Notes under the pieces: generated by a model
The model's input: only the letters and a program-made list of their open reading frames with translations
Databases searched by the model: none
Told to the model about the DNA's origin: nothing
Made by a program: the position numbers and the translations under genes
Part shown: positions 1-64,000 of the stretch, in pieces
How the letters are laid out: the number at the start of each line of letters is the position of its first letter
Position numbering within the stretch: position 1 is the stretch's first letter
Assembly: GCA_004193285.1 (NCBI GenBank)
Contig: SECP01000012.1
Span: 62,001-126,000 of the forward strand
Reading direction: 5' to 3'
Length of the DNA: 64,000 nt
Source: Myxococcales bacterium
Lineage (GTDB): Bacteria; Myxococcota_A; Polyangia; Polyangiales; Polyangiaceae

Positions 1-1019
1 TCCTGTCGTCACCACCGGGGGTCGCCAGCAACGGCACCGGCTACCTGGCGGCGTACGGCACGGGGGATTCGAGCGATGGCGCAGTGCTCGGTCGTCTGCT
101 GGACGTGAGCGGAGTGAGCGGCCCTGCCTTCGACATCGACTCCACGACTCTCAACTCGACGCCCACCGTGTTCCCGCTCGGAGCTGGCTACTTGGTGAGC
201 TACAGCAACTCGGGCAGCTGGCTCATGCCGGTCAGCGGCAGCGGCGTGCCCGGGCAAAGCGTGATGGTCTCGCCGAACGTCGCGTACGTGACGGCCGCAT
301 CCTCAGGGCCGGACGCCGCGATAGTCGTGTGGTCGGACGTCGTGTGGTCGGACGTGGGCGATGCCCGCATTCAGGCCCGCTTCTTTCAAGGAGGCGAGCT
401 GAGCGGCCCCACCCTGGAGCTCGCGGAGACGAGCGCTGGCTACGGCGCCGCCGTGGTCTGGGAGGGCTCGAATTTCTGGGCGGTTTGGGAGACGCCGGAG
501 CACTTGCTTCAAGCGCGCGCCATCGGCGCGGATGGCTCGCTGGGGCCAGTGTCGACTTGGGTGAATGAGGGATGCTTTGCCCCCGTTCTCTCCAGCGACG
601 GGCAGGGCCAGCTTCTCCTCAGCTACGCGAAGTACGGTGAGCAGTCGCAAACTCGCCGGGTCTTTTCGCGTCTCGTCGGCCGTGGCGCGTCGGACCCGGA
701 TCCCGGAGCTGGCGGCGCTGCGGGGGCGGGCAACGAGGGCGGCAGCGGCGGCGCTGGCGCTGGCAGTGGCGGTACGGGCACCAGCGGTGCCGGTGCCGGG
801 CAAGGTCCGGGCGGCGGCGGCGCTGGCGGCACGACCTCCGCGGGCGGCTCGTCCTCGACCGCAGGGACGTCCGGCTCCGGCAGCGGCCCGGGGCCGCTAC
901 CGGGGTGCACCCTGAAGTCGACGCGCGAGAACGACGCCACGAGCGGCGCCGTTGGCGCGGCCCTCGGCTTGCTCGCGGCGGCTCTGCTGCGTCGACGACG
1001 AAAGCTAGCTTCTTCGTAG
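1..1019 (+). CDS. Secreted surface protein with MYXO-CTERM-like tail (5' end outside window)
   Basis: The frame is open from the window edge, so the N-terminus is missing. The first residues after the edge contain an S-N-G-T-G-Y-L-A-A-Y-G stretch and a later W-E-G-S-N-F-W-A-V-W repeat, a pattern common in long beta-propeller-like extracellular myxobacterial proteins. A Gly/Ala/Ser linker of about 80 residues follows. The tail has a Pro-Gly-Cys, a short spacer, a hydrophobic helix (about GAALGLLAAALL) and RRRRK, which resembles the MYXO-CTERM sorting signal that retains proteins at the outer surface. A strong hairpin lies just after the stop. Function is unknown; secretion and anchoring are inferred from the tail. 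Confidence 0.75.
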   Translation, partial: LSSPPGVASNGTGYLAAYGTGDSSDGAVLGRLLDVSGVSGPAFDIDSTTLNSTPTVFPLGAGYLVSYSNSGSWLMPVSGSGVPGQSVMVSPNVAYVTAASSGPDAAIVVWSDVVWSDVGDARIQARFFQGGELSGPTLELAETSAGYGAAVVWEGSNFWAVWETPEHLLQARAIGADGSLGPVSTWVNEGCFAPVLSSDGQGQLLLSYAKYGEQSQTRRVFSRLVGRGASDPDPGAGGAAGAGNEGGSGGAGAGSGGTGTSGAGAGQGPGGGGAGGTTSAGGSSSTAGTSGSGSGPGPLPGCTLKSTRENDATSGAVGAALGLLAAALLRRRRKLASS

Positions 1020-1029
1020 TCGACGGTAG

Positions 1030-1061
1030 GCGTGGGCGGCCCAAGCGGCGGCCGCCCACGC
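1030..1061. terminator. Bidirectional terminator-like hairpin
   Basis: A perfect 12-bp inverted repeat (GCGTGGGCGGCC at 1030-1041, its complement at 1050-1061) with an 8-base loop lies between the convergent stops at 1019 and 1097. There is no U tract, as is usual in GC-rich genomes. Its position between convergent genes supports a terminator role for both strands. Confidence 0.6.
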
Positions 1062-1096
1062 TCGCCCTTCGAAACGGGTGAGCTCCGCGCTACGGT

Positions 1097-1621
1097 TCAG
1101 GCGAGGTCCTCCGCGAGCAGGTCGAGGAGCAGCCCATCGTGAAACGTGCCGTCGGCACCTCGTTCGTACCGACGCAGCACGCCGACACGCTTGAAGCCTG
1201 CTCTCTCGTAGCTACGAATGGCGCGGTGGTTGTCGGCAGCGGGGTCGATGATGACGCGGTGGTGACCACGCACCTCGAAGAGCCAGCGGCACACGAGCTG
1301 AATGGCCTCCACCCCGTAGCCGCGGCCGTGGCGCGCACTGTCCAAGAACACGTCGACGCCAGCGTGTCGGTAGTCCGGCTCGAGGATTTCCCAGCCCGCG
1401 ATGTAACCCACCACTTCGTCCGCGAGCGTGATCACGAACGTACTGATGGCGTCGGCCCCATCGGGATCGCTGCCGAGCAAGAGGCCCTCCCGCTCACGTT
1501 CGTTCTCGGGCGGCGTCCAGAATCGGGCGACCGCTGGCTGCCGCAAGATCTCGAAGAGTCGCGGCAGATCACTTTCACTCACCGGCCGCAACGCGACGCG
1601 CAGCCCTCGCAGTGTCGTCAT
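1097..1621 (-). CDS. GNAT family N-acetyltransferase (RimJ/RimL-like)
   Basis: A 174-residue protein when started at the ATG at 1621 (MTTLRGLRVALRP), which gives the standard GNAT N-terminus; the frame is open further upstream but that part has no domain character. The core has the acetyl-CoA-binding region (about R-H-G-R-G-Y-G-V-E-A, with the R/QxxGxG/A signature) followed by the helix AIQLVCRWLFEVRG and a late N-x-x-x-I-R-S-Y-E-R-A-G-F motif typical of RimJ/RimL-type enzymes. It probably acetylates an amine on a protein or small molecule using acetyl-CoA in the cytoplasm. The substrate cannot be read from the sequence. Confidence 0.88.
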   Translation of the reverse strand: MTTLRGLRVALRPVSESDLPRLFEILRQPAVARFWTPPENEREREGLLLGSDPDGADAISTFVITLADEVVGYIAGWEILEPDYRHAGVDVFLDSARHGRGYGVEAIQLVCRWLFEVRGHHRVIIDPAADNHRAIRSYERAGFKRVGVLRRYERGADGTFHDGLLLDLLAEDLA

Positions 1622-1786
1622 CGCGGTCGAGTATGCGCGGGCACCGGACTCGGTTACGACGCCTTCCTTTGAGCCGAACGGCGCTTGCACGCGCGAGTGG
1701 GTCGCGTTGAGACAGCTGCGGCTCAGTGGCAACGGAAGAGTTTCGTCAGGTTGTGATCGGCGCAGCTTGTTGCGAGGCCTTACGAA

Positions 1787-1802
1787 CTGGAATCGGTTCC
1801 AG
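1787..1802. promoter_or_regulatory. Palindrome CTGGAA-N4-TTCCAG upstream of cellulase gene
   Basis: A perfect 6-bp inverted repeat with a 4-base centre (TCGG) lies about 53 bases before the chosen GTG start of the GH6 gene. Its core TGGAA-N4-TTCCA recurs at 5843-5856 before another secreted-protein gene, which suggests a shared operator. A second small hairpin, AGGCGT-GCT-ACGCCT, follows directly at 1801-1815. Confidence 0.35.
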
Positions 1803-1854
1803 GCGTGCTACGCCTGCGGGCGCCTCTTGCGTGAGGCCTGCGGGAGATCCGAAA

Positions 1855-3366
1855 GTGAACAACAAATTGCGCGTGCACAGTCGTTGGGTAAGCTCGGTTG
1901 TCTTCCTAGGCGCGGCGGCGATGCTGAGCGGGTGTGATTCTGGCAGCGAGGCGCTACCCGGCGCGGCGGGCAGCGGGGGAACCGGTGTCGGCGGCCCCGT
2001 CTCGACCGGTGGCACGGCCGGCGCGCCACCGGCGGCGGGCGGATCCGTGATGGGTGGAACCGCGGGCGTCGCCACCGGCGGTAGCGGCGGCAGCGGGCCC
2101 ATCGCGCCGATGGTCTGCAACGCCAGCTACGAAGCGGAAGCGATGATGGCCTCCACCGGGGAAGCGGTCGAAGGTGGCTGGAACATCTATACGGAGGGCT
2201 CGCTCGAGGGCTCTCACGCGTTCAAGGGTGGCAAAACGACGCTCACCGTTTACGCGCGCGGCTCCGTTTCGGGCGGAGAGTGGCCGCACATGGTCGTGAA
2301 AGTGGGCGAGCAGACGGTAGGTGAGAAGGACGTCACGACCGACTCCTTCATGGCTTACGAGTTCGAGGCCACCGTCACCGCGGGCACGAGCGACGTCGTC
2401 ATCGAGTTTACGAACGACAGCGAAGACGGGCAGGACGATCGCAACCTGTACGTGGACAAGGTCGAGATCGAAGAGCTCTGCGGCGGAGCGGTCGGTACCG
2501 GCGGCAGCGGTGGCGGCGGCTCGGTGGATAGCGGCCATCCCTTCTCGACTCCCCTCTACGTGGACCCGGACTCGAAGGCCGCGGGCGCCGCGAATAGCTT
2601 GAGCGGCGCGGATGCGGACTTGATGAAGAAAATCTCCACCTCGCCCCAGGCGGTGTGGATTCTGGGAGGAGACCCGGCGGGGCAGGTGCGCGGCGCCATC
2701 GGGAAGGGCGGCAGCCAGCTACGCGTCCTCGTGGCGTACAACATTTACAACCGGGACTGCGGCAGCATGTCGAGCGGCGGCGCCGCAGACGCGACCGCTT
2801 ACAAGAGCTGGATCGACGGCTTTGCCGATGGCATCGGGGACGACAAGGTCGTCGTGGTCTTGGAGCCGGACACCTTGGCCCACGAGTGCGATCCCACGCG
2901 CTGGGAGTCGCTGGCGTACGCGGTGACCTCGCTCAAAGCGAAGCCGAACGCGCACGTCTACATCGACGCCGGGCACTCAGGCTGGGTCGCGGACGGGACG
3001 ATGGCATCGCGGCTCAAGACCGCCGGCATCGCCAATGCGGACGGCTTCGCGCTCAACGTCTCGAGCTTTCAAACCACCGAGTCTTCCATCGGTTACGGTA
3101 AGGCCATCTCCGGCCAGGTCGGCAACAAGCCGTTCATCATCGACACGAGCCGCAACGGCCAGGGTCCGGCTGGTTCCGAGTGGTGCAACCCGCCGGGCCG
3201 CGGTCTCGGCGAAAAACCGACTGCAAACACCGGCGACCCGCTGGTCCATGCGTTTTTCTGGATCAAGAAACCGGGCGAGTCCGACGGTGAGTGCAACGGC
3301 GGTCCGGGGGCGGGGCAGTGGTTTCAAAGCTACGCCCTGGAGTTGGCGAAGAACGCCGTGTTCTGA
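1855..3366 (+). CDS. Secreted GH6 cellulase (endoglucanase/cellobiohydrolase) with N-terminal carbohydrate-binding domain
   Basis: 503 residues from GTG 1855, preceded by a GGGAG-like site; this start gives a clean lipoprotein signal ending in the lipobox L-S-G-C. A Gly/Ser linker leads to a beta-sandwich (about residues 90-210, YEAEAMMAS...DDRNLYVDKVEIEEL) resembling Ca-dependent xylan-binding modules (CBM36/60 type). After a second linker comes a glycoside hydrolase family 6 domain (about 235-503). The two GH6 catalytic aspartates are visible: Asp301 in N-R-D-C-G and Asp339 in L-E-P-D-T-L-A. It should hydrolyse beta-1,4-glucan by inversion at the cell surface or outside. Endo versus exo action cannot be decided from the sequence. 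Confidence 0.93.
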   Translation: MNNKLRVHSRWVSSVVFLGAAAMLSGCDSGSEALPGAAGSGGTGVGGPVSTGGTAGAPPAAGGSVMGGTAGVATGGSGGSGPIAPMVCNASYEAEAMMASTGEAVEGGWNIYTEGSLEGSHAFKGGKTTLTVYARGSVSGGEWPHMVVKVGEQTVGEKDVTTDSFMAYEFEATVTAGTSDVVIEFTNDSEDGQDDRNLYVDKVEIEELCGGAVGTGGSGGGGSVDSGHPFSTPLYVDPDSKAAGAANSLSGADADLMKKISTSPQAVWILGGDPAGQVRGAIGKGGSQLRVLVAYNIYNRDCGSMSSGGAADATAYKSWIDGFADGIGDDKVVVVLEPDTLAHECDPTRWESLAYAVTSLKAKPNAHVYIDAGHSGWVADGTMASRLKTAGIANADGFALNVSSFQTTESSIGYGKAISGQVGNKPFIIDTSRNGQGPAGSEWCNPPGRGLGEKPTANTGDPLVHAFFWIKKPGESDGECNGGPGAGQWFQSYALELAKNAVF

Positions 3367-3465
3367 GCCAGCTGGAGGCGAGCCGCGTCATCGGGTGCCG
3401 CGCAACCGCGCGGCGCTCGGCTCGCACTTGAAGACCGCCGGAAGCTCGTGCTAGTGCGCGCGGCC

Positions 3466-3699
3466 ATGACCACCGCCGCACCCGTAGCCGACCTCGCCAA
3501 CAAGACCGTCACCTTCGCCGGTACGACCTACGCCATCCAGGCGCTCGGTGACGACAGCTACACCGTCCTGGTCGCCGGCGTGCCGGTGGGGCGCATCGTG
3601 CTGTCGTTCGGCGCCGCCAACGGCGTGCCGGAAGGCGACGCCATCAGCGAAGACGACCTGACCGCGGTCGGCGAGGCCTGGTTCGCCGCCATCGGCTGA
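3466..3699 (+). CDS. Small hypothetical protein
   Basis: 77 residues from ATG 3466 (MTTAAPVADL); an in-frame GTG at 3448 is the alternative start. The sequence is acidic and soluble, with a beta-rich centre (TVTFAGTTYAIQALGDDSYTV) and a C-terminal helix (EDDLTAVGEAWFAAIG). There is no signal peptide, membrane segment or family motif I recognise. Amino-acid use looks protein-like and the third-base GC bias matches the neighbours, so I consider it real. It ends 30 bases from the convergent gene at 3730. Confidence 0.6.
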   Translation: MTTAAPVADLANKTVTFAGTTYAIQALGDDSYTVLVAGVPVGRIVLSFGAANGVPEGDAISEDDLTAVGEAWFAAIG

Positions 3700-3712
3700 G
3701 CGGGGACGGGTG

Positions 3713-3727
3713 ACGCTCGGGGCGTCG
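3713..3727. terminator. Small hairpin between convergent genes
   Basis: GACGC-TCGGG-GCGTC forms a 5-bp stem in the 30-base gap between the convergent stops at 3699 and 3730. It is short, so a terminator role is tentative. Confidence 0.3.
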
Positions 3728-3729
3728 CG

Positions 3730-4428
3730 CTAGCGCGGCCTGAGGTGATCCAGCGCTTGCATCCAGGCGGTGAGCGACGCTCGCACTCGCCCGAACAGCT
3801 CAGCGAGCTGCGCTTCTGGCCCTACGTCTGGCCGGTTCGGGCTGTCGAGCAACCGGGGTATCACCACCATTTGTCCGGCGGCGAGCTCCACCCCTTCGAG
3901 TAGCAAGGCGCCGCTGGGGTCGCACACCGCGGTGAGCTTCGGCGTATCCTGCCAGGCGAGCACCTCCGTCATGCCCATGCGGTTGACGCGCAAGATCTCG
4001 TCCGGCAGGAGCGGCTCGATGCGATCGAGCCTTTCCACCGTCTCCTCGACCCACTTGGACCACGACGCCTTGGACGGCATCGGCAGAGGCTTGTCGTAGG
4101 GCGCGGTCGCGCGGAGCTTGATGTCCACGTGGACGCTCGCGTTCTCCGCGAGCAGGTCCTCGGCTTGGTCACGCCCGAGCATCTCCGACAGCACGTCCTC
4201 GTCGCGCACGGTTCCGCGCACCGTCGTCAGCGCTTCCCAGCGCCACGAGAGCTGGGCCGTGACGTGGAAAGGCGCCGCGTCTTGCCCTCCGAGTGGCTCC
4301 ACCGTACCGGTGAACACGCGGTCCAGGTGGCGCGTATCCAGCGTCTCCGTGCCCTGGTCTTCCACGCGTGGCAGGCCGGATTCGCGGAGGGCTTCGAGCC
4401 AGAGAGCGCGGAACGTTTCGTAGTCCAC
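3730..4428 (-). CDS. Conserved-looking hypothetical protein
   Basis: 232 residues from the ATG at 4428 (MDYETFRALWLEALRESG). It is soluble, with no signal peptide and no membrane helix. The N-terminal part looks alpha/beta (HVTAQLSWRWEALTTVRGTVRDEDVLSEMLG) and the C-terminal part is helical (AQLAELFGRVRASLTAWMQALDHL). I recognise no family. It is followed on the same strand by nothing within its gap, and the next upstream minus-strand gene (DUF5519 protein) ends about 55 bases before its start, so co-transcription is possible. Confidence 0.7.
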   Translation of the reverse strand: MDYETFRALWLEALRESGLPRVEDQGTETLDTRHLDRVFTGTVEPLGGQDAAPFHVTAQLSWRWEALTTVRGTVRDEDVLSEMLGRDQAEDLLAENASVHVDIKLRATAPYDKPLPMPSKASWSKWVEETVERLDRIEPLLPDEILRVNRMGMTEVLAWQDTPKLTAVCDPSGALLLEGVELAAGQMVVIPRLLDSPNRPDVGPEAQLAELFGRVRASLTAWMQALDHLRPR

Positions 4429-4482
4429 GGCTAGCGTGTCGAACAGCGGGAAGCTGGAGTCAATCAGGCGCTGAGCGCACCC

Positions 4483-4929
4483 TCAGGTGGCGGGCGCAGA
4501 GCTGCGGCTTTGCCCGAGCGCGGCCGGCGCGCTCGCGATGCGGGCGAGCAGCTCCGCGGTACCGACGCCGCGAAGGTGATCGTACGCCAGCTCGAACAAC
4601 GCCGCCGCGCGGGCGACGCCGGCCGCGGTGGTGATCGGGTAGACCACGAAGGCCTGACTCCAGCGGAACGGAGACGCCAAGCCGGCCTTGATGAGCGCGT
4701 CCCGCAGGGGCTTTGCGACCGCGATGTGGGCCTCCCCGCCGAGGTGAATGTGGCCCAGCTCCAGCTCGTCCACGTAGAAGTCCGCGCCGTCCACCCGCGT
4801 TTCGTCGCCCAGTAGCCAGTGGGTGCGCGCGTGCACCCCTGGCCAAGTCGCCAGCAAGCTCGACACGGCTTGGGCATGAACTGGCAGCGGTGGGGGCGGC
4901 GCATAGCGCCCCTTTTCGGCGAGCCTCAT
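4483..4929 (-). CDS. DUF5519 (luciferase-like domain) family protein
   Basis: 148 residues. The centre matches the DUF5519 pattern: a core G-A-D-F-Y-V-D-E-L-E-L-G-H-I-H, then A-K-P-L-R-D-A-L-I-K-A-G, then a Pro/Thr turn and a final helix RAAALFELAYDHLRG. The family is widespread in bacteria and is annotated as luciferase-domain protein, but a light-producing activity is not established for most members. No signal peptide. It lies upstream of the hypothetical gene at 3730-4428 on the same strand. The family call rests on motif memory, without an alignment. Confidence 0.7.
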   Translation of the reverse strand: MRLAEKGRYAPPPPLPVHAQAVSSLLATWPGVHARTHWLLGDETRVDGADFYVDELELGHIHLGGEAHIAVAKPLRDALIKAGLASPFRWSQAFVVYPITTAAGVARAAALFELAYDHLRGVGTAELLARIASAPAALGQSRSSAPAT

Positions 4930-5057
4930 CCGACAAGCTTAGGACCCACGGGCCGAACCGGTAGCCCACGCCCGCCATCATCGGCTCCGCGGGCAGTCCG
5001 GGGGCGGTTTGACGACGCTCGCTGCATCCGGCAAGCGAGAGCCAGAAGGCAGCGCCC

Positions 5058-5729
5058 ATGAAGCGGACCACCGTACTAGAGCAGCTGAAGACGCCGGACG
5101 GCAGCACGATGACGCTCGTGGAGCACGACGGCGCGCGCATGATCCGCGTGAACGGTCGTGAGCTGATGTCCACGCGTCATTCCTTTTCGGAGGAGCAGCT
5201 CGGGGTCGTCGCGTGCCAAACCGTCGCCCAGCAGCAAGGCGCGTGCGTGCTGATTGGCGGGCTCGGCTTGGGCTTCACGCTGCGTGCGGCGCTTGGCACG
5301 CTCGGGCGGAGCGCGCGCGTCGTGGTCGCGGAGCTCATTCCCGAAGTAGTCGCCTGGAATCGCAACCCGGCATACTCCTTGGCTGCGGCCGAGCTAGCGG
5401 ACCCTCGCACCCAAGTCGTCATGGGGGACGTCGCGGATGTCTTGGAGCAGAGCTCGACCAGCTTCGACGCGATCATGCTCGACGCTGATAACGAGACCAC
5501 CGCCATGAACACGCGTGGCAACAGCAGCCTCTATCATCCCGCAGGGCTTGCCAAGGTGAAGCGCAAGCTCAAGCCGGGCGCGGCCGTGGTCTACTGGTCA
5601 GCCGGAGAAGACCCACAGCTCGCCAAGCGCCTCGTCGCCGCCGGCTTCGAAGTGGAGGTGCGACGAGTGCGCAAGCACCCAACTGCCGGCGGTTATCACA
5701 ACCTCTTGATCGCTCGTCGCGGCGCCTGA
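5058..5729 (+). CDS. Spermidine-synthase-like SAM/dcSAM-dependent transferase
   Basis: 223 residues from ATG 5058. A Rossmann methyltransferase fold is visible: G-G-L-G-L-G-F (motif I) at about residues 71-77, V-V-V-A-E-L at the acidic loop, and D-A-I-M-L-D-A-D-N-E where spermidine synthases carry D-S-x-D-P. The changed acidic loop argues against a true aminopropyltransferase, so it is better called a spermidine-synthase-fold protein of unknown substrate. It is cytoplasmic and appears monocistronic, with a possible terminator hairpin at 5792-5827. Confidence 0.8.
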   Translation: MKRTTVLEQLKTPDGSTMTLVEHDGARMIRVNGRELMSTRHSFSEEQLGVVACQTVAQQQGACVLIGGLGLGFTLRAALGTLGRSARVVVAELIPEVVAWNRNPAYSLAAAELADPRTQVVMGDVADVLEQSSTSFDAIMLDADNETTAMNTRGNSSLYHPAGLAKVKRKLKPGAAVVYWSAGEDPQLAKRLVAAGFEVEVRRVRKHPTAGGYHNLLIARRGA

Positions 5730-5791
5730 GCCGGCGCGCGTGCCGAGGAGCGGTTCGTCATCCCTAGGGTTGTCAAGGGCGGAACCTCGGA

Positions 5792-5827
5792 GGCAAGCGC
5801 AGCTCCCCTTCCGAGCCGCTGCTTGCC
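5792..5827 (+). terminator. Terminator-like hairpin
   Basis: GGCAAGC (5792-5798) can pair with GCTTGCC (5821-5827), and inner bases can extend the stem imperfectly. It lies about 60 bases after the stop of the gene ending at 5729. It could equally be a structured 5' element of the next gene. Confidence 0.35.
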
Positions 5828-5842
5828 GCTGCGAACATGATG

Positions 5843-5856
5843 TGGAACTGTTTCCA
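5843..5856. promoter_or_regulatory. Palindrome TGGAA-N4-TTCCA
   Basis: TGGAA-CTGT-TTCCA is a perfect 5-bp inverted repeat 84 bases before the start of the lipoprotein gene at 5940. It shares its half-sites and spacing with the palindrome at 1787-1802 in front of the cellulase gene. Confidence 0.3.
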
Positions 5857-5939
5857 GGTTCGCGCGTCTAAACAGAAGCCGGCCCAGGTGGTCGGACTCG
5901 TGCGCGGCGCCAAAGGACCTTTACCAAGGTGTGCTCGTG

Positions 5940-7142
5940 ATGTTTAGCTCGACCAAACACGGCGTTTTCTTTGGCATCCTCAGCTCACTGCTGCTGTCTG
6001 TCGCTTGCGGCAGCGAGCCGCGTACGTTCGAGCAAGGCGTGTCCGGTGGCGGCAGCGGCGGTAGCGGCGGGGCGACCGGCGGCTCGCGTGAGCCTCTTGG
6101 CGGCGGCCCCGGTGAGGACGAGACGGAGGTAGCAGGCTCGGGCGGTGAGAGCTTGGGGGCGGCCGCGGGAGGGGCGGGCGGCATGCCGGACGTCGTGAGC
6201 GCCGCCGGCGAAGCGGGGGCTGGCGGCCAGGCCGTGGTGCTGAGGCCCTTCAGCAAAGGTCCTTGCGTGGCGGCGACCGGCGAGGCGGACGTCGAGGCAT
6301 TTGCGCGCGCGAGCGATGAAAAAGTGTATCGGCGCGTGCTGTCGGCAGTAGGCGGCGGCAGCTGGACCGCGCTCGCGCACCTGGATGCTTCGGTGGTGGA
6401 TGTGCGTTCGGATCTGGACTGCAGCGCGGACGCTGGCTCGACCTCGACGTCGCTGGTTGCCACGAGCAACCAGCCGGTGGGCGCGTACCTGCTTTCGGAT
6501 GGCACTGGGGACAGCTTCAACCCCTTCCTGCGGCAACTGGCGCCGCTGGTCTTCCTGCGTAGCGTCTCCGTTTCCCGGCGCACGCTCGTTGGCGTTCAAG
6601 GTGACGTCATGAACGTCGCCCAAGTTCAGGGCACGGACATTTACTGGCTACCTTCACCGACGGAAAGTCCCAGGCTGAGCTCTCCGGCCAGCGTCACGGA
6701 GGTGAGCGCCTTCAACTCGGTCATTACCGCCATCGCGGCCTTCGACGACAACGAGGAGCTGGTGCTGCTTCGCTACCAGAACACCTCCACCTTCAGCGGC
6801 TGGTCGACGGAAGACGTGCGCTTGCCGCCGCCGGCGGGGAAGAAGTTCCAGTTCGCGCCGGCCATCTGCCACGACTACTTCCCGAATAGCGGCGGGCCAT
6901 ATCCGCAGAGGCACCTGGTCGCCGTCGCTGACGGTAAGCTCTGGTATCGCGTCGCGAAGGAGTTCGACTACGTGTTCACTCCTTGGGAGAGCCTGGGCGA
7001 CCAAACGATCACGACGACTCCGGACTGCACCGCGGAGGCGGACGGCACCGTGCACGTGGTGGCGCTCGGCACCGACGGCAACGTGCTTCACGTCCACGGC
7101 ACTTCGGGCGACTTCGTGGTCGAGGACCTCGGCGGCTACTAG
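5940..7142 (+). CDS. Secreted lipoprotein with beta-propeller-like repeats
   Basis: 400 residues from ATG 5940, with AAGG about 10 bases upstream. The signal peptide MFSSTKHGVFFGILSSLLLSVAC ends in a lipobox (L-S-V-A-C). A Gly/Ser/Glu linker (about 30-100) follows. The remainder has repeated beta-strand blocks of the form (D)GxxxVxAxGTDGxxLHxH and W-x-S-W/W-E-S-L-G, resembling PLL-like or sialidase-type propeller lectins, best seen near the C-terminus (DGTVHVVALGTDGNVLHVHG). It probably binds a ligand at the cell surface. No catalytic motif is visible. It is transcribed alone. Confidence 0.65.
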   Translation: MFSSTKHGVFFGILSSLLLSVACGSEPRTFEQGVSGGGSGGSGGATGGSREPLGGGPGEDETEVAGSGGESLGAAAGGAGGMPDVVSAAGEAGAGGQAVVLRPFSKGPCVAATGEADVEAFARASDEKVYRRVLSAVGGGSWTALAHLDASVVDVRSDLDCSADAGSTSTSLVATSNQPVGAYLLSDGTGDSFNPFLRQLAPLVFLRSVSVSRRTLVGVQGDVMNVAQVQGTDIYWLPSPTESPRLSSPASVTEVSAFNSVITAIAAFDDNEELVLLRYQNTSTFSGWSTEDVRLPPPAGKKFQFAPAICHDYFPNSGGPYPQRHLVAVADGKLWYRVAKEFDYVFTPWESLGDQTITTTPDCTAEADGTVHVVALGTDGNVLHVHGTSGDFVVEDLGGY

Positions 7143-7214
7143 GCTCGGTAAGGGTTCGCACGTACGGAGGCGGAGGCACGCTCCGCAGTCGGCACCATTG
7201 GCATTCGCATTGCA

Positions 7215-7237
7215 GCGCTCTCTTGCGAGGAGAGTGC
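7215..7237 (+). promoter_or_regulatory. Hairpin overlapping the ribosome binding site
   Basis: GCGCTCTC pairs with GAGAGTGC (one G-U pair) around a 7-base loop. The strong Shine-Dalgarno sequence GAGGAG (7227-7232) lies partly in the loop and partly in the 3' arm, just before the ATG at 7242. This could dampen translation of the hemerythrin gene. Confidence 0.3.
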
Positions 7238-7241
7238 AGCC

Positions 7242-7793
7242 ATGACGATTTACGACGCCCTTTCAAACGACCATCGCGAGTTCGAGCGCCTGCTGGACGC
7301 CTTGCTCGCAGCATCCAAGGCCGACGACGACAGCTGGAAGAGCACCCTCGACCAGCTGCGTCGAGGCCTCATAGCTCACGCCCACGCGGAAGAAGCCGTC
7401 TTCTACAACGCGCTTCGTGAAACGGACCAGGGCGACGGGTTGATAGGCCACAGCTATGGTGAGCACGTGATGGCGGAGGCGGAGATCCGCACCCTCGGCG
7501 GGGCCAAGCTCGTGGACGCCAACTGGACGTCCCTGGTCGAGAAGCTCCGCAAGGACCTCCTGCATCACATCCGTGAGGAAGAGACTCGAGTCTTCGACGC
7601 CGCGCGCCGGGCCTTCAGTGACGAGGAAGCGACCCAAATGGGAGCGGCGTTCGAGCGCCTCAAGCTGGAGACGGCCAAGGACGGGGACTCCATGGTGGCC
7701 AGCACCATCGATCTGATTGCCAACCTGCTGCCGCCCCGACTCACCGCGTCGTTCCGTAAGAACACCAAACCTGGTCAGTGGCGGGCCGCGTAG
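7242..7793 (+). CDS. Hemerythrin HHE domain protein
   Basis: 183 residues from ATG 7242 with GAGGAG ten bases upstream. The N-terminal 125 residues are a four-helix hemerythrin-like domain with the expected ligand residues: His in L-S-N-D-H-R-E-F, His-Ala-His-Ala-Glu-Glu (helix 2), G-H-S-Y-G-E-H, and H-H-I-R-E-E-E. Such proteins bind a di-iron centre and sense or store oxygen, NO or iron. The C-terminal 60 residues are less defined, with a short hydrophobic patch (IDLIANLLPPRL) but no clear membrane helix. It is cytoplasmic and stands alone. Confidence 0.9.
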   Translation: MTIYDALSNDHREFERLLDALLAASKADDDSWKSTLDQLRRGLIAHAHAEEAVFYNALRETDQGDGLIGHSYGEHVMAEAEIRTLGGAKLVDANWTSLVEKLRKDLLHHIREEETRVFDAARRAFSDEEATQMGAAFERLKLETAKDGDSMVASTIDLIANLLPPRLTASFRKNTKPGQWRAA

Positions 7794-7935
7794 CAGGTGC
7801 AAGCGCGGCGCCTCCAGGCCATTCGCGCCTGGCATAGTCGGCGGCGGCGTGGGGGCGCCGCGCGATGCACTCACGGTTTGTCCCGGATCGGCGCTCCACG
7901 CGTGACCGGCGGCGCGAACTTGCTAAACCACGCTC

Positions 7936-8457
7936 ATGGCTAGCCGGAGCCGCTGGGCCCTCGTTGTTTCCTGTTTGGCGGGGATGGGATACGCCTGGCG
8001 CGTCTACTCGGTCTCGCCCGCCGTGGTGCCGGTACACTACGGGCCGAATGGGCTGCCGGATCGTTGGGGCTCCCCGGCGGAGCTACTAGCCGTTCACGCG
8101 GGGGTCATTGGCGTCAGCAGCGTGCTTTTTGCCGCGCTGCCCTGGCTCGTGCGGCGCGCTCCCTCCCTCGTTAATCTACCCAACAAGGAGTACTGGCTCG
8201 CGCCCGAGCGCCGGGACGAAGCGGCCGCAAAGCTCGAGGGGTGGTGCGGCGTGTTCGGCACTGCGCTCAACGTGCTGGTCATCACCCTGCAGGCGCTGCT
8301 CGCTGGCGGAACCGCTCAGGGGGCCCGCGGCGTCGCTTTCCTTCTGAGCGTCACGCTGGGCTTCGCACTTTTTACGATCGCTTCGTGCGTCTGGTTGTAT
8401 CGCTCCTACCGACTGCCCGCGGGCGCTGAATGGGCGCAGCCGCCGCGCGCTCGATGA
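7936..8457 (+). CDS. DUF1648-type integral membrane protein
   Basis: 173 residues from ATG 7936. The N-terminal hydrophobic segment is followed by V-P-V-H-Y-G-P-N-G-L-P-D-R-W-G-S, matching DUF1648 (P-x-H-x-x-x-x-G-x-P-D). Further membrane helices lie at about 57-75, 107-125 and 132-153. DUF1648 proteins in Gram-positives are linked to bacitracin/immunity-type membrane roles (SdpI-like), but here only the fold is supported. The ORF ends 16 bases from the convergent sigma54-regulator stop. Confidence 0.75.
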   Translation: MASRSRWALVVSCLAGMGYAWRVYSVSPAVVPVHYGPNGLPDRWGSPAELLAVHAGVIGVSSVLFAALPWLVRRAPSLVNLPNKEYWLAPERRDEAAAKLEGWCGVFGTALNVLVITLQALLAGGTAQGARGVAFLLSVTLGFALFTIASCVWLYRSYRLPAGAEWAQPPRAR

Positions 8458-8473
8458 AGGAAGGGCCTCCGCC

Positions 8474-9850
8474 TCAGTCTTGCTCGGGCTCGCGCGGGAT
8501 GCCGAAGCTCTCCAGCCAGCGGTAGATTTGACGCCGATCCCTGCCAAAGTGTTTTGCGGTGGCACGGACGCTGCCGCCGCTTGCCGCATACACCTGCAAA
8601 AGCTCCTCACGCGAGGGCCGCGCGCGCGCCGGAATCACGTCGCTCTGCCGCACTGCTGGGGCCAAGGGAGGAAGGCTCGCCTGGGCTCGGTCCGGCGGAG
8701 GCGGGCCCAAAAGCTCGGGCATGGCCTCGAGGAGCGAGCGCAGGCTGATCGGCCTCGGCACGTCCATACTGGCCAAGCGGTGGACCATGCGGTCGAGCCC
8801 GCGGAGGTTGTCCAGCCAGCTATGTAAGAGGATGCGCTCGGCGGCGTCCGCCTGAAAAGTGAGCGCGGCCTCCGCCCCGCGCTCGCGGTTCCAGGCGCCG
8901 AGCAGCACGCTGACCCAAGCCAAGATGTCCTGACGGCGCTCGCGAAGGGGCGGAAGCCGGAGCTCCCAAAGGGAGAGACGAGCGTACAAGTCGCGACGAA
9001 ATTGCTCCGCTTCCACTTGCACCGGCAGATCGCGGTTCGTCGCCGCCACCACTCGAACGTCCACCTTGCGCCCGTTCACGCTGCCCAGCGGGCGGACCTC
9101 GCCCTCTTGCAGAACGCGCAGGAGCTTGGGCTGGAGGTCCAGGGGCAGCTCGCCCAGCTCGTCCAAAAACAACGTGCCGCCGTGCGCCGCCACGAACAGG
9201 CCGGGCTGGGCTGCGCTCGCGCCCGTGAAGGCGCCGCGCTCGTGACCAAAGAGCTGACTTTCAATCAGTTGCGGCGACAGCTCCGCGCAGCTCAGGGCCA
9301 CGAACGGGCCGCCGCGGCCGCTGCGGCGATGAATCTCTTTGGCGAGCCGCTCCTTGCCCGTCCCCGTCTCGCCGATGATGAGGACGGAAGCCGGGTCCGG
9401 CGCGGCTCTTTCCACCAGCCCTCGGAGCCGTGCCATTTTCGGGCTCGCGCCGGGAAGCACCGGATCTTCGCCGAAGCTGCCGCTCGAAGTTTCGTCGACG
9501 ACGGCGAGCACGTCCCCCAGGCGCACCAGCGCTTGCACCGTGAGCGGGGCTGGGGAGTCGTGGCGCTCGCCGTTGATACGCGTCCCGTTGCGACTGCTCA
9601 GGTCCTGCAGGCACAGGATGCCGCCCAAGCCCGTCTCCACGCGCGCGTGGCGGCGCGAGATGGTGGAGTGAAAGATGCACGCGACGTCCGTATCCGGCGA
9701 GCGGCCGAGCACGAGGCCGCGACGCAGTGGGATGGCCTGAGCGGGCAGAGCCTCCGGGTAAACGACGGTGAGCTCCCGCGCCGAGCCCTCCCACTCGGAG
9801 GTGGGGCCCTGCGGCTCCGTCGCTTGAAATCCGGAATGACTGTCCGTCAT
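8474..9850 (-). CDS. FHA domain-containing sigma54-dependent transcriptional activator
   Basis: 458 residues from the ATG at 9850, directly after the TAA of the upstream gene, which fixes the start better than longer frames. Domains: an FHA phosphothreonine-binding domain (about 30-120, with L-G-R-S, S-R-R-H-A and N-G-T motifs), an AAA+ sigma54-interaction domain (about 135-365; Walker A G-E-T-G-T-G-K near 157, G-A-F-T-G-A near 205, L-F-L-D-E-L-G-E Walker B) and a Fis-type helix-turn-helix (about 415-455, ending R-Q-I-Y-R-W-L). It probably activates sigma54 promoters when its FHA domain sees a phosphoprotein, most simply one phosphorylated by the kinase three genes upstream in the same operon. 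Confidence 0.93.
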   Translation of the reverse strand: MTDSHSGFQATEPQGPTSEWEGSARELTVVYPEALPAQAIPLRRGLVLGRSPDTDVACIFHSTISRRHARVETGLGGILCLQDLSSRNGTRINGERHDSPAPLTVQALVRLGDVLAVVDETSSGSFGEDPVLPGASPKMARLRGLVERAAPDPASVLIIGETGTGKERLAKEIHRRSGRGGPFVALSCAELSPQLIESQLFGHERGAFTGASAAQPGLFVAAHGGTLFLDELGELPLDLQPKLLRVLQEGEVRPLGSVNGRKVDVRVVAATNRDLPVQVEAEQFRRDLYARLSLWELRLPPLRERRQDILAWVSVLLGAWNRERGAEAALTFQADAAERILLHSWLDNLRGLDRMVHRLASMDVPRPISLRSLLEAMPELLGPPPPDRAQASLPPLAPAVRQSDVIPARARPSREELLQVYAASGGSVRATAKHFGRDRRQIYRWLESFGIPREPEQD

Positions 9851-9852
9851 CG

Positions 9853-11292
9853 TTACTGCTGCACCTCGAAGACGTAGGGCTCCGAAAGGTATTCCGGTTT
9901 CGTGCCTTCCACGAACGGTGAAAAGCCAGTGTAGGCGCCGAACCCGACTCGGTAAGTTCCGCTCGTGGGTACGGCGAAGGACCAAGCTCCTGTCACCCCG
10001 CTGAGTGGAGTCTGGATGTGGAGCGAAGCGCCTTGGGTGGTCTCGCGGCTGATGACGAAGCGGCCGCCCTCCGGCGCTTGCAGCAGGTTCAGCGTCGCCG
10101 TGCCCTCTTCCAGCTGGACCTCGTACCAGTCCTCGATGGCCTGACTCGTGGCGGAAGCGAACGGGTTGATGAACTGCGCGCTCACGGGGGTGTTCAGCTC
10201 GATGGGGGTAGCGGTGTCGGGCGTATCGTTCGGCTCGTTTTCGTCCTCCTCCGCGCTCAAGTGGATGGCGAGCTCCAGCCGCTTACCAGCGGCCGCGGAC
10301 GCTCCGACGTACGGCCAGAACCGAAGGAGAGTGGTGGTGCCCGGCCCCACCGAGACGTACACGCGAGTGGTGACGCCCGTCGCGACGAGGGTTTGGCCGA
10401 GCACCGCGAAATCCGAGCCGGCGAGCGCTTGCACGCCCGTGCGGAGCCCGGCTTGCTGCTGCAGCTCGAGCTCGATCACGTGGGCTCTGGCGTCGCTCGG
10501 AGCCGACACCTTCAACCAATCCTCATCCCCGACCGTGAAGTAGAGACTGGAGCGGGCGGACGCTGCGAGCGCGTGGTCGCGATCGCCGTTGGCCACCGGC
10601 TCCACGCCGTCGGACGTTTCCACGTAGTCGCCGGTGGGCCCACTATCGACGCCGCCCGCGGCTTCCCCCGCGCTTCCGTTCGAGTCGCCGGCGCTGGCGC
10701 TTTGCCCCGCTGCGCTCAGCGTGCCGCCCGAGCCGCCGCTCCCGCTCTCCTCGCCGCCGGTGCTCGAGCCGCCGCTGCTCGCACCGCCCGCGGCCGGCGC
10801 GCCTGCAGAACCGCCGTTTTCGGCGCCTTCCAGCACGATGTTGCCGAGCTCGTCGAGCTCGTCTTTGCCGGGGTCCGTGCTCGCGCACTCCGCGCTAACG
10901 GCGCAGACCTGGCCCGCGATGCACTCGTCGTCCTCGCGGCAGGAGTCCCGGCATTCTTCATCCACCCCGCACACCTGTTCCCCCGGGCAATCCCGATCGC
11001 GATCACAGCCGACTTCGTCTTCCAGCTGGCAGACGTTCGCCTGGCCATCCGCGCCGCGCACGCAGCGCAGGGGGTCCGTGCAGTCCTCGTCTTCGTTGCA
11101 GGCGATGTGACAGCGCTCGAACACGCACACGAGGTCGCCTTCGCAATCGGAGTTGATCGAGCAGCCTTGCGCGAGCTTCGCGGCTCTGAGCTTCTCTTCC
11201 GTGCTGTCCCCGCAGCCCCCAGCGAGCCATGCGAGCATCGTGCTCGTGGCCGCGAGCGTTACGAATCTTCTGGTCGTTCGGCGATTGGTCAT
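9853..11292 (-). CDS. Cys-rich secreted lipoprotein
   Basis: 479 residues from ATG 11292 (MTNRRTTRRFVTLAATSTML), giving a lipoprotein signal ending L-A-G-G-C. Residues about 35-150 hold four or five small disulfide-type repeats (C-S-x-x-x-D-C-x-G-x-x-C-V/x-x-x-x-C), common in myxobacterial surface proteins. A Gly/Ser/Ala linker follows, then a C-terminal beta-rich region with two pre-peptidase-type C-terminal-like segments (E-N-E-P-N-D-T-P-D-T-A-T-P is characteristic). It lies 13 bases after the PEGA gene and abuts the FHA-sigma54 gene, so it is likely the envelope component or sensor of this signalling operon. Confidence 0.8.
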   Translation of the reverse strand: MTNRRTTRRFVTLAATSTMLAWLAGGCGDSTEEKLRAAKLAQGCSINSDCEGDLVCVFERCHIACNEDEDCTDPLRCVRGADGQANVCQLEDEVGCDRDRDCPGEQVCGVDEECRDSCREDDECIAGQVCAVSAECASTDPGKDELDELGNIVLEGAENGGSAGAPAAGGASSGGSSTGGEESGSGGSGGTLSAAGQSASAGDSNGSAGEAAGGVDSGPTGDYVETSDGVEPVANGDRDHALAASARSSLYFTVGDEDWLKVSAPSDARAHVIELELQQQAGLRTGVQALAGSDFAVLGQTLVATGVTTRVYVSVGPGTTTLLRFWPYVGASAAAGKRLELAIHLSAEEDENEPNDTPDTATPIELNTPVSAQFINPFASATSQAIEDWYEVQLEEGTATLNLLQAPEGGRFVISRETTQGASLHIQTPLSGVTGAWSFAVPTSGTYRVGFGAYTGFSPFVEGTKPEYLSEPYVFEVQQ

Positions 11293-11305
11293 AGGTTCCT
11301 CCAGC

Positions 11306-12811
11306 TCAAAAGCGGCCATTCAGTTCGACGGCGCGCCCAGTCAGCCTCACGTCTAGCGAGCCGAAAACGTCACTTGCCGGCTTGGGCTCGTAGCGCGCCG
11401 GGTCATCTCCCAAACCGTACAGGAGAAGCCCGGCCGTGACCCCCAGCGCGCCGGCTCCGACTCCGAGCCAGCCGTAAATGTCTCGACCCTGCTTGGCGTC
11501 CAGGTCGGCCGCATAGATGTTCAGGCTCGTTTCGCAGGCGTCGTCCGGACACCCGCCTTTTTGCTCGGCAGCGTCCGCGTACTCGTCGAACCGCCGCCTG
11601 GCTTCGTTCTTTTGGCCTTGGTTCCAGATCAAGAAGCCGCCGGCACCTGCGGCCACCGCGCCTCCTGCGCCTAGCGCGATGTAGCTCCAAGTTCGGCGGC
11701 TGCGCGCGCGGCTGACGTAGTCGCTCAAGTACTCCGGAGTTGGAAGCAGGCTTGCGTCCAGCGTTTGTTCCCCGTGCTTGACCTCGACATCCCGCACGAT
11801 GTCGAAGAAGCCGGCGCGCTGCACCCGCACCGAGTGCAAGCCGAGGGGCAAACGCACGCCGCCCGCTGCTCTCGCGTGGGGCTCGCCATCCACGCTGACC
11901 ACCGCGCCCGGCTCGCTCAGCCGCAGCGCCAGGATGCCGCTGTCACGCAAGCCGGCCTGGGTGGGGCTCATCTTTGCCGCGAGCCGTGCGGAGCCGCCGG
12001 CGCTCAGCTGCAAGCGTTGCCTGACCGGAGCATAGCCGGCGCGGCGCAGCTCCAGCTCGTGGGCGCCGGCGCTGAGCGTGACCGGTTGCGGCAAGGGAGT
12101 GCGGCCCAGCGGCGTACCATCCACGAGCACGGTGGCGCCCGGCACGTTGCTCGTGACCGTGAGCTGCGCAGGAGCGACCTCGAGCGGCGTGAGCTCCACT
12201 TCCAAGATCTCCCGCGCGCGGCCCGCCACCGTCACTTGCAAGTGACGAGGCTCGTGGGCGGCGGCTGCGACCGAGACGAAATGAACGCCGGCCGTCAGAC
12301 GGATGGGAGGCGCCGGCGTCCGCGCCACGTCCACGTTATCGATTTGAACCACGGCCCGCGGCGTCGAAGACTTGATCTCGAGCCAGCCGACGCGAGCGAG
12401 CTGCGACTCGTACAGCGCCTGGGCTCGGTCCATCGTGCCAGGAGCAAGCTCCGAAATCGGAAACCCTCGAAGTGCTTCTAGCGCCTCCGCCGCCTGCACC
12501 GAGTGGCCCAAGCGAGCGCGCACCAGCGCGAGATTGAACAGCACCATAGGGTGGCCCGTGAGCTCGTGCGCCAGCTCGAACTCGGCAAGCGCGCCCATGG
12601 CGTCACCCTGGTTGTAAAGGGTCAGCCCGCGATCGAACCGCTGCCTCGCCTCCTCTTTGACGCGCGGGTCCAGGACCGCCGAGCTGCGCCCCGCCTCGGC
12701 GGTGGGCGAAGCGCCCCACGCCTGTGCCCGCGCGCCGCTCGTACCCGCGAGCGCGCCGACCAGCGCCAAGGCGGCGGGAGCGCAGCTAGTTCGCAAACGG
12801 GTTCCTCTCAC
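11306..12811 (-). CDS. TPR and PEGA-domain membrane protein
   Basis: 501 residues. The signal peptide ends near A-R-A-Q. One or two TPR-like helical pairs (about 50-120: RQRFDRGLTLYNQGDAMGALAEFELA) precede three to four PEGA-type beta modules (about 135-375; motifs such as G-A-T-V-L-V-D-G-T-P-L-G-R-T-P-L and A-V-V-S-V-D-G-E-P). A membrane helix near 400 (YIALGAGGAVAAGAGGFLIW) leaves a short C-terminal region. PEGA proteins are frequent partners of bacterial Ser/Thr kinases. The start overlaps the kinase stop by 26 bases, so the two are co-transcribed and probably translationally coupled. Confidence 0.88.
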   Translation of the reverse strand: MRGTRLRTSCAPAALALVGALAGTSGARAQAWGASPTAEAGRSSAVLDPRVKEEARQRFDRGLTLYNQGDAMGALAEFELAHELTGHPMVLFNLALVRARLGHSVQAAEALEALRGFPISELAPGTMDRAQALYESQLARVGWLEIKSSTPRAVVQIDNVDVARTPAPPIRLTAGVHFVSVAAAAHEPRHLQVTVAGRAREILEVELTPLEVAPAQLTVTSNVPGATVLVDGTPLGRTPLPQPVTLSAGAHELELRRAGYAPVRQRLQLSAGGSARLAAKMSPTQAGLRDSGILALRLSEPGAVVSVDGEPHARAAGGVRLPLGLHSVRVQRAGFFDIVRDVEVKHGEQTLDASLLPTPEYLSDYVSRARSRRTWSYIALGAGGAVAAGAGGFLIWNQGQKNEARRRFDEYADAAEQKGGCPDDACETSLNIYAADLDAKQGRDIYGWLGVGAGALGVTAGLLLYGLGDDPARYEPKPASDVFGSLDVRLTGRAVELNGRF

Positions 12812-14078
12812 TCAGGCCGTCCGCCGCCGCGCGCGAGCGGGGCACCGCGCTGGCGGAAGAGACGACCTTGCCCGGCGGCCGCCGAGTCGTGAAGCTCGAG
12901 CTCGCCGCCGACGTGGAGACGGCTGACCCGGGCGGCGCCGGCTCGGGGCTGCTCGCCGCGCTCGCCGCGTTGGTCGGCGCTGCAAGCTGCGCGGCGGAGC
13001 CAGCGCTCGGCGCGACGCTCGTGAACGAGCTCTGCGCAGACGGAGACGGAGCCACGTTGGTCGTGCCGTGAAGCACCGCCGCCGCGCCCGCGCCGAGCCC
13101 GACGAGCGCCACTGGCCAGAGCGCCCGGACCCGGCGCCGCGGCGGATTGGAGGACTTGCGAGGCGCCTGCGCGTGTTCCGCCGAGTGCAAAGCTAGGGTG
13201 GAGGCACTGGAGCTGGGCACCGCGAGATCATCCAGCGCCTGAGCGAAGTCAGTCACGGAAGCGAAGCGCTGGTTCGGGTCACGAGCGAGAGCGCGGGTCA
13301 GCAGCGCGTCCAGACCCGCGGGCACGCCGGCGACGAGCTCACTTGCGGGTGCGTACTGGCCTTCGAAGATCTTCACGCTCAGAGCCGGCAGCGTGTCTGC
13401 GTCGAAGGGCACACGCCCGCTGACACACTCGTAAAGAACGACTCCCAGCGCGTACACGTCCACCCGCGCGTCGATGTCCCGCTTGCTGACCACTTGCTCG
13501 GGCGACATGTAGTGCGGGGTCCCGAGCGTGGCTCCTTGCTCCGTCAACCGGGCGACGTTGTGCTGCTCCGCAAACTTCGAGATGCCAAAGTCCAGGATTT
13601 TCATGAAAGGCCGCGCGCCCGCGCACAAGAACAAGTTGTCCGGCTTGATGTCGCGGTGCACGATCCCCACCGCGTGGGCCGCAGCCAGGCCGTCCGCCAC
13701 TTGAAGCAGCAGCTCACGGGCCTCTTCGAAAGGCATTCTCCCCTTTTCGCGCAGCAGGTCGCGCAAGGGGCGCCCGCTCAACAGCTCCATGAAGATGTAA
13801 AGCTCGCCGCTCGGCAGCTCCCCCGCGTCGATGGTTTCCACGATGTGCGAATTGCCGATGCGACCCGCGGCGGAGGCTTCACGCAAAAAACGCTCTGCGA
13901 TATCGCTCGAGGCGACGAAGCTGTCGTGGAGGAGCTTCAGCGCTCCGCTGCGCTTGGTGACGAGGTGCTCCGCTTCGTAAACGGCGCCCATGCCGCCTTC
14001 GCCGATCATGCGGCGCACCAGGAACTTTTTGCCCAAGGTCTGGCCCTCGAGGCCGCTCGCACCCTGACTGTCCGGCAT
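12786..14078 (-). CDS. Eukaryote-like Ser/Thr protein kinase (PknB-type)
   Basis: 430 residues from ATG 14078 (MPDSQGASGLEGQTL); an ATG at 14084 is an equal alternative. The kinase domain spans about 17-285: glycine loop G-E-G-G-M-G-A-V-Y, A-L-K lysine, catalytic H-R-D-I-K-P-D-N near 140, D-F-G near 164, and Y-M-S-P-E-Q. A juxtamembrane linker and one hydrophobic segment (ALWPVALVGLGAGAAAVL) follow, then an Ala/Ser/Pro-rich outer tail without PASTA repeats. It should phosphorylate Ser/Thr on partner proteins. It is first in a four-gene operon (kinase, PEGA, lipoprotein, FHA-sigma54), which suggests a complete signal path from envelope to sigma54 transcription. Confidence 0.95.
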   Translation of the reverse strand: MPDSQGASGLEGQTLGKKFLVRRMIGEGGMGAVYEAEHLVTKRSGALKLLHDSFVASSDIAERFLREASAAGRIGNSHIVETIDAGELPSGELYIFMELLSGRPLRDLLREKGRMPFEEARELLLQVADGLAAAHAVGIVHRDIKPDNLFLCAGARPFMKILDFGISKFAEQHNVARLTEQGATLGTPHYMSPEQVVSKRDIDARVDVYALGVVLYECVSGRVPFDADTLPALSVKIFEGQYAPASELVAGVPAGLDALLTRALARDPNQRFASVTDFAQALDDLAVPSSSASTLALHSAEHAQAPRKSSNPPRRRVRALWPVALVGLGAGAAAVLHGTTNVAPSPSAQSSFTSVAPSAGSAAQLAAPTNAASAASSPEPAPPGSAVSTSAASSSFTTRRPPGKVVSSASAVPRSRAAADGLSERNPFAN

Positions 14079-14182
14079 GCGCATCCCTAAACGCGCTCTT
14101 ACCATCGGTGCGCGGGCCAGAACAGCCATAACGCGGAAAGGTCGAAGCCAGCATGCGGAGCCGTGCATCGGCGACCACGCGA

Positions 14183-15577
14183 TCACGGCGCAAACACGCC
14201 CATGATCAAGCGCGCGATCTCGGCACGGCGCTGCCTTCGGCGTTCGTCACGGCGTCGTGACGGGCGCGGGTCCGCCGCGATTTCCGCGAGCGCGCGGCAC
14301 AGGCGGTCGATGTCTTCTTCACTGGTACAGAGCCCCAAGCTCGCGCGGACCATGCCCGGCATGCGCCCATCGGGTTGGTTGCGTAGGCTGCGCGTGAGCG
14401 CGAGGTACTCCAGGCTGCTGAGCTCGGGCCGCCCCAAGAGTCGCGTCACCAACGGCTGCGCGCAGAAGCAGCCGCTGCGCACGCCAATGCCATGATCCAA
14501 CGCCAACGCCTCCGCGACCTCGCCGTGCTCGACGCCCTGCAGGTTGAAAGGGACGATGCCAACGCGGTCCCGGCGCAGCTCCAAGTCCGGGCTACCGTAC
14601 AAGGTCAGGCCCGGAATCGCGCGGAGGCCGCGCAGCGCCCGCCGAGTCAGCGTTCGTTCGCGCTCGGCGACGACCCGGAGGTCCAGCGAGGTGAGCGCGC
14701 GACAGGCGCGTGCCAGCGCGACCGCTCCGAGCAGGTTGGGAGTGCCCGCTTCCTGTCGATGCGGAGCGTTCAGCCAGGATTGTCGATCTGGAGTGACCAC
14801 GGAGACCGTGCCGCCCCCGCTCGCGAACGGTGGTCGTTGTTCGAAAGACTCGCGCGCACCCACGAGCGCCCCGGACCCGAACGGCGCATACATCTTGTGA
14901 CCGGAGAACGCGACGAAGTCGAGCTCGCGCTCTCCCGTCACCAAGCGCAGGCTGCGGTGCGCCACCAGCTGGGCCGCGTCGACGAAGATCTTCGCGCCGT
15001 AGCGGTGGGCCAGGTCCGCCAAAAGCCCGATATCCGGCATGTAGCCGGTGACGTTGGAGGCGCCGGTCACGGCAAGGAGCCGCACTCGCCCCTGGTGTCG
15101 CTTGAGGCACGCCTCCACCGCGTCCTCCGAGAGGCCCCCCTGAGCGTCCGCCTCGACTCGCACCACTCGCGCGACGCGGCGCCAAGGCAAATCGTTCGAA
15201 TGGTGCTCTAGCCCTGTCACGAGCACCACGTCGCCCGGCTCGAAGGCGATGCTGTGAGAAAGCACGTTGATCAAGTCCGTCGTATTCCGTCCGAACACGA
15301 CCACGTGCCGAAGCGCGTCGCCGCCCAGAAACTGCAGCACTTCCAGGCGGCAGCGCTGGTAGAGCTCGGTCGAGAGCTCGCTGGGCAGGCCGCTGCCGCG
15401 GTGCACGCCGCCGTAGTACGGAAGGGCCGCCTCTACCGCCTGCTTCACCACGACCAGCGCAGGAGTGGTCGCGGCGTGGTCCAGGTTGACGTAGCCCGGA
15501 GTGCCCTCGCAAAGGGGAGGAGGCTTGTCGTCCAACGGCGGCTTGGCGCTCGGCGCGGTCCTGCTCGATGCGTTCAT
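14183..15577 (-). CDS. Class V aminotransferase, SufS/cysteine-desulfurase-like
   Basis: 464 residues from ATG 15577 (MNASSRTAPSAKPPLDD). The open frame continues upstream to 16288, but that part runs antisense to the next gene and is rejected. PLP-enzyme hallmarks: V-N-L-D-H-A-A-T-T-P at the N-terminus, H-H-S-N-D-L-P-W, D-A-A-Q-L-V-A-H, Schiff-base lysine Lys228 in S-G-H-K-M-Y, and Cys370 in R-S-G-C-F-C-A-Q, the position of the SufS/CsdA persulfide cysteine. It likely removes sulfur from cysteine or a related substrate. No suf/isc genes flank it, so it may be a specialised desulfurase. An Arg-rich C-terminus is unusual. Confidence 0.88.
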   Translation of the reverse strand: MNASSRTAPSAKPPLDDKPPPLCEGTPGYVNLDHAATTPALVVVKQAVEAALPYYGGVHRGSGLPSELSTELYQRCRLEVLQFLGGDALRHVVVFGRNTTDLINVLSHSIAFEPGDVVLVTGLEHHSNDLPWRRVARVVRVEADAQGGLSEDAVEACLKRHQGRVRLLAVTGASNVTGYMPDIGLLADLAHRYGAKIFVDAAQLVAHRSLRLVTGERELDFVAFSGHKMYAPFGSGALVGARESFEQRPPFASGGGTVSVVTPDRQSWLNAPHRQEAGTPNLLGAVALARACRALTSLDLRVVAERERTLTRRALRGLRAIPGLTLYGSPDLELRRDRVGIVPFNLQGVEHGEVAEALALDHGIGVRSGCFCAQPLVTRLLGRPELSSLEYLALTRSLRNQPDGRMPGMVRASLGLCTSEEDIDRLCRALAEIAADPRPSRRRDERRRQRRAEIARLIMGVFAP

Positions 15578-15866
15578 GGCTCGAGCTTCATCAACTTGCG
15601 TGCCAGCTGCCGTCGCGAGCCCTGCCGGGTCGAAAGCGGCTATCGATCGGCGCGCAGGCCGCGAAAACGAGCGTAGCGGCGCCGCCGCGAACACCGCGCG
15701 CCGCGCGTCAGGCCGGCGATGTCCCATGCGATGTCCCATGGGACATCGCCGAACCCGCGTCGACGCAGGCGAGCCGTTGCCGCGCTTTCTCGTGCATTGC
15801 CGCGCCGGCGGCGGCTGATCCGCGGTGGCATTGGCCTTGCTGTACGGGGCTCGAGGAGAACGAACC
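15578..15866. other. Divergent intergenic region
   Basis: 289 bases between the divergent SufS-like gene and the lipoprotein gene. It holds the 22-bp palindrome with an extra half-site (15716-15749) and, at its right end, the GAGGAG site of the lipoprotein gene. Reading frames that cross it are antisense shadows. No promoter of standard sigma70 type is obvious. Confidence 0.6.
15716..15749. promoter_or_regulatory. 22-bp perfect palindrome plus additional half-site
   Basis: A perfect inverted repeat lies at 15728-15749 with half-site GCGATGTCCCA, and its 13-base left portion (GCGATGTCCCATG) is directly repeated at 15716-15728. Two tandem copies of a half-site with one full dyad between divergent genes is a typical layout for a dimeric regulator binding cooperatively. 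Confidence 0.5.
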
Positions 15867-16691
15867 GTGCAGCAAGCCTCTCGAGACCGATTCAAGACTT
15901 CGAAGAAACATGTGCGCAGCGGCTGGTGCGCCGCGCTCGGCGTCACCCTGCTGATTGGGTGCGCCGGAAGCGAACGCAAGCAAGTGCCGCCGCAAGGTGA
16001 GGGCGGCGAGGCAGGAGCGGCAGAAGCCGCGGCCGGCGACAGCCATGCTTCGCCCGACTCGGGCACGGGCGGTGTGGGCGGCGCCCAGGGCCCCGCTCCA
16101 CGCGATGAGGGAGAGGAGGCGATGGGAGGCGCGACCGCTGCGGGTGGGGCCGCGGACGTAGCCGATGAGCCCGGCGGAGCGGAAAGCGGAACCGACGTCG
16201 GCGGTGCCGAAGCGGGTGCGGGTCCCTCTGGCGCCGCAGGCGCGAGCGGCGAGCCGCCCATTCCCACGTCGGTTTGTGGCCCCGGCAAATGGTTCGCGGG
16301 GGAGGGGTTGTGCGGAGATTGTCCGCAGACATCGCCGGTGGTGGAGCTCGATTGCGACAGCTATGCCAGTGCCCAAGTGCTCACGAGCACGACGGGGCAG
16401 CTTCAATTCGCTTTTGCGAGCCTCCCCGCGGGCGTTCAGGCGCACGAGGCGAGCCCCGTCGATGTCAGCGTTTCGTACGTTGCGCCGGACGAATCCCACC
16501 TCCGTGTGCTCCGTCTCAACACTACGGGCTGGACGGTGGACCTCCGGGAAGCGCCTGACCCCCCGCAGTCGATCATCGTGCCGCCCTTCAGTACGGCGGA
16601 CGTTTGCGGCGGAGTGTTTCGTTCAATCGAAGCGGTGCGATTCGACCGCGCTGCGGGCCAAGCGACGACCTACGTGAAGGTGTGCCCATGA
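15867..16691 (+). CDS. Secreted lipoprotein of unknown function
   Basis: 274 residues from GTG 15867, with a strong GAGGAG eight to fifteen bases upstream; this start yields a signal peptide ending L-L-I-G-C. An Ala/Gly/Glu linker (about 35-135) leads to a C-terminal domain of about 140 residues with four cysteines (V-C-G-P-G-K-W-F-A-G-E-G-L-C-G-D-C then V-E-L-D-C) and beta-strand-rich sequence. No family recognised. It is transcribed away from the SufS-like gene; the palindrome at 15728-15749 lies about 120 bases upstream. Confidence 0.75.
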   Translation: MQQASRDRFKTSKKHVRSGWCAALGVTLLIGCAGSERKQVPPQGEGGEAGAAEAAAGDSHASPDSGTGGVGGAQGPAPRDEGEEAMGGATAAGGAADVADEPGGAESGTDVGGAEAGAGPSGAAGASGEPPIPTSVCGPGKWFAGEGLCGDCPQTSPVVELDCDSYASAQVLTSTTGQLQFAFASLPAGVQAHEASPVDVSVSYVAPDESHLRVLRLNTTGWTVDLREAPDPPQSIIVPPFSTADVCGGVFRSIEAVRFDRAAGQATTYVKVCP

Positions 16692-16766
16692 CCGACGCCT
16701 CGTAGTATTTTCGATAGCGCGGCTCATTGGCGCGCACTGCAGGAAGGACTAGAGTCGCCGCAGCAG

Positions 16767-18749
16767 ATGTATTCGTCCAAGCGTCACGGGGCTTTGGTGG
16801 CTTGCGGGGTGTGGGCAGCAGCGGTCCTCGCGAGCTGCGGCGGCACTTCCAAGCAGGAGCCTCAAGGCGCGGCGGGTAGCAGCTCGGCGGGCACACCGGC
16901 CGCGGCCGCGGGTGAGGGCCCGAGCTCGGAGGGCGGGGGTGGCTCCGGAGCGACCCCGAACGAGGGCGGCGCCGGCGCGGTGGACTCGGGCGGCACGGCA
17001 ACCGGTGGCGAGCCTGAAGGCGGCGCCGGTTCGGAGGCGTGCGTGCCCGGCGCCACCAGCTGCGACGGGCCGAGCGTTCGCGTTTGCGTGGAGGACGGTA
17101 AGAGCACGCGCATCCAAGCCACCTGCGGGCCCTCCCAGGTGTGCGTGAACGCGGCGTGCGCCGAGATCGCGTGCGTTCCGAACGACACCTTTTGCGCGGG
17201 CAGCCAGCTCCGCCGCTGCCTGGAAAACGGTGTAGATAGCGAGCTGCTCGAAGCCTGCGGCACCGGTCGGTTCTGCTCCGAGCAAGCGGGCGTCGCCGCC
17301 TGCACGGCTACCGCGTGCTCGCCGAATGCCCCGCTCTGCGTGGACCAAGTCGCCACCCAGTGCGCGGCGAACGGCTCCGGGCCCAAGGCGGGCGGCATCG
17401 ACTGCGGCGCGGAGGCGGCCACCTGTGAAGAAGGCGCGTGCGTCACCGAAATCTGCAAAACTGGGGAAAAATACTGCGAGCACGACGACGTGTACCTGTG
17501 CGTCGGCGGCTCGAAGACGGTGCTCTTCAGCAAGTGCGAGGCGGACGAGGTCTGTGATCCGGAGCTGCTCGCGTGTCGCAGCAAAATTTGTGAGCCGGGT
17601 AAGCTCGGCTGCGACGCCAGCCGCGTCGCCACCTGTAACGCGCTCGGCACCGCTTACGTGCAGAGCAACATCGACTGCGCGGCCTCGAACCAGCTCTGCC
17701 TCGAGGGCAGCTGCAAGCCGAAGGTTTGCACCCCGAATTCGAGCTACTGCGAAGGCAACTCGGTGCGTAGGTGTGACGCGAGTGGCACGTCCTCCACGCT
17801 GGAGCAGAGTTGCCAGTCGGGCTTCTATCATTGCGCTCCGTTCAGCGCTAACCAGGCGTTCTGCTACTACAACAACTGCACTCCGAACGCGCCCGCGTGC
17901 CAAGGCGATAAGCTCACCCAGTGCAACGCGGAGGGCACTGGCTACGTAGCGGGCGGGGTGGACTGCGGGACCGGCAGCGTCTGCGAGGGCGCCGCCTGCA
18001 AGACCAAGGTGTGCGAGGGATACGAGAGGTTTTGCAAAGAGGGCGACATTTACCAGTGCTCCAACAGCCTGAGCTCTTACCTGTCTTACGACTGCGGAGC
18101 GGACGCGCGCTGCCTTCCGACCCCTCAGGGGGTTCGCTGCGTGCCGTACGATTGCTCACCCGGCAGCAAAGCGTGCCTCAAGAACGTCGTGGGAACCTGC
18201 GCTAGCGACGGCGTCACGCTATCCACAGTGAAGGAGGACTGCGGCGCGAGCAACCAGGTGTGCAGCACCACCAGCGCCTGCGCTCCCGCCGCGGTGGACG
18301 CGATTGGCGTCGCAGAAGAGGTGCAGAGCTACCCCGCAAACCAAGTATTTGGCAACGTGGTGGACGTGCTGTCCAATCGGCAGCTCACGCAGCTGGCAGC
18401 CAACGTCGTGCTGGCCGGCGAGCGTGATCTGCGCTGGCTCGTCTTCGAAGAGACGAACGGCGCCTTCGTCGCCAAGTACGACAAGCTGGTCAAGGACCAA
18501 ACCGGTAGCGGATACCTCTCGTCAGGTGGGCTGGATTACGAGCTCAAGGCCGGGCGGCGCTACCTGCTCGCGCTAGCGGTGACCCAAGGCGGCGCCGCCG
18601 TGTATTACGACGCGGCTCCCTGGCCTTCGGCCATCTCTTTCGGCCGTATCGTAGGCGGTCTGGCGACGACCTACGCGACCACCGTCTACGCTGACTACAC
18701 GAATACCCAGACGTCCTTCGTCTTCAAGGTCACGACCGCGCTGCCATGA
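16767..18749 (+). CDS. Lipoprotein with about nine Cys-rich repeats
   Basis: 660 residues; signal peptide ends V-L-A-S-C. After a Gly/Ala linker (about 30-88), residues about 90-500 consist of roughly nine repeats of 42-48 residues following C-x-P-x(3-6)-C-x-x-x-x-(L/V)-x-x-C-x(10-14)-C-x(5-6)-C-x-x-x-x-C. Each likely forms a small disulfide module. The C-terminal 160 residues are cysteine-poor and beta-rich, possibly an extracellular binding domain. The repeat architecture fits a long surface stalk or adhesin. It follows the lipoprotein at 15867 with a 75-base gap on the same strand. Confidence 0.8.
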   Translation: MYSSKRHGALVACGVWAAAVLASCGGTSKQEPQGAAGSSSAGTPAAAAGEGPSSEGGGGSGATPNEGGAGAVDSGGTATGGEPEGGAGSEACVPGATSCDGPSVRVCVEDGKSTRIQATCGPSQVCVNAACAEIACVPNDTFCAGSQLRRCLENGVDSELLEACGTGRFCSEQAGVAACTATACSPNAPLCVDQVATQCAANGSGPKAGGIDCGAEAATCEEGACVTEICKTGEKYCEHDDVYLCVGGSKTVLFSKCEADEVCDPELLACRSKICEPGKLGCDASRVATCNALGTAYVQSNIDCAASNQLCLEGSCKPKVCTPNSSYCEGNSVRRCDASGTSSTLEQSCQSGFYHCAPFSANQAFCYYNNCTPNAPACQGDKLTQCNAEGTGYVAGGVDCGTGSVCEGAACKTKVCEGYERFCKEGDIYQCSNSLSSYLSYDCGADARCLPTPQGVRCVPYDCSPGSKACLKNVVGTCASDGVTLSTVKEDCGASNQVCSTTSACAPAAVDAIGVAEEVQSYPANQVFGNVVDVLSNRQLTQLAANVVLAGERDLRWLVFEETNGAFVAKYDKLVKDQTGSGYLSSGGLDYELKAGRRYLLALAVTQGGAAVYYDAAPWPSAISFGRIVGGLATTYATTVYADYTNTQTSFVFKVTTALP

Positions 18750-19008
18750 CGTGACCGCGGCACTGCAGCTCCCTGGACGGCTAGAGGAGCTATGTGCAGC
18801 GGAAGGATCGCACAAGGGTTCTGGCGTCAAGAGCGGGGAGCCGGCGGCGGCGGAATTCTTTTTTTGCGTGTGCGGCGAAGGTCCCGGGGGGAGGGGGCTC
18901 TAATTCGGCAATGCGGGTCTGGAGCGGTGGCGGAAGTCCCCGCGGGCGCGCAGCACCGCCTACCCACCCAGGGACTTTGGCGGATTGTCCGGATCGAGGA
19001 GCTCAACC

Positions 19009-20640
19009 ATGTTCCGTAAAATATCGACGCTCACGCTGCTTGCTCTTTCATTCTCGAGCTTGCTAGCGAGCGCGTGCGGCAGCGCCGCGGAGGCAGACGC
19101 GGATCCGGACGTCGAGCTCGAGTCGGTCGGAAGCTCTTCGAGCGCGCTCACCGGGCAGGACCGCTTGACCGCGTGCGCGAAAGATCCTCGGGTCGTCGCA
19201 GGGCTAGTCAGCGCGCGCATCTGCGCGGGTGGAGACATCTTCGCCCGTGAAACGTTCGGCGGGAACGGGCGCACGTGCACGTCTTGCCATCCTATCGGCC
19301 ACAATACGACGCTCGACGGCCCCTTCGTGAACGCGCTATTCGCCCAGAATCCGAACGATCCGCTGTTCGTCTTCATGAACGACCCTGCGCTCGCCGGGCT
19401 GGAAAGCCAGAATGGGCTCTTCTCGTTCGGGAACGTGCTCGAGAACGTCGATGGCTTCGAAGATCCGACCCACAAGTTCATCCTGCGGTCGGTGCCCCAC
19501 ACCCTCGGTCTGAGTCAGACCATCTCCGCGGACCCGACCGACCCCAAAGCTACCGTGCCGCCGGGAGAGCGAACGGGTTGGGGCGGGGATGGGGCGCCGG
19601 GGGACGGCTCGCTCCGCGCGTTCCTGCAGGGCGCCATCAAACAGCACTACACGAAGACGCTGACCCGCGAGGTGGGGGTCGATTTTCGCGAGGCTACGCC
19701 GCTGGAGCTGGACCTCACCAACGAGTTTCAACGCTCGCTTGGCCGCACCCGGGAGCTCGACCTCAATCAGGTCAATCTCTCCGACCCGATTGCAAACCTC
19801 GGCCGCCAGGTCTTTCTCGACCCCAACAAGGGGCGCTGCAACTTCTGTCACCTCAACGCGGGCGCCAACTTCCAGGACACGGGCAAGGGCCGCAACTTCG
19901 ATACGGAGATTCGCACTTCGCCGGCGGTGGGCGACATTGGTGTCCTCGCCGACGGAACGCCGGTGTTCGACGGCGGCTTCGGCGGCATCAATCTCGCGCA
20001 GCCGAACATGGCCGGCCTGAGCGCTGACCCGAACGTGGGCGACAAGAACGCGTTCGGCAACGGCACCTTCAATACGCCTTCGCTCATCGAAGCCGCGGAT
20101 ACGGGGCCGTTCTTTCACAATCACGCCTCGTTTCTCGGGAGCGAGATCGAAAACGCGGTGTTCTTCTACATCGACCCGAGTGGCTTCGGTCGGTCGGAAG
20201 CGGCAAAGGACATGCTTCCTCGCTTCCCATCGCCCATCGCGTTCACCCCGGACGAAGGTAACGCGATCGGTCGTTTCTTGCGCGCGCTCAACGTCGCGTT
20301 CAATCTGGACCTCGCCAAGCAGCGGCTCAGCGCCGCGCGCACTCTGTTCACCCGATCCGGCGCGAGCAGTGCCGCGATTCAGGTCGGTTTGTTGCGGCTG
20401 GCAGACGCGGAGCTGAACGACGCGCTCACGGTCTTGAGCCACGCCCCCGTTCAACCGTTCTACCCGGTTTCGGTCGACCAGATCGGCCTAGCCCGAACCG
20501 AGATCGCGAACGCCATCGCCGCTCCGGCGTCTTCGAGAGGTGGCTCCATTTCGAACGCCGTTTCGCGAGTGGAGACTGCTCGCAGCCCGATCGGCGCGAA
20601 CATCAACTACAACCTCGGCTCAGGCAACCTGCTGTTTTAA
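19009..20640 (+). CDS. Di-haem cytochrome c peroxidase/MauG-like lipoprotein
   Basis: 543 residues from ATG 19009 with GAGGAG upstream; the signal ends L-A-S-A-C. Two c-type haem motifs, C-T-S-C-H (Cys90) and C-N-F-C-H (Cys277), sit about 187 residues apart. The first is followed by the P-I-G-H-N segment, and a likely distal/axial region F-F-H-N-H is present near 365. This is the layout of di-haem peroxidase/MauG-family proteins, which reduce peroxide or carry out periplasmic oxidation. The C-terminal 110 residues are helical and extra to the family core. It is likely exported and anchored by lipid. Confidence 0.85.
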   Translation: MFRKISTLTLLALSFSSLLASACGSAAEADADPDVELESVGSSSSALTGQDRLTACAKDPRVVAGLVSARICAGGDIFARETFGGNGRTCTSCHPIGHNTTLDGPFVNALFAQNPNDPLFVFMNDPALAGLESQNGLFSFGNVLENVDGFEDPTHKFILRSVPHTLGLSQTISADPTDPKATVPPGERTGWGGDGAPGDGSLRAFLQGAIKQHYTKTLTREVGVDFREATPLELDLTNEFQRSLGRTRELDLNQVNLSDPIANLGRQVFLDPNKGRCNFCHLNAGANFQDTGKGRNFDTEIRTSPAVGDIGVLADGTPVFDGGFGGINLAQPNMAGLSADPNVGDKNAFGNGTFNTPSLIEAADTGPFFHNHASFLGSEIENAVFFYIDPSGFGRSEAAKDMLPRFPSPIAFTPDEGNAIGRFLRALNVAFNLDLAKQRLSAARTLFTRSGASSAAIQVGLLRLADAELNDALTVLSHAPVQPFYPVSVDQIGLARTEIANAIAAPASSRGGSISNAVSRVETARSPIGANINYNLGSGNLLF

Positions 20641-20792
20641 TCCCGGGCCGCCCCGCGGGCGACGTGCCCGGCCTCGGCGCCGGAGCACGTCGTCCTCGCG
20701 CGTCAGGGCGCTCTGGCACCAAAAGGTCGCGAGCAAACGCGCGGCCTCTGGAGCGAGTTGCTCGCGCCCGTGGCGAGTGAAACAATCGCGCG

Positions 20793-21740
20793 GTGAGCTT
20801 GCTTTCGTCTGTTGGACTGCCAGTCGTGCTTTCGGGCCTGCTACTCCTTGCGTGCGGCGCGAGTGAGGACGGCGGCAGTGGCGTAGAAGCTGGAAAAGGG
20901 GGCACCCAAGGCAACGGCCCGGGCCCGCTGGAGTTGGATGACCCTCCCATCACCGAGGGGCCGCTCGAGACGCTGCAAACCACGCTACCCGCGGGATTCG
21001 TGGCCGCTACCGGCGCGAAGGGCGGCGGCGACGCCTCGCAGCTCAAAGGAGGTTGGAAGGTGGTCGGGCCTTTGGGTGAGCTTCCTGAGCCGTCGCAAAT
21101 GGCCTGCGCGAACGTCCTGCGCGTCTTGATGCGCGACTTCGCGACCTTCAAGCACCCGGACTTTGGCGGGGCCAAGGATCCGCAGAACGCGCTGGGGCTC
21201 GTGGAGTCCGCGCTCGGTCCAGGGCGCAAGCCGACGCGCACTGCCGCCTACCCTCAGGTCGCTTCCAAGCTGGAGGACTGGTACGCGACCATCGCGGGCG
21301 TCAGTACCGCGTACGTGGTGGACTTCTGGCTCGAGCCGGTCGGAAAGTCCTTCGTGCTCGACTCGAGCCGCTTTTTTCCGCTGGATAGCGTGGCCTCAGC
21401 CGAATCGACGCAAAACGACGACGACGGTCAGCCGCGGAACTTCGGCTTCACCACGGAGCTTCATACGTCCTTCCGGTACGCAGGCGGCGAAATCTTCACG
21501 TTCCGCGGCGACGACGACGTGTTCGTCTTCGTGGACGGAAAGCTGGTCGTCGACATCGGCGGCGTCCACGGCCCTACTCAAGGCACGGTGATGATCGACC
21601 AGCTCGGCTTGGCGAAAGGAAGCGTCTACACGCTCGACCTCTTCCAAGCGGAGCGCAACCCGACCGGCTCCAACTTCCGCATCGAAACCACGCTGGATTT
21701 CGCGGATTGCGGCGCCATCGTGACGGACGTGCCGAGGTAG
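20793..21740 (+). CDS. Fibro-slime domain lipoprotein
   Basis: 315 residues from GTG 20793; signal peptide ends L-L-L-A-C. A Gly/Gly-Thr linker is short here. The body carries the fibro-slime domain pattern: P-S-Q, then D-F-A-T-F-K-x-P-D-F near 120, and the conserved F-T-F-R-G-D-D-D-V-F-V-F-V-D-G-K-L-V-V-D-I-G-G-V-H-G near 230-260, followed by Y-x-L-D-L-F-x-A-E-R. The domain is a PA14-like beta sandwich found in slime-mould and myxobacterial extracellular proteins and is thought to bind carbohydrate. It probably acts in surface or matrix adhesion. Confidence 0.92.
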   Translation: MSLLSSVGLPVVLSGLLLLACGASEDGGSGVEAGKGGTQGNGPGPLELDDPPITEGPLETLQTTLPAGFVAATGAKGGGDASQLKGGWKVVGPLGELPEPSQMACANVLRVLMRDFATFKHPDFGGAKDPQNALGLVESALGPGRKPTRTAAYPQVASKLEDWYATIAGVSTAYVVDFWLEPVGKSFVLDSSRFFPLDSVASAESTQNDDDGQPRNFGFTTELHTSFRYAGGEIFTFRGDDDVFVFVDGKLVVDIGGVHGPTQGTVMIDQLGLAKGSVYTLDLFQAERNPTGSNFRIETTLDFADCGAIVTDVPR

Positions 21741-21795
21741 CGCTAGGCGGCGAAGGTGACGCTCGCCTCCCGCGAAACTCACGGGTTCTGAACCG

Positions 21796-23313
21796 TCAGC
21801 CGCGAGGCCCCGCGGCCGCGGCTTCGGAGACGCCTTGCTCGTGGAGCTTCAGGAGGCGCGCGTCCACCAGCGACTTGGCCCACGCCTCCGCCTGCTCGCG
21901 CTCTGCGCCGCGCAGCCGCTGGCTCTCGCTCTTGACCCCTTCGGGAGAAGAGCCGCCGCTTTCTTCCAGCAAGCTGTCGGCGGTGGAGCGCCACGTGGCG
22001 AGCTGCAAGGCGCCGCCAGCGGTCGACATGGCCACCCAATCCACCATCGAAGCCGGCCGGTCGTGCACCTCGACGTGAAAACGGAGGGAGGTCGGTAGCT
22101 CTTCCAAACGGAAGCGCACGACGCCTGCGAGCGCGTGACCCTGCAAGGTGGCGAGGGTGAGGCTCGTGGCCGTGAGCTCCACGACCCGTACCTGCACGTG
22201 GCCACGGAGCGGCAAGCTCATCGTGAGGGTGACGCCGTAGCGCACCTCCACCTGCGAGCCGGGCTCCACTCCAACGCCGACGTGCCATGGCGTCATCTCG
22301 CCGAATCGGGCGCGGAAACGCTCGAACAAGGCCTCGGCGCTCAACTTGCTGTCCTGAATATCCACCCACACGTGTCGGCGCACGAGTGAACCGACGCCCT
22401 CGTCGATCGTCTGCTCCGGAGTGTCGTCGGCGAGCCGCTCGAGCCCGGCGTCCAGCGTGGTGGGAGTGACGCCGAAAACGGACTTCAGAGCGTCCTGCCC
22501 GGGCGCGAGCAGGTTGCCCTCCTTCATCATTTGGATCTGGTTGCCGTCCAGCGGTGTGGTGATACCGAGCGCGGTGAGGGCGCGGGCGCCGAGCACCGCG
22601 AGGAAGCCGGGCATGGGGATGCTGGGCGCGGCTCGACCGGTCAGGCGGCGCAGGCGCACCGCCAGATCGTTCAGGCTGGTTCGGTCGGGGCCTGCCAGCT
22701 CGAGGGTTTGCGCCTCCAGGCCCGCCAGGTCCACCGAGGCTGCCAGCGCCTGCGCGAGGTCTTCCACCCAGATGGGCTGGAACGGATGCTCGCCGCCGTC
22801 GATCGAGGGGACGACCGACACGACCCGCACCATCTTGAGCAGCACCGAGATGACCTGGTCCCCCGGTCCGTACACGTTGCCGGGGCGAAGCACCACCCAT
22901 TGGCGCGAGAACTGCCTCACGGTGGATTCCGCAGCGCGCTTGGACGCGTGGTAATCGGAAGCGCCCCGCTCGGCACCGAGCGAAGAGACGTAGACCACGC
23001 GTGTGACGGAAGCGCGCTCTGCGGCACCGATGACCGTGCGCGTGCCCGAGACGTTGACCTCCTGGAAGGTGCCGGACTCACCTTCGCTGATGATGCCGGC
23101 GGCGTGAATGACCGCCTGGCAACCATCCATGGCGCGGCTCAGGGCGTCCGCGTCGTTGATGTCGCCGTCGTGGCAGCTCACTTCTGCCGGCCACTGTCGT
23201 GCCGACTCCGACGCGTGCCGCGAATAGATACGCACCCGATGGCCGCGAACCAGCAAGGCCACCACCGTGGGCGAGCCAAGAACACCGTTACCGCCCGTTA
23301 CTAAAACTTCCAC
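21796..23313 (-). CDS. NAD(P)-binding SDR (epimerase-like) fused to DUF1990-like domain
   Basis: 505 residues from the GTG at 23313, which is preceded by GAGGCGGA and places the Rossmann motif at the N-terminus (V-E-V-L-V-T-G-G-N-G-V-L-G). The extended/atypical SDR part covers about 1-300 with Y-H-A-S-K as catalytic Tyr/Lys and S-S-L for Ser. The C-terminal part (about 345-480: V-G-V-G-V-E-P-G-S to T-L-Q-G-H-A-L-A-G-V-V-R-F-R-L-E-E) resembles DUF1990, an SRPBCC-like lipid-pocket fold. It may act on a hydrophobic substrate such as an isoprenoid. Cytoplasmic. Confidence 0.82.
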   Translation of the reverse strand: MEVLVTGGNGVLGSPTVVALLVRGHRVRIYSRHASESARQWPAEVSCHDGDINDADALSRAMDGCQAVIHAAGIISEGESGTFQEVNVSGTRTVIGAAERASVTRVVYVSSLGAERGASDYHASKRAAESTVRQFSRQWVVLRPGNVYGPGDQVISVLLKMVRVVSVVPSIDGGEHPFQPIWVEDLAQALAASVDLAGLEAQTLELAGPDRTSLNDLAVRLRRLTGRAAPSIPMPGFLAVLGARALTALGITTPLDGNQIQMMKEGNLLAPGQDALKSVFGVTPTTLDAGLERLADDTPEQTIDEGVGSLVRRHVWVDIQDSKLSAEALFERFRARFGEMTPWHVGVGVEPGSQVEVRYGVTLTMSLPLRGHVQVRVVELTATSLTLATLQGHALAGVVRFRLEELPTSLRFHVEVHDRPASMVDWVAMSTAGGALQLATWRSTADSLLEESGGSSPEGVKSESQRLRGAEREQAEAWAKSLVDARLLKLHEQGVSEAAAAGPRG

Positions 23314-23434
23314 GGCTCCGCCTCTTGCAAGACCGCGACCAAGCCGCGACCCGCGAGGCACCGCTCGGGCTCGTTGCAAGCTGCCTCGACTTGTCTAACT
23401 TTTCGACGCCACGCCCGCAGCCGGCGCCGAGCCG

Positions 23435-23974
23435 CTAGTCGCTCGCTGGCTCGTCGTGTTCGGTTGCGCATCCGTCGCCGGAGTTCCCCGGCGCACCCTG
23501 CTCGCACCAAGCGAGCAGCAGCGCACTTGCCTCCGCTTCGAGCGCCTCGACCGGTGGATCGAGGTCCAGATAGGTCGGCGGCATCCGCTCACTTTCGACC
23601 GCGGACGCGACGAGCTCGAAGCGCGCCTTGCCCCGTTTGTTCAGGACGTGCAGGTCCTCGTAAGTCACGAGCGCAAACGGCGCCCCTTGGGTTGGCTGCT
23701 GGCCGTGGCAACGCTGGCAGCTTCGCTGGAGCACCGAGCGCGCCTCGCACCACGTCGGTGCCGGCGGTGCCGCCGAAGCTCCTGCGCTCGCTTGTCCCGC
23801 CGCGGCCTCGGTGGGTAGCTCGCGCGAAGCACCGCCTTCGCTCGGTTCCTCGGAGACGTGAGCGCAGGCGAGCGCGAGCAGCGCCGCGCACCAACTCGCA
23901 CTGATGAGCACCCGCGGAACACGGCGCGTGGGCGCGACCGTGAGGCGCGCCCCGCGCTTCGAGCTTTTCGTCAC
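23435..23974 (-). CDS. Mono-haem c-type cytochrome lipoprotein
   Basis: 179 residues; an Arg-rich N-region then a hydrophobic segment ending L-A-L-A-C, so a lipoprotein. The single haem motif C-Q-R-C-H lies near residue 88 in a W-C-E-A-R-S-V-L-Q-R-S-C-Q-R-C-H-G context typical of PSCyt/Planctomycete-type cytochromes, and E-S-E-R-M-P-P near 130 supplies the expected Met ligand. It probably carries electrons in the envelope. The start at 23974 is the longest available and fits the signal peptide. Confidence 0.85.
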   Translation of the reverse strand: MTKSSKRGARLTVAPTRRVPRVLISASWCAALLALACAHVSEEPSEGGASRELPTEAAAGQASAGASAAPPAPTWCEARSVLQRSCQRCHGQQPTQGAPFALVTYEDLHVLNKRGKARFELVASAVESERMPPTYLDLDPPVEALEAEASALLLAWCEQGAPGNSGDGCATEHDEPASD

Positions 23975-24229
23975 GTTCTTCGATACGGCACCTCACTGCG
24001 AATCGTGAGTGGGAACGTAAACAACACGTTGGTGTTGCTTTATTCAGGGCGGGCCGGGGGTGGTTTCCCTCACGAACTGGCTTGAAATAAGCCGGTTTCG
24101 CACTTCACTCCGCGCCCCGTGCGCCGTTATTGGGAGTGGGCTCGTCGCCGGCTTTCGCTAGCGACGATGGGGCCGCTCCGAACGGAGCGTTCTTTCGCAA
24201 GCGGAGACTCTCCGCAGAAAGCCGTGTTC
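23975..24229. other. Divergent intergenic region with a small dyad
   Basis: 255 bases between two divergent haem-protein genes. CAACAC-GTTG-GTGTTG at about 24022-24037 forms a perfect 6-bp dyad in a less GC-rich patch and could be an operator. No gene is supported here. Confidence 0.4.
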
Positions 24230-25684
24230 ATGATGTTTGCAAGCACCGTCTCGGGCGGTCGTGCGCGCTCAGCGCTGGTCGTCCTCCTCGCGCTCGGCTG
24301 CTCGGCTGGGGCCGACGAGGAAGCCGTGGACTCGCAAGTCCAGGCAGTAAAGACGGTCACGATCGACGTGCGCCGCTCGCTGGTGGTGACGGAGCAAGCC
24401 ATCCTGTCACGCTTCTCGTTCGAGCGAGTGCTCTCTCAGCTCGCGAGCCAGAGCGGAGTGGCCGGGCTTACCGCCACCCAGCTGTTCCAGCAGTGGTGGG
24501 ATACGCAGAACGCGGCGCCGGGGGCGTACGCAGGGGCTCATTGCGACGATTACGTCAGCGCTGGCGCGTCCACGTTGAACGGCTATCCCTATTTGTGCCG
24601 CGGCGAAGCCGAGGGCACGCAAGCAGCTTGCGACCCTTTCGCGGTGGGCAGCAGCTGCGCTTACATTCCCATTGGTCTCTTCAATCGCTTCGACCTCGCT
24701 CCGGAAAACGGCGCCCATTGCGGCGAATACCGCATCGTTTACGCCAAGGAGTCGGGGGTGAGCTCGACGAGTGACCGCAACCTGGTCATCTTCGAAGCCG
24801 CGCTCGCCAACCCGCACCCGCAACAGGGCCTCAAGGGCTGCCAGCAAATCGTCGACACCTGGGCCGATCTGACGAAGCAAAGCTCGCTCAGCGCGCGCGC
24901 CGACGTGCTGGAAGACTTCTACTTCGACGGTCAGGGCTCGGTGGGGCCGGTCGTGCACGTGAACAACTTCGGCAATAACCCGCTCGGGGCCGGACAGATT
25001 CGCACCAATCAGTTCTCGAACACGGTGAGCGGCTGGTCGCTGCGAGAGTTCAAGCTGGCGCGCACCTGCACTGGGCAGAGCTGCACCCAGCTGAAGGTCG
25101 TGCCTGTCACGAACAAGAACAACGCCTTCGGCCCGCTCTTCGCGCCGTCGTCGACGCTGCCGGCAGCCACCTCGTTTCAGAGCTTCTTCCCGAGCCAGGT
25201 CGCAAGCCTGGTCGGAGCGACGGCCACATCGCTCGATATCGACACCCCCGACCTTTACAACACGGGTCAAAGCCAGGCTTCAGGGACCACCGCCGCGGAA
25301 ATGCGCTACGCCGTGCAGCTCGGCACCGCTCCCGGCGCACTCTACGACGGCATTCAAGGGCAGCTGACGACGCTGGGTAGCGCGCTCACGCCGGCAGACA
25401 TCGCTCTCCGCGCGCAAGCCCTGAGCTGCGCCGGCTGTCATCGCTTGAACAACAACGTGGCCCTCGGCGGCGGCTTGACGTGGCCGGCGTCGCTCGGCTT
25501 CACCCACGTGACCGAGCGCGAGACCGAGGTCGTTGCCGGCGAGACACGCTTTCGCATCTCCGACGCGCTCGTCAACGCGCTCTTGCCGGCCCGCCAGGCA
25601 ATCTTCGAGGACTTCCTCAACGACCGGCCGCGCCCCTCCAAGGGACCGAATCATCCGCTGAACAACTGGCGCTCGCACGGCTGA
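24230..25684 (+). CDS. Lipoprotein with C-terminal c-type haem motif
   Basis: 484 residues when started at the ATG pair at 24230/24233; the signal peptide ends L-A-L-G-C-S. The frame is open further upstream but lacks signal character. The long middle region has paired cysteines (A-H-C-D-D, L-C-R-G, A-A-C-D-P, S-S-C-A, A-H-C-G-E), suggesting disulfides. One haem motif, C-A-G-C-H (Cys400), is followed by R-L-N-N-N and a conserved-looking tail. I know no family name; similar proteins with one CxxCH near the end are common in myxobacteria. It is likely an exported redox protein. The kinase gene starts 54 bases downstream. Confidence 0.72.
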   Translation: MMFASTVSGGRARSALVVLLALGCSAGADEEAVDSQVQAVKTVTIDVRRSLVVTEQAILSRFSFERVLSQLASQSGVAGLTATQLFQQWWDTQNAAPGAYAGAHCDDYVSAGASTLNGYPYLCRGEAEGTQAACDPFAVGSSCAYIPIGLFNRFDLAPENGAHCGEYRIVYAKESGVSSTSDRNLVIFEAALANPHPQQGLKGCQQIVDTWADLTKQSSLSARADVLEDFYFDGQGSVGPVVHVNNFGNNPLGAGQIRTNQFSNTVSGWSLREFKLARTCTGQSCTQLKVVPVTNKNNAFGPLFAPSSTLPAATSFQSFFPSQVASLVGATATSLDIDTPDLYNTGQSQASGTTAAEMRYAVQLGTAPGALYDGIQGQLTTLGSALTPADIALRAQALSCAGCHRLNNNVALGGGLTWPASLGFTHVTERETEVVAGETRFRISDALVNALLPARQAIFEDFLNDRPRPSKGPNHPLNNWRSHG

Positions 25685-25738
25685 GCGCGCTCGAGGCGGT
25701 CGCTGTCTCAGCGCCCTCGAGCCACCACGAAAGTAGCA

Positions 25739-27307
25739 ATGTCGGACCTCAAATCCTCATCTCTGCAAGTCGGTTCGATCCTCGGTCGCTACGAGCTGCT
25801 GCTTCCGATCGCGAAGGGCGGTATGGCCCAGGTCTGGGCGGCCCGCCTCCGCGGAACGCGCGGATTCCAGAAGCTCGTCGCGATCAAAACGATCTTGGCC
25901 GACGTGATGGACAACACGCGGATGGAGCAGATGTTCCTGGAGGAAGCCACCCTGGCTTCGCAGATCCATCACCCGAACGTGGTCCAGACTCAGGAGCTCG
26001 GCGAGCAAGAGGGCACGCTGTACCTGGCCATGGAATGGGTGGACGGTGAGCCGCTGAGTCAGGTCATGGCGCGCGCCGCCGAGCGAGGGGGCCTGCCCTT
26101 GCCGATCGCGGTGAACCTCATTGCTCAAGCGTGCCAGGGGCTGCAGGCCGCGCACGACCTGCGCGACGAGTCCGGCGAGCGGCTCGGCGTGGTGCATCGC
26201 GACGTTTCGCCGCAAAACCTGCTGATCAGCTACTCGGGCACGGCGAAGTTGGTGGACTTCGGCATCGCCAAGGTCGCGGCGCGCAGCACCGGCCTCACCC
26301 AAGCCGGTGAGGTGAAGGGCAAGTTCGCGTACATGGCGCCCGAGCAAGTGCGGGGTCAAGTCATCGACGCCCGCACCGACCTCTTCTCTCTGGGCATCCT
26401 GCTCTATTCGGTCACGACCGGTAAGCATCCGTTCCGCGGATCACACACGGGGGAAACGCTTCAGAACATCTGCTCCGCCACCCCCGCCGGCTCCATCCGC
26501 GCTTTCTTGCCGGACTACCCACCCGAGCTGGAAGCAGTGGTCCTCAAAGCGCTCCAGAAGCAGCCTGACGATCGCTTCTCGAGCGCGCACGAGCTGCTCG
26601 CGGCTCTGGACGCCGCCGTACCGGCCGCGCTCGCGCCCAGCTTCGACGCCGAGGTCGCCGACTACATGGGTAAGCTATTCGGAGCCAAGGCTTCGGAGCG
26701 TCGCGCGGCGATTCGCAATGCGCAAAACGAGGTGGACCGGCAGCGCCACGAATCTCCCGCTTCGAGCGTCGGCACGTTGCGCGCCATCTCGATCAGCCAA
26801 GACGGTAGCCAAATCTCGCTGACCCCGACGCCGGGCTCGTCGAGCGCGCCAAGGCTGGTCGAAGCCGCGCCGCCACCAGCTCCTTCCCGGCGCTTGGGTA
26901 TCGCAAGCGTCGCGGGGGCCGCGGTCGTGGCCATCGTCGCCGTTTTTCAATTGGCTCGCGGCCCCGCGCCGGCGGCGAGCTCGGTCGCATCGAGCCCGGT
27001 GCCGCGCGACATGGCGACGCTCGAGCAGTTGCACCCGCTTGCGAGCGCGCTTCCTGCTGCTCCTAGTGCAGCCGCCAGCGCGGCTCCCGCGAGCAGCGCC
27101 GACGACGAGGCGACCGCCGACGTTCGCTCGAGCAAAAAAGCGACGCGCGCCAATCGCGTCGCCGGCGCGGCGGTCAAAGCTCCGCTCGCTGCGGCCACGC
27201 CGGGACCTGTGACGGCAGAGGCGACGCCCGCCGCCGCCAAGCCGGCGCCCGCGCCGACGACGTCCGTCAACGCTTGGGATCGTGGAGCATTCGGAGGCCG
27301 GCACTGA
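25739..27307 (+). CDS. Eukaryote-like Ser/Thr protein kinase
   Basis: 522 residues from ATG 25739. Kinase domain about 20-295: glycine loop A-K-G-G-M-A-Q-V-W, V-A-I-K-T-I, catalytic H-R-D-V-S-P-Q-N near 152-159 (the V-S-P-Q variant is common in myxobacterial kinases; the Asp is intact), V-D-F-G-I-A-K near 172, and Y-M-A-P-E-Q. A linker and a membrane helix (about 388-405, IASVAGAAVVAIVAVFQL) precede a Pro/Ala-rich tail. It heads the operon running to the FHA gene at 31246, which resembles the kinase operon at 8474-14078 in composition. Confidence 0.95.
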   Translation: MSDLKSSSLQVGSILGRYELLLPIAKGGMAQVWAARLRGTRGFQKLVAIKTILADVMDNTRMEQMFLEEATLASQIHHPNVVQTQELGEQEGTLYLAMEWVDGEPLSQVMARAAERGGLPLPIAVNLIAQACQGLQAAHDLRDESGERLGVVHRDVSPQNLLISYSGTAKLVDFGIAKVAARSTGLTQAGEVKGKFAYMAPEQVRGQVIDARTDLFSLGILLYSVTTGKHPFRGSHTGETLQNICSATPAGSIRAFLPDYPPELEAVVLKALQKQPDDRFSSAHELLAALDAAVPAALAPSFDAEVADYMGKLFGAKASERRAAIRNAQNEVDRQRHESPASSVGTLRAISISQDGSQISLTPTPGSSSAPRLVEAAPPPAPSRRLGIASVAGAAVVAIVAVFQLARGPAPAASSVASSPVPRDMATLEQLHPLASALPAAPSAAASAAPASSADDEATADVRSSKKATRANRVAGAAVKAPLAAATPGPVTAEATPAAAKPAPAPTTSVNAWDRGAFGGRH

Positions 27308-27345
27308 TGGCCTCTCCGCCTTGGAATTCGAGAAAAGGATCGACA

Positions 27346-28500
27346 ATGAAGCACTTCAAGAATTTGCGCCGACCTCCGGTAACGGTCGCGCTCGCTACCT
27401 CTCTGCTTGGAGCGCTGCTCGGCTCGGGGTGCTTGACCGAAGAGGGCGGCATCGTGGAAGGAGCCAGCGCAGCGGCCGGCGAGAGCGCTGGCGAGGCGGC
27501 GGGTGCGTCCGCCTCGGAAGGGGGCACGAAGCAGACCGCCGGCGCGGCCAACGTCGAAAACGGGGGTGACGGCCACGAGCACCAGAGCGGCGGCGCGCCG
27601 CCGACGGCGGGCTCGGCGAGCGGCGGAACGGCGGGCGCGGACCCCCACGCCCAGGGCGGCTCGGACGACGAGCTACCGGCAGGGGGCATGCCAGGCGCCG
27701 GTGGACAACCCGACGAGGAAGCGCACATCGGCGATCCTTGCGCGTTCCACACGCTGCCGGACCCGTTGCCGCTCCCCGCGGGAGAAGGCGGAGCCGGGGG
27801 TGCGGGCGCGGCGAACGTTCTGCTGCAGCCGAGCGCCTTCGTCGGCACCTACCTCACGGACAGCGCGGGCCGAACCCTTTACACCTACGGCGCGGACTTG
27901 CCGGGCGACTGCCAAACTCCGCCGCAGTCGGTGTGCGTCGCGGATTGTCTGGTGTCTTGGCCCGTCTTCCATGCGAGCGAGCGCGCGCTCGGCGAGGGCT
28001 TGGATGATGCAGCATTCGGCGCGGTGCAGCGCGCGGATGGCGCGTGGCAAACCACTTACATGGGCTGGCCGCTCTACTACTACAAGTCCGACCTCGCGCT
28101 CGGGCAGATGACGGGCCAAGGCAAGGGCAAGATCTGGCACGTCGCCGAGCTGGTGCCGCCAACGATCACGGTCATGCGAGCAGGAGCAACCCTGAAGTAC
28201 TTGGCCGACGCCTATGGCCGCACGCTGTACGTCTCCGCAGCGGACCAAGCTGGCAGCGCGCTGCAGGACCCCATCAGCAATTGCAAGGGCACTTGTCTGA
28301 AGATATTCGAGCCGTTTCACGCGAGAAATTTCTCGACCGTGACCATCCTCGAACCGCTGGATTTCTCCGTCTTCACGCGGAAAGGCTCGTCACTCCAGCT
28401 CTCGTACAAGGGGCTACCGCTCTATCGCGCAGCCACCGATCTCAAGTCGGGTGACATGACCGGGCTCGCCGTCGAAGGCTTCACCGTGGCCGTACCATGA
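27346..28500 (+). CDS. Secreted lipoprotein with Yx(F/W/Y)xxD repeats
   Basis: 384 residues from ATG 27346 (AAGGA eight bases upstream), 38 bases after the kinase stop. Signal peptide ends L-L-G-S-G-C. A long Gly/Ala/His linker reaches about 140. Then come two pairs of the secreted repeat of COG4315/PF03640: T-D-S-A-G-R-T-L-Y-T-Y with C-V-A-D-C, P-L-Y-Y-Y-K-S-D, and D-A-Y-G-R-T-L-Y-V-S with C-K-G-T-C, P-L-Y-R-A-A-T-D. The function of this repeat is not established. Its place directly after a kinase suggests it is the extracytoplasmic sensory part of the signalling operon. Confidence 0.85.
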   Translation: MKHFKNLRRPPVTVALATSLLGALLGSGCLTEEGGIVEGASAAAGESAGEAAGASASEGGTKQTAGAANVENGGDGHEHQSGGAPPTAGSASGGTAGADPHAQGGSDDELPAGGMPGAGGQPDEEAHIGDPCAFHTLPDPLPLPAGEGGAGGAGAANVLLQPSAFVGTYLTDSAGRTLYTYGADLPGDCQTPPQSVCVADCLVSWPVFHASERALGEGLDDAAFGAVQRADGAWQTTYMGWPLYYYKSDLALGQMTGQGKGKIWHVAELVPPTITVMRAGATLKYLADAYGRTLYVSAADQAGSALQDPISNCKGTCLKIFEPFHARNFSTVTILEPLDFSVFTRKGSSLQLSYKGLPLYRAATDLKSGDMTGLAVEGFTVAVP

Positions 28501-29477
28501 CGACGCCCCGTCATTGGCTCGCGTCCGCGGTCCTCGCCGCTTCTGCCCTCGGGGCCATGCACGTGCGCGCGGAGCCGACCTCGCGCGAACGCGCGGCCGC
28601 GGAGGCAACCTTTCAGGAGGCGACCACGCTGATGGACGCCAAGAAATACACCGAGGCATGCGACAAGTTCGCCGCCAGCCAGGAGCTCGACCCGGGGCTC
28701 GGTACGATGCTGTACCTGGCGGATTGCTACGATCAGGCGGGCCGCACTGCGAGCGCTTGGGCTCTGTTCCGCGAGGTGGAAGATCGCTCCCGCCGCGCGG
28801 GGCAGCCCGATCGTGAGCGCATCGCGGGCGAGCGCGCCACCGCGCTGGAGCCAAGGCTGTCCAAGCTCGAGGTGCGCGTCGCCCCCAAGCGGCGCCCTCC
28901 CGACCTGCAACTGCGTGTAGGCGGCTCCTTGCTGCCGCCCGCTTCGTGGAACGTCGCGATCCCCGTGGACCCGGGGCCGACCAAGATCGAAGCCAGCGCA
29001 CCGGGGAAGAAACCGGCGACGCTGCAGCTCACCATTCCCGCCGCTAGCAGCAGTCAGGTGGTCGAAATCCCGATTCTGGCGGACGCGCCCCAGGCGAAGC
29101 GAGCCGAGCCGACGACGGCGCGGCCCGCGGGCGAGCCTGCGGCGCCGCCTTCCACCCAGCGCGTGCTGGGCTTCGTGATGAGCGGCGCGGGGCTGGTCGC
29201 GCTCGCGGCCGGCGGCTACTTCGGCTACCGCGCCTACGCGCAGAACACGGACTCCAAAGCGGAGTGCCGGAGTGAGCAGCCAAACGCTTGCACCAAGAGC
29301 GGCTTCGATCTGCGCGAGCAGGCCAAGATGTCGGCGAACATCGCGACGATTGCGACCATCGGCGGAGGCGTGCTCACCGCCGCGGGGCTCGGTCTGGTCT
29401 TCACTGCCCCCTCGGCGAGCAGCGCGAAAGACCGAGACGTGGCCGCGTGGCACGTGGGCGTGCGAGGTGTGTGGTGA
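28497..29477 (+). CDS. TPR/PEGA-like membrane protein of the kinase operon
   Basis: 326 residues; the ATG at 28497 overlaps the previous stop by four bases (ATGA). Signal peptide ends near V-R-A-E. Residues about 30-110 form TPR-like helices (AEATFQEATTLMDAKKYTEACDKFAASQEL). A beta module at about 115-185 (L-S-K-L-E-V-R-V-A-P, then P-V-D-P-G-P-T-K-I-E-A-S-A-P-G) is PEGA-like. Two membrane segments follow at about 222-240 and 280-305. It has the same order of parts as the PEGA protein at 11306-12811, but is shorter. Confidence 0.8.
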   Translation: MTTPRHWLASAVLAASALGAMHVRAEPTSRERAAAEATFQEATTLMDAKKYTEACDKFAASQELDPGLGTMLYLADCYDQAGRTASAWALFREVEDRSRRAGQPDRERIAGERATALEPRLSKLEVRVAPKRRPPDLQLRVGGSLLPPASWNVAIPVDPGPTKIEASAPGKKPATLQLTIPAASSSQVVEIPILADAPQAKRAEPTTARPAGEPAAPPSTQRVLGFVMSGAGLVALAAGGYFGYRAYAQNTDSKAECRSEQPNACTKSGFDLREQAKMSANIATIATIGGGVLTAAGLGLVFTAPSASSAKDRDVAAWHVGVRGVW

Positions 29478-30307
29478 GCCGCACGCCTTGGCCCCGCTTG
29501 GCCTTGGTCGCTGGGTTGCTGCTGGCGCCAGCGTGCTCGCAGCTCATCGGCATCGAGGACGCGCAGGTGGACGGCACGCTAGGCGCCTCGGGTTCCAGCG
29601 TGGCGGGGACCTCCGCCGTGAGCGGGAGCTCCACCGCTGCCGCATCCGGCGCCAGTGGCGCGGGCGGGCCGGCGCACGACCACGGCGGAGCGAGCGAGCC
29701 CGCACCGGCCAGCGAAGCCGGCAGTGCGGGCGAGCCGACCGGCCCCTCGGGCGCGGGGGGAGCACCGCCGGAGCCGAGCCTCTGCGAGCGGTACTGCGAC
29801 GAAGTAACCAGCAATTGTAAGGGCAAGTACGAGCAGTACCGAACCTTCGATCAATGCATTCAAGTCTGTAAACGCTTGCCGGCCGGCACTTTGGGCGATG
29901 ACGAAGTCAACACCGTCGCTTGCCGCGTCAAACAGGCCGAATTCGCGGAGGCCGAGCCGTTCGTTTATTGCAAGTCGGCCGGGCCGCTCGGCGCGGGTCG
30001 ATGCGGCTCCACCTGCATCTCGTACTGCTCTTTGATGCAGGCGACTTGCTCGGCGGAGTCCACGGCGGGAAACCTCGAGCTCAGCTACTTCGAAAGCACG
30101 CAAGCGTGCGTGGATGCCTGCACCGCCATGCCCGCAGACGACGCGGGGCCGGTTCAATATTCGTCGTCCGCGAGCGCAGAACCATCGAGCTTCATCGGCA
30201 ACAATGTATACTGCCGGACTTATCACGTTGCTGCAGCGCTCGAACACGACACGGCCGATGAGCATTGCCCCCACGCCATGGGCGGGGACCCATGCATCGA
30301 CCAGTAG
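29474..30307 (+). CDS. Cys-containing lipoprotein of the kinase operon
   Basis: 277 residues from GTG 29474, which overlaps the upstream stop by four bases (GTGA) and gives the signal peptide MSRTPWPRLALVAGLLLAPAC with a lipobox. A Gly/Ser/Ala linker (about 35-95) follows, and then a domain with about twelve cysteines (L-C-E-R-Y-C-D-E-V-T-S-N-C, Q-C-I-Q-V-C, C-G-S-T-C-I-S-Y-C) that is probably disulfide-bonded and extracellular. No family recognised. The FHA gene begins immediately after its stop. Confidence 0.8.
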   Translation: MSRTPWPRLALVAGLLLAPACSQLIGIEDAQVDGTLGASGSSVAGTSAVSGSSTAAASGASGAGGPAHDHGGASEPAPASEAGSAGEPTGPSGAGGAPPEPSLCERYCDEVTSNCKGKYEQYRTFDQCIQVCKRLPAGTLGDDEVNTVACRVKQAEFAEAEPFVYCKSAGPLGAGRCGSTCISYCSLMQATCSAESTAGNLELSYFESTQACVDACTAMPADDAGPVQYSSSASAEPSSFIGNNVYCRTYHVAAALEHDTADEHCPHAMGGDPCIDQ

Positions 30308-31246
30308 GTGCCGAGGCCGCGGACCACGGATCCACCAAGCATGAGAACACCCACTCCCCGTGCCATGCCCGCCATCGTGCTGGATACTCCACCGCGCGCC
30401 AGCGCTCCGCTCGGCCCTGCGCCGGCCCCGCTGATGGGCCCCGTCATGGTGCGCTGCGGCACGACGGAGTGCGAGCTGCGGGTAGGCTCCTTGCTGATCG
30501 GCCGCGGTACGGAATGTGATCTGGTGCTGGAGGATCCCCTCGTTTCGCGCCTGCATGCTCGAATTCAGGTGGAGGCCGAGGGCGTGAAGGTAGAAGATCT
30601 CTACAGCACCAACGGCGTTTACCTGAACGGCGAGCGCGTCATGCAAGCGCGACTCCTGCACCAGGGAGACCACCTGTTCATCGGCAACCACGACGTCACG
30701 TTCGTGGAGATCCGAACGGACCCTGCTCCCGCGACTTCGGTGCCTCCGAGCTCTTTTCCGTACCACCGTGAGCCGGCGACGCGCCCCAACATCACGGTGG
30801 GGGCTCCGGACATTCCCATCACCGCGCGGGCTGACGCGCTGGACTTGCTCGGCAATCTAGCTCGGCGCCTCGCGAATGACGTCAAAGCGGAGCAAGCGCC
30901 GCGCATGCTGGGACCCCACCTGCAAGGCATCTTGCGCGGCGCGAGCGCCGGGTTGGTCGTGCCGGCAGCGCTCTGCGAGATAGCGTCGGAGTACGCGGTG
31001 GACTTGGCGCATTGGACCACTGACCCCAGCTGGCTCAACTACGTCGTGGAGCTGCACCTCGTGACCAAGCGGCTCATGTCGGCCACCACCGTCACCGCGC
31101 TGCAGCGCTCGGAGCGCTGGGTCGGCGCGATCGACCGGCGGCGACTAGAGTACTACGTGAACTCCTTCGCGCAGGGGCAATCGACGCTGGCCAAAGACGA
31201 GCGAGCGCGTCTAGCCACGCTACGGCGCCTGTTGAAGAAGAAGTAG
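30308..31246 (+). CDS. FHA domain protein
   Basis: 312 residues from the GTG at 30308 abutting the previous stop; an ATG at 30341 is an alternative. The FHA domain covers about 48-140: L-R-V-G-S-L-L-I-G-R-G, then V-S-R-L-H-A-R-I, and Y-S-T-N-G-V-Y-L-N-G, so the phosphothreonine-binding residues (G-R, S-R-x-H, N-G) are all kept. The C-terminal half (about 180-312) is helical and unclassified. It closes the operon and is the expected reader of kinase phosphorylation; unlike the first module it has no DNA-binding domain. Confidence 0.9.
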   Translation: MPRPRTTDPPSMRTPTPRAMPAIVLDTPPRASAPLGPAPAPLMGPVMVRCGTTECELRVGSLLIGRGTECDLVLEDPLVSRLHARIQVEAEGVKVEDLYSTNGVYLNGERVMQARLLHQGDHLFIGNHDVTFVEIRTDPAPATSVPPSSFPYHREPATRPNITVGAPDIPITARADALDLLGNLARRLANDVKAEQAPRMLGPHLQGILRGASAGLVVPAALCEIASEYAVDLAHWTTDPSWLNYVVELHLVTKRLMSATTVTALQRSERWVGAIDRRRLEYYVNSFAQGQSTLAKDERARLATLRRLLKKK

Positions 31247-31291
31247 CGCGTCCCAGGCGGTGCGCGTGCGACCTGGGTGTAACATCTGGTC

Positions 31292-32755
31292 GTGGTCGAT
31301 TCAGAGGCGAGCGAAGACGAGCGGCTTTGGCAGTGGGTGGCAGGCTACGCCCAGCAGTACCGGAGCTCGCTCGGGGTGCGGCCGGTGGCGGCCGGCGTGG
31401 ACAGTCGAGCCATCGCGCAGAAGCTGAGCGAGCTCGATGCGCTGCCGCAGAGCGGCAAACCCGCTCTAGAATGCATTCAAGAGCTCGTGGCCCTCGCGGA
31501 GCCGGGGATCACGTCGATGTCCGGGCCGAGGTTTGCCGGCTGGGTGGTTGGGGGGACCTTGCCGGCGGCGCTCGCCGCAGACTGGCTGACCTCGACTTGG
31601 GACCAGAACGCGGGTGTGGGGGAAGGCGCGCCCGCGGCTACCGCGTTCGAGAATGCGGCGCTGGCTTGGGTCGCCGCGCTGCTCCGATTGCCAGAAGCCG
31701 TGAAGGGCACCTTGGTCACCGGCGCAATGTCCGCCAATTTCTGCTGTTTGGCCGCCGCGCGGGGGCATCTGCTCGAGGCCGCCGGTTGGGACGTTCAGCA
31801 GCACGGCTTGTTTGGCGCGCCTGCCCTGCGCGTGCTCGTAGGCAATGAGCGGCACGAGACGATCGACAAGGCGGTGCGGCTGTTAGGGCTCGGAAAGCGC
31901 TCGCTCACGTGCATCGAGGCGGACGGGCAAGGGCGACTGCGGCCTTCCGTGCTCGCGCGCGAGCTGGACCGTTGCGCTGACCCGGTCGTGGTTTGCGCCC
32001 AAGCCGGTAACGTGAACAGCGGCTCGTTCGATTCGCTCTCGGAGATAGCCGACTGCGTGACGCGGCACCGCGAGCGCCACGGGCCGAGCTCCGTCTGGCT
32101 GCACATCGATGGCGCGTTCGGGCTTTGGGCGCGCGCCGCCGAGCCCCATGCGCCCGCGCTTGCTGCGTTGGCGGACGCGGCCGAGCGAGCCGACTCGTGG
32201 GCGACGGACGCGCACAAGATTCTCAACGTGCCCTACGACTCGGGGATTGCGCTGTGCCGGGAGCCGCGCTCGCTGCGTCGAGCGATGGAGACGGGCGGCG
32301 CGTACCTGGACAGCGGGCAGCCGCGCACGACGTTTCAACCCGGGCTCCTGGGCCCCGAGCTCTCGCGTCGCGCACGCGGCTTCGCCCTTTGGGCGGCATT
32401 GCGCCACCTCGGGGCGGCCGGCGTGAGTGAGCTGGTCGCTCGCTATGCCGAGAATGCTCGCTGCTTTGCGCAGGCCATCGGCGGCCAAGCCGGGCTCCGC
32501 GTCCTCAACGACGTTTGCTTCAACCAGGTCGTGGTGCTCCTGGACGCGAAGGCCGGCACGGAGCCTGCCGCGTGGACCATCCAGGTCGTGCGCGCACTGC
32601 AAGCGGAAGGGACCTGCTACGCCACACCGAGCAGTTGGCATGGGCGGCCAGTGATCCGCTTCTCATTCTGCAACGCCACCACGACCCAGGAGGACGCCCT
32701 ACGCATGGCGGGCGCGCTCGGTCGCGTGATTGCTGAAGAACAGGCTCGCGAATGA
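31292..32755 (+). CDS. Group II PLP-dependent decarboxylase (aromatic-L-amino-acid/glutamate decarboxylase-like)
   Basis: 487 residues from GTG 31292. The PLP lysine is Lys309 in D-A-H-K-I-L-N-V-P-Y-D, the standard motif of this superfamily. Upstream are W-L-H-I-D-G-A-F-G (Asp binding the pyridine N) and V-T-G-A-M-S-A-N-F for the phosphate loop. The N-terminal part carries G-P-R-F-A-G-W-V-V-G-G-T-L-P and T-S-T-W-D-Q-N-A-G, as in aromatic decarboxylases. It likely decarboxylates an amino acid in the cytoplasm; the substrate is not readable. It stands alone 45 bases after the FHA gene, so readthrough is possible. Confidence 0.88.
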   Translation: MVDSEASEDERLWQWVAGYAQQYRSSLGVRPVAAGVDSRAIAQKLSELDALPQSGKPALECIQELVALAEPGITSMSGPRFAGWVVGGTLPAALAADWLTSTWDQNAGVGEGAPAATAFENAALAWVAALLRLPEAVKGTLVTGAMSANFCCLAAARGHLLEAAGWDVQQHGLFGAPALRVLVGNERHETIDKAVRLLGLGKRSLTCIEADGQGRLRPSVLARELDRCADPVVVCAQAGNVNSGSFDSLSEIADCVTRHRERHGPSSVWLHIDGAFGLWARAAEPHAPALAALADAAERADSWATDAHKILNVPYDSGIALCREPRSLRRAMETGGAYLDSGQPRTTFQPGLLGPELSRRARGFALWAALRHLGAAGVSELVARYAENARCFAQAIGGQAGLRVLNDVCFNQVVVLLDAKAGTEPAAWTIQVVRALQAEGTCYATPSSWHGRPVIRFSFCNATTTQEDALRMAGALGRVIAEEQARE

Positions 32756-32862
32756 CCAAAGCGAAAGCCGGTGTCCGCTTCTGCGACGTTTTCCAGTCAC
32801 ACTACGAGGTTCCATCCCCAAAACTTTGAGCCGGCGCGCGTCCGCTTGGGTACATTTCTCGG

Positions 32863-33948
32863 ATGTCGTCGCTGCGCTCGTTCACGCCTGTCGTTGCTCT
32901 CGCGGTCCTCGGTGCTTGCTCGCTCGCCTCACCCGCGCGCGCGGAAGTGCTCTTCAGAGGCGACATGGAAACCGGGGACTTCAAGCAGTGGGACTACCTA
33001 CTCAAAGAAGAGGGGCTGAGCGTCGCGATGGACCCGGTGGCGGAGGGAAAGTACTCCGGCAAAATCACGATCTCCAACAAGGAGCTTTGGACCAACGGCC
33101 TGAATCGCGTCGAGGTGCAGCACCAGCCGGACGCTGCGTACGTCACCGAAGGCAAGGAGGTCTACTACGGCTTCAGCTTCTACCTGCCGGAGACGCTGAC
33201 GAACGACAACCATCAGATCCTGTACTGGGAAACGACCGAGACCTACCAGCAGGTGATGCAGCTCGCGGTAGAAGGCGAGAAGGTCCGCTTCGCCACGCAG
33301 AAGCCCGCCTGGAAGGTCCACTGGGAAGCCGACGCCAAAGCTACCGCTGGCAAGTGGCACCGAGTGGTCGTTCACGTGAAATGGGCAGCCGGCGCGGACA
33401 GCGGCCAGGTCGACCTGTGGTTCGACGGTGAGCAAGTCGTCACGGCCGGTAAGGCTCAAACCTTTCTCGGCACCCCCGCGTTCGTCCAGCACGGCATCTT
33501 GCGCGACACGATCGACAAGGTTGAAACGCTCTACTTCGACGACGCGCGAGCCGGCAGCACGTTGGACGACGTGCTCATGCCCGCAGCGATGGGCGGCGGC
33601 GGGGGCGGCGGGTCATCGAGCGGCGGCTCCTCGATGGGCGGGTCATCGAGCGGCGGCACTCCGGCTGGCGGCTCTTCGAGCGGTGGCACTGCGACGGGCG
33701 GTTCTTCGAGCGGCGGTACTGCGACGGGCGGCTCACCGACTGCGGGGGCCGGCGGCAGTGCCCCCAGCGGCGGTGCCGCAAGCGGGGGGACGCTGAGCGG
33801 CGGCGCACCGGCCGCGGCCGGCACGGCGAGCACGGGCAACCCGGCTCCCACTGATTCGAGCTGCGCCTTCTCACCGCGTCGCTCCACCGGCGCCTTCGCC
33901 CTCGCGGCTCTGCTCGGAGTCGTCGCGCTCCGTCGTCGCCGCAGCTAG
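32863..33948 (+). CDS. Secreted polysaccharide-lyase-like protein with MYXO-CTERM-like tail
   Basis: 361 residues from ATG 32863; signal peptide ends A-R-A. The catalytic part (about 28-240) resembles PF14099-type polysaccharide lyases: F-R-G-D-M-E-T-G-D at the start, N-R-V-E-V, Y-Y-G-F-S-F-Y-L-P and G-K-W-H-R-V-V-V-H-V-K-W, the jelly-roll strands of heparin-lyase-like enzymes. A Gly/Ser repeat linker (about 245-325) follows, and the tail has D-S-S-C, a hydrophobic helix and RRRR, a MYXO-CTERM-like anchor. It probably cleaves an acidic polysaccharide at the surface. A small hairpin follows the stop at 33950-33962. Confidence 0.82.
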   Translation: MSSLRSFTPVVALAVLGACSLASPARAEVLFRGDMETGDFKQWDYLLKEEGLSVAMDPVAEGKYSGKITISNKELWTNGLNRVEVQHQPDAAYVTEGKEVYYGFSFYLPETLTNDNHQILYWETTETYQQVMQLAVEGEKVRFATQKPAWKVHWEADAKATAGKWHRVVVHVKWAAGADSGQVDLWFDGEQVVTAGKAQTFLGTPAFVQHGILRDTIDKVETLYFDDARAGSTLDDVLMPAAMGGGGGGGSSSGGSSMGGSSSGGTPAGGSSSGGTATGGSSSGGTATGGSPTAGAGGSAPSGGAASGGTLSGGAPAAAGTASTGNPAPTDSSCAFSPRRSTGAFALAALLGVVALRRRRS

Positions 33949-33949
33949 C

Positions 33950-33962
33950 CCGCAGCTTGCGG
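33950..33962 (+). terminator. Small terminator-like hairpin
   Basis: CCGCA-GCT-TGCGG forms a 5-bp stem immediately after the stop codon at 33948. Short stem, no U tract; tentative. Confidence 0.3.
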
Positions 33963-34092
33963 TTGGCCACCTTGGCTCGCCCTCGCCGCAAAGCTCACTG
34001 AAGGGGGGCGCTGCTGCAGCCGGAGCGCGGTAGCAGCTCAAGGTGGGACGATGCGATGACGGAGTTCGCATCGAGCTGCCACTGCGTCACTG

Positions 34093-35799
34093 ATGGAGGC
34101 GGCGTCGGGTTCACGCAAGTTTGGGCGCATGGCAGATTTTCTGCTTGCCCTGGGCGCACTCGGGCTCGCGTCCTGCGGACAGACCCAAGCCCGCGGGAAG
34201 CCGAGCGCCGAGGGAGGCGCGAGCGCGGCAGGGAAGGCGAGCCACGGGGGCGGCGGCTCGGCCGGAACGAACGGAGCGGGCGGCAGCGGCAGCACAGGGG
34301 TGGTGTCTTTCGAGCCGTCGGGCGCGCCCATTTACACGCGGGCCCAGCGGCTCACGGCGTCACAGTTCGAGCATGCCGCGATCGACATTCTCAGGCTGCC
34401 GGCGACGACAGAGCTCCAGACAGGCGTCGCAACGCAGCCGGGCATCACGACCTTCGACAACAACGAGCGCGCTTTGGTCGTGGACCCGAAGAATTTCCTC
34501 GCGTTCGAGGAGGCGGCGGAGAGGGCGGCCGCGCTGGCCATGGCCTCGCCCGAAGCCAGGGAGCGTCTGTACGCGGGCACGGACGCAGCGGGCTTCGTGC
34601 GTGAGGTAGGGCGGCGCGCTTTTCGGCGTCCACTTTCGGACGAAGAAGTCGACCGCTACACCGGGCTCTTCGCGCGGGGTGAAGCGCTGTACGGAGCTGC
34701 CTTCGAAAACGCCGCGCCGCTAGTGATACGGGCGCTGCTTTCCTCTCCGTCTTTCTTGTACCGGACGGAGCTCGGTCCCTCGGGAGAGCCGCTCAGCGGC
34801 TACGAGATTGCGTCGAAGCTCTCGTTTTGGCTGCGTGATACGACGCCCAGCGACGAGCTGCTGGACGCCGCCGCCAAAGGTGAGCTGGACGAGCCGGAAG
34901 CGCTCGTAGCCATCGCTCGCGGCATGCTCGAGGAGCCCGCCGCTTCCTCGAAGATGCTCGACTTTCACAGCCAGCTCTACCGTCTCAACCGATTCGACGA
35001 GCTCACCAAGGCGGGAGTGCCGGCGTGGACGGACGCGCTCGCGATCGAAGCGAAGCAAGCTTCGCAGCGCTTCTTCGAAGGCATCTTTTCCGAAAATCTC
35101 GGCCTGCGCGAAATCCTCACCTCGTCGAGGGGGTTCGTGGGCCCGCTGCTCGCACCGCTCTACATGCAGGACGCGCCGACTGCGCTGGAAGAGCGAGAGC
35201 TAGGTCCACAGCGCATCGGTTACTTCATGCAGGCGCCGCCGCTCATGCTCACGGGAGTCAACGCGACGCCGAACATCCTCCAGCGAGGCGCGGACATCGC
35301 CCAGCAGGTGCTCTGCTTCACCTTGCCCTCACCTCCGCCAGATATTCCGCCGCCTCCGAGCCTCGGACCCGGGTCCACGAATCGTCAGCGGACGGCCGAG
35401 TACACGGAAACCTGCGGCCTCGCCTGCCACAACGAACTCATCAACCCTCTCGGCTACGCGTTCGAGGGGTTCGATGGACTGGGCGCTGGGCGCGATACGG
35501 ATAAGGGCCAGCCCATCGATGCGAGTGGAAGCTTCGGGCTGAGCGGGCCGGTGAACACCTTTTCCGACGCGCGCGAGCTCATGAACCTGTTGGCACAGGA
35601 CCCGCAACCTTACGCTTGCTACGGGCAAATGCTGGCAAGCTACGCGCTGCAGCGTGACCTCGTGCCAGGGGATATGCCGCTCATCGAGGAGCTGGGCGCG
35701 ATGGGCAGCAACGGCAGCAGCAGTAGCGGCATCCAAGACATCGCGCTTGCCCTGGTCCGACACCCCACCTTCCGTTTGCGCAGCGAGGACTTGCCATGA
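34093..35799 (+). CDS. DUF1592/DUF1588/DUF1585 lipoprotein
   Basis: 568 residues from ATG 34093, kept because it supplies the basic n-region (SRKFGR) before the hydrophobic signal ending L-A-S-C; an ATG at 34129 would remove it. The body shows the DUF1587-1592-1588-1585 series: R-L-T-A-S-Q-F-E-H-A near 80, D-F-H-S-Q-L-Y-R-L-N (DUF1592) near 300, N-I-L-Q-R-G (DUF1588) and a haem-like motif C-G-L-A-C-H followed by I-N-P-L-G-Y-A-F-E-G-F-D near 450. The motif is CX3CH here rather than CX2CH. The stop overlaps the next start (ATGA). Function unknown; the family occurs in planctomycetes and myxobacteria. Confidence 0.88.
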   Translation: MEAASGSRKFGRMADFLLALGALGLASCGQTQARGKPSAEGGASAAGKASHGGGGSAGTNGAGGSGSTGVVSFEPSGAPIYTRAQRLTASQFEHAAIDILRLPATTELQTGVATQPGITTFDNNERALVVDPKNFLAFEEAAERAAALAMASPEARERLYAGTDAAGFVREVGRRAFRRPLSDEEVDRYTGLFARGEALYGAAFENAAPLVIRALLSSPSFLYRTELGPSGEPLSGYEIASKLSFWLRDTTPSDELLDAAAKGELDEPEALVAIARGMLEEPAASSKMLDFHSQLYRLNRFDELTKAGVPAWTDALAIEAKQASQRFFEGIFSENLGLREILTSSRGFVGPLLAPLYMQDAPTALEERELGPQRIGYFMQAPPLMLTGVNATPNILQRGADIAQQVLCFTLPSPPPDIPPPPSLGPGSTNRQRTAEYTETCGLACHNELINPLGYAFEGFDGLGAGRDTDKGQPIDASGSFGLSGPVNTFSDARELMNLLAQDPQPYACYGQMLASYALQRDLVPGDMPLIEELGAMGSNGSSSSGIQDIALALVRHPTFRLRSEDLP

Positions 35800-37223
35800 T
35801 CAATCCGCAGCCTCCGCACCCGCGACGCAAGCTGAATCGGCGCTCATTTTTGAGGGGAGCGGCCGGGGTGAGCGTCGCCCTGCCGTTCCTCGAGGGCTTG
35901 CCAGGCCGCTCCGCGTGGGCGGCGGATGAGCAGCCGACTTTCAGTTTGTTCATGTGCGCCGCGGGCGGCGTCGTGCCGGAAAAGTTTTTCCCGAATGCGC
36001 ACGGCCCTCTGACGACGGAGGGGCTGACGAGCGCCGGAAAGGCGACGAGCCAACTGGCACGACACGCGGCGCGCCTGCTCTTCGTTTCGGGGATCGACTA
36101 CCCGCCCTCGCTCGCCGACGTTCATCGGGAAGGCCTCGTGATGTCCCTGACGGGGCGCGCTGCCTATTCGGACAGCGAGCATGGCGACTGCGGACAGCCG
36201 ACTCCCTGCCTCCTGGCAGGAGGGCGCTCCGCCGACTGGGAGGTGTGCGCCCGCGCGGCAGAGCCTGGCGCAGAACCGCTCGTTCTGTACTACGGGCAGC
36301 GCGGCTTTACGAGCGAGCTCCTGTCGTGGTCCGCTCCCGCGACCCGCGCCCCGGCCATCCTGAATCCTTACGACGTTTACCGACGACTCATCGGTCTGCT
36401 GGACGCGGACGGGCAGGCCACACCCGAGGGCTCGGATGCCTCCGAGCTGCTGCTCACCAGTCGGAAGAGCGTGCACGACATCGTGCGTGAAGAGCTGCGC
36501 GCGCTCATGAAACACCCGCGGCTCAGCTCGGCCGACCACGAGCGGCTGCAGCAGCACTTCGACTCGATCAGGGACGCAGAGGTTTCCTTCGGGGGCATGG
36601 GCAACGAAGCTGCCGAGCGCTGCGCCGCCGAGGGCTTGGACGTGACTCGCCTCCAGGCTCTACAAAACTTCGCCTGGGACTCCCGGCGCACGGAGGAGAT
36701 CATTCAGCTCCACTTGAGCCTCGTCGCCCTCGCGTTCGCGTGCAACTACACCCGCAGCGCTAGCTTGCAATGGGGTGATGCTTACGACCACTCCCGGTAC
36801 GCGGTGCCCTCGAACGCCCGCGACTGGAACTTGACCGAAATCAGCCATCGCCTCCAGAGCGACAGCGCCACCGGCGACGACCCCCTCGCCGCCCAGGCCC
36901 ACGCGGAAATAGACGCAGTGCGGATGAACACGCTCGCGGCTGGGCTCGATCATTTCGAGGCGCGGGGGCTCGGCGATCGCTGCGTGGTGATGTGGACCAA
37001 CCAGTACACGAACGGCCCCTACCATTCCCCGAAGGATGTCCCGCACATCGTTTGGGGTAGCCCAGGTGGCTACTTGAAGCAGGGCGCCTACGTGGGCGCG
37101 GAGAGCAGCGGCAACAATCGCCTCCTCAACGCGGTCCTCACCGCCGCCCTTCACGGTACGGGCCAAACCGTGGAAGATTTCGGCGAAGGCATCGGCGGCC
37201 CGCTCGAAGTGGCGCTCGCTTAG
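35796..37223 (+). CDS. DUF1552 protein with Tat signal
   Basis: 475 residues, starting inside the previous stop (ATGA). The N-terminus has a twin-arginine motif N-R-R-S-F-L-R-G-A followed by a hydrophobic stretch and A-W-A, so it is exported folded, probably with a cofactor. The body matches DUF1552 (F-M-C-A-A-G-G-V-V-P near 50; S-G-I-D-Y near 95; Q-W-G-D near 325; H-x-x-x-D/V-x-H-I-V-W-G near 415). DUF1552 genes nearly always follow DUF1592 genes, and the translational coupling here supports one complex in the envelope. Activity is not established. Confidence 0.9.
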   Translation: MINPQPPHPRRKLNRRSFLRGAAGVSVALPFLEGLPGRSAWAADEQPTFSLFMCAAGGVVPEKFFPNAHGPLTTEGLTSAGKATSQLARHAARLLFVSGIDYPPSLADVHREGLVMSLTGRAAYSDSEHGDCGQPTPCLLAGGRSADWEVCARAAEPGAEPLVLYYGQRGFTSELLSWSAPATRAPAILNPYDVYRRLIGLLDADGQATPEGSDASELLLTSRKSVHDIVREELRALMKHPRLSSADHERLQQHFDSIRDAEVSFGGMGNEAAERCAAEGLDVTRLQALQNFAWDSRRTEEIIQLHLSLVALAFACNYTRSASLQWGDAYDHSRYAVPSNARDWNLTEISHRLQSDSATGDDPLAAQAHAEIDAVRMNTLAAGLDHFEARGLGDRCVVMWTNQYTNGPYHSPKDVPHIVWGSPGGYLKQGAYVGAESSGNNRLLNAVLTAALHGTGQTVEDFGEGIGGPLEVALA

Positions 37224-37860
37224 GCACCGCGGCGCGCGCACCTGTGTGAGGCCTCACTGGGCTCACAGATCGCCTCGAAGCGGCGCGCCCGCTCGCCCAT
37301 GCCAGCGCTCCGAGCAAAGCGATCGGCGCGATCGACAACGGCACGATTCGAGGAGTGTCTCGTGCTCGTGACGTCCCTGGCTCGTAGCGACCTCGCGCAA
37401 ACGAGCGTCACGGGCTCGGTCTGACGATGCGCCTACTTTTGGTCACCCAGAGAGCTTCTGCTCGCGCCAAATCACGTAGCGAGCTCACGTTGCGTGCCGC
37501 GCGGAGGCGCTTCTACCGGCCGCTGGCCAACGTAAGCTTCCGTACTAAATTTCATCAACGATTTCGAGTCCACTTAAGCTTCATCGTGCAATGTACCGAA
37601 CCACACATCAATCGTGCGTCAGCTGATTCGGTACATTCGACAAATCGCGATTTCAGCGCGCGAAATCATCGGCGAAATATAGTGCGGTTCCATACGTCGC
37701 CGCGCGGCGAGAACACGTGCCCTCGTTGCTGCTGAAGCTTTGTCTCCAAGCCGTCCACCGACGTTCGCGTCGGCATCGAGCGCACCAAAAACCGTGACTA
37801 CTGCTGCACCCGTCGCTACCGCTGAATGGGCACGACGCCCTTTCCAGTGCTGTTGGCTGG
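37224..37860. other. Non-coding stretch with a less GC-rich island and dyads
   Basis: I see no convincing gene here; a 102-codon frame at 37427-37735 is Arg-rich and probably spurious. A perfect 12-base palindrome (GTGAGGCCTCAC, 37246-37257) follows the DUF1552 stop and may end that operon. Between about 37540 and 37700 the base composition is clearly less GC-rich than the rest, and it carries AATGTACCGAA (37590-37600) with its exact inverse at 37627-37637, and GATTTC-N7-GAAATC at 37649-37667. It may be a scar of a former mobile element or a regulatory site. Confidence 0.45.
37590..37637. repeat. 11-bp inverted repeat with 26-base spacer
   Basis: AATGTACCGAA and TTCGGTACATT are perfect inverse copies. 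They sit in the low-GC island and are not inside any supported gene. Options are an operator, a transcript hairpin or the remnant ends of a small element. Confidence 0.5.
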
Positions 37861-37863
37861 ACT

Positions 37864-38197
37864 GAGTGATGCTGGACTGGCGTGACGCTGGACCTGCGTG
37901 ACGCTGGACCTGCGTGACGCTGGACCTGGTGATGCTGGACCTGCGTGATGCTGGACCTGTGTGATGCTGGACCTGCGTGATGCTGGACCTGTGTGATGCT
38001 GGACCTGCGTGATGCTGGACCTGCGTGATGCTGGACCTGCGTGATGCTGGACCTGTGTGATGCTGGACCTGCGTGATGCTGGACCTGCGTGATGCTGGAC
38101 CTGCGTGATGCTGGACTGCGTGATGCTGGACTGCGTGATGCTGGACTGCGTGATGCTGGACTGCGTGATGCTGGACTGCGTGATGCTGGACTGCGGT
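37864..38197. repeat. 16-bp/15-bp minisatellite, about 21 units
   Basis: Tandem copies of GCGTGATGCTGGACCT. Three early units read GACGC instead of GATGC, several read GTGTGATG, and one lacks a base; the last six lose one C and become 15-base units (GCGTGATGCTGGACT). There are no spacers, so it is not a CRISPR array. It lies just beyond the stop of the hydrolase gene. Since 16 is not divisible by three, translation would cycle through all frames and give the same 16-residue peptide, which is why long minus-strand frames cross it; I see no start signal that would make it coding. Confidence 0.9.
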
Positions 38198-38231
38198 TGG
38201 CGGTTGGTTGAAGGTCGGGGAGACGAGCCCA

Positions 38232-39158
38232 CTACTCCTGGACCCACCGCGGATCGCCTGCCGTGAGCCAAGCAAAGTGCTCGCGCAGTTGTCGTTCCAT
38301 GAGGGAGCCATAGCTGTGACCGGCGCCGGGGGCGTGGGCCACGAGCGTTTGGACTTGAGTGGCGTGCAAGTAGTCGGCGCAGCGCTGGGCGGTGCGCACG
38401 CAGTAGACGGAGCCGCAAGCGAAGAGCACGCGGTCGCCGCCTCCGCCCGCGTACTTTCGAGCCGCAAACGGGGACCACTCGTTGAAGAAGCCGTTGCCGC
38501 CCTCCACGAGTGCGGCGCGCGGAAATTGAGCCGGATGCAGCGCGATCACGAGGGCGCCGTGGATCGCGCCTTGTGAAAAGCCTGCCCAGACCGCGGCGCT
38601 TCGGTCGAGGCGTTCGGGGTAGCGCTCCGCAAGAGCGTCGATGGCGGCAAGCACCTCGCGCGCCAATGCAAAGTGGTCGGGATAGAAGTACGCGGCGTGC
38701 TCGGGGGGTGTGTACCGGTTCGTGCGCCGCCCGCGTGGGCACAAGACGAACCCCTGCGCTGCCGTGACGCGTCGCCAAAGTTGGCAGTGCGGCTCCGGAC
38801 GGTCCCAGGCGCCATGAGCGGCGACGAGCAGGGGTCTCTTCCCATCCGCGTCGCGCGGCAGTGAAACCACCGCGGCTTCGTAACCGGGCACCGGGAGGTC
38901 GACGAACGCTGCTTCGTGGGGCACGGTGCCGCTCGCATAAGCGCGACGTGCGGGGCCGCTCGCCGAAGCGGAAGGCGGGGGGCCGCTCGTGGCGGTGGTG
39001 GCAGCGGGCGCGGTCGGAGAGCCGATGGCGGGAACACAGCCAACGCCCATGGCCGCGACTAGAGAGAGGGCCCGGCTGGAGCGACGCACGGCCGAGGTGG
39101 TGTGCAAGTGAAGTGCCAAGCGGTGGTCGCGCACGCGGTGGCGGACGGCAGGCTGCAC
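38232..39158 (-). CDS. Secreted alpha/beta hydrolase
   Basis: 308 residues at most; a GTG at 39089 would give a cleaner lipoprotein signal (V-R-R-S-S-R-A-L-S-L-V-A-A-M-G-V-G-C), so the start is unsure. After a Pro/Ala/Ser linker the hydrolase fold has A-A-H-G-A-W-D (oxyanion region), nucleophile elbow G-F-S-Q-G-A near 195, a D-R-V-L-F-A-C-G acidic-residue strand and G-A-G-H-S-Y-G near 282 with the catalytic His. It resembles dienelactone-hydrolase/phospholipase-type esterases. It probably acts on an ester outside the cell. Its stop is about 35 bases from the minisatellite. Confidence 0.8.
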   Translation of the reverse strand: MQPAVRHRVRDHRLALHLHTTSAVRRSSRALSLVAAMGVGCVPAIGSPTAPAATTATSGPPPSASASGPARRAYASGTVPHEAAFVDLPVPGYEAAVVSLPRDADGKRPLLVAAHGAWDRPEPHCQLWRRVTAAQGFVLCPRGRRTNRYTPPEHAAYFYPDHFALAREVLAAIDALAERYPERLDRSAAVWAGFSQGAIHGALVIALHPAQFPRAALVEGGNGFFNEWSPFAARKYAGGGGDRVLFACGSVYCVRTAQRCADYLHATQVQTLVAHAPGAGHSYGSLMERQLREHFAWLTAGDPRWVQE

Positions 39159-39166
39159 GGATTGTC

Positions 39167-39195
39167 TTGCATAACGGAAATTTGTGCACTAAAAA
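39167..39195 (+). promoter_or_regulatory. Possible sigma70 promoter of the sulfatase gene
   Basis: TTGCAT (39167-39172), a 17-base spacer and TAAAAA (39190-39195) sit in an AT-richer patch upstream of the sulfatase gene. The -35 match is poor and the -10 match fair. Confidence 0.25.
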
Positions 39196-39229
39196 GCCGG
39201 GGCTTCATGAGCGCTGACGCCTGTATCTA

Positions 39230-39265
39230 GTCGCCAAGTTGGCCGAATCGGGCCGAATTGGCGAC
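39230..39265. promoter_or_regulatory. Dyad with internal direct repeats before the sulfatase gene
   Basis: GTCGCCAA (39230-39237) pairs with TTGGCGAC (39258-39265). Inside lie two direct copies of GGCCGAAT (39241-39248 and 39251-39258) 10 bases apart, one helical turn. It ends 22 bases before the start codon at 39288, so it may act as an operator or as an mRNA leader hairpin. Confidence 0.4.
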
Positions 39266-39287
39266 GTTTCCCGTGAAAGGTCCGTTC

Positions 39288-41369
39288 ATGACGCATCGGC
39301 GCATTTCGGCTGGGCTCGCACAGAGACTCAGCGTGGTTCCTGTCGTGTTGGTATTGGGTTTTGGCTTCCTGCAGGGGTGCTCGAGCAAGCCGCTCGATGG
39401 TGAGAGCGCGGGGGATGCGGAGCGGGGTGGGTCGTTGGGGCTCAGCTTGGAGGTTGCGGACGGGGTGACGCTGGACGTGGTGACGTACAGCATCACCGGC
39501 AATGGTTTCACCAAGACGGGCACGATCGACGTGAGCGGTGCGCCCACGATCAGCGGGACGATCGGCGGCATTCCCGAGGGTGAGGACTACACGTTGACGT
39601 TGACGGCCACGTCTGCGGACGGCAGCACCACGTTCAAGGGCTCGGCGGCGTTCGACGTGACGGCGGGCAAGACCACCGCCGTGACGATTCGTCTCAAGGG
39701 CACGGTCAAGGCTGGTAACGGCAGCGTCGCCGTGAATGGGTCGCTGAACGTAGCCCCCGTCATCGACGAGCTCACTGTTACTCCGCTGACCGTAAACGTA
39801 GGCCGGGCGATCTCGCTGCGCAGCGCCGCGCGCGACCCGGACAGCGCGCCGGCGGCTCTTACCTACTACTGGTCCACGACCGGCGGTGTCATCTCCAATC
39901 CGATCGCGCCGACCGCGACGCTGAGCAGCGATCGCCCGGGGACGTTCGCGGTAACGCTCACGGTGTCGGATGGTGAGCTCACCGCGAGCTCGTCCACCAC
40001 CGTTACTTTCGTCGGCGAAGAAGTCGGTGGCGGCGGTGAGGGCGGCGGGGCCGGCGGCCCGGAGCAGCCCAACGTGCTCCTGATCATCGCGGATGACTGG
40101 GGCGCGGAAGCGACGAGCTTCTATCCCGAGCTAGTCGGCGACAGCGGAGCGGTGCCGGTTCCCAACGTCGAAGCTCTCGCCAATAGCGGCTTGGTTTTCG
40201 ACAATGCGTGGTCCACGCCCGCGTGCTCGATGACGCGCAGCACGATCGTTACCGGGCAGTACGGCTACCGCACCGGCGTGACATCGGTCGGCGCGGTGCT
40301 CCCGACCGACACGGTTACGTTGTTCGACCGGCTCAACGAGGACAGCCCCGAGTACGCGCACGCGCTGTTCGGCAAGTACCACCTCGGTGGCGGATTGTTC
40401 GATCCGCTGGCGGGAGGAACGTTCGCGGACGCGCCGAAGATCCTTCAGCACGTGCGCGACTTGGGCATCAGCACGTTCAAGGGCATTCTGGGCGGCGCGG
40501 TCGTGGACTACTACAGCTGGAACGTCTTCGACATCGACGGGCCGGCCAAGCCGACCACGACCTTCGCGACGACGGCCCTCACCGACCTCGCGATCGACTT
40601 CATTCACGACCAAAACGAGAAGCGGCCCGGCAAGCCCTGGTTCCTGTATCAGGCGTACAACGCGCCGCACGCCGCCAACGGAGGCAACAGCCCGTACCAG
40701 GTGCCCCCGCCGTACCTGCACTCGGTGGATCTCAGCTCCGTCGGCAATCCTGCGCCCGGTACGAGCGCCACCAACGTTCCGGTCTACAAGGCCAACATCC
40801 AGAGCCTGGATACGGAGATTGGTCGCTTGCTGCAGGAAGTAGACCTCGAAAACACCGTCGTCGTCTTCGTGGGAGACAACGGCACCCCCTCTGTCGTGAA
40901 GGACGTGGGGGCGCGCATCCGAGGCTCCAAGGGGAGCGCGTACGAAGGCGGCGTTCGCGTGCCCTTCGTCGTCGCTGGCGCGGGCGTGACGCGCCATGGC
41001 CGCGCGGACGACTTGGTGCAAACCAACGACATCTTTGCGACCGTGCTGTCCTTGGCCGGCGTGGAGAAGGACGACGTCAGCAGTAGCTACAGCATCGAGC
41101 CGCTGCTGACCGACGAGACGGCCACGAGCGGGCGCACTCACTCCTTCACGGAGACCTCGAACGGCACGAGCAACCGCCGCTACGCGATCCGAGACAAGCG
41201 CTTCAAGCTGGTCTCGAACCTGGGTGTGCGCGAGCTCTACGACCTCGTGGCCGACCCGCTCGAGACGACCGACTTGTACGACAGCGCCCCGTACGCTGCC
41301 GTGCGAGCGAGCCTCGAGACCGAGATCGACGTGTTGAATCAGGACGCGCGCCCGGGCTACTTCCCGTAA
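39288..41369 (+). CDS. Sulfatase-family lipoprotein with N-terminal Ig-like domains
   Basis: 693 residues from ATG 39288 (signal ends F-L-Q-G-C); the frame opens at 39258 but that part overlaps the dyad. Residues about 35-245 look like two beta-sandwich domains, the second Ig/PKD-like (A-V-T-L-T-V-S-D-G-E-L-T-A). After a Gly linker the alkaline-phosphatase-fold sulfatase domain runs about 260-693: L-L-I-I-A-D-D-W-G with metal Asp pair, Cys313 in A-C-S-M-T-R-S-T, P-G-K-P-W-F-L-Y, and V-F-V-G-D-N-G-T-P. The formylglycine motif is C-S-M-T-R, not C-x-P-x-R. It probably cleaves sulfate esters outside the cell if Cys313 is modified. Confidence 0.88.
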   Translation: MTHRRISAGLAQRLSVVPVVLVLGFGFLQGCSSKPLDGESAGDAERGGSLGLSLEVADGVTLDVVTYSITGNGFTKTGTIDVSGAPTISGTIGGIPEGEDYTLTLTATSADGSTTFKGSAAFDVTAGKTTAVTIRLKGTVKAGNGSVAVNGSLNVAPVIDELTVTPLTVNVGRAISLRSAARDPDSAPAALTYYWSTTGGVISNPIAPTATLSSDRPGTFAVTLTVSDGELTASSSTTVTFVGEEVGGGGEGGGAGGPEQPNVLLIIADDWGAEATSFYPELVGDSGAVPVPNVEALANSGLVFDNAWSTPACSMTRSTIVTGQYGYRTGVTSVGAVLPTDTVTLFDRLNEDSPEYAHALFGKYHLGGGLFDPLAGGTFADAPKILQHVRDLGISTFKGILGGAVVDYYSWNVFDIDGPAKPTTTFATTALTDLAIDFIHDQNEKRPGKPWFLYQAYNAPHAANGGNSPYQVPPPYLHSVDLSSVGNPAPGTSATNVPVYKANIQSLDTEIGRLLQEVDLENTVVVFVGDNGTPSVVKDVGARIRGSKGSAYEGGVRVPFVVAGAGVTRHGRADDLVQTNDIFATVLSLAGVEKDDVSSSYSIEPLLTDETATSGRTHSFTETSNGTSNRRYAIRDKRFKLVSNLGVRELYDLVADPLETTDLYDSAPYAAVRASLETEIDVLNQDARPGYFP

Positions 41370-41390
41370 CGCGGGCGAGCGCCGTCGCCG

Positions 41391-41408
41391 CTCCTGCCGC
41401 TTGCGGCG
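41391..41408 (+). terminator. Terminator-like hairpin after the sulfatase gene
   Basis: CCTGCCGC-TT-GCGGCGGG can pair (with a G-U pair) about 20 bases after the sulfatase stop. No U tract. Confidence 0.35.
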
Positions 41409-41443
41409 GGGGCGGCCGGCGATGAAGCTTCCGACGAGCAAGC

Positions 41444-43705
41444 TTGAGAAATTGGCTGATTTTAGTGGTCGCGGTCGCGCTGGCGGCGCTCGTCGCGCTC
41501 TCCAACCGACCGGAAGAGGACGCGACGCTCGCACCCGCGACGTCCTCGACACCTGCTCGCGTAACAAAAACCGCTCCGCCGCGAGGGCGTGAGACATTCG
41601 TCGGCTCGGCCGCATGCGCGGATTGCCATCGCGCGCAGAGCGACGCCTACCGCAGCTCGCACCATGCTCGGGCGCTGGTCGCGCCCGGAGCAGAAGGTAC
41701 CGCGCCCTTCGACGAGTCTCCCTTCACTTCCACGTTCGGCGGCACGACGAAGTTTTCGTCGCGCGGAGGCGCGCCGGTCGTGACCACACCAGCGCCGGAC
41801 GGCAAAAGCGCGACGTACCCCGTCCGCTATGTGGCCGGCGTCGCGCCCCTCCAGCAGCTCGTGGTCGAGACCGAGCGCGGCAAGCTGCAATCGCTCGGGG
41901 TGGCGTGGGACACGCGCCCGGCTGCGGACGGCGGCTCTCACTGGTTCCACGTTTACGGACCGAAGGGCGTCGCTCCTGCGGATTCCTTATTTTTTACCGG
42001 CTCCTCGCAGAGCTGGAATCACATTTGCGCAGATTGCCACTCCACCTGGGTCGAGCGACGTTACGACGTCGCCTCGGACAGCTTCGACACGCGCTGGGCC
42101 GAGCTCGCGGTCGGCTGCGAGGGCTGCCACGGGCCGGGCGCCGAGCACGTGCGCACGGCCAAGGAAGGCAAACCGGAGCCGTTCTCCGCCCGGCTGACCC
42201 GCGCCGAGCCGTGGAAGCCGTCCGCCACCGGCAGCCCCACGCCTCGCGCGCAAGACGAGCGCGAGGTGGAGACCTGCGCGCCGTGCCATAGCCGTCGCTT
42301 GCCCCTCAAAGAGGGGTTCGTCGCGAGCGACGCGTTTCTCGACTCGTTCGAGCCCGATTTGCTGCGGCCCGGTCGTTACCACGCGGACGGCCAGGTCGAA
42401 GGGGAGGTCTTCGAATGGGGGTCCTTCCAGCAGAGCCGCATGCACGGCGCGGGAGTTCGCTGCTCAGATTGCCACGAGCCGCACTCCGGCAAGACGCTGG
42501 CGCAGGGCAACGCGCTGTGCGTCCGCTGCCACGAGTCTTCGCGCTTCGACACCCAGCAGCATTCGCATCACGCGGGAGCCCGTGCGCCGCAGTGCGTCGA
42601 CTGCCACATGCCGAAGGCGACCTTCATGCAAGTTCACGAGCGGCGTGACCATTCGATCCGGATCCCTCGCCCCGATCACAGCGTCGCGTTCGGTACTCCC
42701 AACGCGTGCAATGGATGTCACGACGGAAAGCCCGCTGCTTGGGCGCGCGAAGCGCTGGCAAAGTGGAATCCTGCTTCGCCGGCGCGTCCGCACTTCGTGG
42801 ACGCGCTCGCCAGCGATCGACAGGGCAGCCTGGAGGCGCCGCGGCGGCTCCGCCAGCTGGCAAACGACGTCGCCTTTCCCGCCATTGCCCGCGCGACCGC
42901 GCTCGAGCGGCTGGGCAGCTACCCTTCCGAGAACACGTTGCGGGCGCTCCGGGCGGCGCTCTCCAGCTCCGACTCGCTCGTCGTTTACGGAGCGGTGCGA
43001 GGCGCGGCGCTGCTCCCTCCACCGCAGCGCGCCCAGTTACTGGCCCCTGCCCTCCAGCACGAGGTGCGCGCGGTGCGGGTTGCCGCCGGCAAGGCCCTGG
43101 CCGGCGCCGCGCTCACCTTGCTCCCCGCGAGCGCCCGCGCTGCGCTGGAACGGGCATTCGCGGAGGTGCAGCAGAGCTTTGCGGTGAGCGCCTCGCGCCC
43201 GGAAACCCACGTCGAGCAGAGCGCTTTCGAGCTGGCCCGAGGCAGGCTCCAAGAAGCGGAAGGCGCGCTAAGCCGAGCGCTCCGTTTGGACCCGTGCTCG
43301 CTTCAAGCGCACCTGAACCTCGCCGAGCTGAACCGCCAGCGCGGCCACGAGGCGCAGTCCGAACGCGAGATTCGCGCTGCCCTCGGCTGCGATGAACGGA
43401 GCGCAGCCGCATGGCATGCGCTCGGTCTGTGGCAAGTGCGAGCCAAGCAGAGCCGAGCCGCGCTTGCGAGCCTGCAAAAGGCCGTCGAGCTTTCGCCCAC
43501 CGATCCGCGCTTCAGCTACGTACTTGCAGTCGCGCTCGCCGGTGGTGGTGATCGCTCTCGAGCGATGCGCGTGTTGGAGGCCGCGCTCAAACATCGCCCG
43601 AACGACGCGAGCACCCTGCAAGCGCTAGCCAGCTACTCACGCGAAGCCGGGCACAGTGAGCGCGAAGCCGAGCTGCGAAAGCAACTGCAGCAGCTGCAAG
43701 AGTGA
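41444..43705 (+). CDS. Eight-haem c-type cytochrome with HEAT-like and TPR C-terminus
   Basis: 753 residues from TTG 41444, which starts a single N-terminal membrane anchor or signal (RNWLILVVAVALAALVAL). Eight CxxCH motifs lie between about 58 and 425: CADCH, CADCH, CEGCH, CAPCH, CSDCH, CVRCH, CVDCH and CNGCH, with extra His residues for bis-His ligation, as in cytochrome c554/NrfA-related multihaem proteins. Residues about 450-590 are helical, HEAT-like (ARATALERLGSYPSENTLRALRAAL), and about 600-750 are TPRs (GRLQEAEGALSRALRLDPCSLQAHLNLAEL). It likely moves electrons in the periplasm and docks partners by its repeats. No Shine-Dalgarno is clear. Confidence 0.88.
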   Translation: MRNWLILVVAVALAALVALSNRPEEDATLAPATSSTPARVTKTAPPRGRETFVGSAACADCHRAQSDAYRSSHHARALVAPGAEGTAPFDESPFTSTFGGTTKFSSRGGAPVVTTPAPDGKSATYPVRYVAGVAPLQQLVVETERGKLQSLGVAWDTRPAADGGSHWFHVYGPKGVAPADSLFFTGSSQSWNHICADCHSTWVERRYDVASDSFDTRWAELAVGCEGCHGPGAEHVRTAKEGKPEPFSARLTRAEPWKPSATGSPTPRAQDEREVETCAPCHSRRLPLKEGFVASDAFLDSFEPDLLRPGRYHADGQVEGEVFEWGSFQQSRMHGAGVRCSDCHEPHSGKTLAQGNALCVRCHESSRFDTQQHSHHAGARAPQCVDCHMPKATFMQVHERRDHSIRIPRPDHSVAFGTPNACNGCHDGKPAAWAREALAKWNPASPARPHFVDALASDRQGSLEAPRRLRQLANDVAFPAIARATALERLGSYPSENTLRALRAALSSSDSLVVYGAVRGAALLPPPQRAQLLAPALQHEVRAVRVAAGKALAGAALTLLPASARAALERAFAEVQQSFAVSASRPETHVEQSAFELARGRLQEAEGALSRALRLDPCSLQAHLNLAELNRQRGHEAQSEREIRAALGCDERSAAAWHALGLWQVRAKQSRAALASLQKAVELSPTDPRFSYVLAVALAGGGDRSRAMRVLEAALKHRPNDASTLQALASYSREAGHSEREAELRKQLQQLQE

Positions 43706-43815
43706 GGCGCGAGTGAGCTGATCAAGTGCCCGCGCTGCAGTGACGGCGCAATTGGCAGGTTGGTCATGATCCTTGAATATGGCAGCCGGTGGCAGGACCG
43801 TGAGAGAGTGCGGCC

Positions 43816-44742
43816 ATGAAGACTCACGCCCGCGTCACGCGCATGCTGCTCTGCCTTTCGCTGATCGGTGGCTGTAGCGACGAATCGGACCCCGGCGACC
43901 CGTTCGGCACCTCGGGGTCGAACACCGGCGGCTCGCTCGCGAGCGGCGGCTCAGGGGGGCGCGCGGGCTCAAGCGCAGGTGGCCAGTCGAGTACGTTCGG
44001 CGGCTCGGCGAACACGGGCGGTGCCGGCGGCACCGGCGGCGCGGCCGGCGGCGCAGCAGGCAGCGCTGGCATGAGCGGCGCAGCCGGCAGCGGCGGCACG
44101 AGCGAAGGTGGCGCTGCTGGCATGAGCGGTGCGGGTGGTGGAGCGGGCGCTGCTGGCATGAGCGGTGCGGGCGGTGGAGCGGGCGCTGCTGGCATGAGCG
44201 GTGCGGGTGGCGGTGGAGCAGGCGGCGGTGGCGGCGCTGGTGGCGGTGGAGCCGGCGGCGGTGGCGGAGTGGCCGGTAGCGGCGGCGCCGGCGGCGGTGC
44301 GGCCGGTACGAGCGGCGCAGGCGGCACGGGCGGCAGCGGCGGTAGCGGCGGCGGCGGCGCGGGCGGCATGTCCGGCGCGGGTGGCGGCGGCGCCGGTGGT
44401 GCAGCAGGCAGCGGCGGTAGCGGCGGCGGCACGGGCGGCACGGGCGGCACGGGCGGCACGGGCGGCGGCGCCGGCATGGGCGGCGGCGCCGGCATGGGCG
44501 GCACCGGCGGCGGCTCGTCGTGCGCAGCGGGTTGGCAGGGCAACGTGATGTGTGACACCTGCACCGGGCAGACTCAGTCGGATCTCAAGGCGTGCGTGGC
44601 GGTGCTGGATTGTTACGTGCTGAATAGCTGCGGGCCTGCCAGCTGCTCGCAGAACGACGACAAGTGCGGCGCCAACAAGCTGCAGAAGGGTACGGCCGCG
44701 TACCCCATCGCCAAGCAGGTCTACGACTGCATGTGCAAGTGA
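43816..44742 (+). CDS. Glycine-rich lipoprotein with small Cys-rich C-terminus
   Basis: 308 residues from ATG 43816; signal ends L-I-G-G-C. Residues about 30-235 are almost wholly Gly, Ala, Ser, Thr and Met in repeats such as G-A-A-G-M-S-G-A-G-G-G-A, including three near-exact 36-base DNA repeats at about 44116-44225. The last 75 residues form a compact domain with eight cysteines (C-A-A-G-W, C-D-T-C, A-C-V-A-V-L-D-C, C-G-P-A-S-C, K-C, C-M-C). The linker is very long for its domain and is probably length-variable between strains. Likely a surface stalk with a small head; function unknown. Confidence 0.78.
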   Translation: MKTHARVTRMLLCLSLIGGCSDESDPGDPFGTSGSNTGGSLASGGSGGRAGSSAGGQSSTFGGSANTGGAGGTGGAAGGAAGSAGMSGAAGSGGTSEGGAAGMSGAGGGAGAAGMSGAGGGAGAAGMSGAGGGGAGGGGGAGGGGAGGGGGVAGSGGAGGGAAGTSGAGGTGGSGGSGGGGAGGMSGAGGGGAGGAAGSGGSGGGTGGTGGTGGTGGGAGMGGGAGMGGTGGGSSCAAGWQGNVMCDTCTGQTQSDLKACVAVLDCYVLNSCGPASCSQNDDKCGANKLQKGTAAYPIAKQVYDCMCK

Positions 44743-44873
44743 TGGCGCGCCTCGGGTCCCTTCTGCGCTGAGGCAGTGGGAACCGGCGGCTTGGGGCGTT
44801 CGTGCCGCCGCGGGACCAGGGTCGTTGGCCCCCCGCGGCAGGCACGGCGAGAGTGCGGCTATACTCGGGCGAC

Positions 44874-45881
44874 ATGGTCTCGCACCTCTTGGTCGGCAAC
44901 CCGACAGCGCAGAGCGGAAAGAATCGTGAGCGGATCGAGCAAGCGCTCGCGTTGATGAGCGCCGAGGGCATGCCGGCCGATTTTCTGTCCACGTTGCCGG
45001 ATGGAAAGACGGTCGCGGCGGTGCGCGCGGCGCTCGAAGACAAGCCCTACGCGGTCGTCGTAGCGATGGGCGGAGATGGGACATTTCGAGAGGTGGCGGC
45101 CGGTCTTTACACGAGCGTGCGGCGCGAGGACGTCGCGCTCGGCATGCTCCCGACCGGCACCGCCAACGATCAGGGGCGCAGCTTCGGCTTGCACGGGGAC
45201 CAGGGCGCGCTCGAGCGCAACATCGGTGTCGTCCGCGCCGCCTACGAGACACGGCTGGATGTAGGGGTTTACCGAGCAGGCGGCGCGCTCCACGACGACT
45301 ATTTCTTCGATTCTTGCGGCTGGGGACTTTCCGCGCGGGTGCTCGCGCAGCGCAACAAAGATCGAGCGGTCGTGGAGCAGCTCGGCCCGCTCAAGGAGCT
45401 TTACCGAGATCAAGCGGTGTACGCAGGCGCCTTCTTGAAGACGTTCCTCGAGTCGTACGTCATCGACGACAAGTTCCGGGTCGTGGCCACGCTGGACGGG
45501 CAGCGGGTGGAGCTCGAAGGGCTCACCGACCTCATCGTGAAGAACACGCGCGTCTACGCCGGAGCCTGGGTGCTCGACGAGGCCGCGCGCCACGACGACG
45601 GCATCTTCGAGCTGGTGCCGTTCGTCGGGAAGCTGGACTGGACGTCGAAGGCGATTCGCGATCTGGCAGTGGTGCCGCTGAACGAAGAGATGCTGGAGGG
45701 CGTCGGCCTCGAGCATTCCAAGACGTTGCGCGCGTCCAGCCTGGATTTGGAGTTTTTCGCGCCCGAGGGTGGGGCGCCGCTGGCGGCCCAGCTAGACGGA
45801 GAAGAGTGGCCGGCGAGCTCGCGAGTTGCCATCCAGGTGGCGAAGCGCGCGCTGCGGCTGATCGTGCCGGAGAGCCGTTAG
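44874..45881 (+). CDS. Diacylglycerol/lipid kinase family protein (YegS/DgkB-like)
   Basis: 335 residues from ATG 44874. Family motifs: N-P-T-A-Q-S-G-K-N at the N-terminus, V-A-M-G-G-D-G-T-F-R-E-V-A near 65 (ATP site) and G-M-L-P-T-G-T-A-N-D near 95. It probably phosphorylates diacylglycerol, ceramide or another lipid alcohol at the inner face of the membrane. Its stop overlaps the convergent gene's stop by four bases. Confidence 0.9.
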   Translation: MVSHLLVGNPTAQSGKNRERIEQALALMSAEGMPADFLSTLPDGKTVAAVRAALEDKPYAVVVAMGGDGTFREVAAGLYTSVRREDVALGMLPTGTANDQGRSFGLHGDQGALERNIGVVRAAYETRLDVGVYRAGGALHDDYFFDSCGWGLSARVLAQRNKDRAVVEQLGPLKELYRDQAVYAGAFLKTFLESYVIDDKFRVVATLDGQRVELEGLTDLIVKNTRVYAGAWVLDEAARHDDGIFELVPFVGKLDWTSKAIRDLAVVPLNEEMLEGVGLEHSKTLRASSLDLEFFAPEGGAPLAAQLDGEEWPASSRVAIQVAKRALRLIVPESR

Positions 45882-47287
45882 CGCAGCGTATCGAGCTTGA
45901 GCGAAATCGCGCCGCGCGCTTCCAGCCACGCGACGAGCTCGTCTCCGCGAGCGGCGGCGCCGGCCGCGCGCGTGGAGGAGACGAGGGCCTGCACTTGGAA
46001 ACCCGGTCGCGAGAGGCTGGCGGCTAGCGAGGGGGCGGCGTCTTTGGAGCCGCGAACTGAGAGCAGGGGCGCGAGGTGGACGGCCGCGGTCAGCTTTTGC
46101 GTGAGCTCGCGTTCGTCCAGCTCGCTTCCGGCCAAGCGCGAGCTCTCGCCCGGCTGGAGCGCGCCGCGGGTGAGCTCGATCTGCTGGCGCTCCTCGGTGA
46201 ACGAAGGCGCGGACCGAAGCGCGAGGTCACCGCAGACTTCCCCCGCCAGCGTGAGCTCCACGTCTGCTTCGCTCCCTCGAGAGGTGACTGCGGCGTGTGC
46301 CACGCGCACTCGTTTGCCCGAGACCTCCACGGGCGGAGCGGCCTCCAGGGCTCGCGCGACGCTTTCCAGCGGGGTGACCATGCCGAGCAGGACCGCGCCT
46401 TCTCGAGGCAGATCAGCGTCCGTTGCCAGCGGCGGTAGGGGCGGGAACGACGCTTCTGCCTCACAGCGAGCTCGGAGCTCCGGCCGAGCCAAGACCGCGA
46501 AGCGACCGCTCAGCTTGGTGGACGAAGGCTCGAATGGCCCCTGCACGATGGCTCGAGGTTGCAGCACGAAGCAGCCGCCGAGCGGCAGCTCACGTGGCGC
46601 CAAAAGCTCGCGCCACGACTCGTTCAGGCGCGGTTTCAGCTCCGGCAGCTGTTCGTCTATCTGCCGCGCCACCTTGGCCAGCTCCGGCGCTAGCTGCGCC
46701 TCTAGGGTGGGAGTGACGTCCACCGTGAGCAAGCCGCCGAGCGCGCGCACCTTGCAAGCGCGGGTGAACGTCGCCGAAACGGAGGTCTTCCGGAAGCGGT
46801 AGTCAGGCGTCAGCATCAGCGGCACTTCGGCGACGACCCGCGCCTCCGGCTCGCACGATGCGTAGCAATCGTCGCCGCGGCACGCCTCCGCTCTGGCGCG
46901 CGCGGGCGCCTCGATGAGGAGAGCCGAGCTCGTCACTCGCAGCGAAAGTGGTCCGCGCTCCACGCGGTACGTCACCGTGCCGCCGGGGCCGATCCGAACC
47001 CGGCCCTCGGCGAGCCGCTGAGGCACGCGCTCTTCCAGCGCGCGCTGGAGAGGCAAAAGCGGAGCTTCCGCGCTCACCACCACGCGTGACTCTGGCGCCG
47101 CTGCCGCGCCGGCCGGCGCGCGAGCCGCTGCCTGGGCCCGCGACGGCAGCTGCACCGCGCACTCCGCGATCCCACTTCTGGCGTCTCCCGGCGCTGCCGA
47201 CATGCCCGAAGCGCAGCCCCCGAACGCGAGCCAGGCGAGGCCAAGGACGGGAGCCCGGCGTCCCGCGGACTTGAGTTGCTCGGTCAT
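45878..47287 (-). CDS. Lipoprotein, possibly DUF4403/BPI-like
   Basis: 469 residues from ATG 47287, whose first base is also the last of the regulator's TGA stop (TGATG), so the two genes are coupled. Signal peptide ends A-F-G-G-C. The body has long amphipathic strands (V-V-V-S-A-E-A-P-L-L-P-L-Q-R-A-L-E-E-R-V-P, L-T-P-D-Y-R-F-R-K) and a repeated beginning of the second half, like the DUF4403 tubular lipid-binding fold. Family assignment is from sequence impression only. If right, it binds lipid in the periplasm; being cotranscribed with a B12-type regulator, it may be light- or B12-controlled. Confidence 0.6.
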   Translation of the reverse strand: MTEQLKSAGRRAPVLGLAWLAFGGCASGMSAAPGDARSGIAECAVQLPSRAQAAARAPAGAAAAPESRVVVSAEAPLLPLQRALEERVPQRLAEGRVRIGPGGTVTYRVERGPLSLRVTSSALLIEAPARARAEACRGDDCYASCEPEARVVAEVPLMLTPDYRFRKTSVSATFTRACKVRALGGLLTVDVTPTLEAQLAPELAKVARQIDEQLPELKPRLNESWRELLAPRELPLGGCFVLQPRAIVQGPFEPSSTKLSGRFAVLARPELRARCEAEASFPPLPPLATDADLPREGAVLLGMVTPLESVARALEAAPPVEVSGKRVRVAHAAVTSRGSEADVELTLAGEVCGDLALRSAPSFTEERQQIELTRGALQPGESSRLAGSELDERELTQKLTAAVHLAPLLSVRGSKDAAPSLAASLSRPGFQVQALVSSTRAAGAAARGDELVAWLEARGAISLKLDTLR

Positions 47288-48192
47288 CAGCTGGCTTTTC
47301 TCGCACGTGCGAGCGCGAGGTCCAACGTGGGCCAAGAGTCCACGACTTCCGCGCGTGGCGGAAGCTTGCCGAGCCCCCGTGCCCCGGAGCCGCCGACCCA
47401 GAGCGCTACCGTGGGCGGCAACGCGCGCGCCAAGCTCTTCAGCCCCTGACGCGCGGAAACCGGGTCAGCCGCGGGGGTGAGCGCGATGCCCACCGCGTGC
47501 GCGCCGAACGCGCGCGCGGCCGCGGCCACCTGCGCGGCGGGCGTGTTCGCTCCGAGCAGCCGAGGCTTGGCGGCGCTCAGCGCGGCGTAGAGCGCCACCA
47601 TTTGCAGTCCCAGCGTGTGCGGCTCACCGGGTAGGGTCGCCAGCACGACGAGCGGAGCGCCTTCGTCCGCTTCGTGGGACGACAGCAGCGCTCTCAGCTT
47701 TGTCGTCAGACACTCGGTCATCACGTGCTCTTGCCGAATCGCAAGCTTACCTTCGGACCACGCCTTGCCAACCGCGACCGCCAGCGGCTGAGCCAGCTCC
47801 GTCACGAAGCGCTTCGCTCCCAGCGCGGCCGCGGCCAGACGCAGCTCGTCTTCGATTCGCTTGACGTCGTCTTGGACCAAGAGGTCCAGCAGGGCGGGCA
47901 CGTCCGCGATGGCTCGGCCTCGAGGCGCGGCGCGATCCTCGGTTTCGCTTTTTACGAGCGCGAGTACCTGCGCGGACGACAGCGACATGACGTCCCCCGG
48001 GCGGTACCCTTGCTTCAGAGCCCGCGCCACGAGCCGCAGCCGCTCCACTTGCTCGGACGGGTAGAGCCTGCGGTTGGTCCCCTCCGGCCGGGTAGGCTGC
48101 GGAAAGCCGTAGCGACGTTCCCAGGCCCGCAGGGTGCCGAGCGGGAGGCCGGTGAGCTCCGAAACCACTTTGATCGAGCTGCCGAGCTCCAC
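47287..48192 (-). CDS. B12-binding MerR-family regulator (CarH/LitR-type photoreceptor)
   Basis: 301 residues from GTG 48192; TTG 48216 is the alternative. The longer frame to 48264 would run through the operator and promoter, so it is rejected. Domains: MerR winged helix (about 5-75; R-A-W-E-R-R-Y-G-F-P-Q-P), a helical bundle (about 100-170) with the B12-photoreceptor motif Trp145-x9-Glu155-His156, and a cobalamin Rossmann domain with E-P-H-T-L-G (His192 as lower axial ligand). In T. thermophilus CarH the Trp/His, His/His distances are nearly the same. In the dark, AdoCbl-bound CarH tetramers repress; light breaks them up. Residue 146 after Trp is Ser, where CarH has the His that ligates cobalt after light. 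Confidence 0.9.
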   Translation of the reverse strand: MELGSSIKVVSELTGLPLGTLRAWERRYGFPQPTRPEGTNRRLYPSEQVERLRLVARALKQGYRPGDVMSLSSAQVLALVKSETEDRAAPRGRAIADVPALLDLLVQDDVKRIEDELRLAAAALGAKRFVTELAQPLAVAVGKAWSEGKLAIRQEHVMTECLTTKLRALLSSHEADEGAPLVVLATLPGEPHTLGLQMVALYAALSAAKPRLLGANTPAAQVAAAARAFGAHAVGIALTPAADPVSARQGLKSLARALPPTVALWVGGSGARGLGKLPPRAEVVDSWPTLDLALARARKAS

Positions 48193-48223
48193 GGGAGACG
48201 AAATCTTGGGTCTCAAGGGTTGA

Positions 48224-48254
48224 CCTATACAGAAGCTGTACAATACCTCTACAA
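48224..48254 (+). promoter_or_regulatory. CarH-type operator: three 11-bp direct repeats
   Basis: Three half-sites fit the pattern nnTnTACAn at exact 11-base steps: ccTaTACAg (48224-48232), gcTgTACAa (48235-48243) and ccTcTACAa (48246-48254). This equals the operator layout known for T. thermophilus CarH. It lies in the gap between the B12 regulator gene and the divergent operon starting at 48333. Confidence 0.85.
48226..48254 (-). promoter_or_regulatory. Predicted promoter of the B12 regulator gene
   Basis: Reading leftwards, TTGTAG (48254-48249), a 17-base spacer and TGTATA (48231-48226) form a sigma70-like promoter that coincides with the operator repeats, so bound regulator would block it. 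Initiation would fall near 48219, giving a short leader before GTG 48192. On the other strand TTGACC (48220-48225) could be a -35, but its spacing to TACAAT is too short (13 bases). Confidence 0.55.
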
Positions 48255-48332
48255 GACCTGCCACTCAATCGCGGACTTCCCCTTGGCCTCACTGCTTCAT
48301 CCCCGCCCCGCTCACGGCCGCCGCGGAGACGC

Positions 48333-49121
48333 GTGCTGAGCGAGAGTTGGGCGGCTCGGCTCGCTCCGGAGCCTTTCCGCGACTTCCTGCAGTACGCGTC
48401 GCCGTCCGCGCTCAAGGTCATTCATACCCAGCAGGTCCTGCGGCGGGCGCTCGAGGTAGCGCAGCATCTGTCGCGCCCCGCGGAGCGTGCCCAGCAGGCC
48501 GAGCGCCTTCGGGCCTCGCTCGAGCAAGCGGGCCTCTCCGCGGAGCTGAAGATCGCGGAGCAGCCAGTCACCCGTTTGGATACGGCGGGGCTGAGCGAGG
48601 CCGAGCGAGCCCTCATCGGGCAGCGCGTGCTGGCCCTCTACTTTCATCAGCTGCATGGGGACGGACCGCTCTTTCTGGATCTGCGCCCGAGGCACTTCTG
48701 CTGGAGCTCGGAGCGGCAGGAGCTGAGCTTTTACCCAAGCGGCTTGTGGTGCCGCCCGGACGCCGAGTTCATGTCGCGCCTCCGGTCGCTCTACTCCGGG
48801 TTCTACGACGCCGACCCCTCCAAGCTCGCGCAAGGGCTCGAGCTCTACCGCTGGGAGTGCGAGCCGAGCCCTGGCTTCTCCGCTCGCATGGAGGCGCTCC
48901 TCCGTCAGCACTTCGGGGTCGGGCAAAGCGGCGAAATGCCCTTCGCTATTGCCCACTTTCGCGCCACCTTCGACGCCATCTTCAAAGAAGCGGCGGGGAG
49001 CCGCGCGCGTTTGCACCCGGACCTCACGTTCCTCGGTGTCGAGCTGGTCGGGCTCTACTTGACCCTGGAATCACTCAGCGTGCCGCTCGCCCCGCGAGCC
49101 GCCTTCGATGGGGCGCGGTGA
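48333..49121 (+). CDS. Unknown protein, first gene of the divergent operon
   Basis: 262 residues from GTG 48333 with GGAG about six bases upstream. It is soluble and helix-rich (RDFLQYASPSALKVIHTQQVLRRALEVAQHL; DAEFMSRLRSLYSGFYDADPSKLAQGLELY). A central segment has D-L-R-P-R-H-F-C-W and paired Trp/Tyr residues that might line a ligand site. No family recognised. The next gene starts inside its stop (GTGA). Its place opposite a CarH-type regulator suggests a light- or B12-regulated role. Confidence 0.8.
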   Translation: MLSESWAARLAPEPFRDFLQYASPSALKVIHTQQVLRRALEVAQHLSRPAERAQQAERLRASLEQAGLSAELKIAEQPVTRLDTAGLSEAERALIGQRVLALYFHQLHGDGPLFLDLRPRHFCWSSERQELSFYPSGLWCRPDAEFMSRLRSLYSGFYDADPSKLAQGLELYRWECEPSPGFSARMEALLRQHFGVGQSGEMPFAIAHFRATFDAIFKEAAGSRARLHPDLTFLGVELVGLYLTLESLSVPLAPRAAFDGAR

Positions 49122-50023
49122 GCAAGGAGGCTCCGCGAAGGGCTCTCGTGACTGGCGCCACCGGCTTCATCGGTCGTGCGCTCGTACCAGCGCTACTGGC
49201 GCGCGGCTTTCATGTCTCGGCCGCGAGCCGTCGGCCGCGCGCTTCAGCCGACCCTTTGGGAGTGGATTGGCGCGTGTGCGATCTCCTGCAACCGGCGTCG
49301 CTCCAGAGCGCACTGGCCGGCGCGAGCGTCGCCTTTTACTTGGTGCACAGTATGGGCACCGGTAGCTCGAGCTTCCGCGAGCTGGAGCGCCGCGCCGCGC
49401 TCGCCTTCGCCTCCGCGGCCGCGAGCGCAGGGGTAGAGCGGATCGTTTACCTCGGCGGGCCCGCTCCTCCGCACGAGCCCTCGGAGCACCTGCGAAGCCG
49501 CCTCGAGGTCGGGGAGATTTTGCGCTCCGGCTCCGTGAAGGCGGTAGAGCTGCGGGCATCGATGGTCATCGGGCCCGGCAGTGCATCCTGGCAAATCGTG
49601 AGAGATCTGGCGGTGCGGCTCCCCGTCATGGTGCTGCCCCGGTGGCTCGGCTCGCGGACTCGCCCTGTCGCGCTGGAAGACGTCATCCATGCGCTGATCG
49701 CCGCCGCCGGGCTGCCGATCGAGGGCAGTGAGTGGTTCGACGTCCCGGGGCCGGAAACGCTGAGCGGTCAGCAGATCTTGGAGCGTATCGCGGCGCTGCG
49801 AGGGCGGCGCTTCTTGGCCCTCAAGGTGCCTTTTCTCACTCCGCGGCTGTCTGCCCTGTGGCTGCGGCTCATCACTCGCACGGACTTTGCGGTGGCGCGA
49901 GAGCTCGTGCTCGGGCTCCAAGAAGATCTACTTCCCAAAGACGACCGCTTTTGGGAGCTCCTGGGTCGGCCCGAGTTGACGTCGTTCGACGACGCGGCCC
50001 GCCGGGCGTTGGCGGCCGAGTGA
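49118..50023 (+). CDS. NAD(P)-binding SDR-like protein (atypical, TMR/UPF-type)
   Basis: 301 residues from GTG 49118, overlapping the previous stop by four bases; this start puts the dinucleotide motif V-T-G-A-T-G-F-I-G-R-A at the N-terminus. Residues include H-S-M-G-T-G near 75, Y-L-G-G-P near 110 and R-A-S-M-V-I-G-P-G near 150, as in the large NAD(P)H-binding family with a Rossmann core; a Y-x-x-x-K catalytic pair is not obvious. CarH/LitR-linked operons in other bacteria often carry related SDR proteins. Stop overlaps the next gene by four bases. Confidence 0.85.
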   Translation: MSKEAPRRALVTGATGFIGRALVPALLARGFHVSAASRRPRASADPLGVDWRVCDLLQPASLQSALAGASVAFYLVHSMGTGSSSFRELERRAALAFASAAASAGVERIVYLGGPAPPHEPSEHLRSRLEVGEILRSGSVKAVELRASMVIGPGSASWQIVRDLAVRLPVMVLPRWLGSRTRPVALEDVIHALIAAAGLPIEGSEWFDVPGPETLSGQQILERIAALRGRRFLALKVPFLTPRLSALWLRLITRTDFAVARELVLGLQEDLLPKDDRFWELLGRPELTSFDDAARRALAAE

Positions 50024-50673
50024 GCCTTCGGCCTCGTCGCTTGCTCGGCCTCGCCCTCTTGGCCTGGCTCGCCTGCTTCCAGGTCCTGCGGACGATGGGC
50101 ACTTGGACTCCTTTCGCGTTCATCGGAGTGGGCCTCGCCGCGCTCGGGGTGTACTCGCGAGCGGTGCCGCGAGCGTCGCTGCGCCCTTCTCTCGCCTCCT
50201 GCAGCTTGGGCGTGCTCGGTGGCGCCGGCATGGTGCTGCTCACTCACGTCATCTACGGCTGGGTGGTCGCGCTCGCGCCCGCGGTAGGGGTGGCGACCCA
50301 GCAGCTGCTCCAGCGCCTGGATTTGGGCGGCTTTCCTGCGGCTTCTCGGGCCACCCTCATCTGCGTGATCGCCAGCTGCGAAGAGATCCTGTTCCGCGGC
50401 CTGCTACCGCAAGGCTCCGCTCCACCGGTCGCCGGCCTGCGTCGGCCCCAGCCCCGTGAGCTCTCGCGGGTCGCCATCTTCACCGCCGCCTACGCGCTCA
50501 CCACCGCGCCACTACAAAGCAGCCTCCTCATGCTGTGCGCGTTGGTCTGTGGCAGCGTGTGGGCGCTCATGCGCGTCGCGACCGGCTCCCTCGTGGTGCC
50601 CATTTTGGCCCACGCCATTTGGGACCTCGGCGTCCTCTTGATCTGGCCGCTGCCTGCCGGGCCGACCGGTTGA
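50020..50673 (+). CDS. CPBP-family intramembrane metalloprotease
   Basis: 217 residues from GTG 50020, again a four-base overlap (GTGA). About six membrane helices. The CPBP/Abi catalytic motifs are present: E-E-I-L-F-R-G near 122 (motif 1) and H-A-I-W-D-L-G near 202 (motif 4). These proteases cut membrane-bound substrates, including CAAX-type processing in eukaryotes and bacteriocin self-immunity in bacteria. In this operon it may process an envelope protein under the same control as the SDR gene. Confidence 0.88.
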   Translation: MSLRPRRLLGLALLAWLACFQVLRTMGTWTPFAFIGVGLAALGVYSRAVPRASLRPSLASCSLGVLGGAGMVLLTHVIYGWVVALAPAVGVATQQLLQRLDLGGFPAASRATLICVIASCEEILFRGLLPQGSAPPVAGLRRPQPRELSRVAIFTAAYALTTAPLQSSLLMLCALVCGSVWALMRVATGSLVVPILAHAIWDLGVLLIWPLPAGPTG

Positions 50674-50725
50674 CACCCATGGCCCCAGACCGAATAGCTA
50701 CGACCAAAAGCGAAGCGCCCTTCCC

Positions 50726-52045
50726 ATGAAGAACCTGCCCAAAGACGCGTGGAGTCGCTCGAAAGCAGTGATGGGTTTGGTTGCGGGGCTGTCCGGGCAA
50801 GAGCTGCGGCATCGGCTGCGTTCGGGCCTCAGCGGCACCGCAGAAAAGCTACGCGCGTCCGAGCTCACGGCGCGAGTCGAGCAAGCTCGCCTGATGGTGG
50901 AGAGCCTCGGCCGGCTCAAAGGCGCGCTCATGAAGGCGGGGCAGCTCCTGTCCATCGACGCGAGCGACATCTTGCCGCCAGAAGCGATGGCCGTCCTCGC
51001 ATCGCTGCAAGGCGGCGCGGAGCCGGTGGAGCTGGAGTCGCTGCGCGTCGTGTTGGTGGAAGAGCTGGGCGAAAACTGGGAGCAGGCGTTCGACCGCTTC
51101 GATCACGAGGCCGCTGCGTCCGCCAGCATTGGTCAGGTGCACCGCGCGGTGTACCGAGGAGCGCCGGTTGCGGTCAAAGTGCAGTACCCCGGCGTCCGCG
51201 AGAGCATCGACAGTGACCTCGGCGTGCTGGAGAAGCTCGGCTCGGGGTGGGCCGCCGTCTCGCGCCGTGACATCGACCTGAGCGGCGTTTTCGAAGAGCT
51301 GCGCGCTTTGCTGCACCGCGAGGCGGACTACCGTCACGAGGTCGCGAGTCAGCTCGAGTTCGAACGGCTGCTCACCGGCGATGCGCGCTTCGTGGTGCCC
51401 CGCTCCGTCCAGGAGCTTTCCACGACCCGCGTGCACACGATGTCTTGGGAGCAGGGCGAGGCGCTTGGGGCTTGGTTGCAGCGCGCGGACGCCCGCGCCG
51501 ACCGTTCGTGGTTGGCGAAGGCGCTGCTGGACCTGTATTGCTCGGAGTTCTTCCGCTGGGGGCTCGTTCAAACCGACCCGAATTTCGGAAACTTCCTCGT
51601 TCGTGAGCCCGAGCGCCAGCTCGTGCTGTTGGATTTCGGGGCGACCCTCGAGTTCGACGAGGCGTTCCGGCGAAGCTACGTGCAGCTCCTGCGCGCCGTT
51701 GGCGAAGGTGACGACGCTCGCATCGCCGAAGAGGGCGTGGCGTTCGGTTTGATCGACGCGCGCGAGTCGGCGGATACGCGCGCGCTGTTCGCTCGGTTCC
51801 TCAAGACCGCGGTCGAGCCGTTCGACGCGTCGCTACAGCCGTTCGCGTTCAAAGACGCGGGCTACGCGGAGCGAACGAGCCAGGTCTCGCGGCAGTTCAT
51901 CCGCAGCTTGCGATTTTCGCCGCCGCCACGCCGGCTCCTCTTCCTCCATCGCAAGCTGGGCGGCATCTTCCAGCTCCTCAAGCGTCTGGACGTCCAGCTG
52001 GATCTGCGACCCTACTGGGAGCAGATGGTCGAGGGCCCGAGCTGA
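50726..52045 (+). CDS. ABC1/UbiB-family atypical kinase
   Basis: 439 residues from ATG 50726, 52 bases after the CPBP stop. Family signatures: K-x-G-Q in M-K-A-G-Q-L-L-S near 72, A-A-A-S-A-S-I-G-Q-V-H-R near 132, V-A-V-K-V-Q-Y-P-G near 150, Q-T-D-P-N-F-G-N-F near 283 and L-D-F-G-A near 303. UbiB/ABC1 proteins are ATPases or kinases needed for isoprenoid quinone metabolism and lipid extraction. It may be co-transcribed with the preceding genes. A strong hairpin at 52051-52068 ends the unit. Confidence 0.92.
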   Translation: MKNLPKDAWSRSKAVMGLVAGLSGQELRHRLRSGLSGTAEKLRASELTARVEQARLMVESLGRLKGALMKAGQLLSIDASDILPPEAMAVLASLQGGAEPVELESLRVVLVEELGENWEQAFDRFDHEAAASASIGQVHRAVYRGAPVAVKVQYPGVRESIDSDLGVLEKLGSGWAAVSRRDIDLSGVFEELRALLHREADYRHEVASQLEFERLLTGDARFVVPRSVQELSTTRVHTMSWEQGEALGAWLQRADARADRSWLAKALLDLYCSEFFRWGLVQTDPNFGNFLVREPERQLVLLDFGATLEFDEAFRRSYVQLLRAVGEGDDARIAEEGVAFGLIDARESADTRALFARFLKTAVEPFDASLQPFAFKDAGYAERTSQVSRQFIRSLRFSPPPRRLLFLHRKLGGIFQLLKRLDVQLDLRPYWEQMVEGPS

Positions 52046-52050
52046 CTCGA

Positions 52051-52068
52051 GCGGCGGGCCCGCGCCGC
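52051..52068. terminator. Bidirectional terminator hairpin
   Basis: GCGGCG-GGCCCG-CGCCGC is a perfect 6-bp stem, with an inner GGGCCC, in the 28-base gap between the convergent stops at 52045 and 52074. Confidence 0.5.
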
Positions 52069-52073
52069 GCCCG

Positions 52074-53279
52074 CTACGCCTTGGCGGTGCGAGCGCCGCT
52101 CAGCCGCTCCGGCAAGTCGTAGCGCGCGGGCACGCCGCCGAGCCCTTGCTTCACGGTGAAGTCCCAGTAGCGCGTGCCGAGGTGGTGGACCCAATCATTC
52201 AGGCGCGGCACGCCTTTGCGCGCGCTCTCCAACAGACGAAGCGCGGTGCGCACGCCGAGCGCCCAATGCCGATGCGCGTCCCGCTCCAGCCCGAGCCCGT
52301 CCGCCAGCTCGTCGCCGATGAGGCTGCGGCACAAGCCGCGAGAGATCGCGACTTGGTGCTCGGCGCGCCGCTTTTCGCTCGCGGTCTTGGCTAGGCGCAG
52401 CGGGCCCTCCAAGAGCGCGCTCACCAGCTCGCGCGAGTCGTCGTCCGGCGCGCCTTGGGTGAGGAGGATGAACTTCGAGAGCCTCGTCGCTTCCGCGTGA
52501 GTAGCTGGCAAAAGCTCCGGCTCGACGCCCATGAGCTCACCCACCCACCGGAAAAGGTGCTGGTAATCGTCGGCCTCGTCCGGCTCCACCTGGACTCCCA
52601 GCAGCCGAATACCGTCGATGAAGACGTTGGAAAACAGCAGGATCGTCGCCAGCATATCGTGCTGGTTGATGGGCTCCGACCAGTCCGCGTGGGACCAGCG
52701 CCCGGTGCCGAGCACGAGCCTCCTCACCTCCGCATGCATCAGCCGCACCTTCAGGACCAGCTGCCAGCCGAGCGCCCCCGGCCGCAAGCCGTCTACCGCC
52801 GTCACGGCCGTGACGAACTTGCCGGTCTCGGCGAGCCGGCGGTCCGCCTTTTGTTTCAACCTTCCGGAGAACGCCAGGGGCTTGTTGCCCGCGGGCGCTG
52901 CGTAGCCGTAGACGAGCGAACGCAGGCCGAGGGTGAGGCCGCCGAGGAGCCCCGGTCGCACGAACACGTCGTGGGCGCGCGCGAGCCTTGTCCAGTCCAC
53001 CCAGGGCGGCACTTGCTGGGCGGCCAGGCAGAAGTCGCGGAGCGCTGCTGGCGCCTGTTCGAGATCTCCCTCGAGAGCGGCCTCGATGAGCGCTCGACGT
53101 TCCGGGGCGGGAGTCTCCGCCAGGCTCGCGACCACCGCATCTGCCAGCGGATCCTTGCGGTCCAAGTAAGGCACGAGCCGCTCACCCAAATCCTCGAAGC
53201 GCTCCTGAGCCTCGGCCACTCGGTGCACCCTGCGTGGCCAAACGAAACCGGCTTGCACCATGAAGCAGCAGTTTCGCAC
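52074..53279 (-). CDS. DUF2236 (MpaB/latex-clearing-protein-like) oxygenase family protein
   Basis: 401 residues (an ATG at 53261 would remove six residues). Features of the family: W-V-D-W near 95, G-L-T-L-G-L-R-S-L-V-Y-G near 110, R-L-K-Q-K-A-D-R-R-L-A-E-T-G-K-F-V near 145 with the Arg/Thr pair of Lcp, and M-H-A-E-V-R-R and N-Q-H-D-M-L-A-T for haem-region His residues. Lcp cleaves polyisoprene oxidatively with haem b; MpaB cleaves a polyprenyl chain in fungi. The substrate here is unknown. It faces the UbiB-family gene convergently. Confidence 0.85.
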   Translation of the reverse strand: MRNCCFMVQAGFVWPRRVHRVAEAQERFEDLGERLVPYLDRKDPLADAVVASLAETPAPERRALIEAALEGDLEQAPAALRDFCLAAQQVPPWVDWTRLARAHDVFVRPGLLGGLTLGLRSLVYGYAAPAGNKPLAFSGRLKQKADRRLAETGKFVTAVTAVDGLRPGALGWQLVLKVRLMHAEVRRLVLGTGRWSHADWSEPINQHDMLATILLFSNVFIDGIRLLGVQVEPDEADDYQHLFRWVGELMGVEPELLPATHAEATRLSKFILLTQGAPDDDSRELVSALLEGPLRLAKTASEKRRAEHQVAISRGLCRSLIGDELADGLGLERDAHRHWALGVRTALRLLESARKGVPRLNDWVHHLGTRYWDFTVKQGLGGVPARYDLPERLSGARTAKA

Positions 53280-53341
53280 GGGCGGCGTCGGGTGCCAGCA
53301 GCCTGCTGCGATGAGTCAAGACGCCGCGCCGTGGCGCTTCG

Positions 53342-54841
53342 TCACCACACGAGGTGACAGCCGGGTGAAGCCGCGCACTCCTCGACCGAGAGCTCCGGGC
53401 AAGGACGGTTCGGGATTCCGCCGCAGATTGGCTCGTCGAAAACGTCGCATTCGAGCATCGTGCAGACTGCAGGATCCGTCTGCGAACCGCAGGTCGTCGT
53501 GCCGACGCAGCTGCTGCCGCTCCAGGTGCAGCCGGCGGCTTTCGAGCAAGCGGCGGCGCCGATCAGGCGCTCGCACGGAGGCGCATCGATGCCGCTCCAG
53601 CCGTCCGGAACCTCGCACGTCCGCATCGAGCAACCTGGCACGTCGCACTCCGGAGCCGTGAGCTCATGGCAGAACCTGGGCTCGCCGCCGCAGCGCGCCT
53701 CGGGAGGCCCCCAGCTGCAACCGGGCGTCGCTTCACAGTAGCCGTAATCGCACCGCTCGCTCGCCGTCCCCCAGCATCCGCCGGGCACCCACTCGCAGCC
53801 TTCGGAGTAGCTACAGGTTTCGCTCACGAGGCCTGGGCAATCGTGTTCGGTCGGCCCAACCACCACGCAGCGCCCCGGCTGGCAGTCTCCGCTGCCTTCG
53901 CACTGGTCAGGCGCGCGCTCCGCGCACGGCTGCGGCGTGCCGACGCAGCTGCGCCGGCGCAGCTTGTAGGCGACTTTGGGCTCACCCTCGACCTCCCCGC
54001 CGCCGGCCCACATCGTGTCGCCCTCCACGCAGAAAGGCGTGGCTATCGAGCCGAACGGCAGCGAGTCCGAGCCTGGCTGCCAGGGAGGGCCTCCTCCGCC
54101 GTAGACCCCGAGCTCTCCGGAGCACTCGCAGTCGCCGCAATCGCTCGCCGCACAAGCGAGCGGCCGAGAGCCCATGAAGAAAGTGGGCGATACGTAGTAC
54201 TCCGCATCGACGCAGCGCTGCACGCTCTCGATGCCGAGGCACGTCAGGGGTACCTGCGCGCGCACCTGCAAGCTGGAGGTGCTGAGCACGGTGACGGGCT
54301 CGTCCTCGACGATGCGAATGACGAGGCCTTGAGAGGAGGAGCTCCCGCTGACGGTAGCGCCCGCGCACCCCGCCGGCTCCGCTCCCGGAAAGCAGGTCTG
54401 CTCCAGCACCCAGATGCCGCGAGCGTCCCCGCCGCAAGGCTCGAAGCAGGTGCCCCGCGAAGGTCGGCAATCGCCGGCGGGCGGGCACGAGCATTGGCCG
54501 CTCTGCGACGCTTCCGCGCCCTGACATTGCACCACGCCGGGCAAGTCCTCGCAGTTACAGGGTGCGCCGTCGACGCACGCGGGGGGCTCGCCGCCGGCGC
54601 CGGCGGTCGACTCGCCACCGCCGGTGGAGGTGGAGCCGCCCGTGGGTCCGAGTGAGCCGGAGCCAGCCGGGAACGGGCCGCCCGCATCGGTGCCCCCGCT
54701 TGCTGGCGGCGATGCGGCGCCTCCCTCGCCGTTCCCCTCGTCGACCGGAGCACGCTTCGTGTTGCCGCAGGCAAGCGCCGTGCAGGCCAGCAGCACGCCG
54801 AGGACAACGCCGCGTGCTCGTGGTCCCGTAAATTCTCCCAT
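53342..54841 (-). CDS. Cys-rich secreted lipoprotein
   Basis: 499 residues from ATG 54841; signal ends T-A-L-A-C. A Gly/Ser linker reaches about 80. The rest has about fifty cysteines in irregular spacings, for example C-E-D-L-P-G-V-V-Q-C-Q-G, C-S-C-P, G-C-E-W-V-P-G-G-C-W and A-P-E-C-D-V-P-G-C-S, forming repeats of E-x-C-x-x-x-x-G-C-x-W in the second half (about 330-480). Disulfide-rich, surface-exposed and of unknown role. It is monocistronic. Confidence 0.78.
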   Translation of the reverse strand: MGEFTGPRARGVVLGVLLACTALACGNTKRAPVDEGNGEGGAASPPASGGTDAGGPFPAGSGSLGPTGGSTSTGGGESTAGAGGEPPACVDGAPCNCEDLPGVVQCQGAEASQSGQCSCPPAGDCRPSRGTCFEPCGGDARGIWVLEQTCFPGAEPAGCAGATVSGSSSSQGLVIRIVEDEPVTVLSTSSLQVRAQVPLTCLGIESVQRCVDAEYYVSPTFFMGSRPLACAASDCGDCECSGELGVYGGGGPPWQPGSDSLPFGSIATPFCVEGDTMWAGGGEVEGEPKVAYKLRRRSCVGTPQPCAERAPDQCEGSGDCQPGRCVVVGPTEHDCPGLVSETCSYSEGCEWVPGGCWGTASERCDYGYCEATPGCSWGPPEARCGGEPRFCHELTAPECDVPGCSMRTCEVPDGWSGIDAPPCERLIGAAACSKAAGCTWSGSSCVGTTTCGSQTDPAVCTMLECDVFDEPICGGIPNRPCPELSVEECAASPGCHLVW

Positions 54842-54940
54842 GCAGCGATGGAGACTAGCAGCTGGCTCCTAGCGCTTCGCATTGCCACTCGGCGCATCCA
54901 AGTGCCTGCGCGTATTTTGCAACGCGAGCCGTTTACTGCG

Positions 54941-55786
54941 CTAGCGCTGCCGGGAGGGCACCCACGCGGTCGTGCGCCCGCCCACTTCTTCTCGCACGAT
55001 GGGTTGTCCGGCGATTTTTTGTGAGCCTCGGCTGCCGCCCCACCGGTGCTCGAAGAGCCACGTCTTGGGGAATTTCTTGTGATCCGCGCTGACCTTCACC
55101 GCGCGGGCGAGCACGGAAACGATGGCGCGGCGGAGCGCCGCTACCTCCGCGGTGCTGAGCGAGCTTGCGACGCGCTGCGGAGCGATTCGAGATTGATACA
55201 GCACCTCGTCCGCCAGCCAATTGCCGATGCCAGCTAGCGCGCCCTGATCGAGCAGCACGGCTTTGATCGGAATCTTGCGGCGCGCAAACAGCGCGAGCAG
55301 CTCCTTGGCAGAAGGCAGAGCTTCGAAAGCATCCGGGCCCAAGCGCTTCACCCTCGGGTCTTGCTCCGCGCTGGGTCCGAGCCAGACCCGCCCCAAGCGA
55401 CGCGGATCGGTCAGCACGATGCCGCTCCCGGCGCGGGTAGCGAGGCCCAGCTTCAGAAATCGGGGGCGGCCGTGCTCGTCCTCGAATGGGGCGCTGCCGT
55501 GCCCGTGCAGGCGCGTGCCCTCGAGCCCCACTTCGCGCACCCAGCCGCTCATCCCCAGGTGAGCGAACACGGTGGGGCCCTCTCCGCTCAGGGTGAGCCA
55601 AAAGAATTTGCCGCGCCTACCGACGGCCTTCAGGGTGCGGCCGAGCAGCGCGCTTTCGATGGCCTTCGGCTTGGCCGCCCCGAACACGATCGAATCGGCC
55701 GCGACCTCCACGTGGGCGATTTTCTTCCCTTCGAGGGCGTGGCGTATCGTTCGACAAACCGTCTCGACCTCGGGCAGCTCCGGCAC
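54941..55786 (-). CDS. MutM/Fpg-family DNA glycosylase, zincless
   Basis: 281 residues. The catalytic N-terminus P-E-L-P-E-V-E-T (Pro2 nucleophile, Glu3) is intact, as is the helix-two-turn-helix region (L-L-D-Q-G-A-L-A-G-I-G-N-W-L-A-D-E). In the C-terminal finger the four zinc cysteines of Fpg are absent: V-G-G-R-T-T-A-W-V-P-S-R-Q stands where GR-T-x-x-C-P-x-C-Q would be. The protein therefore probably uses a zincless finger, as in some plant and eukaryotic Fpg/Nei proteins, while keeping the Arg that inserts into DNA. It excises oxidised purines, or a narrower set of lesions. Confidence 0.88.
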   Translation of the reverse strand: MPELPEVETVCRTIRHALEGKKIAHVEVAADSIVFGAAKPKAIESALLGRTLKAVGRRGKFFWLTLSGEGPTVFAHLGMSGWVREVGLEGTRLHGHGSAPFEDEHGRPRFLKLGLATRAGSGIVLTDPRRLGRVWLGPSAEQDPRVKRLGPDAFEALPSAKELLALFARRKIPIKAVLLDQGALAGIGNWLADEVLYQSRIAPQRVASSLSTAEVAALRRAIVSVLARAVKVSADHKKFPKTWLFEHRWGGSRGSQKIAGQPIVREEVGGRTTAWVPSRQR

Positions 55787-55923
55787 GACGGGAGTGTAGC
55801 CTCGCCGGTCGCGGAAGCCTGGGTCGCGGTGCGCGGCGTCATCCCGAGTGAAGCGAGGGCGGATACTTTTCGCGTCACGTGGGGGGCAGATTTGACCGCT
55901 GCGCGCGCGCAGCCGGAGGGCGT

Positions 55924-57072
55924 ATGACTCGAGCCGCCATGCGACGAGCCATGACCTTGGGACCAGCGGTTACGTTTTCTCTCGGTTGGGTCGCCGCCCT
56001 GCTGCTTTCGCTGGGGGCAGCCTGCAGCGGTGGTGACGGCGGCCTCGCAGGCTCGGGCAATCCCGGCGGCGCTGCGGCGTCCGGCGGGGCGGGGCAGACG
56101 CCCATTGGTGGCACGCCGAGCGCCGGTACCTCCACGACCGGGGGAGCGTCCGTCGCGGGCACGTCGGCCGGCGGCTCGGCTTCAGGCGGTACGGGCGTTA
56201 CGGGTGGTGGGGGCGGTACGGCCAGCGTGGCGGGGAGCGCAGCGGGCGGCGCAGCATCAGGAGGCGGAGGCGGAGTCAGCTCGGCCGGCAGCGGAGGCGT
56301 CGGCACCAGCGGCGCCGGCGGCGCCAGCTCCGGCAGCCCCGGCTGTGGCTCGGCATCCCCGCTCAAGAGCGGCAACTTCAGCGAGATGATCAACGGTACG
56401 GAGCGCAAGTACGTGTTGGACGTGCCGGCGAGCTACGACAAAAACCAAAAGTACCGCTTGGTGTTCGTGTGGCATCCGCTTGGTGGCTCCGCGAGCCAGG
56501 TGGTGAGCGGCGGCTACAACGGGCTGAAGCCGCTCTCGCAAGGAAGCACGATCTTCGTGGCCGCAGACGGCTTGACCGGCATGAATGGCGAGGCGAGCGG
56601 CCCCGGTTGGTGGAACGCGGATAACGGAGACATGAAGCTGGTCAAGGCTATCTTGGACAAGCTGAACGCTGGCTTGTGCATCGACCCGCAGCGCATCTTT
56701 TCCACCGGCTTCAGTTTCGGAGGAATGATGTCGTACACCCTCGGCTACGAGTTCGACGTGTTCCGCGCGATCGCGCCGTGCTCGGGGGATCTGCAGGTCA
56801 TACCCCACGAGGAAACGTACGACGCGCCGCTGCCCATCATGGCCTTTCATGGCGACAAGGACGACTTCGTGACCACCGCGCGGGGACGAGCAGCCCGCGA
56901 CAAATACCTGGCCCGCAACAAGTGCGGCGGCGCGACCATGCCCGCGGCTCCCAGCCCCTGCGTCGAGTACCAAGGCTGCTCAGCGCCCACGTTTTGGTGC
57001 GAATTTCCGGGCGGGCACAACACCTGGTCCGAGCAACCGGCCGCGATCTGGAAGTTCTTTTCGCAGTTCTGA
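55924..57072 (+). CDS. Secreted PHB-depolymerase/feruloyl-esterase-like lipoprotein
   Basis: 382 residues from ATG 55924 with GGAGGG close upstream. Signal ends L-G-A-A-C. A Gly/Ser/Ala linker runs to about 145. The alpha/beta-hydrolase domain (LpqC/CE1 type) follows: F-V-W-H-P-L-G-G oxyanion loop, T-G-F-S-F-G-G-M-M with nucleophile Ser264, A-F-H-G-D-K-D-D acid residue and G-G-H-N-T-W-S His. Cys pairs suggest disulfides. It should hydrolyse polyester or cinnamate esters outside the cell. It is convergent with its nucleophile-less paralogue, 7 bases apart. Confidence 0.88.
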   Translation: MTRAAMRRAMTLGPAVTFSLGWVAALLLSLGAACSGGDGGLAGSGNPGGAAASGGAGQTPIGGTPSAGTSTTGGASVAGTSAGGSASGGTGVTGGGGGTASVAGSAAGGAASGGGGGVSSAGSGGVGTSGAGGASSGSPGCGSASPLKSGNFSEMINGTERKYVLDVPASYDKNQKYRLVFVWHPLGGSASQVVSGGYNGLKPLSQGSTIFVAADGLTGMNGEASGPGWWNADNGDMKLVKAILDKLNAGLCIDPQRIFSTGFSFGGMMSYTLGYEFDVFRAIAPCSGDLQVIPHEETYDAPLPIMAFHGDKDDFVTTARGRAARDKYLARNKCGGATMPAAPSPCVEYQGCSAPTFWCEFPGGHNTWSEQPAAIWKFFSQF

Positions 57073-57079
57073 CCGCGCA

Positions 57080-58030
57080 TCAAAGCGCGTGGCTGCCGAG
57101 GATCGGCCACACCACGCTCGGCTCACTGTGCTGGTCCTCGCCCTCGCGCGTGCAGAGCACGACCTCGGCGCCGCCCGCACAGCCGGGATAGGTAGAGCAG
57201 CCGTTCGAGGGCGTCGGGCTCGGCTGGCTGCCACATCGGTCGAGCTCCGCCCACTTCTCGAACGTGGCGGTGGCTCCGAGGAACGTCAGGGGCATTCCCG
57301 GAACGAGTGAGGATACGCCGCCGGCGTAGGGGACGCGCGGATCGCCGGTGCTGCGGAAGGAGACGACCGTGACGGGCCGAGAGGGCAGGCAGTCCGCCAC
57401 GTTCTGTTCCAACAGGTCGAACGCGGCCGGCGCGACGCCCGCGAAGACGTCCGCCGCATGGCACGCGAGGTAATGGGCCATGCCGCCGCCGGTGAGGACG
57501 CCCACCGCGTAAATCCGCGTCGCGTCGATGCAAGCGATGCTCTGCACCTGGGCGACGACGGCGCGCGCGAACGCGACGTCATCCACGTCCGCCACGCAGC
57601 ACGGTCCGACGTTCCAGCCCGTTCCGGCGGGCCCGCGCAAACCATCCGGAAAAGCCATGACGACGCCTTCGCGATCGAGGGTCGCCGGATAGGGCGAGCT
57701 GCGACGCTCACTCTCGCCCGTCTCACCGAGCCCGTGAAAATCCAGCACCAGCGGCGCTCGGGTCGCCGGGTCGTAAGCGGGCGGAAGATGGAGCAAATAG
57801 CTTCGGCTCCGGCCGCCGACGCTCAAGGTTTGGCGCGAGTCGCCGCTCGGGGGGGAGGTGAGGGTGCAAGCAGGGCTGGCCGAGCTACCGCCACCACCAC
57901 TGGAGGTGCCTCCCGCCGTGGCGCCCGCGAGGCTCGAGTCTTGGGTGATCGGATAAAGGTCGACGCTCGAGCACGCGAGGACACTGCCCATCATGGCGAT
58001 GCGAGCTGGTGCTCGCCAAAGGCAAGTCAT
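57080..58030 (-). CDS. PHB-depolymerase-like lipoprotein lacking the nucleophile serine
   Basis: 316 residues from ATG 58030, which overlaps the stop of the upstream gene (ATGA). The frame is open far upstream but that part is antisense shadow. Signal ends V-L-A-C-S. It has the family features F-H-G-L-G-E-T-G, S-T-G-D-P-R-V-P-Y for the acid, and G-E-D-Q-H-S-E for the His. The elbow reads V-G-V-L-T-G-G-G-M where relatives have G-x-S-x-G-G-M: Leu179 and Thr180 replace the Ser region. It is thus probably not a standard esterase; it may bind polymer or substrate. It is last in the sigma factor operon. Confidence 0.82.
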   Translation of the reverse strand: MTCLWRAPARIAMMGSVLACSSVDLYPITQDSSLAGATAGGTSSGGGGSSASPACTLTSPPSGDSRQTLSVGGRSRSYLLHLPPAYDPATRAPLVLDFHGLGETGESERRSSPYPATLDREGVVMAFPDGLRGPAGTGWNVGPCCVADVDDVAFARAVVAQVQSIACIDATRIYAVGVLTGGGMAHYLACHAADVFAGVAPAAFDLLEQNVADCLPSRPVTVVSFRSTGDPRVPYAGGVSSLVPGMPLTFLGATATFEKWAELDRCGSQPSPTPSNGCSTYPGCAGGAEVVLCTREGEDQHSEPSVVWPILGSHAL

Positions 58031-59079
58031 AGCCAAGCGCCCACCATCAGGTTCGCGACCAGGCTGGGGCGCCCGGTGCTGCCGACCCGCTCGTCCAAGA
58101 CATGGATGGCGACCCGAGGCTGGGCGAGCTGAAGGTGTCCGCTGAGCGTCGCGAAGTAGCCGGCAGGCAGGAGGAAGCGCGCCCCTGCGCCCGCATCGAG
58201 CAGCAGCGACCAGTGCTCCACCGAGTGGCCCCGCGAGGGCGCAACCGCTTCGCCTTCCAGCGAGGCGTGGGTGGCGCCCGCCGCGAGGGAAAGATACGGG
58301 GTCAACGCTCGCAGAGACAGCGGGCAGTAACAGAGCCCCAGCGCAACGTAGCTTTGCGCCACCCGGACCGTTCCGCTCGGCGCTCGCAACGCGGGCCGCG
58401 TACCCAGCCCAGACAACGTCGCATTCAGCACCCAGGGCGGCCGCGCCCGCCAGCCAACCCGCAGCACCGGCATGAGCGCCGGACCAACGCCGTCCACCCC
58501 GGTGAGCAGCGCGCCCCCCAGCTCCAGCCCGAAACGCGGGCCGAAAGAGAGCTCCGTCGCGTCCGTCTTGCTGGTCGATGCGGCCTTGCGGGGTGCCGGC
58601 TTCTCTTCCGCGCGCGGCTTCGCTTGGTCGGCCAGCTCCGCCTCCACGTCGTAGGAGCGCAGGACCTCGATGGCCCGGATGGCGAGCGTGCCCGCGCGAT
58701 CTGGCTCGTCGCGCTCGACGACGACGCGCGCCACCTGCGAGCGGCGCGGGGAACGCTGAAAAATCCAGACGTCTACGGCGCGCGCCCCTGGCTCCGGCAC
58801 GACCTCGAGCGCGGCGTCGATACCGCGCTCGTCTGCCTCTTGCTCCAGCCACGCCCTCGCGTCGCCGGTACCCTGCGGACGATTCAGCAGCACGACCTCG
58901 TAGCGAAGCGCAGCCAGCTCTCCGCGCAATCGGAACGCTACCTCGGAGAGGGCGGGAGACGAGTCCGCATTCAAGAGCGCGACGGTGGCCGCCGGCGCGC
59001 TGCCGGCCCACAGCAGCGCGGCCCCGAGCAGGGTGAGCGCGCGCACGAAACGGGAGTACGAGCCTGACACCGGCTTCAC
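58027..59079 (-). CDS. Outer-membrane beta-barrel-like protein with soluble N-domain
   Basis: 350 residues from ATG 59079, overlapping the FecR gene stop (ATGA). Signal peptide ends S-A-P-A. Residues about 30-145 are an alpha/beta domain (V-A-L-L-N-A-D-S-S-P-A-L-S-E-V-A-F-R-L-R-G-E-L). A Lys/Glu/Pro linker follows, and about 175-350 is a run of amphipathic strands (F-G-P-R-F-G-L-E-L-G-G, S-Y-V-A-L-G-L-C-Y) ending in a Trp-Leu, as in small outer-membrane barrels. No family recognised. It likely sits in the outer membrane and is expressed with the sigma/FecR pair. Confidence 0.78.
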   Translation of the reverse strand: MKPVSGSYSRFVRALTLLGAALLWAGSAPAATVALLNADSSPALSEVAFRLRGELAALRYEVVLLNRPQGTGDARAWLEQEADERGIDAALEVVPEPGARAVDVWIFQRSPRRSQVARVVVERDEPDRAGTLAIRAIEVLRSYDVEAELADQAKPRAEEKPAPRKAASTSKTDATELSFGPRFGLELGGALLTGVDGVGPALMPVLRVGWRARPPWVLNATLSGLGTRPALRAPSGTVRVAQSYVALGLCYCPLSLRALTPYLSLAAGATHASLEGEAVAPSRGHSVEHWSLLLDAGAGARFLLPAGYFATLSGHLQLAQPRVAIHVLDERVGSTGRPSLVANLMVGAWL

Positions 59080-60359
59080 TCGGCGACGCGGAGCAGTGTT
59101 CGCGCGGCGCCGGCGTAGCTGCCGCCCGGAAACCGCCTCAGGTAAGCTTCCGCAATCGGCCGCGCCGCCGCGGGCCCTTCCAGCTCGTTGCTGAGGGTCA
59201 TCTTCCTGCCCAGCGCCTCCGCCGCATAGGTACCGCGGGGCGCGCGCGCGAGGTACTCGTCGTAGCGTGATAGCGCCGTGGCCCGCCCGGAGGCGCGGAG
59301 CTCAGCGACACGGCCCAGGAGGAAGATCGCCTCCGTCGAGCGTGGCGAGGCGGGAAAGCGCCGCCTTTGTGCGAGCAGCGCGCTCTGCGCCAGCTCGACC
59401 CGGCGTCGATAGCGAGCAGCGTCCGCGAGCGCGAAAAGGTCCTCGCTAGGAGCTGTCTCCAGCGTGGCTTCGGTACCAGCGCGCTCTGCCTCGGCAAGGA
59501 TGCGGTCGAATTCGCCATTGGCCAGGGCCGCTGGCCATTGCCGCGTCGGCAGGCTCGTCACGGACGAGGACGGCTTGGGCGCGGCCGGCAGGTCCGCGGT
59601 TGCCGCCGCTCCCGGCTCGGCTGCGAGCGGCGACGCTGCCGGTGCCGCCGGCGTCGTCCCGACGGAGGCGGGAGCGGCCGCGCGCTCTTCCGTGATCACG
59701 GTCTCGGCCTTCGGCAAGCTCACGCTGAGCTTCTGGCCCGGGCGCACGACGAAGTCTTCGCCCAGCAAGGGGCCGCTCACGACGACTCGCCCGTGGCGCA
59801 GCGTGAGCTCGAAGCGCTCGCTCGTCGGATCCCAATCGACGGTGAAGTCCGTACCCTTGACCGTGACCACGAACGGACCGGACTCCACCGACCAGCGCGG
59901 CTCACGCGTCTTCGTGATCCGCAGTGACGCGGAGCCGCGGTCCAGCAGCAGACGCACGCCGGTCTTGGCGTCGATACGGAGCCGCCCGCGACCACCGGGG
60001 CTGAGCGCGCACTGGCTGCCCTCGTCGAACGACAGCCGGATTCCCGAAGCTCCCGACTCCGAGAGGTAACCGCCCTGCAGGAGCTGCCCGCCTTCGATCC
60101 GGCTCACCGCCACCGGGCGTTCGGGTGGCGCTCCACGGCCGCGCCACACGAGCGCAGCGACGAGCAGCAGCGCGCCAACGAGTGAAAAGGCGACCGTCCA
60201 AGAGAGCTTGCGTGGCGAACGCCGGCGCCCAGCCAAGCGGGTGTGCAATGCCGAAAGCCCGCGCTCGAGCTGCACCTGGCTCGGCGGGGCCGGCGCGTCA
60301 CGCAGCAGCTCCGTGAGCCGAGCCAGCGCTCTCGAGTCTTCGGGAGCGTCGTGACTCAC
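59076..60359 (-). CDS. FecR-domain protein with C-terminal TPRs
   Basis: 427 residues from GTG 60359, overlapping the sigma factor stop by four bases (GTGA). It begins with a cytoplasmic helix region (DAPEDSRALARLTELLRD), one membrane helix near 60 (VAFSLVGALLLVAALVW) and a FecR domain (about 85-225; V-E-S-G-P-F-V-V-T-V-K-G-T-D-F-T-V). A Ala/Pro linker leads to helical TPR-like repeats at about 310-427. FecR-type proteins usually act as anti-sigma factors or as receptors that turn on the sigma factor. The overlap with the sigma gene fits that. Confidence 0.88.
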   Translation of the reverse strand: MSHDAPEDSRALARLTELLRDAPAPPSQVQLERGLSALHTRLAGRRRSPRKLSWTVAFSLVGALLLVAALVWRGRGAPPERPVAVSRIEGGQLLQGGYLSESGASGIRLSFDEGSQCALSPGGRGRLRIDAKTGVRLLLDRGSASLRITKTREPRWSVESGPFVVTVKGTDFTVDWDPTSERFELTLRHGRVVVSGPLLGEDFVVRPGQKLSVSLPKAETVITEERAAAPASVGTTPAAPAASPLAAEPGAAATADLPAAPKPSSSVTSLPTRQWPAALANGEFDRILAEAERAGTEATLETAPSEDLFALADAARYRRRVELAQSALLAQRRRFPASPRSTEAIFLLGRVAELRASGRATALSRYDEYLARAPRGTYAAEALGRKMTLSNELEGPAAARPIAEAYLRRFPGGSYAGAARTLLRVAE

Positions 60360-60988
60360 GTGAGCCTCCCGAGACCGCGTTCTTCGAGGTCCGCGAATAG
60401 CGGCTCCTGCCGCGCCCATTTCGACAGTCGCTCGGAGGTCTTGAGCAGCGAGCGCTTCACGGTGGACTCGGAGAGCTCCATCACCTTCGCGATCTCGTCC
60501 ACCGTCATCGACTCCACGCGGCGCAGCACGAAGACCAAGCGATCGCGAGCCGACAATCGATCGAGCAGCGCGTAAAACTTCATCAGCGAATCGCGAGCCT
60601 CGATGTCTAGCGTGAAGTGGCGGAGATCCGCGAGCGCCTCGGGGCGATGAAACGATAGCCAGCGCCGCAGGCGCCGGTAGCGGAGCGCGGTTTTCAGCAC
60701 GCGAATCGCCACGGAGTAGACGAAGCTTCGGAGGCTCTTCGGGTCACGCAGCGAGGCCGCGAGCGCGCAGACCCGGTAGAAGACCTCCTGCCCGATGTCC
60801 TCCGCGTCCGCGCGCGAGCCAAGCGTGCGCTCGGCCATGACGAGCACCATCGGCGCGAAGCGTCGCCACACCTCGCTGACGGCCCAGGGCTCACCTGCGC
60901 CGAGCGCCAGCGCGAGCTCGGCGTCGCTCGTCTCGCGCCGGTTCGGGCTTGATACCAGCGAGAGCGGCGCGCGAACGTGGCTAGCCAT
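60356..60988 (-). CDS. ECF-type RNA polymerase sigma factor
   Basis: 210 residues from ATG 60988 (the frame also opens with TTG at 60994). Region 2 spans about 35-100 (A-D-A-E-D-I-G-Q-E-V-F-Y-R-V and S-F-V-Y-S-V-A-I-R-V) and region 4 about 140-195 (L-S-A-R-D-R-L-V-F-V-L-R-R-V-E-S-M-T-V-D-E-I-A, then S-E-S-T-V-K-R-S). Regions 1 and 3 are absent, as in ECF factors. It is preceded by a secreted hydrolase gene 20 bases upstream and followed by its likely anti-sigma partner. Confidence 0.93.
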   Translation of the reverse strand: MASHVRAPLSLVSSPNRRETSDAELALALGAGEPWAVSEVWRRFAPMVLVMAERTLGSRADAEDIGQEVFYRVCALAASLRDPKSLRSFVYSVAIRVLKTALRYRRLRRWLSFHRPEALADLRHFTLDIEARDSLMKFYALLDRLSARDRLVFVLRRVESMTVDEIAKVMELSESTVKRSLLKTSERLSKWARQEPLFADLEERGLGRLT

Positions 60989-61007
60989 TTTCAACGTGGT
61001 CGCTGCT

Positions 61008-62210
61008 TCACGGCAGGTGAGCCGACTTGACCTCCCACGCGCTGTCCGAGCAGTACTTACAGCCGGCGCCGACCAGCGCGCCTTTGCCAGTCGCCCCTTG
61101 GTCGTCTTTCAACCACCAGTTGAGCCACGCCAAATTGATTTTGGTGAAGTCGCCGCCGCGGTTCGAGAACAGGTCTCCGCCGTGGCCGAGGTTCTTGCTG
61201 AACCACATGAGCGGGACCGTGAGCGCGCTGATGTTGTCGTAGTCGCGCTTGCCATTGGGGTAGGCGTTGTCGCTCGCTCCGCCTTCTACCAGCAGCACCG
61301 GCGTGTGAATGGAAGCGTAGAAGGCCTGGTTCGCGCTGAACATGCCGCTGCTGTTGAGGCCCCACGTCGTCATCCGCGGATCGCCGGCCGTGCCCTCCGC
61401 CATCAGCCCTCCACACGAAAAGCCGTTGGCCGCTACCTTCGTGGTGTCCAGGCTTTGGTAGTACGCGCTGCAAGCCTTGCCGTTTTCGGCGATGGCCCAG
61501 TCGATGTAGGCCAGCAGCGGCTTGGCCATCCCGACGACGTCACCGGACTGAGTCCGATTGCCGGAGCCGCCAGGAGTGCCGTCCGCGACGACGAAGTAGC
61601 CATGGGAGGCGATCTCCGCCATGGCGGCTTGGTTCGAGAGCCCGTCCTTCGAGCAGCCGCCTTCGCCCCAAACGAAGATCGGATATTTCTTCCCGCTCCC
61701 CAAGTCGGCGGGGCGGAAGATGGTGCCTTCCTTGATGCCCGCGTCGGAGTTGGTCTCGATGACTACCTCATGAGAGCCGCTTCCGGAGCCTTTGGCGGTC
61801 GCTGCTTTCGAGGCGGTGCATGGGCCGCTGTTGCCGCCTCCGCCTCCGCCTCCGCTGCCACTGCTACCGGCGGCGCCGCCAGCTCCGCCGGGCCCACTCC
61901 CAGCCGCTCCGCCTCCGCCAGTCGCCCCACCGGTGGAGCTTCCTCCCGGCCCCGAGCCTCCGCCAGCGGATGCTCCGCCGGTAGTGCCCGAGCCGCTGGC
62001 GCCGCTGCTGGCGGTTCCCGCGGTGCTCGGCGCTCCTCCGGTCATGCCGCTCGTCCCCGCTGAGCTCTGTGAGCCACCGCCACCGCCGCTGCCGCTGCTC
62101 GTTCCGCCGGCGCTAGCTGGCGGGCCGTCGTCCGTGCCGCTGCATCCTGCGATCGCCAAACCCAGCCCTGCGAGCCCTGAGACCCAGCCAAGCGACTTCA
62201 CGTTCATCAT
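61008..62210 (-). CDS. Secreted alpha/beta hydrolase lipoprotein (dienelactone-hydrolase/polyesterase-like)
   Basis: 400 residues; signal ends A-I-A-G-C. An extremely Gly/Ser-rich linker spans about 25-140. The hydrolase domain has W-G-E-G-G-C-S, nucleophile elbow G-F-S-C-G-G (Ser265), an acid residue around V-E-G-G-A-S-D-N and L-G-H-G-G-D with the His. It resembles bacterial cutinase/PETase-like or chlorophyllase-like lipases in having Cys near the nucleophile. Its stop lies 20 bases before the sigma factor start, so it may be the first gene of that operon. Confidence 0.82.
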   Translation of the reverse strand: MMNVKSLGWVSGLAGLGLAIAGCSGTDDGPPASAGGTSSGSGGGGGSQSSAGTSGMTGGAPSTAGTASSGASGSGTTGGASAGGGSGPGGSSTGGATGGGGAAGSGPGGAGGAAGSSGSGGGGGGGNSGPCTASKAATAKGSGSGSHEVVIETNSDAGIKEGTIFRPADLGSGKKYPIFVWGEGGCSKDGLSNQAAMAEIASHGYFVVADGTPGGSGNRTQSGDVVGMAKPLLAYIDWAIAENGKACSAYYQSLDTTKVAANGFSCGGLMAEGTAGDPRMTTWGLNSSGMFSANQAFYASIHTPVLLVEGGASDNAYPNGKRDYDNISALTVPLMWFSKNLGHGGDLFSNRGGDFTKINLAWLNWWLKDDQGATGKGALVGAGCKYCSDSAWEVKSAHLP

Positions 62211-62396
62211 CTCGCGACTCCTGTGCCGAGAGGCTCGAGCCTCTTCGCCGTCGCAGTTGCACCCCGCCCGGCGATTGGTTCAGGAAACGACGTCGCGGCG
62301 TCGCGCGCGGGCGGCTGGAAGCGCAAACTTCAGGCGCACTGCAACCTTCCGGCAGGGACGAATCTCGAGCTGAGGCTCGCGGAGACGCGGCTCGGC

Positions 62397-62639
62397 TCAG
62401 TCTTTTCGGATCTCTTCGGCCACCTTCTTGTCGACCTTGTCGATGACCTTGCTCGTCTCGTCCGCGGCCTCCTTGGCGCCTTGCTCCACTTTGCGCCCTG
62501 TCTCCTTGAGGTCTTGCTTCACCTGCTCGGTGTCCACCTCCTTCACCTCCTCCTTGATGGCTTTGCCCGTGTCATCGCAGGCGAGCGAAAGCAAGCTGAG
62601 GCCAATACCGAGAGTCAGGGCGCGGGCGGGCGTGATCAT
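62397..62639 (-). CDS. Small lipoprotein with a charged amphipathic helix
   Basis: 80 residues from ATG 62639; signal ends L-S-L-A-C. The mature part is a single long Lys/Glu/Asp-rich helix (E-E-V-K-E-V-D-T-E-Q-V, then K-E-A-A-D-E-T-S-K-V-I-D-K-V-D-K), similar to late-embryogenesis-like or cell-envelope spacer lipoproteins. No family recognised. The gap of about 187 bases to the lipase gene means it is probably a separate unit. Confidence 0.78.
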   Translation of the reverse strand: MITPARALTLGIGLSLLSLACDDTGKAIKEEVKEVDTEQVKQDLKETGRKVEQGAKEAADETSKVIDKVDKKVAEEIRKD

Positions 62640-62798
62640 GGCCGGCGTCAAGCAAGCGAGATGCCACCGCCAGACTCCGCGGGCTTCCGTTGCCGGTACC
62701 GCGTTCCGGGGCAGTTTTGCGCGAGACGCAGACATGTCACGCAGCACCTTGGGGCGCACGCGCTGGACGCGAAGGCGCTAAGCGCCTTTGCTCACCTC

Positions 62799-63473
62799 AT
62801 GAACGAATCGCCGCGTTTGGTCGTGCACCACCTCGAGTACTCGCGCTCGCTGCGCGTGCTGTGGTTGCTCGAAGAGCTGAGCGTGCCGTACGAGATCCGG
62901 CGCTACGCGCGAGATCGCAATTTCCGCGCGCCGCCGGAGCTCAAGGCGGTGCATCCGCTCGGTCGCTCTCCGGTCGTGGAGGTGGACGGCCATGTGCTGG
63001 CCGAATCCGGCGCCATCATCGAGTACTTGGTGGAGCGCGAAGGCGGCAAGCTCCGCCCGACGGATTTGGAGCAGCTCCTTCGGTACCGCTTCTTCCTCCA
63101 CTACGCCGAAGGCTCGGCGATGCCGCCACTACTGGTGCAGCTTTTGGTGGAGAAGATTCGCGCGCAGGCCGTCCCCTTCTTCATCAAGCCGATCACGCGC
63201 AAGGTAGCCGGTGGGCTGGAGGAGGGCTTCTCCGCGCCGGCGATCGCGACTCACTTTGGTTTCGTGGAGAGCGAGCTGGCGACGCGCCCCTACTTTGCGG
63301 GTCAGGACTTCACGGCGGCCGACATCCAGATGATCTACCCGGTGGAAGCCGCCTTGCTCCGCAGTGGGGGTGAGTGGCCGAGCCTCCGCGCCTGGCGTGA
63401 CCGAGTGACGGCTCGTCCTGCTTTTCAGCGCGCGCAATCGAAGGGCGGAGCGGCCATGCCGCCGAAAACGTAG
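62799..63473 (+). CDS. Glutathione S-transferase family protein
   Basis: 224 residues from ATG 62799 (MNESPRLVVHHLEYSRS); the frame extends to 62223 but that part is antisense to the small lipoprotein gene. The N-terminal thioredoxin-like domain holds V-H-H-L-E-Y-S-R-S-L-R-V-L-W-L-L-E-E and the cis-Pro segment V-H-P-L-G-R-S-P-V-V, then E-S-G-A-I-I-E-Y-L. The C-terminal helical domain has the N-capping motif region F-T-A-A-D-I-Q-M. The catalytic residue is likely Ser, as in bacterial theta/nu-like GSTs. Cytoplasmic detoxification or isomerisation. Confidence 0.92.
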   Translation: MNESPRLVVHHLEYSRSLRVLWLLEELSVPYEIRRYARDRNFRAPPELKAVHPLGRSPVVEVDGHVLAESGAIIEYLVEREGGKLRPTDLEQLLRYRFFLHYAEGSAMPPLLVQLLVEKIRAQAVPFFIKPITRKVAGGLEEGFSAPAIATHFGFVESELATRPYFAGQDFTAADIQMIYPVEAALLRSGGEWPSLRAWRDRVTARPAFQRAQSKGGAAMPPKT

Positions 63474-63511
63474 CGTCCCCGGCTGGCCGGCAATCCGCTA
63501 CGATTCGAGCA

Positions 63512-63973
63512 ATGACCCCCCGGCGGATCGCGCTCGTTGCTGCTGCGCTGCTGGCTACGGTGCTGCTCGGCTCGTGGCTTTATCGCTCGGACGAAGAGCT
63601 CGTTCGGGCCGCTGCCGACGCGATCGTGGAGGGAGCCAACCAGGGGCCTCTGGAGCTCACGCGCGCGCTCGAGGAGCACGCCACCGACCGCGTGACCATC
63701 ACCGTCTCCGATTTACCGGAGCCATTGGTCGGGCGCGCAGCCATCGTGGCGGCGGCGAGTCGTACCGCGACGATGGGCCGCAAGCTGAGCTTCCGCCTGC
63801 AGCACGTCGAAGTATCCGTCGAAGGCGGTCATGCGCGCCTGAACGCCGAGCTCGTCGCGACGCTGCAGCTCGGCTTGCGAGGGTTCAGTAGCGCCCGCAG
63901 CGGCGTGGGACTGTTCGAAAAGCTCGACGGACGCTTTCGCTTGACCTCCGCGGAAGTCGGCGGCGAGCGCTGA
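63512..63973 (+). CDS. Small membrane-anchored protein (SnoaL-like fold possible)
   Basis: 153 residues from ATG 63512. One N-terminal membrane helix (IALVAAALLATVLLGSWLY) anchors an alpha/beta domain: a helix pair (E-E-L-V-R-A-A-A-D-A-I-V-E-G-A-N) then four strands (V-T-I-T-V-S-D-L-P, S-F-R-L-Q-H-V-E-V-S-V, A-R-L-N-A-E-L-V-A-T-L-Q-L), as in a nuclear-transport-factor-2-like cone. Family not certain. It follows the GST gene by 38 bases and may be cotranscribed. Confidence 0.7.
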   Translation: MTPRRIALVAAALLATVLLGSWLYRSDEELVRAAADAIVEGANQGPLELTRALEEHATDRVTITVSDLPEPLVGRAAIVAAASRTATMGRKLSFRLQHVEVSVEGGHARLNAELVATLQLGLRGFSSARSGVGLFEKLDGRFRLTSAEVGGER

Positions 63974-64000
63974 GCTCGAGACATGAGCCGCTCAGCGGGT

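Follow-up and report, generated by a model that had tools for sequence, protein, structure and literature searches.

The regulators described so far that stand closest to the locus analyzed here belong to the CarH/LitR family. The available text of PMC9304148 gives nnnnTnnACAn as the operator consensus, reports light-responsive CarH proteins in Sorangium and other bacteria, and describes the CarH of Cystobacter as acting as a dimer. Its survey of 27 myxobacterial genomes assigns a single CarH hit, tied to carotenoid genes, to each genome outside Cystobacterineae (Sorangiineae or Nannocystineae). In the CarH protein of T. thermophilus (TtCarH), illumination yields a cobalamin with bis-His ligation, to which His132, the neighbor of Trp131, contributes; the accessible part of PMC10442372 finds the H132A variant mostly tetrameric in the light, and is thereby at odds with an earlier report, cited in it, that H132A does disassemble, on whether bis-His ligation is required for release. 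The CtMerR protein, with Arg at the place of His132, passes from tetramer to monomer in the light (accessible part of PMC11796333). For class II LitR proteins of Pseudomonas, the portion of PMC9758184 at hand lists GTP cyclohydrolase I, an SDR and an FAD oxidoreductase in the light regulon.

In this work, a window of 64 kb (C9:62001-126000, 68% G+C) from an 8.66-Mb genome in 119 contigs was analyzed by comparative genomics combined with structure prediction. We consider it probable that three tandem repeats in this window are the operator of an AdoCbl-dependent CarH/LitR repressor, which is encoded by the adjacent minus-strand gene and is the second copy of its kind in the genome. The features of the locus are listed in Table 1.

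Table 1. Candidate operator, adjacent regulator gene and neighboring genes in the 64-kb window
Feature	Position	Strand	Basis
DUF4403 gene, start overlapping the regulator stop	45878..47287	-	PF14356; overlap by eye
Regulator: MerR winged helix, four-helix bundle and B12-binding Rossmann domain; 301 aa from GTG 48192	47287..48192	-	Pfam, PDB matches, model
GGTTGACC, ahead of the first repeat unit	48218..48225	+	kept in G006 (alignment; by eye)
Candidate operator: three tandem 11-bp units nnnnTnnACAn	48222..48254	+	sequence, single genome occurrence, conservation beside related regulators
262-aa protein gene, first of the divergent row	48333..49121	+	no Pfam family; predicted fold COQ8A/ABC1-like
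SDR/NmrA-type NAD(P)-binding protein gene, start overlapping the preceding stop	49118..50023	+	PF13460; overlap by eye
CPBP (Rce1-like) membrane protease gene, start overlapping the preceding stop	50020..50673	+	PF02517; overlap by eye
ABC1/UbiB-type kinase gene, 52 bp past the CPBP gene	50726..52045	+	PF03109 (8e-56)

The intergenic gap that holds the repeats extends over positions 48193-48332. An earlier sequence-only reading had noted TACA three times in phase on the plus strand (48228, 48239 and 48250), which is correct, and had called the 11-bp repeats exact, which applies to the TnTACA core only (48226-48231, 48237-48242 and 48248-48253, at a spacing of 11 bp); elsewhere the units gaccTATACAg (48222-48232), aagcTGTACAa (48233-48243) and taccTCTACAa (48244-48254) differ. 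The tandem units agree with the 11-bp consensus of CarH and class I LitR operators as taken from the available part of PMC9304148, and the site is very probably an operator of this type. Three TnnACA cores in phase occur once in the whole genome, at this site, and never in the reversed control; a second pair of in-phase TnnACA units was absent from the rest of the 64-kb window on both strands. Allowing one mismatch adds one genomic site and one control site. The additional site, C10:3619, coincides with the initial codons of an open frame of unrelated type, which may in truth start further down. When the genome was searched for two TnTACA units, two hits fell on the window site and one on the C10 site, with two in the control. 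When a wider regulon was sought by the repeats in the same genome, zero-mismatch matches were limited to the window site, and none of the three loci with a GTP cyclohydrolase II gene held a good repeat match (best, 8/12). The element GGTTGACC may be either a -35-like element of the plus strand or an AGGT-type ribosome site of TTG 48216 on the minus strand.

The sequence-only reading also placed a B12 regulator next to the repeats, and this is borne out by Pfam, motif and PDB comparisons, which identify a CarH-family protein with intact AdoCbl-binding signatures. Matches to MerR_1, MerR, B12-binding_2 and B12-binding are all above the Pfam cut-offs (for PF02310, 37.4 bits vs. 32.1). The N-terminal MerR winged helix (PF13411, 1.4e-13) carries the RxWERRY motif as RAWERRY, the four-helix bundle contains Wx9EH (WSEGKLAIRQEH), and the lower-axial His motif D/ExHx2G/P of the Rossmann domain is present as EPHTLG. 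The top PDB sequence matches are the TtCarH entries 3whp and 5c8d (1.2e-23 for 5c8d), followed in third place by 2jml, the CarA DNA-binding domain. An AlphaFold2 model (11-sequence alignment, mean pLDDT 88.2, pTM 0.69) has TtCarH chains, including the DNA complex 5C8E, as its top PDB fold matches; superposition of the full chain fits poorly (first 12 rows, rmsd 13-20 A), and chains of the B12 domain alone superpose better (TM by target about 0.74-0.81). All SignatureFinder motifs listed in the accessible part of PMC11796333, namely GxxW, EH, GxxH and GxxxP, are found as GKAW, EH, GEPH and GANTP. Sequence and model thus support membership in the CarH family. The top NCBIfam match is the CarH equivalog NF052513, at 110.8 bits far below its cut-off of 400, and the protein was therefore placed in the CarH/LitR family at large and not under this equivalog. 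The genome also carries a gene of the ATP:cobalamin adenosyltransferase family (6.2e-59).

Another CarH relative of the same genome, located on C23 (L039), has 34% identity to the window regulator and stands in a row with genes for a lycopene cyclase, a polyprenyl synthase and a CrtI-like oxidase (Amino_oxidase family). Upstream of this carotenoid row, TAGACA and TGAACA lie in phase (TGAACT in G006), and the repeats beside the two CarH-family regulators of the genome differ in sequence. Relatives were drawn from genomes sharing the genus, family or order of the window and from the best 80 loci of a longer contig-search list. From the resulting 140 regulators, one was too short and 24 of the other 139 were thinned out, which left 115 rows for a quick tree. 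In this tree, the window regulator falls inside a 31-row clade (support 99) that comprises the window's family and L109, a Myxococcales record, and the carotenoid-linked copy falls inside a separate 28-row clade (support 95). A 65-row group (support 98) unites the 31-row clade with a clade of 28 rows, proteobacterial for the most part, and one of 6 rows. The two regulators share neither a clade nor a gene row, and by its sequence the window regulator is a second CarH-family regulator, of a lineage apart from the carotenoid-operon copy. The literature searched, with few subscription journals covered, yielded no description of such a second CarH.

At the place right after the Wx9EH Trp, where the TtCarH-type bis-His photoswitch has its His, the window regulator has Ser. 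No equivalent of His132 is present in any of the 31 clade members or of the 26 counted proteobacterial relatives (0/57), and 19 of 83 other proteins have one, 13 of the 83 being without a recognizable Wx9EH. The carotenoid-linked copy lacks this His as well (WESGDICIASEH), so its loss is not special to the window's lineage. The residue before the lower-axial His is Pro in the window regulator and Arg in TtCarH, where it belongs to the dimer salt bridge. A residue pair of salt-bridge type is mentioned without numbers in the available text of PMC9304148. Because of the Ser in place of His132 and the Pro in place of Arg, it would be too simple to transfer the release chemistry or the interface of TtCarH to this protein. 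The missing His is compatible with a light switch, since CtMerR with its Arg still monomerizes in the light, although the chemistry of TtCarH may not be assumed. These residues bear on the possibility that the regulator senses the level of AdoCbl, binding DNA with AdoCbl and releasing it when AdoCbl runs low, light having hardly any effect or none on release. We regard such a sensor as unlikely: it would suit a lineage without His132 (0/57), given that the loss of this residue keeps TtCarH mostly tetrameric in the light (accessible part of PMC10442372), but it is at variance with the light-driven monomerization of CtMerR (accessible part of PMC11796333) and with the H132A disassembly in the earlier report cited by PMC10442372, and light cleavage of the Co-C bond is independent of His132. 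Control of the window site by both B12 and light is likely.

The promoter proposed in the sequence-only reading, a minus-strand -35/-10 pair overlapping the repeats, was not supported. The pair consists of TTGTAG (3/6) and TATAGG (4/6) with a 19-bp spacer, 7/12 in total. The best pairs in the gap, found on both strands, score 8/12, and this score was reached by 80 of 300 shuffles for spacers of 16-18 and by 110 of 300 for spacers of 15-19, which places the overlap of a promoter with the repeats at chance level. A promoter scan of 47900-48500 detected none. A sigma-70 promoter by consensus in the gap was rejected, with nothing above chance on either strand, and for this reason no transcription start is claimed. 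The 19-bp spacer, which is that of classical MerR promoters, would suit a MerR-type activator binding across a long-spacer promoter. Such activation is very improbable, as the pair itself is no better than chance, the repeats are direct and the spacer holds no palindrome, and the characterized CarH proteins repress (PMC8156234 and PMC9304148, in their available parts). It is by analogy with these characterized proteins only that repression would be expected here. The longest frame of the regulator gene starts at GTG 48264 and crosses the repeats; the other in-frame starts in the window are TTG 48243, TTG 48216 and GTG 48192. In the relatives, an in-frame stop either separates the repeats from the conserved protein start (L190, L194 and L197) or lies inside the repeats (L010, which is from G006, L040 and L189), and these stops give good support to the earlier view that the start of the longest frame is wrong. 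The regulator would start at GTG 48192, the candidate closest to the beginning of homology, or at TTG 48216, which by eye has AGGT six bases ahead.

Another reading is that the regulator acts like CarA, binding DNA independently of B12 until a partner protein removes it. CarA, according to the accessible part of PMC9304148, keeps the lower-axial motif too, and the operators of CarA and CarH overlap, but the Wx9EH Trp, which CarA lacks, is present in the window regulator, and we give this reading very little weight.

For the clade members, candidate operators were scored as the best three-unit match, out of a maximum of 12, within the 300 bp ahead of the gene and 30 bp of the gene itself. Among the 31 clade members, the window included, seven sites score 12/12, seven score 11 and three score 10, the remaining 14 members scoring 6 to 8. 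All 17 sites of at least 10/12 are oriented away from the regulator; among 1766 background windows, each 330 bp long and taken from long loci, 14 reach this score. These background windows may themselves include real operators. The 26 counted proteobacterial relatives have 12 upstream sites scoring at least 10, eight of them 12/12 and all 12 reading away from the gene, and their shuffled upstream regions (40 shuffles each) have maxima of 8 to 11. No good upstream site was found in 14 of the 31 clade members and in 14 of the 26 proteobacterial relatives. The scan left out L141, the upstream DNA of which is too short, and of four clade-like matches that lacked a locus, G088:C117, G090:C510 and G095:C351 were left out and G084:C98 was included as L109. 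In G002 and G003, a gene on the same strand lies close upstream of the regulator, so the operator may sit further up. In the nearest relative, G006, with a regulator 59% identical, the site is kept and its flanks have diverged: from GGTTGACC through the third TACA, 28 of 36 bases are retained by hand count on the alignment, and the four bases separating units 1 and 2 are all different. The comparison with CarH/LitR operators that had been suggested as a check thus agrees with the assignment, as the make-up, position and orientation of the repeats match sites beside relatives. The bare pattern of three TnnACA in phase has 49 matches over 108 family genomes and 34 in the reversed control (42 vs. 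18 without G019, which has tandem arrays), a count that says little by itself; eight of the 49 are found upstream of a regulator match, no more than about 250 bp from it (G000, G006, G017, G033, G084, G099, G116 and G127), and G033 falls outside the 31-row clade. That the repeats are a functionless product of chance is hardly credible, for although 14 of 31 clade members have no clear site and the family-wide pattern count is just moderately above its control, identical orientation in 17 of 31 stands against less than 1% of background windows, the site is kept in G006, and its lone occurrence in 8.66 Mb is 34 bp from a CarH-family gene.

Two further observations concern operator sequences. In the operators of 35 regulators, unit position 7 tends to be T or G according to whether the recognition helix has Ala or Met in RxWERR: at least one TnTACA unit accompanies Ala in 9 of 15 rows and Met in 1 of 18 (Fisher p 0.0015), an association that is treated as a lead only because the tree yields just two independent pairs. 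At L076:7662-7678, a short stretch some 0.8 kb away from a CarH-like gene of G021, both strands carry two-unit repeats in a nearly palindromic arrangement.

The likely targets of the putative AdoCbl-dependent repressor are its own gene with the DUF4403 gene, a probable operon partner, and divergently the genes for the ABC1/COQ8-like protein, SDR, CPBP protease and ABC1 kinase. Autoregulation and control of the divergent operon are suggested by position and by analogy with the footprinted divergent operators of Sorangium (accessible part of PMC9304148). In G006, the regulator, SDR (76%) and CPBP (58%) genes form one row with GTP cyclohydrolase II divergent, and the genes for the 262-aa protein and ABC1 (72%) are at the end of another contig. 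Across the repeats in the 17 operator-bearing clade members stand a fasciclin-domain protein in seven (L040 by cluster, L016, L109, L189, L195, L197 and L200), GTP cyclohydrolase II in two (L010 and L204), and in one each the 262-aa protein (window), a DCC1-like protein followed by an FAD oxidase (L011), a PAS/response-regulator protein (L012), a sigma factor (L190) and a B12 radical SAM protein (L194); this tally leaves out L188, L196 and L202. For some of the 17 members, the scan used a longer locus covering the same place. Since the divergent genes differ among relatives, the window operon is not a fixed partner of the regulator. GTP cyclohydrolase II is the second gene in L040 and L218. 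The window operon perhaps guards membrane or quinone chemistry against photo-oxidation.

Several neighboring genes deserve mention in their own right. A fasciclin-domain gene is divergent beside regulator and repeats in L040, L057, L109, L195, L197, L218 and L219, and a literature search for CarH with fasciclin returned no paper on the pairing, judged by title. The B12-binding radical SAM gene that is divergent from an operator-bearing regulator occupies L194:6-1265 (minus strand). In the window, an MpaB/Lcp-type oxygenase gene (52074-53279, minus strand) points at the end of the ABC1 kinase gene, and a long reading frame (41444-43705, plus strand) shows, by eye, several CxxCH heme-type motifs followed by TPR-like repeats.

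The 262-aa protein is present in 10 of 108 family genomes, its own counted, and next to a complete ABC1 kinase gene in G000 and G006. No Pfam family scored above cut-off, the ABC1 signal being limited to one of the 10 members (E 0.17); BLASTP against the neighboring ABC1 protein gave nothing, and a PDB profile search gave nothing relevant. Its model (10 sequences, pLDDT 90.4, pTM 0.89) matches COQ8A/ADCK3 (E 5e-6 to 2e-5, TM by query 0.57-0.65) as well as mycobacterial ABC1 proteins. ABC1 kinases carry an HxDPHPGN-like loop, the place of which seems to be taken by FLDLRPRHF; because of this apparent replacement and judged by its model, we take the protein for a probable degenerate ABC1-like protein, its gene lying next to that of a complete one.

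For the window regulator, we infer that it binds AdoCbl, responds to light, forms an oligomer and represses; which genes belong to the operons and what the targets do are likewise inferred. The AdoCbl-bound regulator would oligomerize and place one winged-helix domain on each 11-bp repeat, and the bound oligomer would bar RNA polymerase from both divergent promoters. Repression would thus extend to the row of the regulator and DUF4403 and to that of the ABC1-like protein, SDR, CPBP protease and ABC1 kinase, and loss of the adenosyl group in the light, or a shortage of AdoCbl, would free the site. More tentatively, and as a possibility that we do not favor over its negation, the lineage (31 myxobacterial and 26 counted proteobacterial members) may often pair a classic CarH operator with a sensor lacking His132, which would release DNA by other chemistry or read AdoCbl itself; in the window's family it would run a second regulon apart from the carotenoid genes, here around an ABC1 kinase and its degenerate COQ8-like partner. 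Such a second lineage, with an operator of its own and different neighbors, would widen the known scope of B12-sensing control. A lineage naturally without His132 offers many proteins for deciding if bis-His ligation is needed for release, and two CarH-family regulators might serve as two separate B12 switches, if they do not cross-react.

Among the known systems, the Sorangium cellulosum CarH, as described in the available part of PMC9304148, is a MerR/B12 repressor, as the window regulator probably is, and resembles it in having 11-bp nnnnTnnACAn repeats, at one site between divergent genes and in up to three tandem copies; it differs in being the sole, carotenoid-tied hit of its genome, whereas the window holds a second copy away from the carotenoid operon. 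With TtCarH (5C8D, 5C8E and 5C8F) the window regulator has in common the domain order, fold, Wx9EH, lower-axial His and a three-repeat operator, but identity is about 30%, Ser replaces His132, Pro replaces the Arg before the lower His, and the neighbors are other. The clade neighbors GTP cyclohydrolase, SDR and FAD oxidoreductase are reminiscent of the genes that respond to light through class II LitR (PplR/PmlR) in Pseudomonas; in the accessible text of PMC9758184, however, these proteins have the four-helix part only and PmlR2 works with a LOV protein, whereas the window regulator has both B12 domains. The CtMerR protein, in the available part of PMC11796333, is an AdoCbl light-responsive MerR protein without His132, a residue that the window regulator lacks as well, and its DNA-binding domain is just 25% identical to that of TtCarH.
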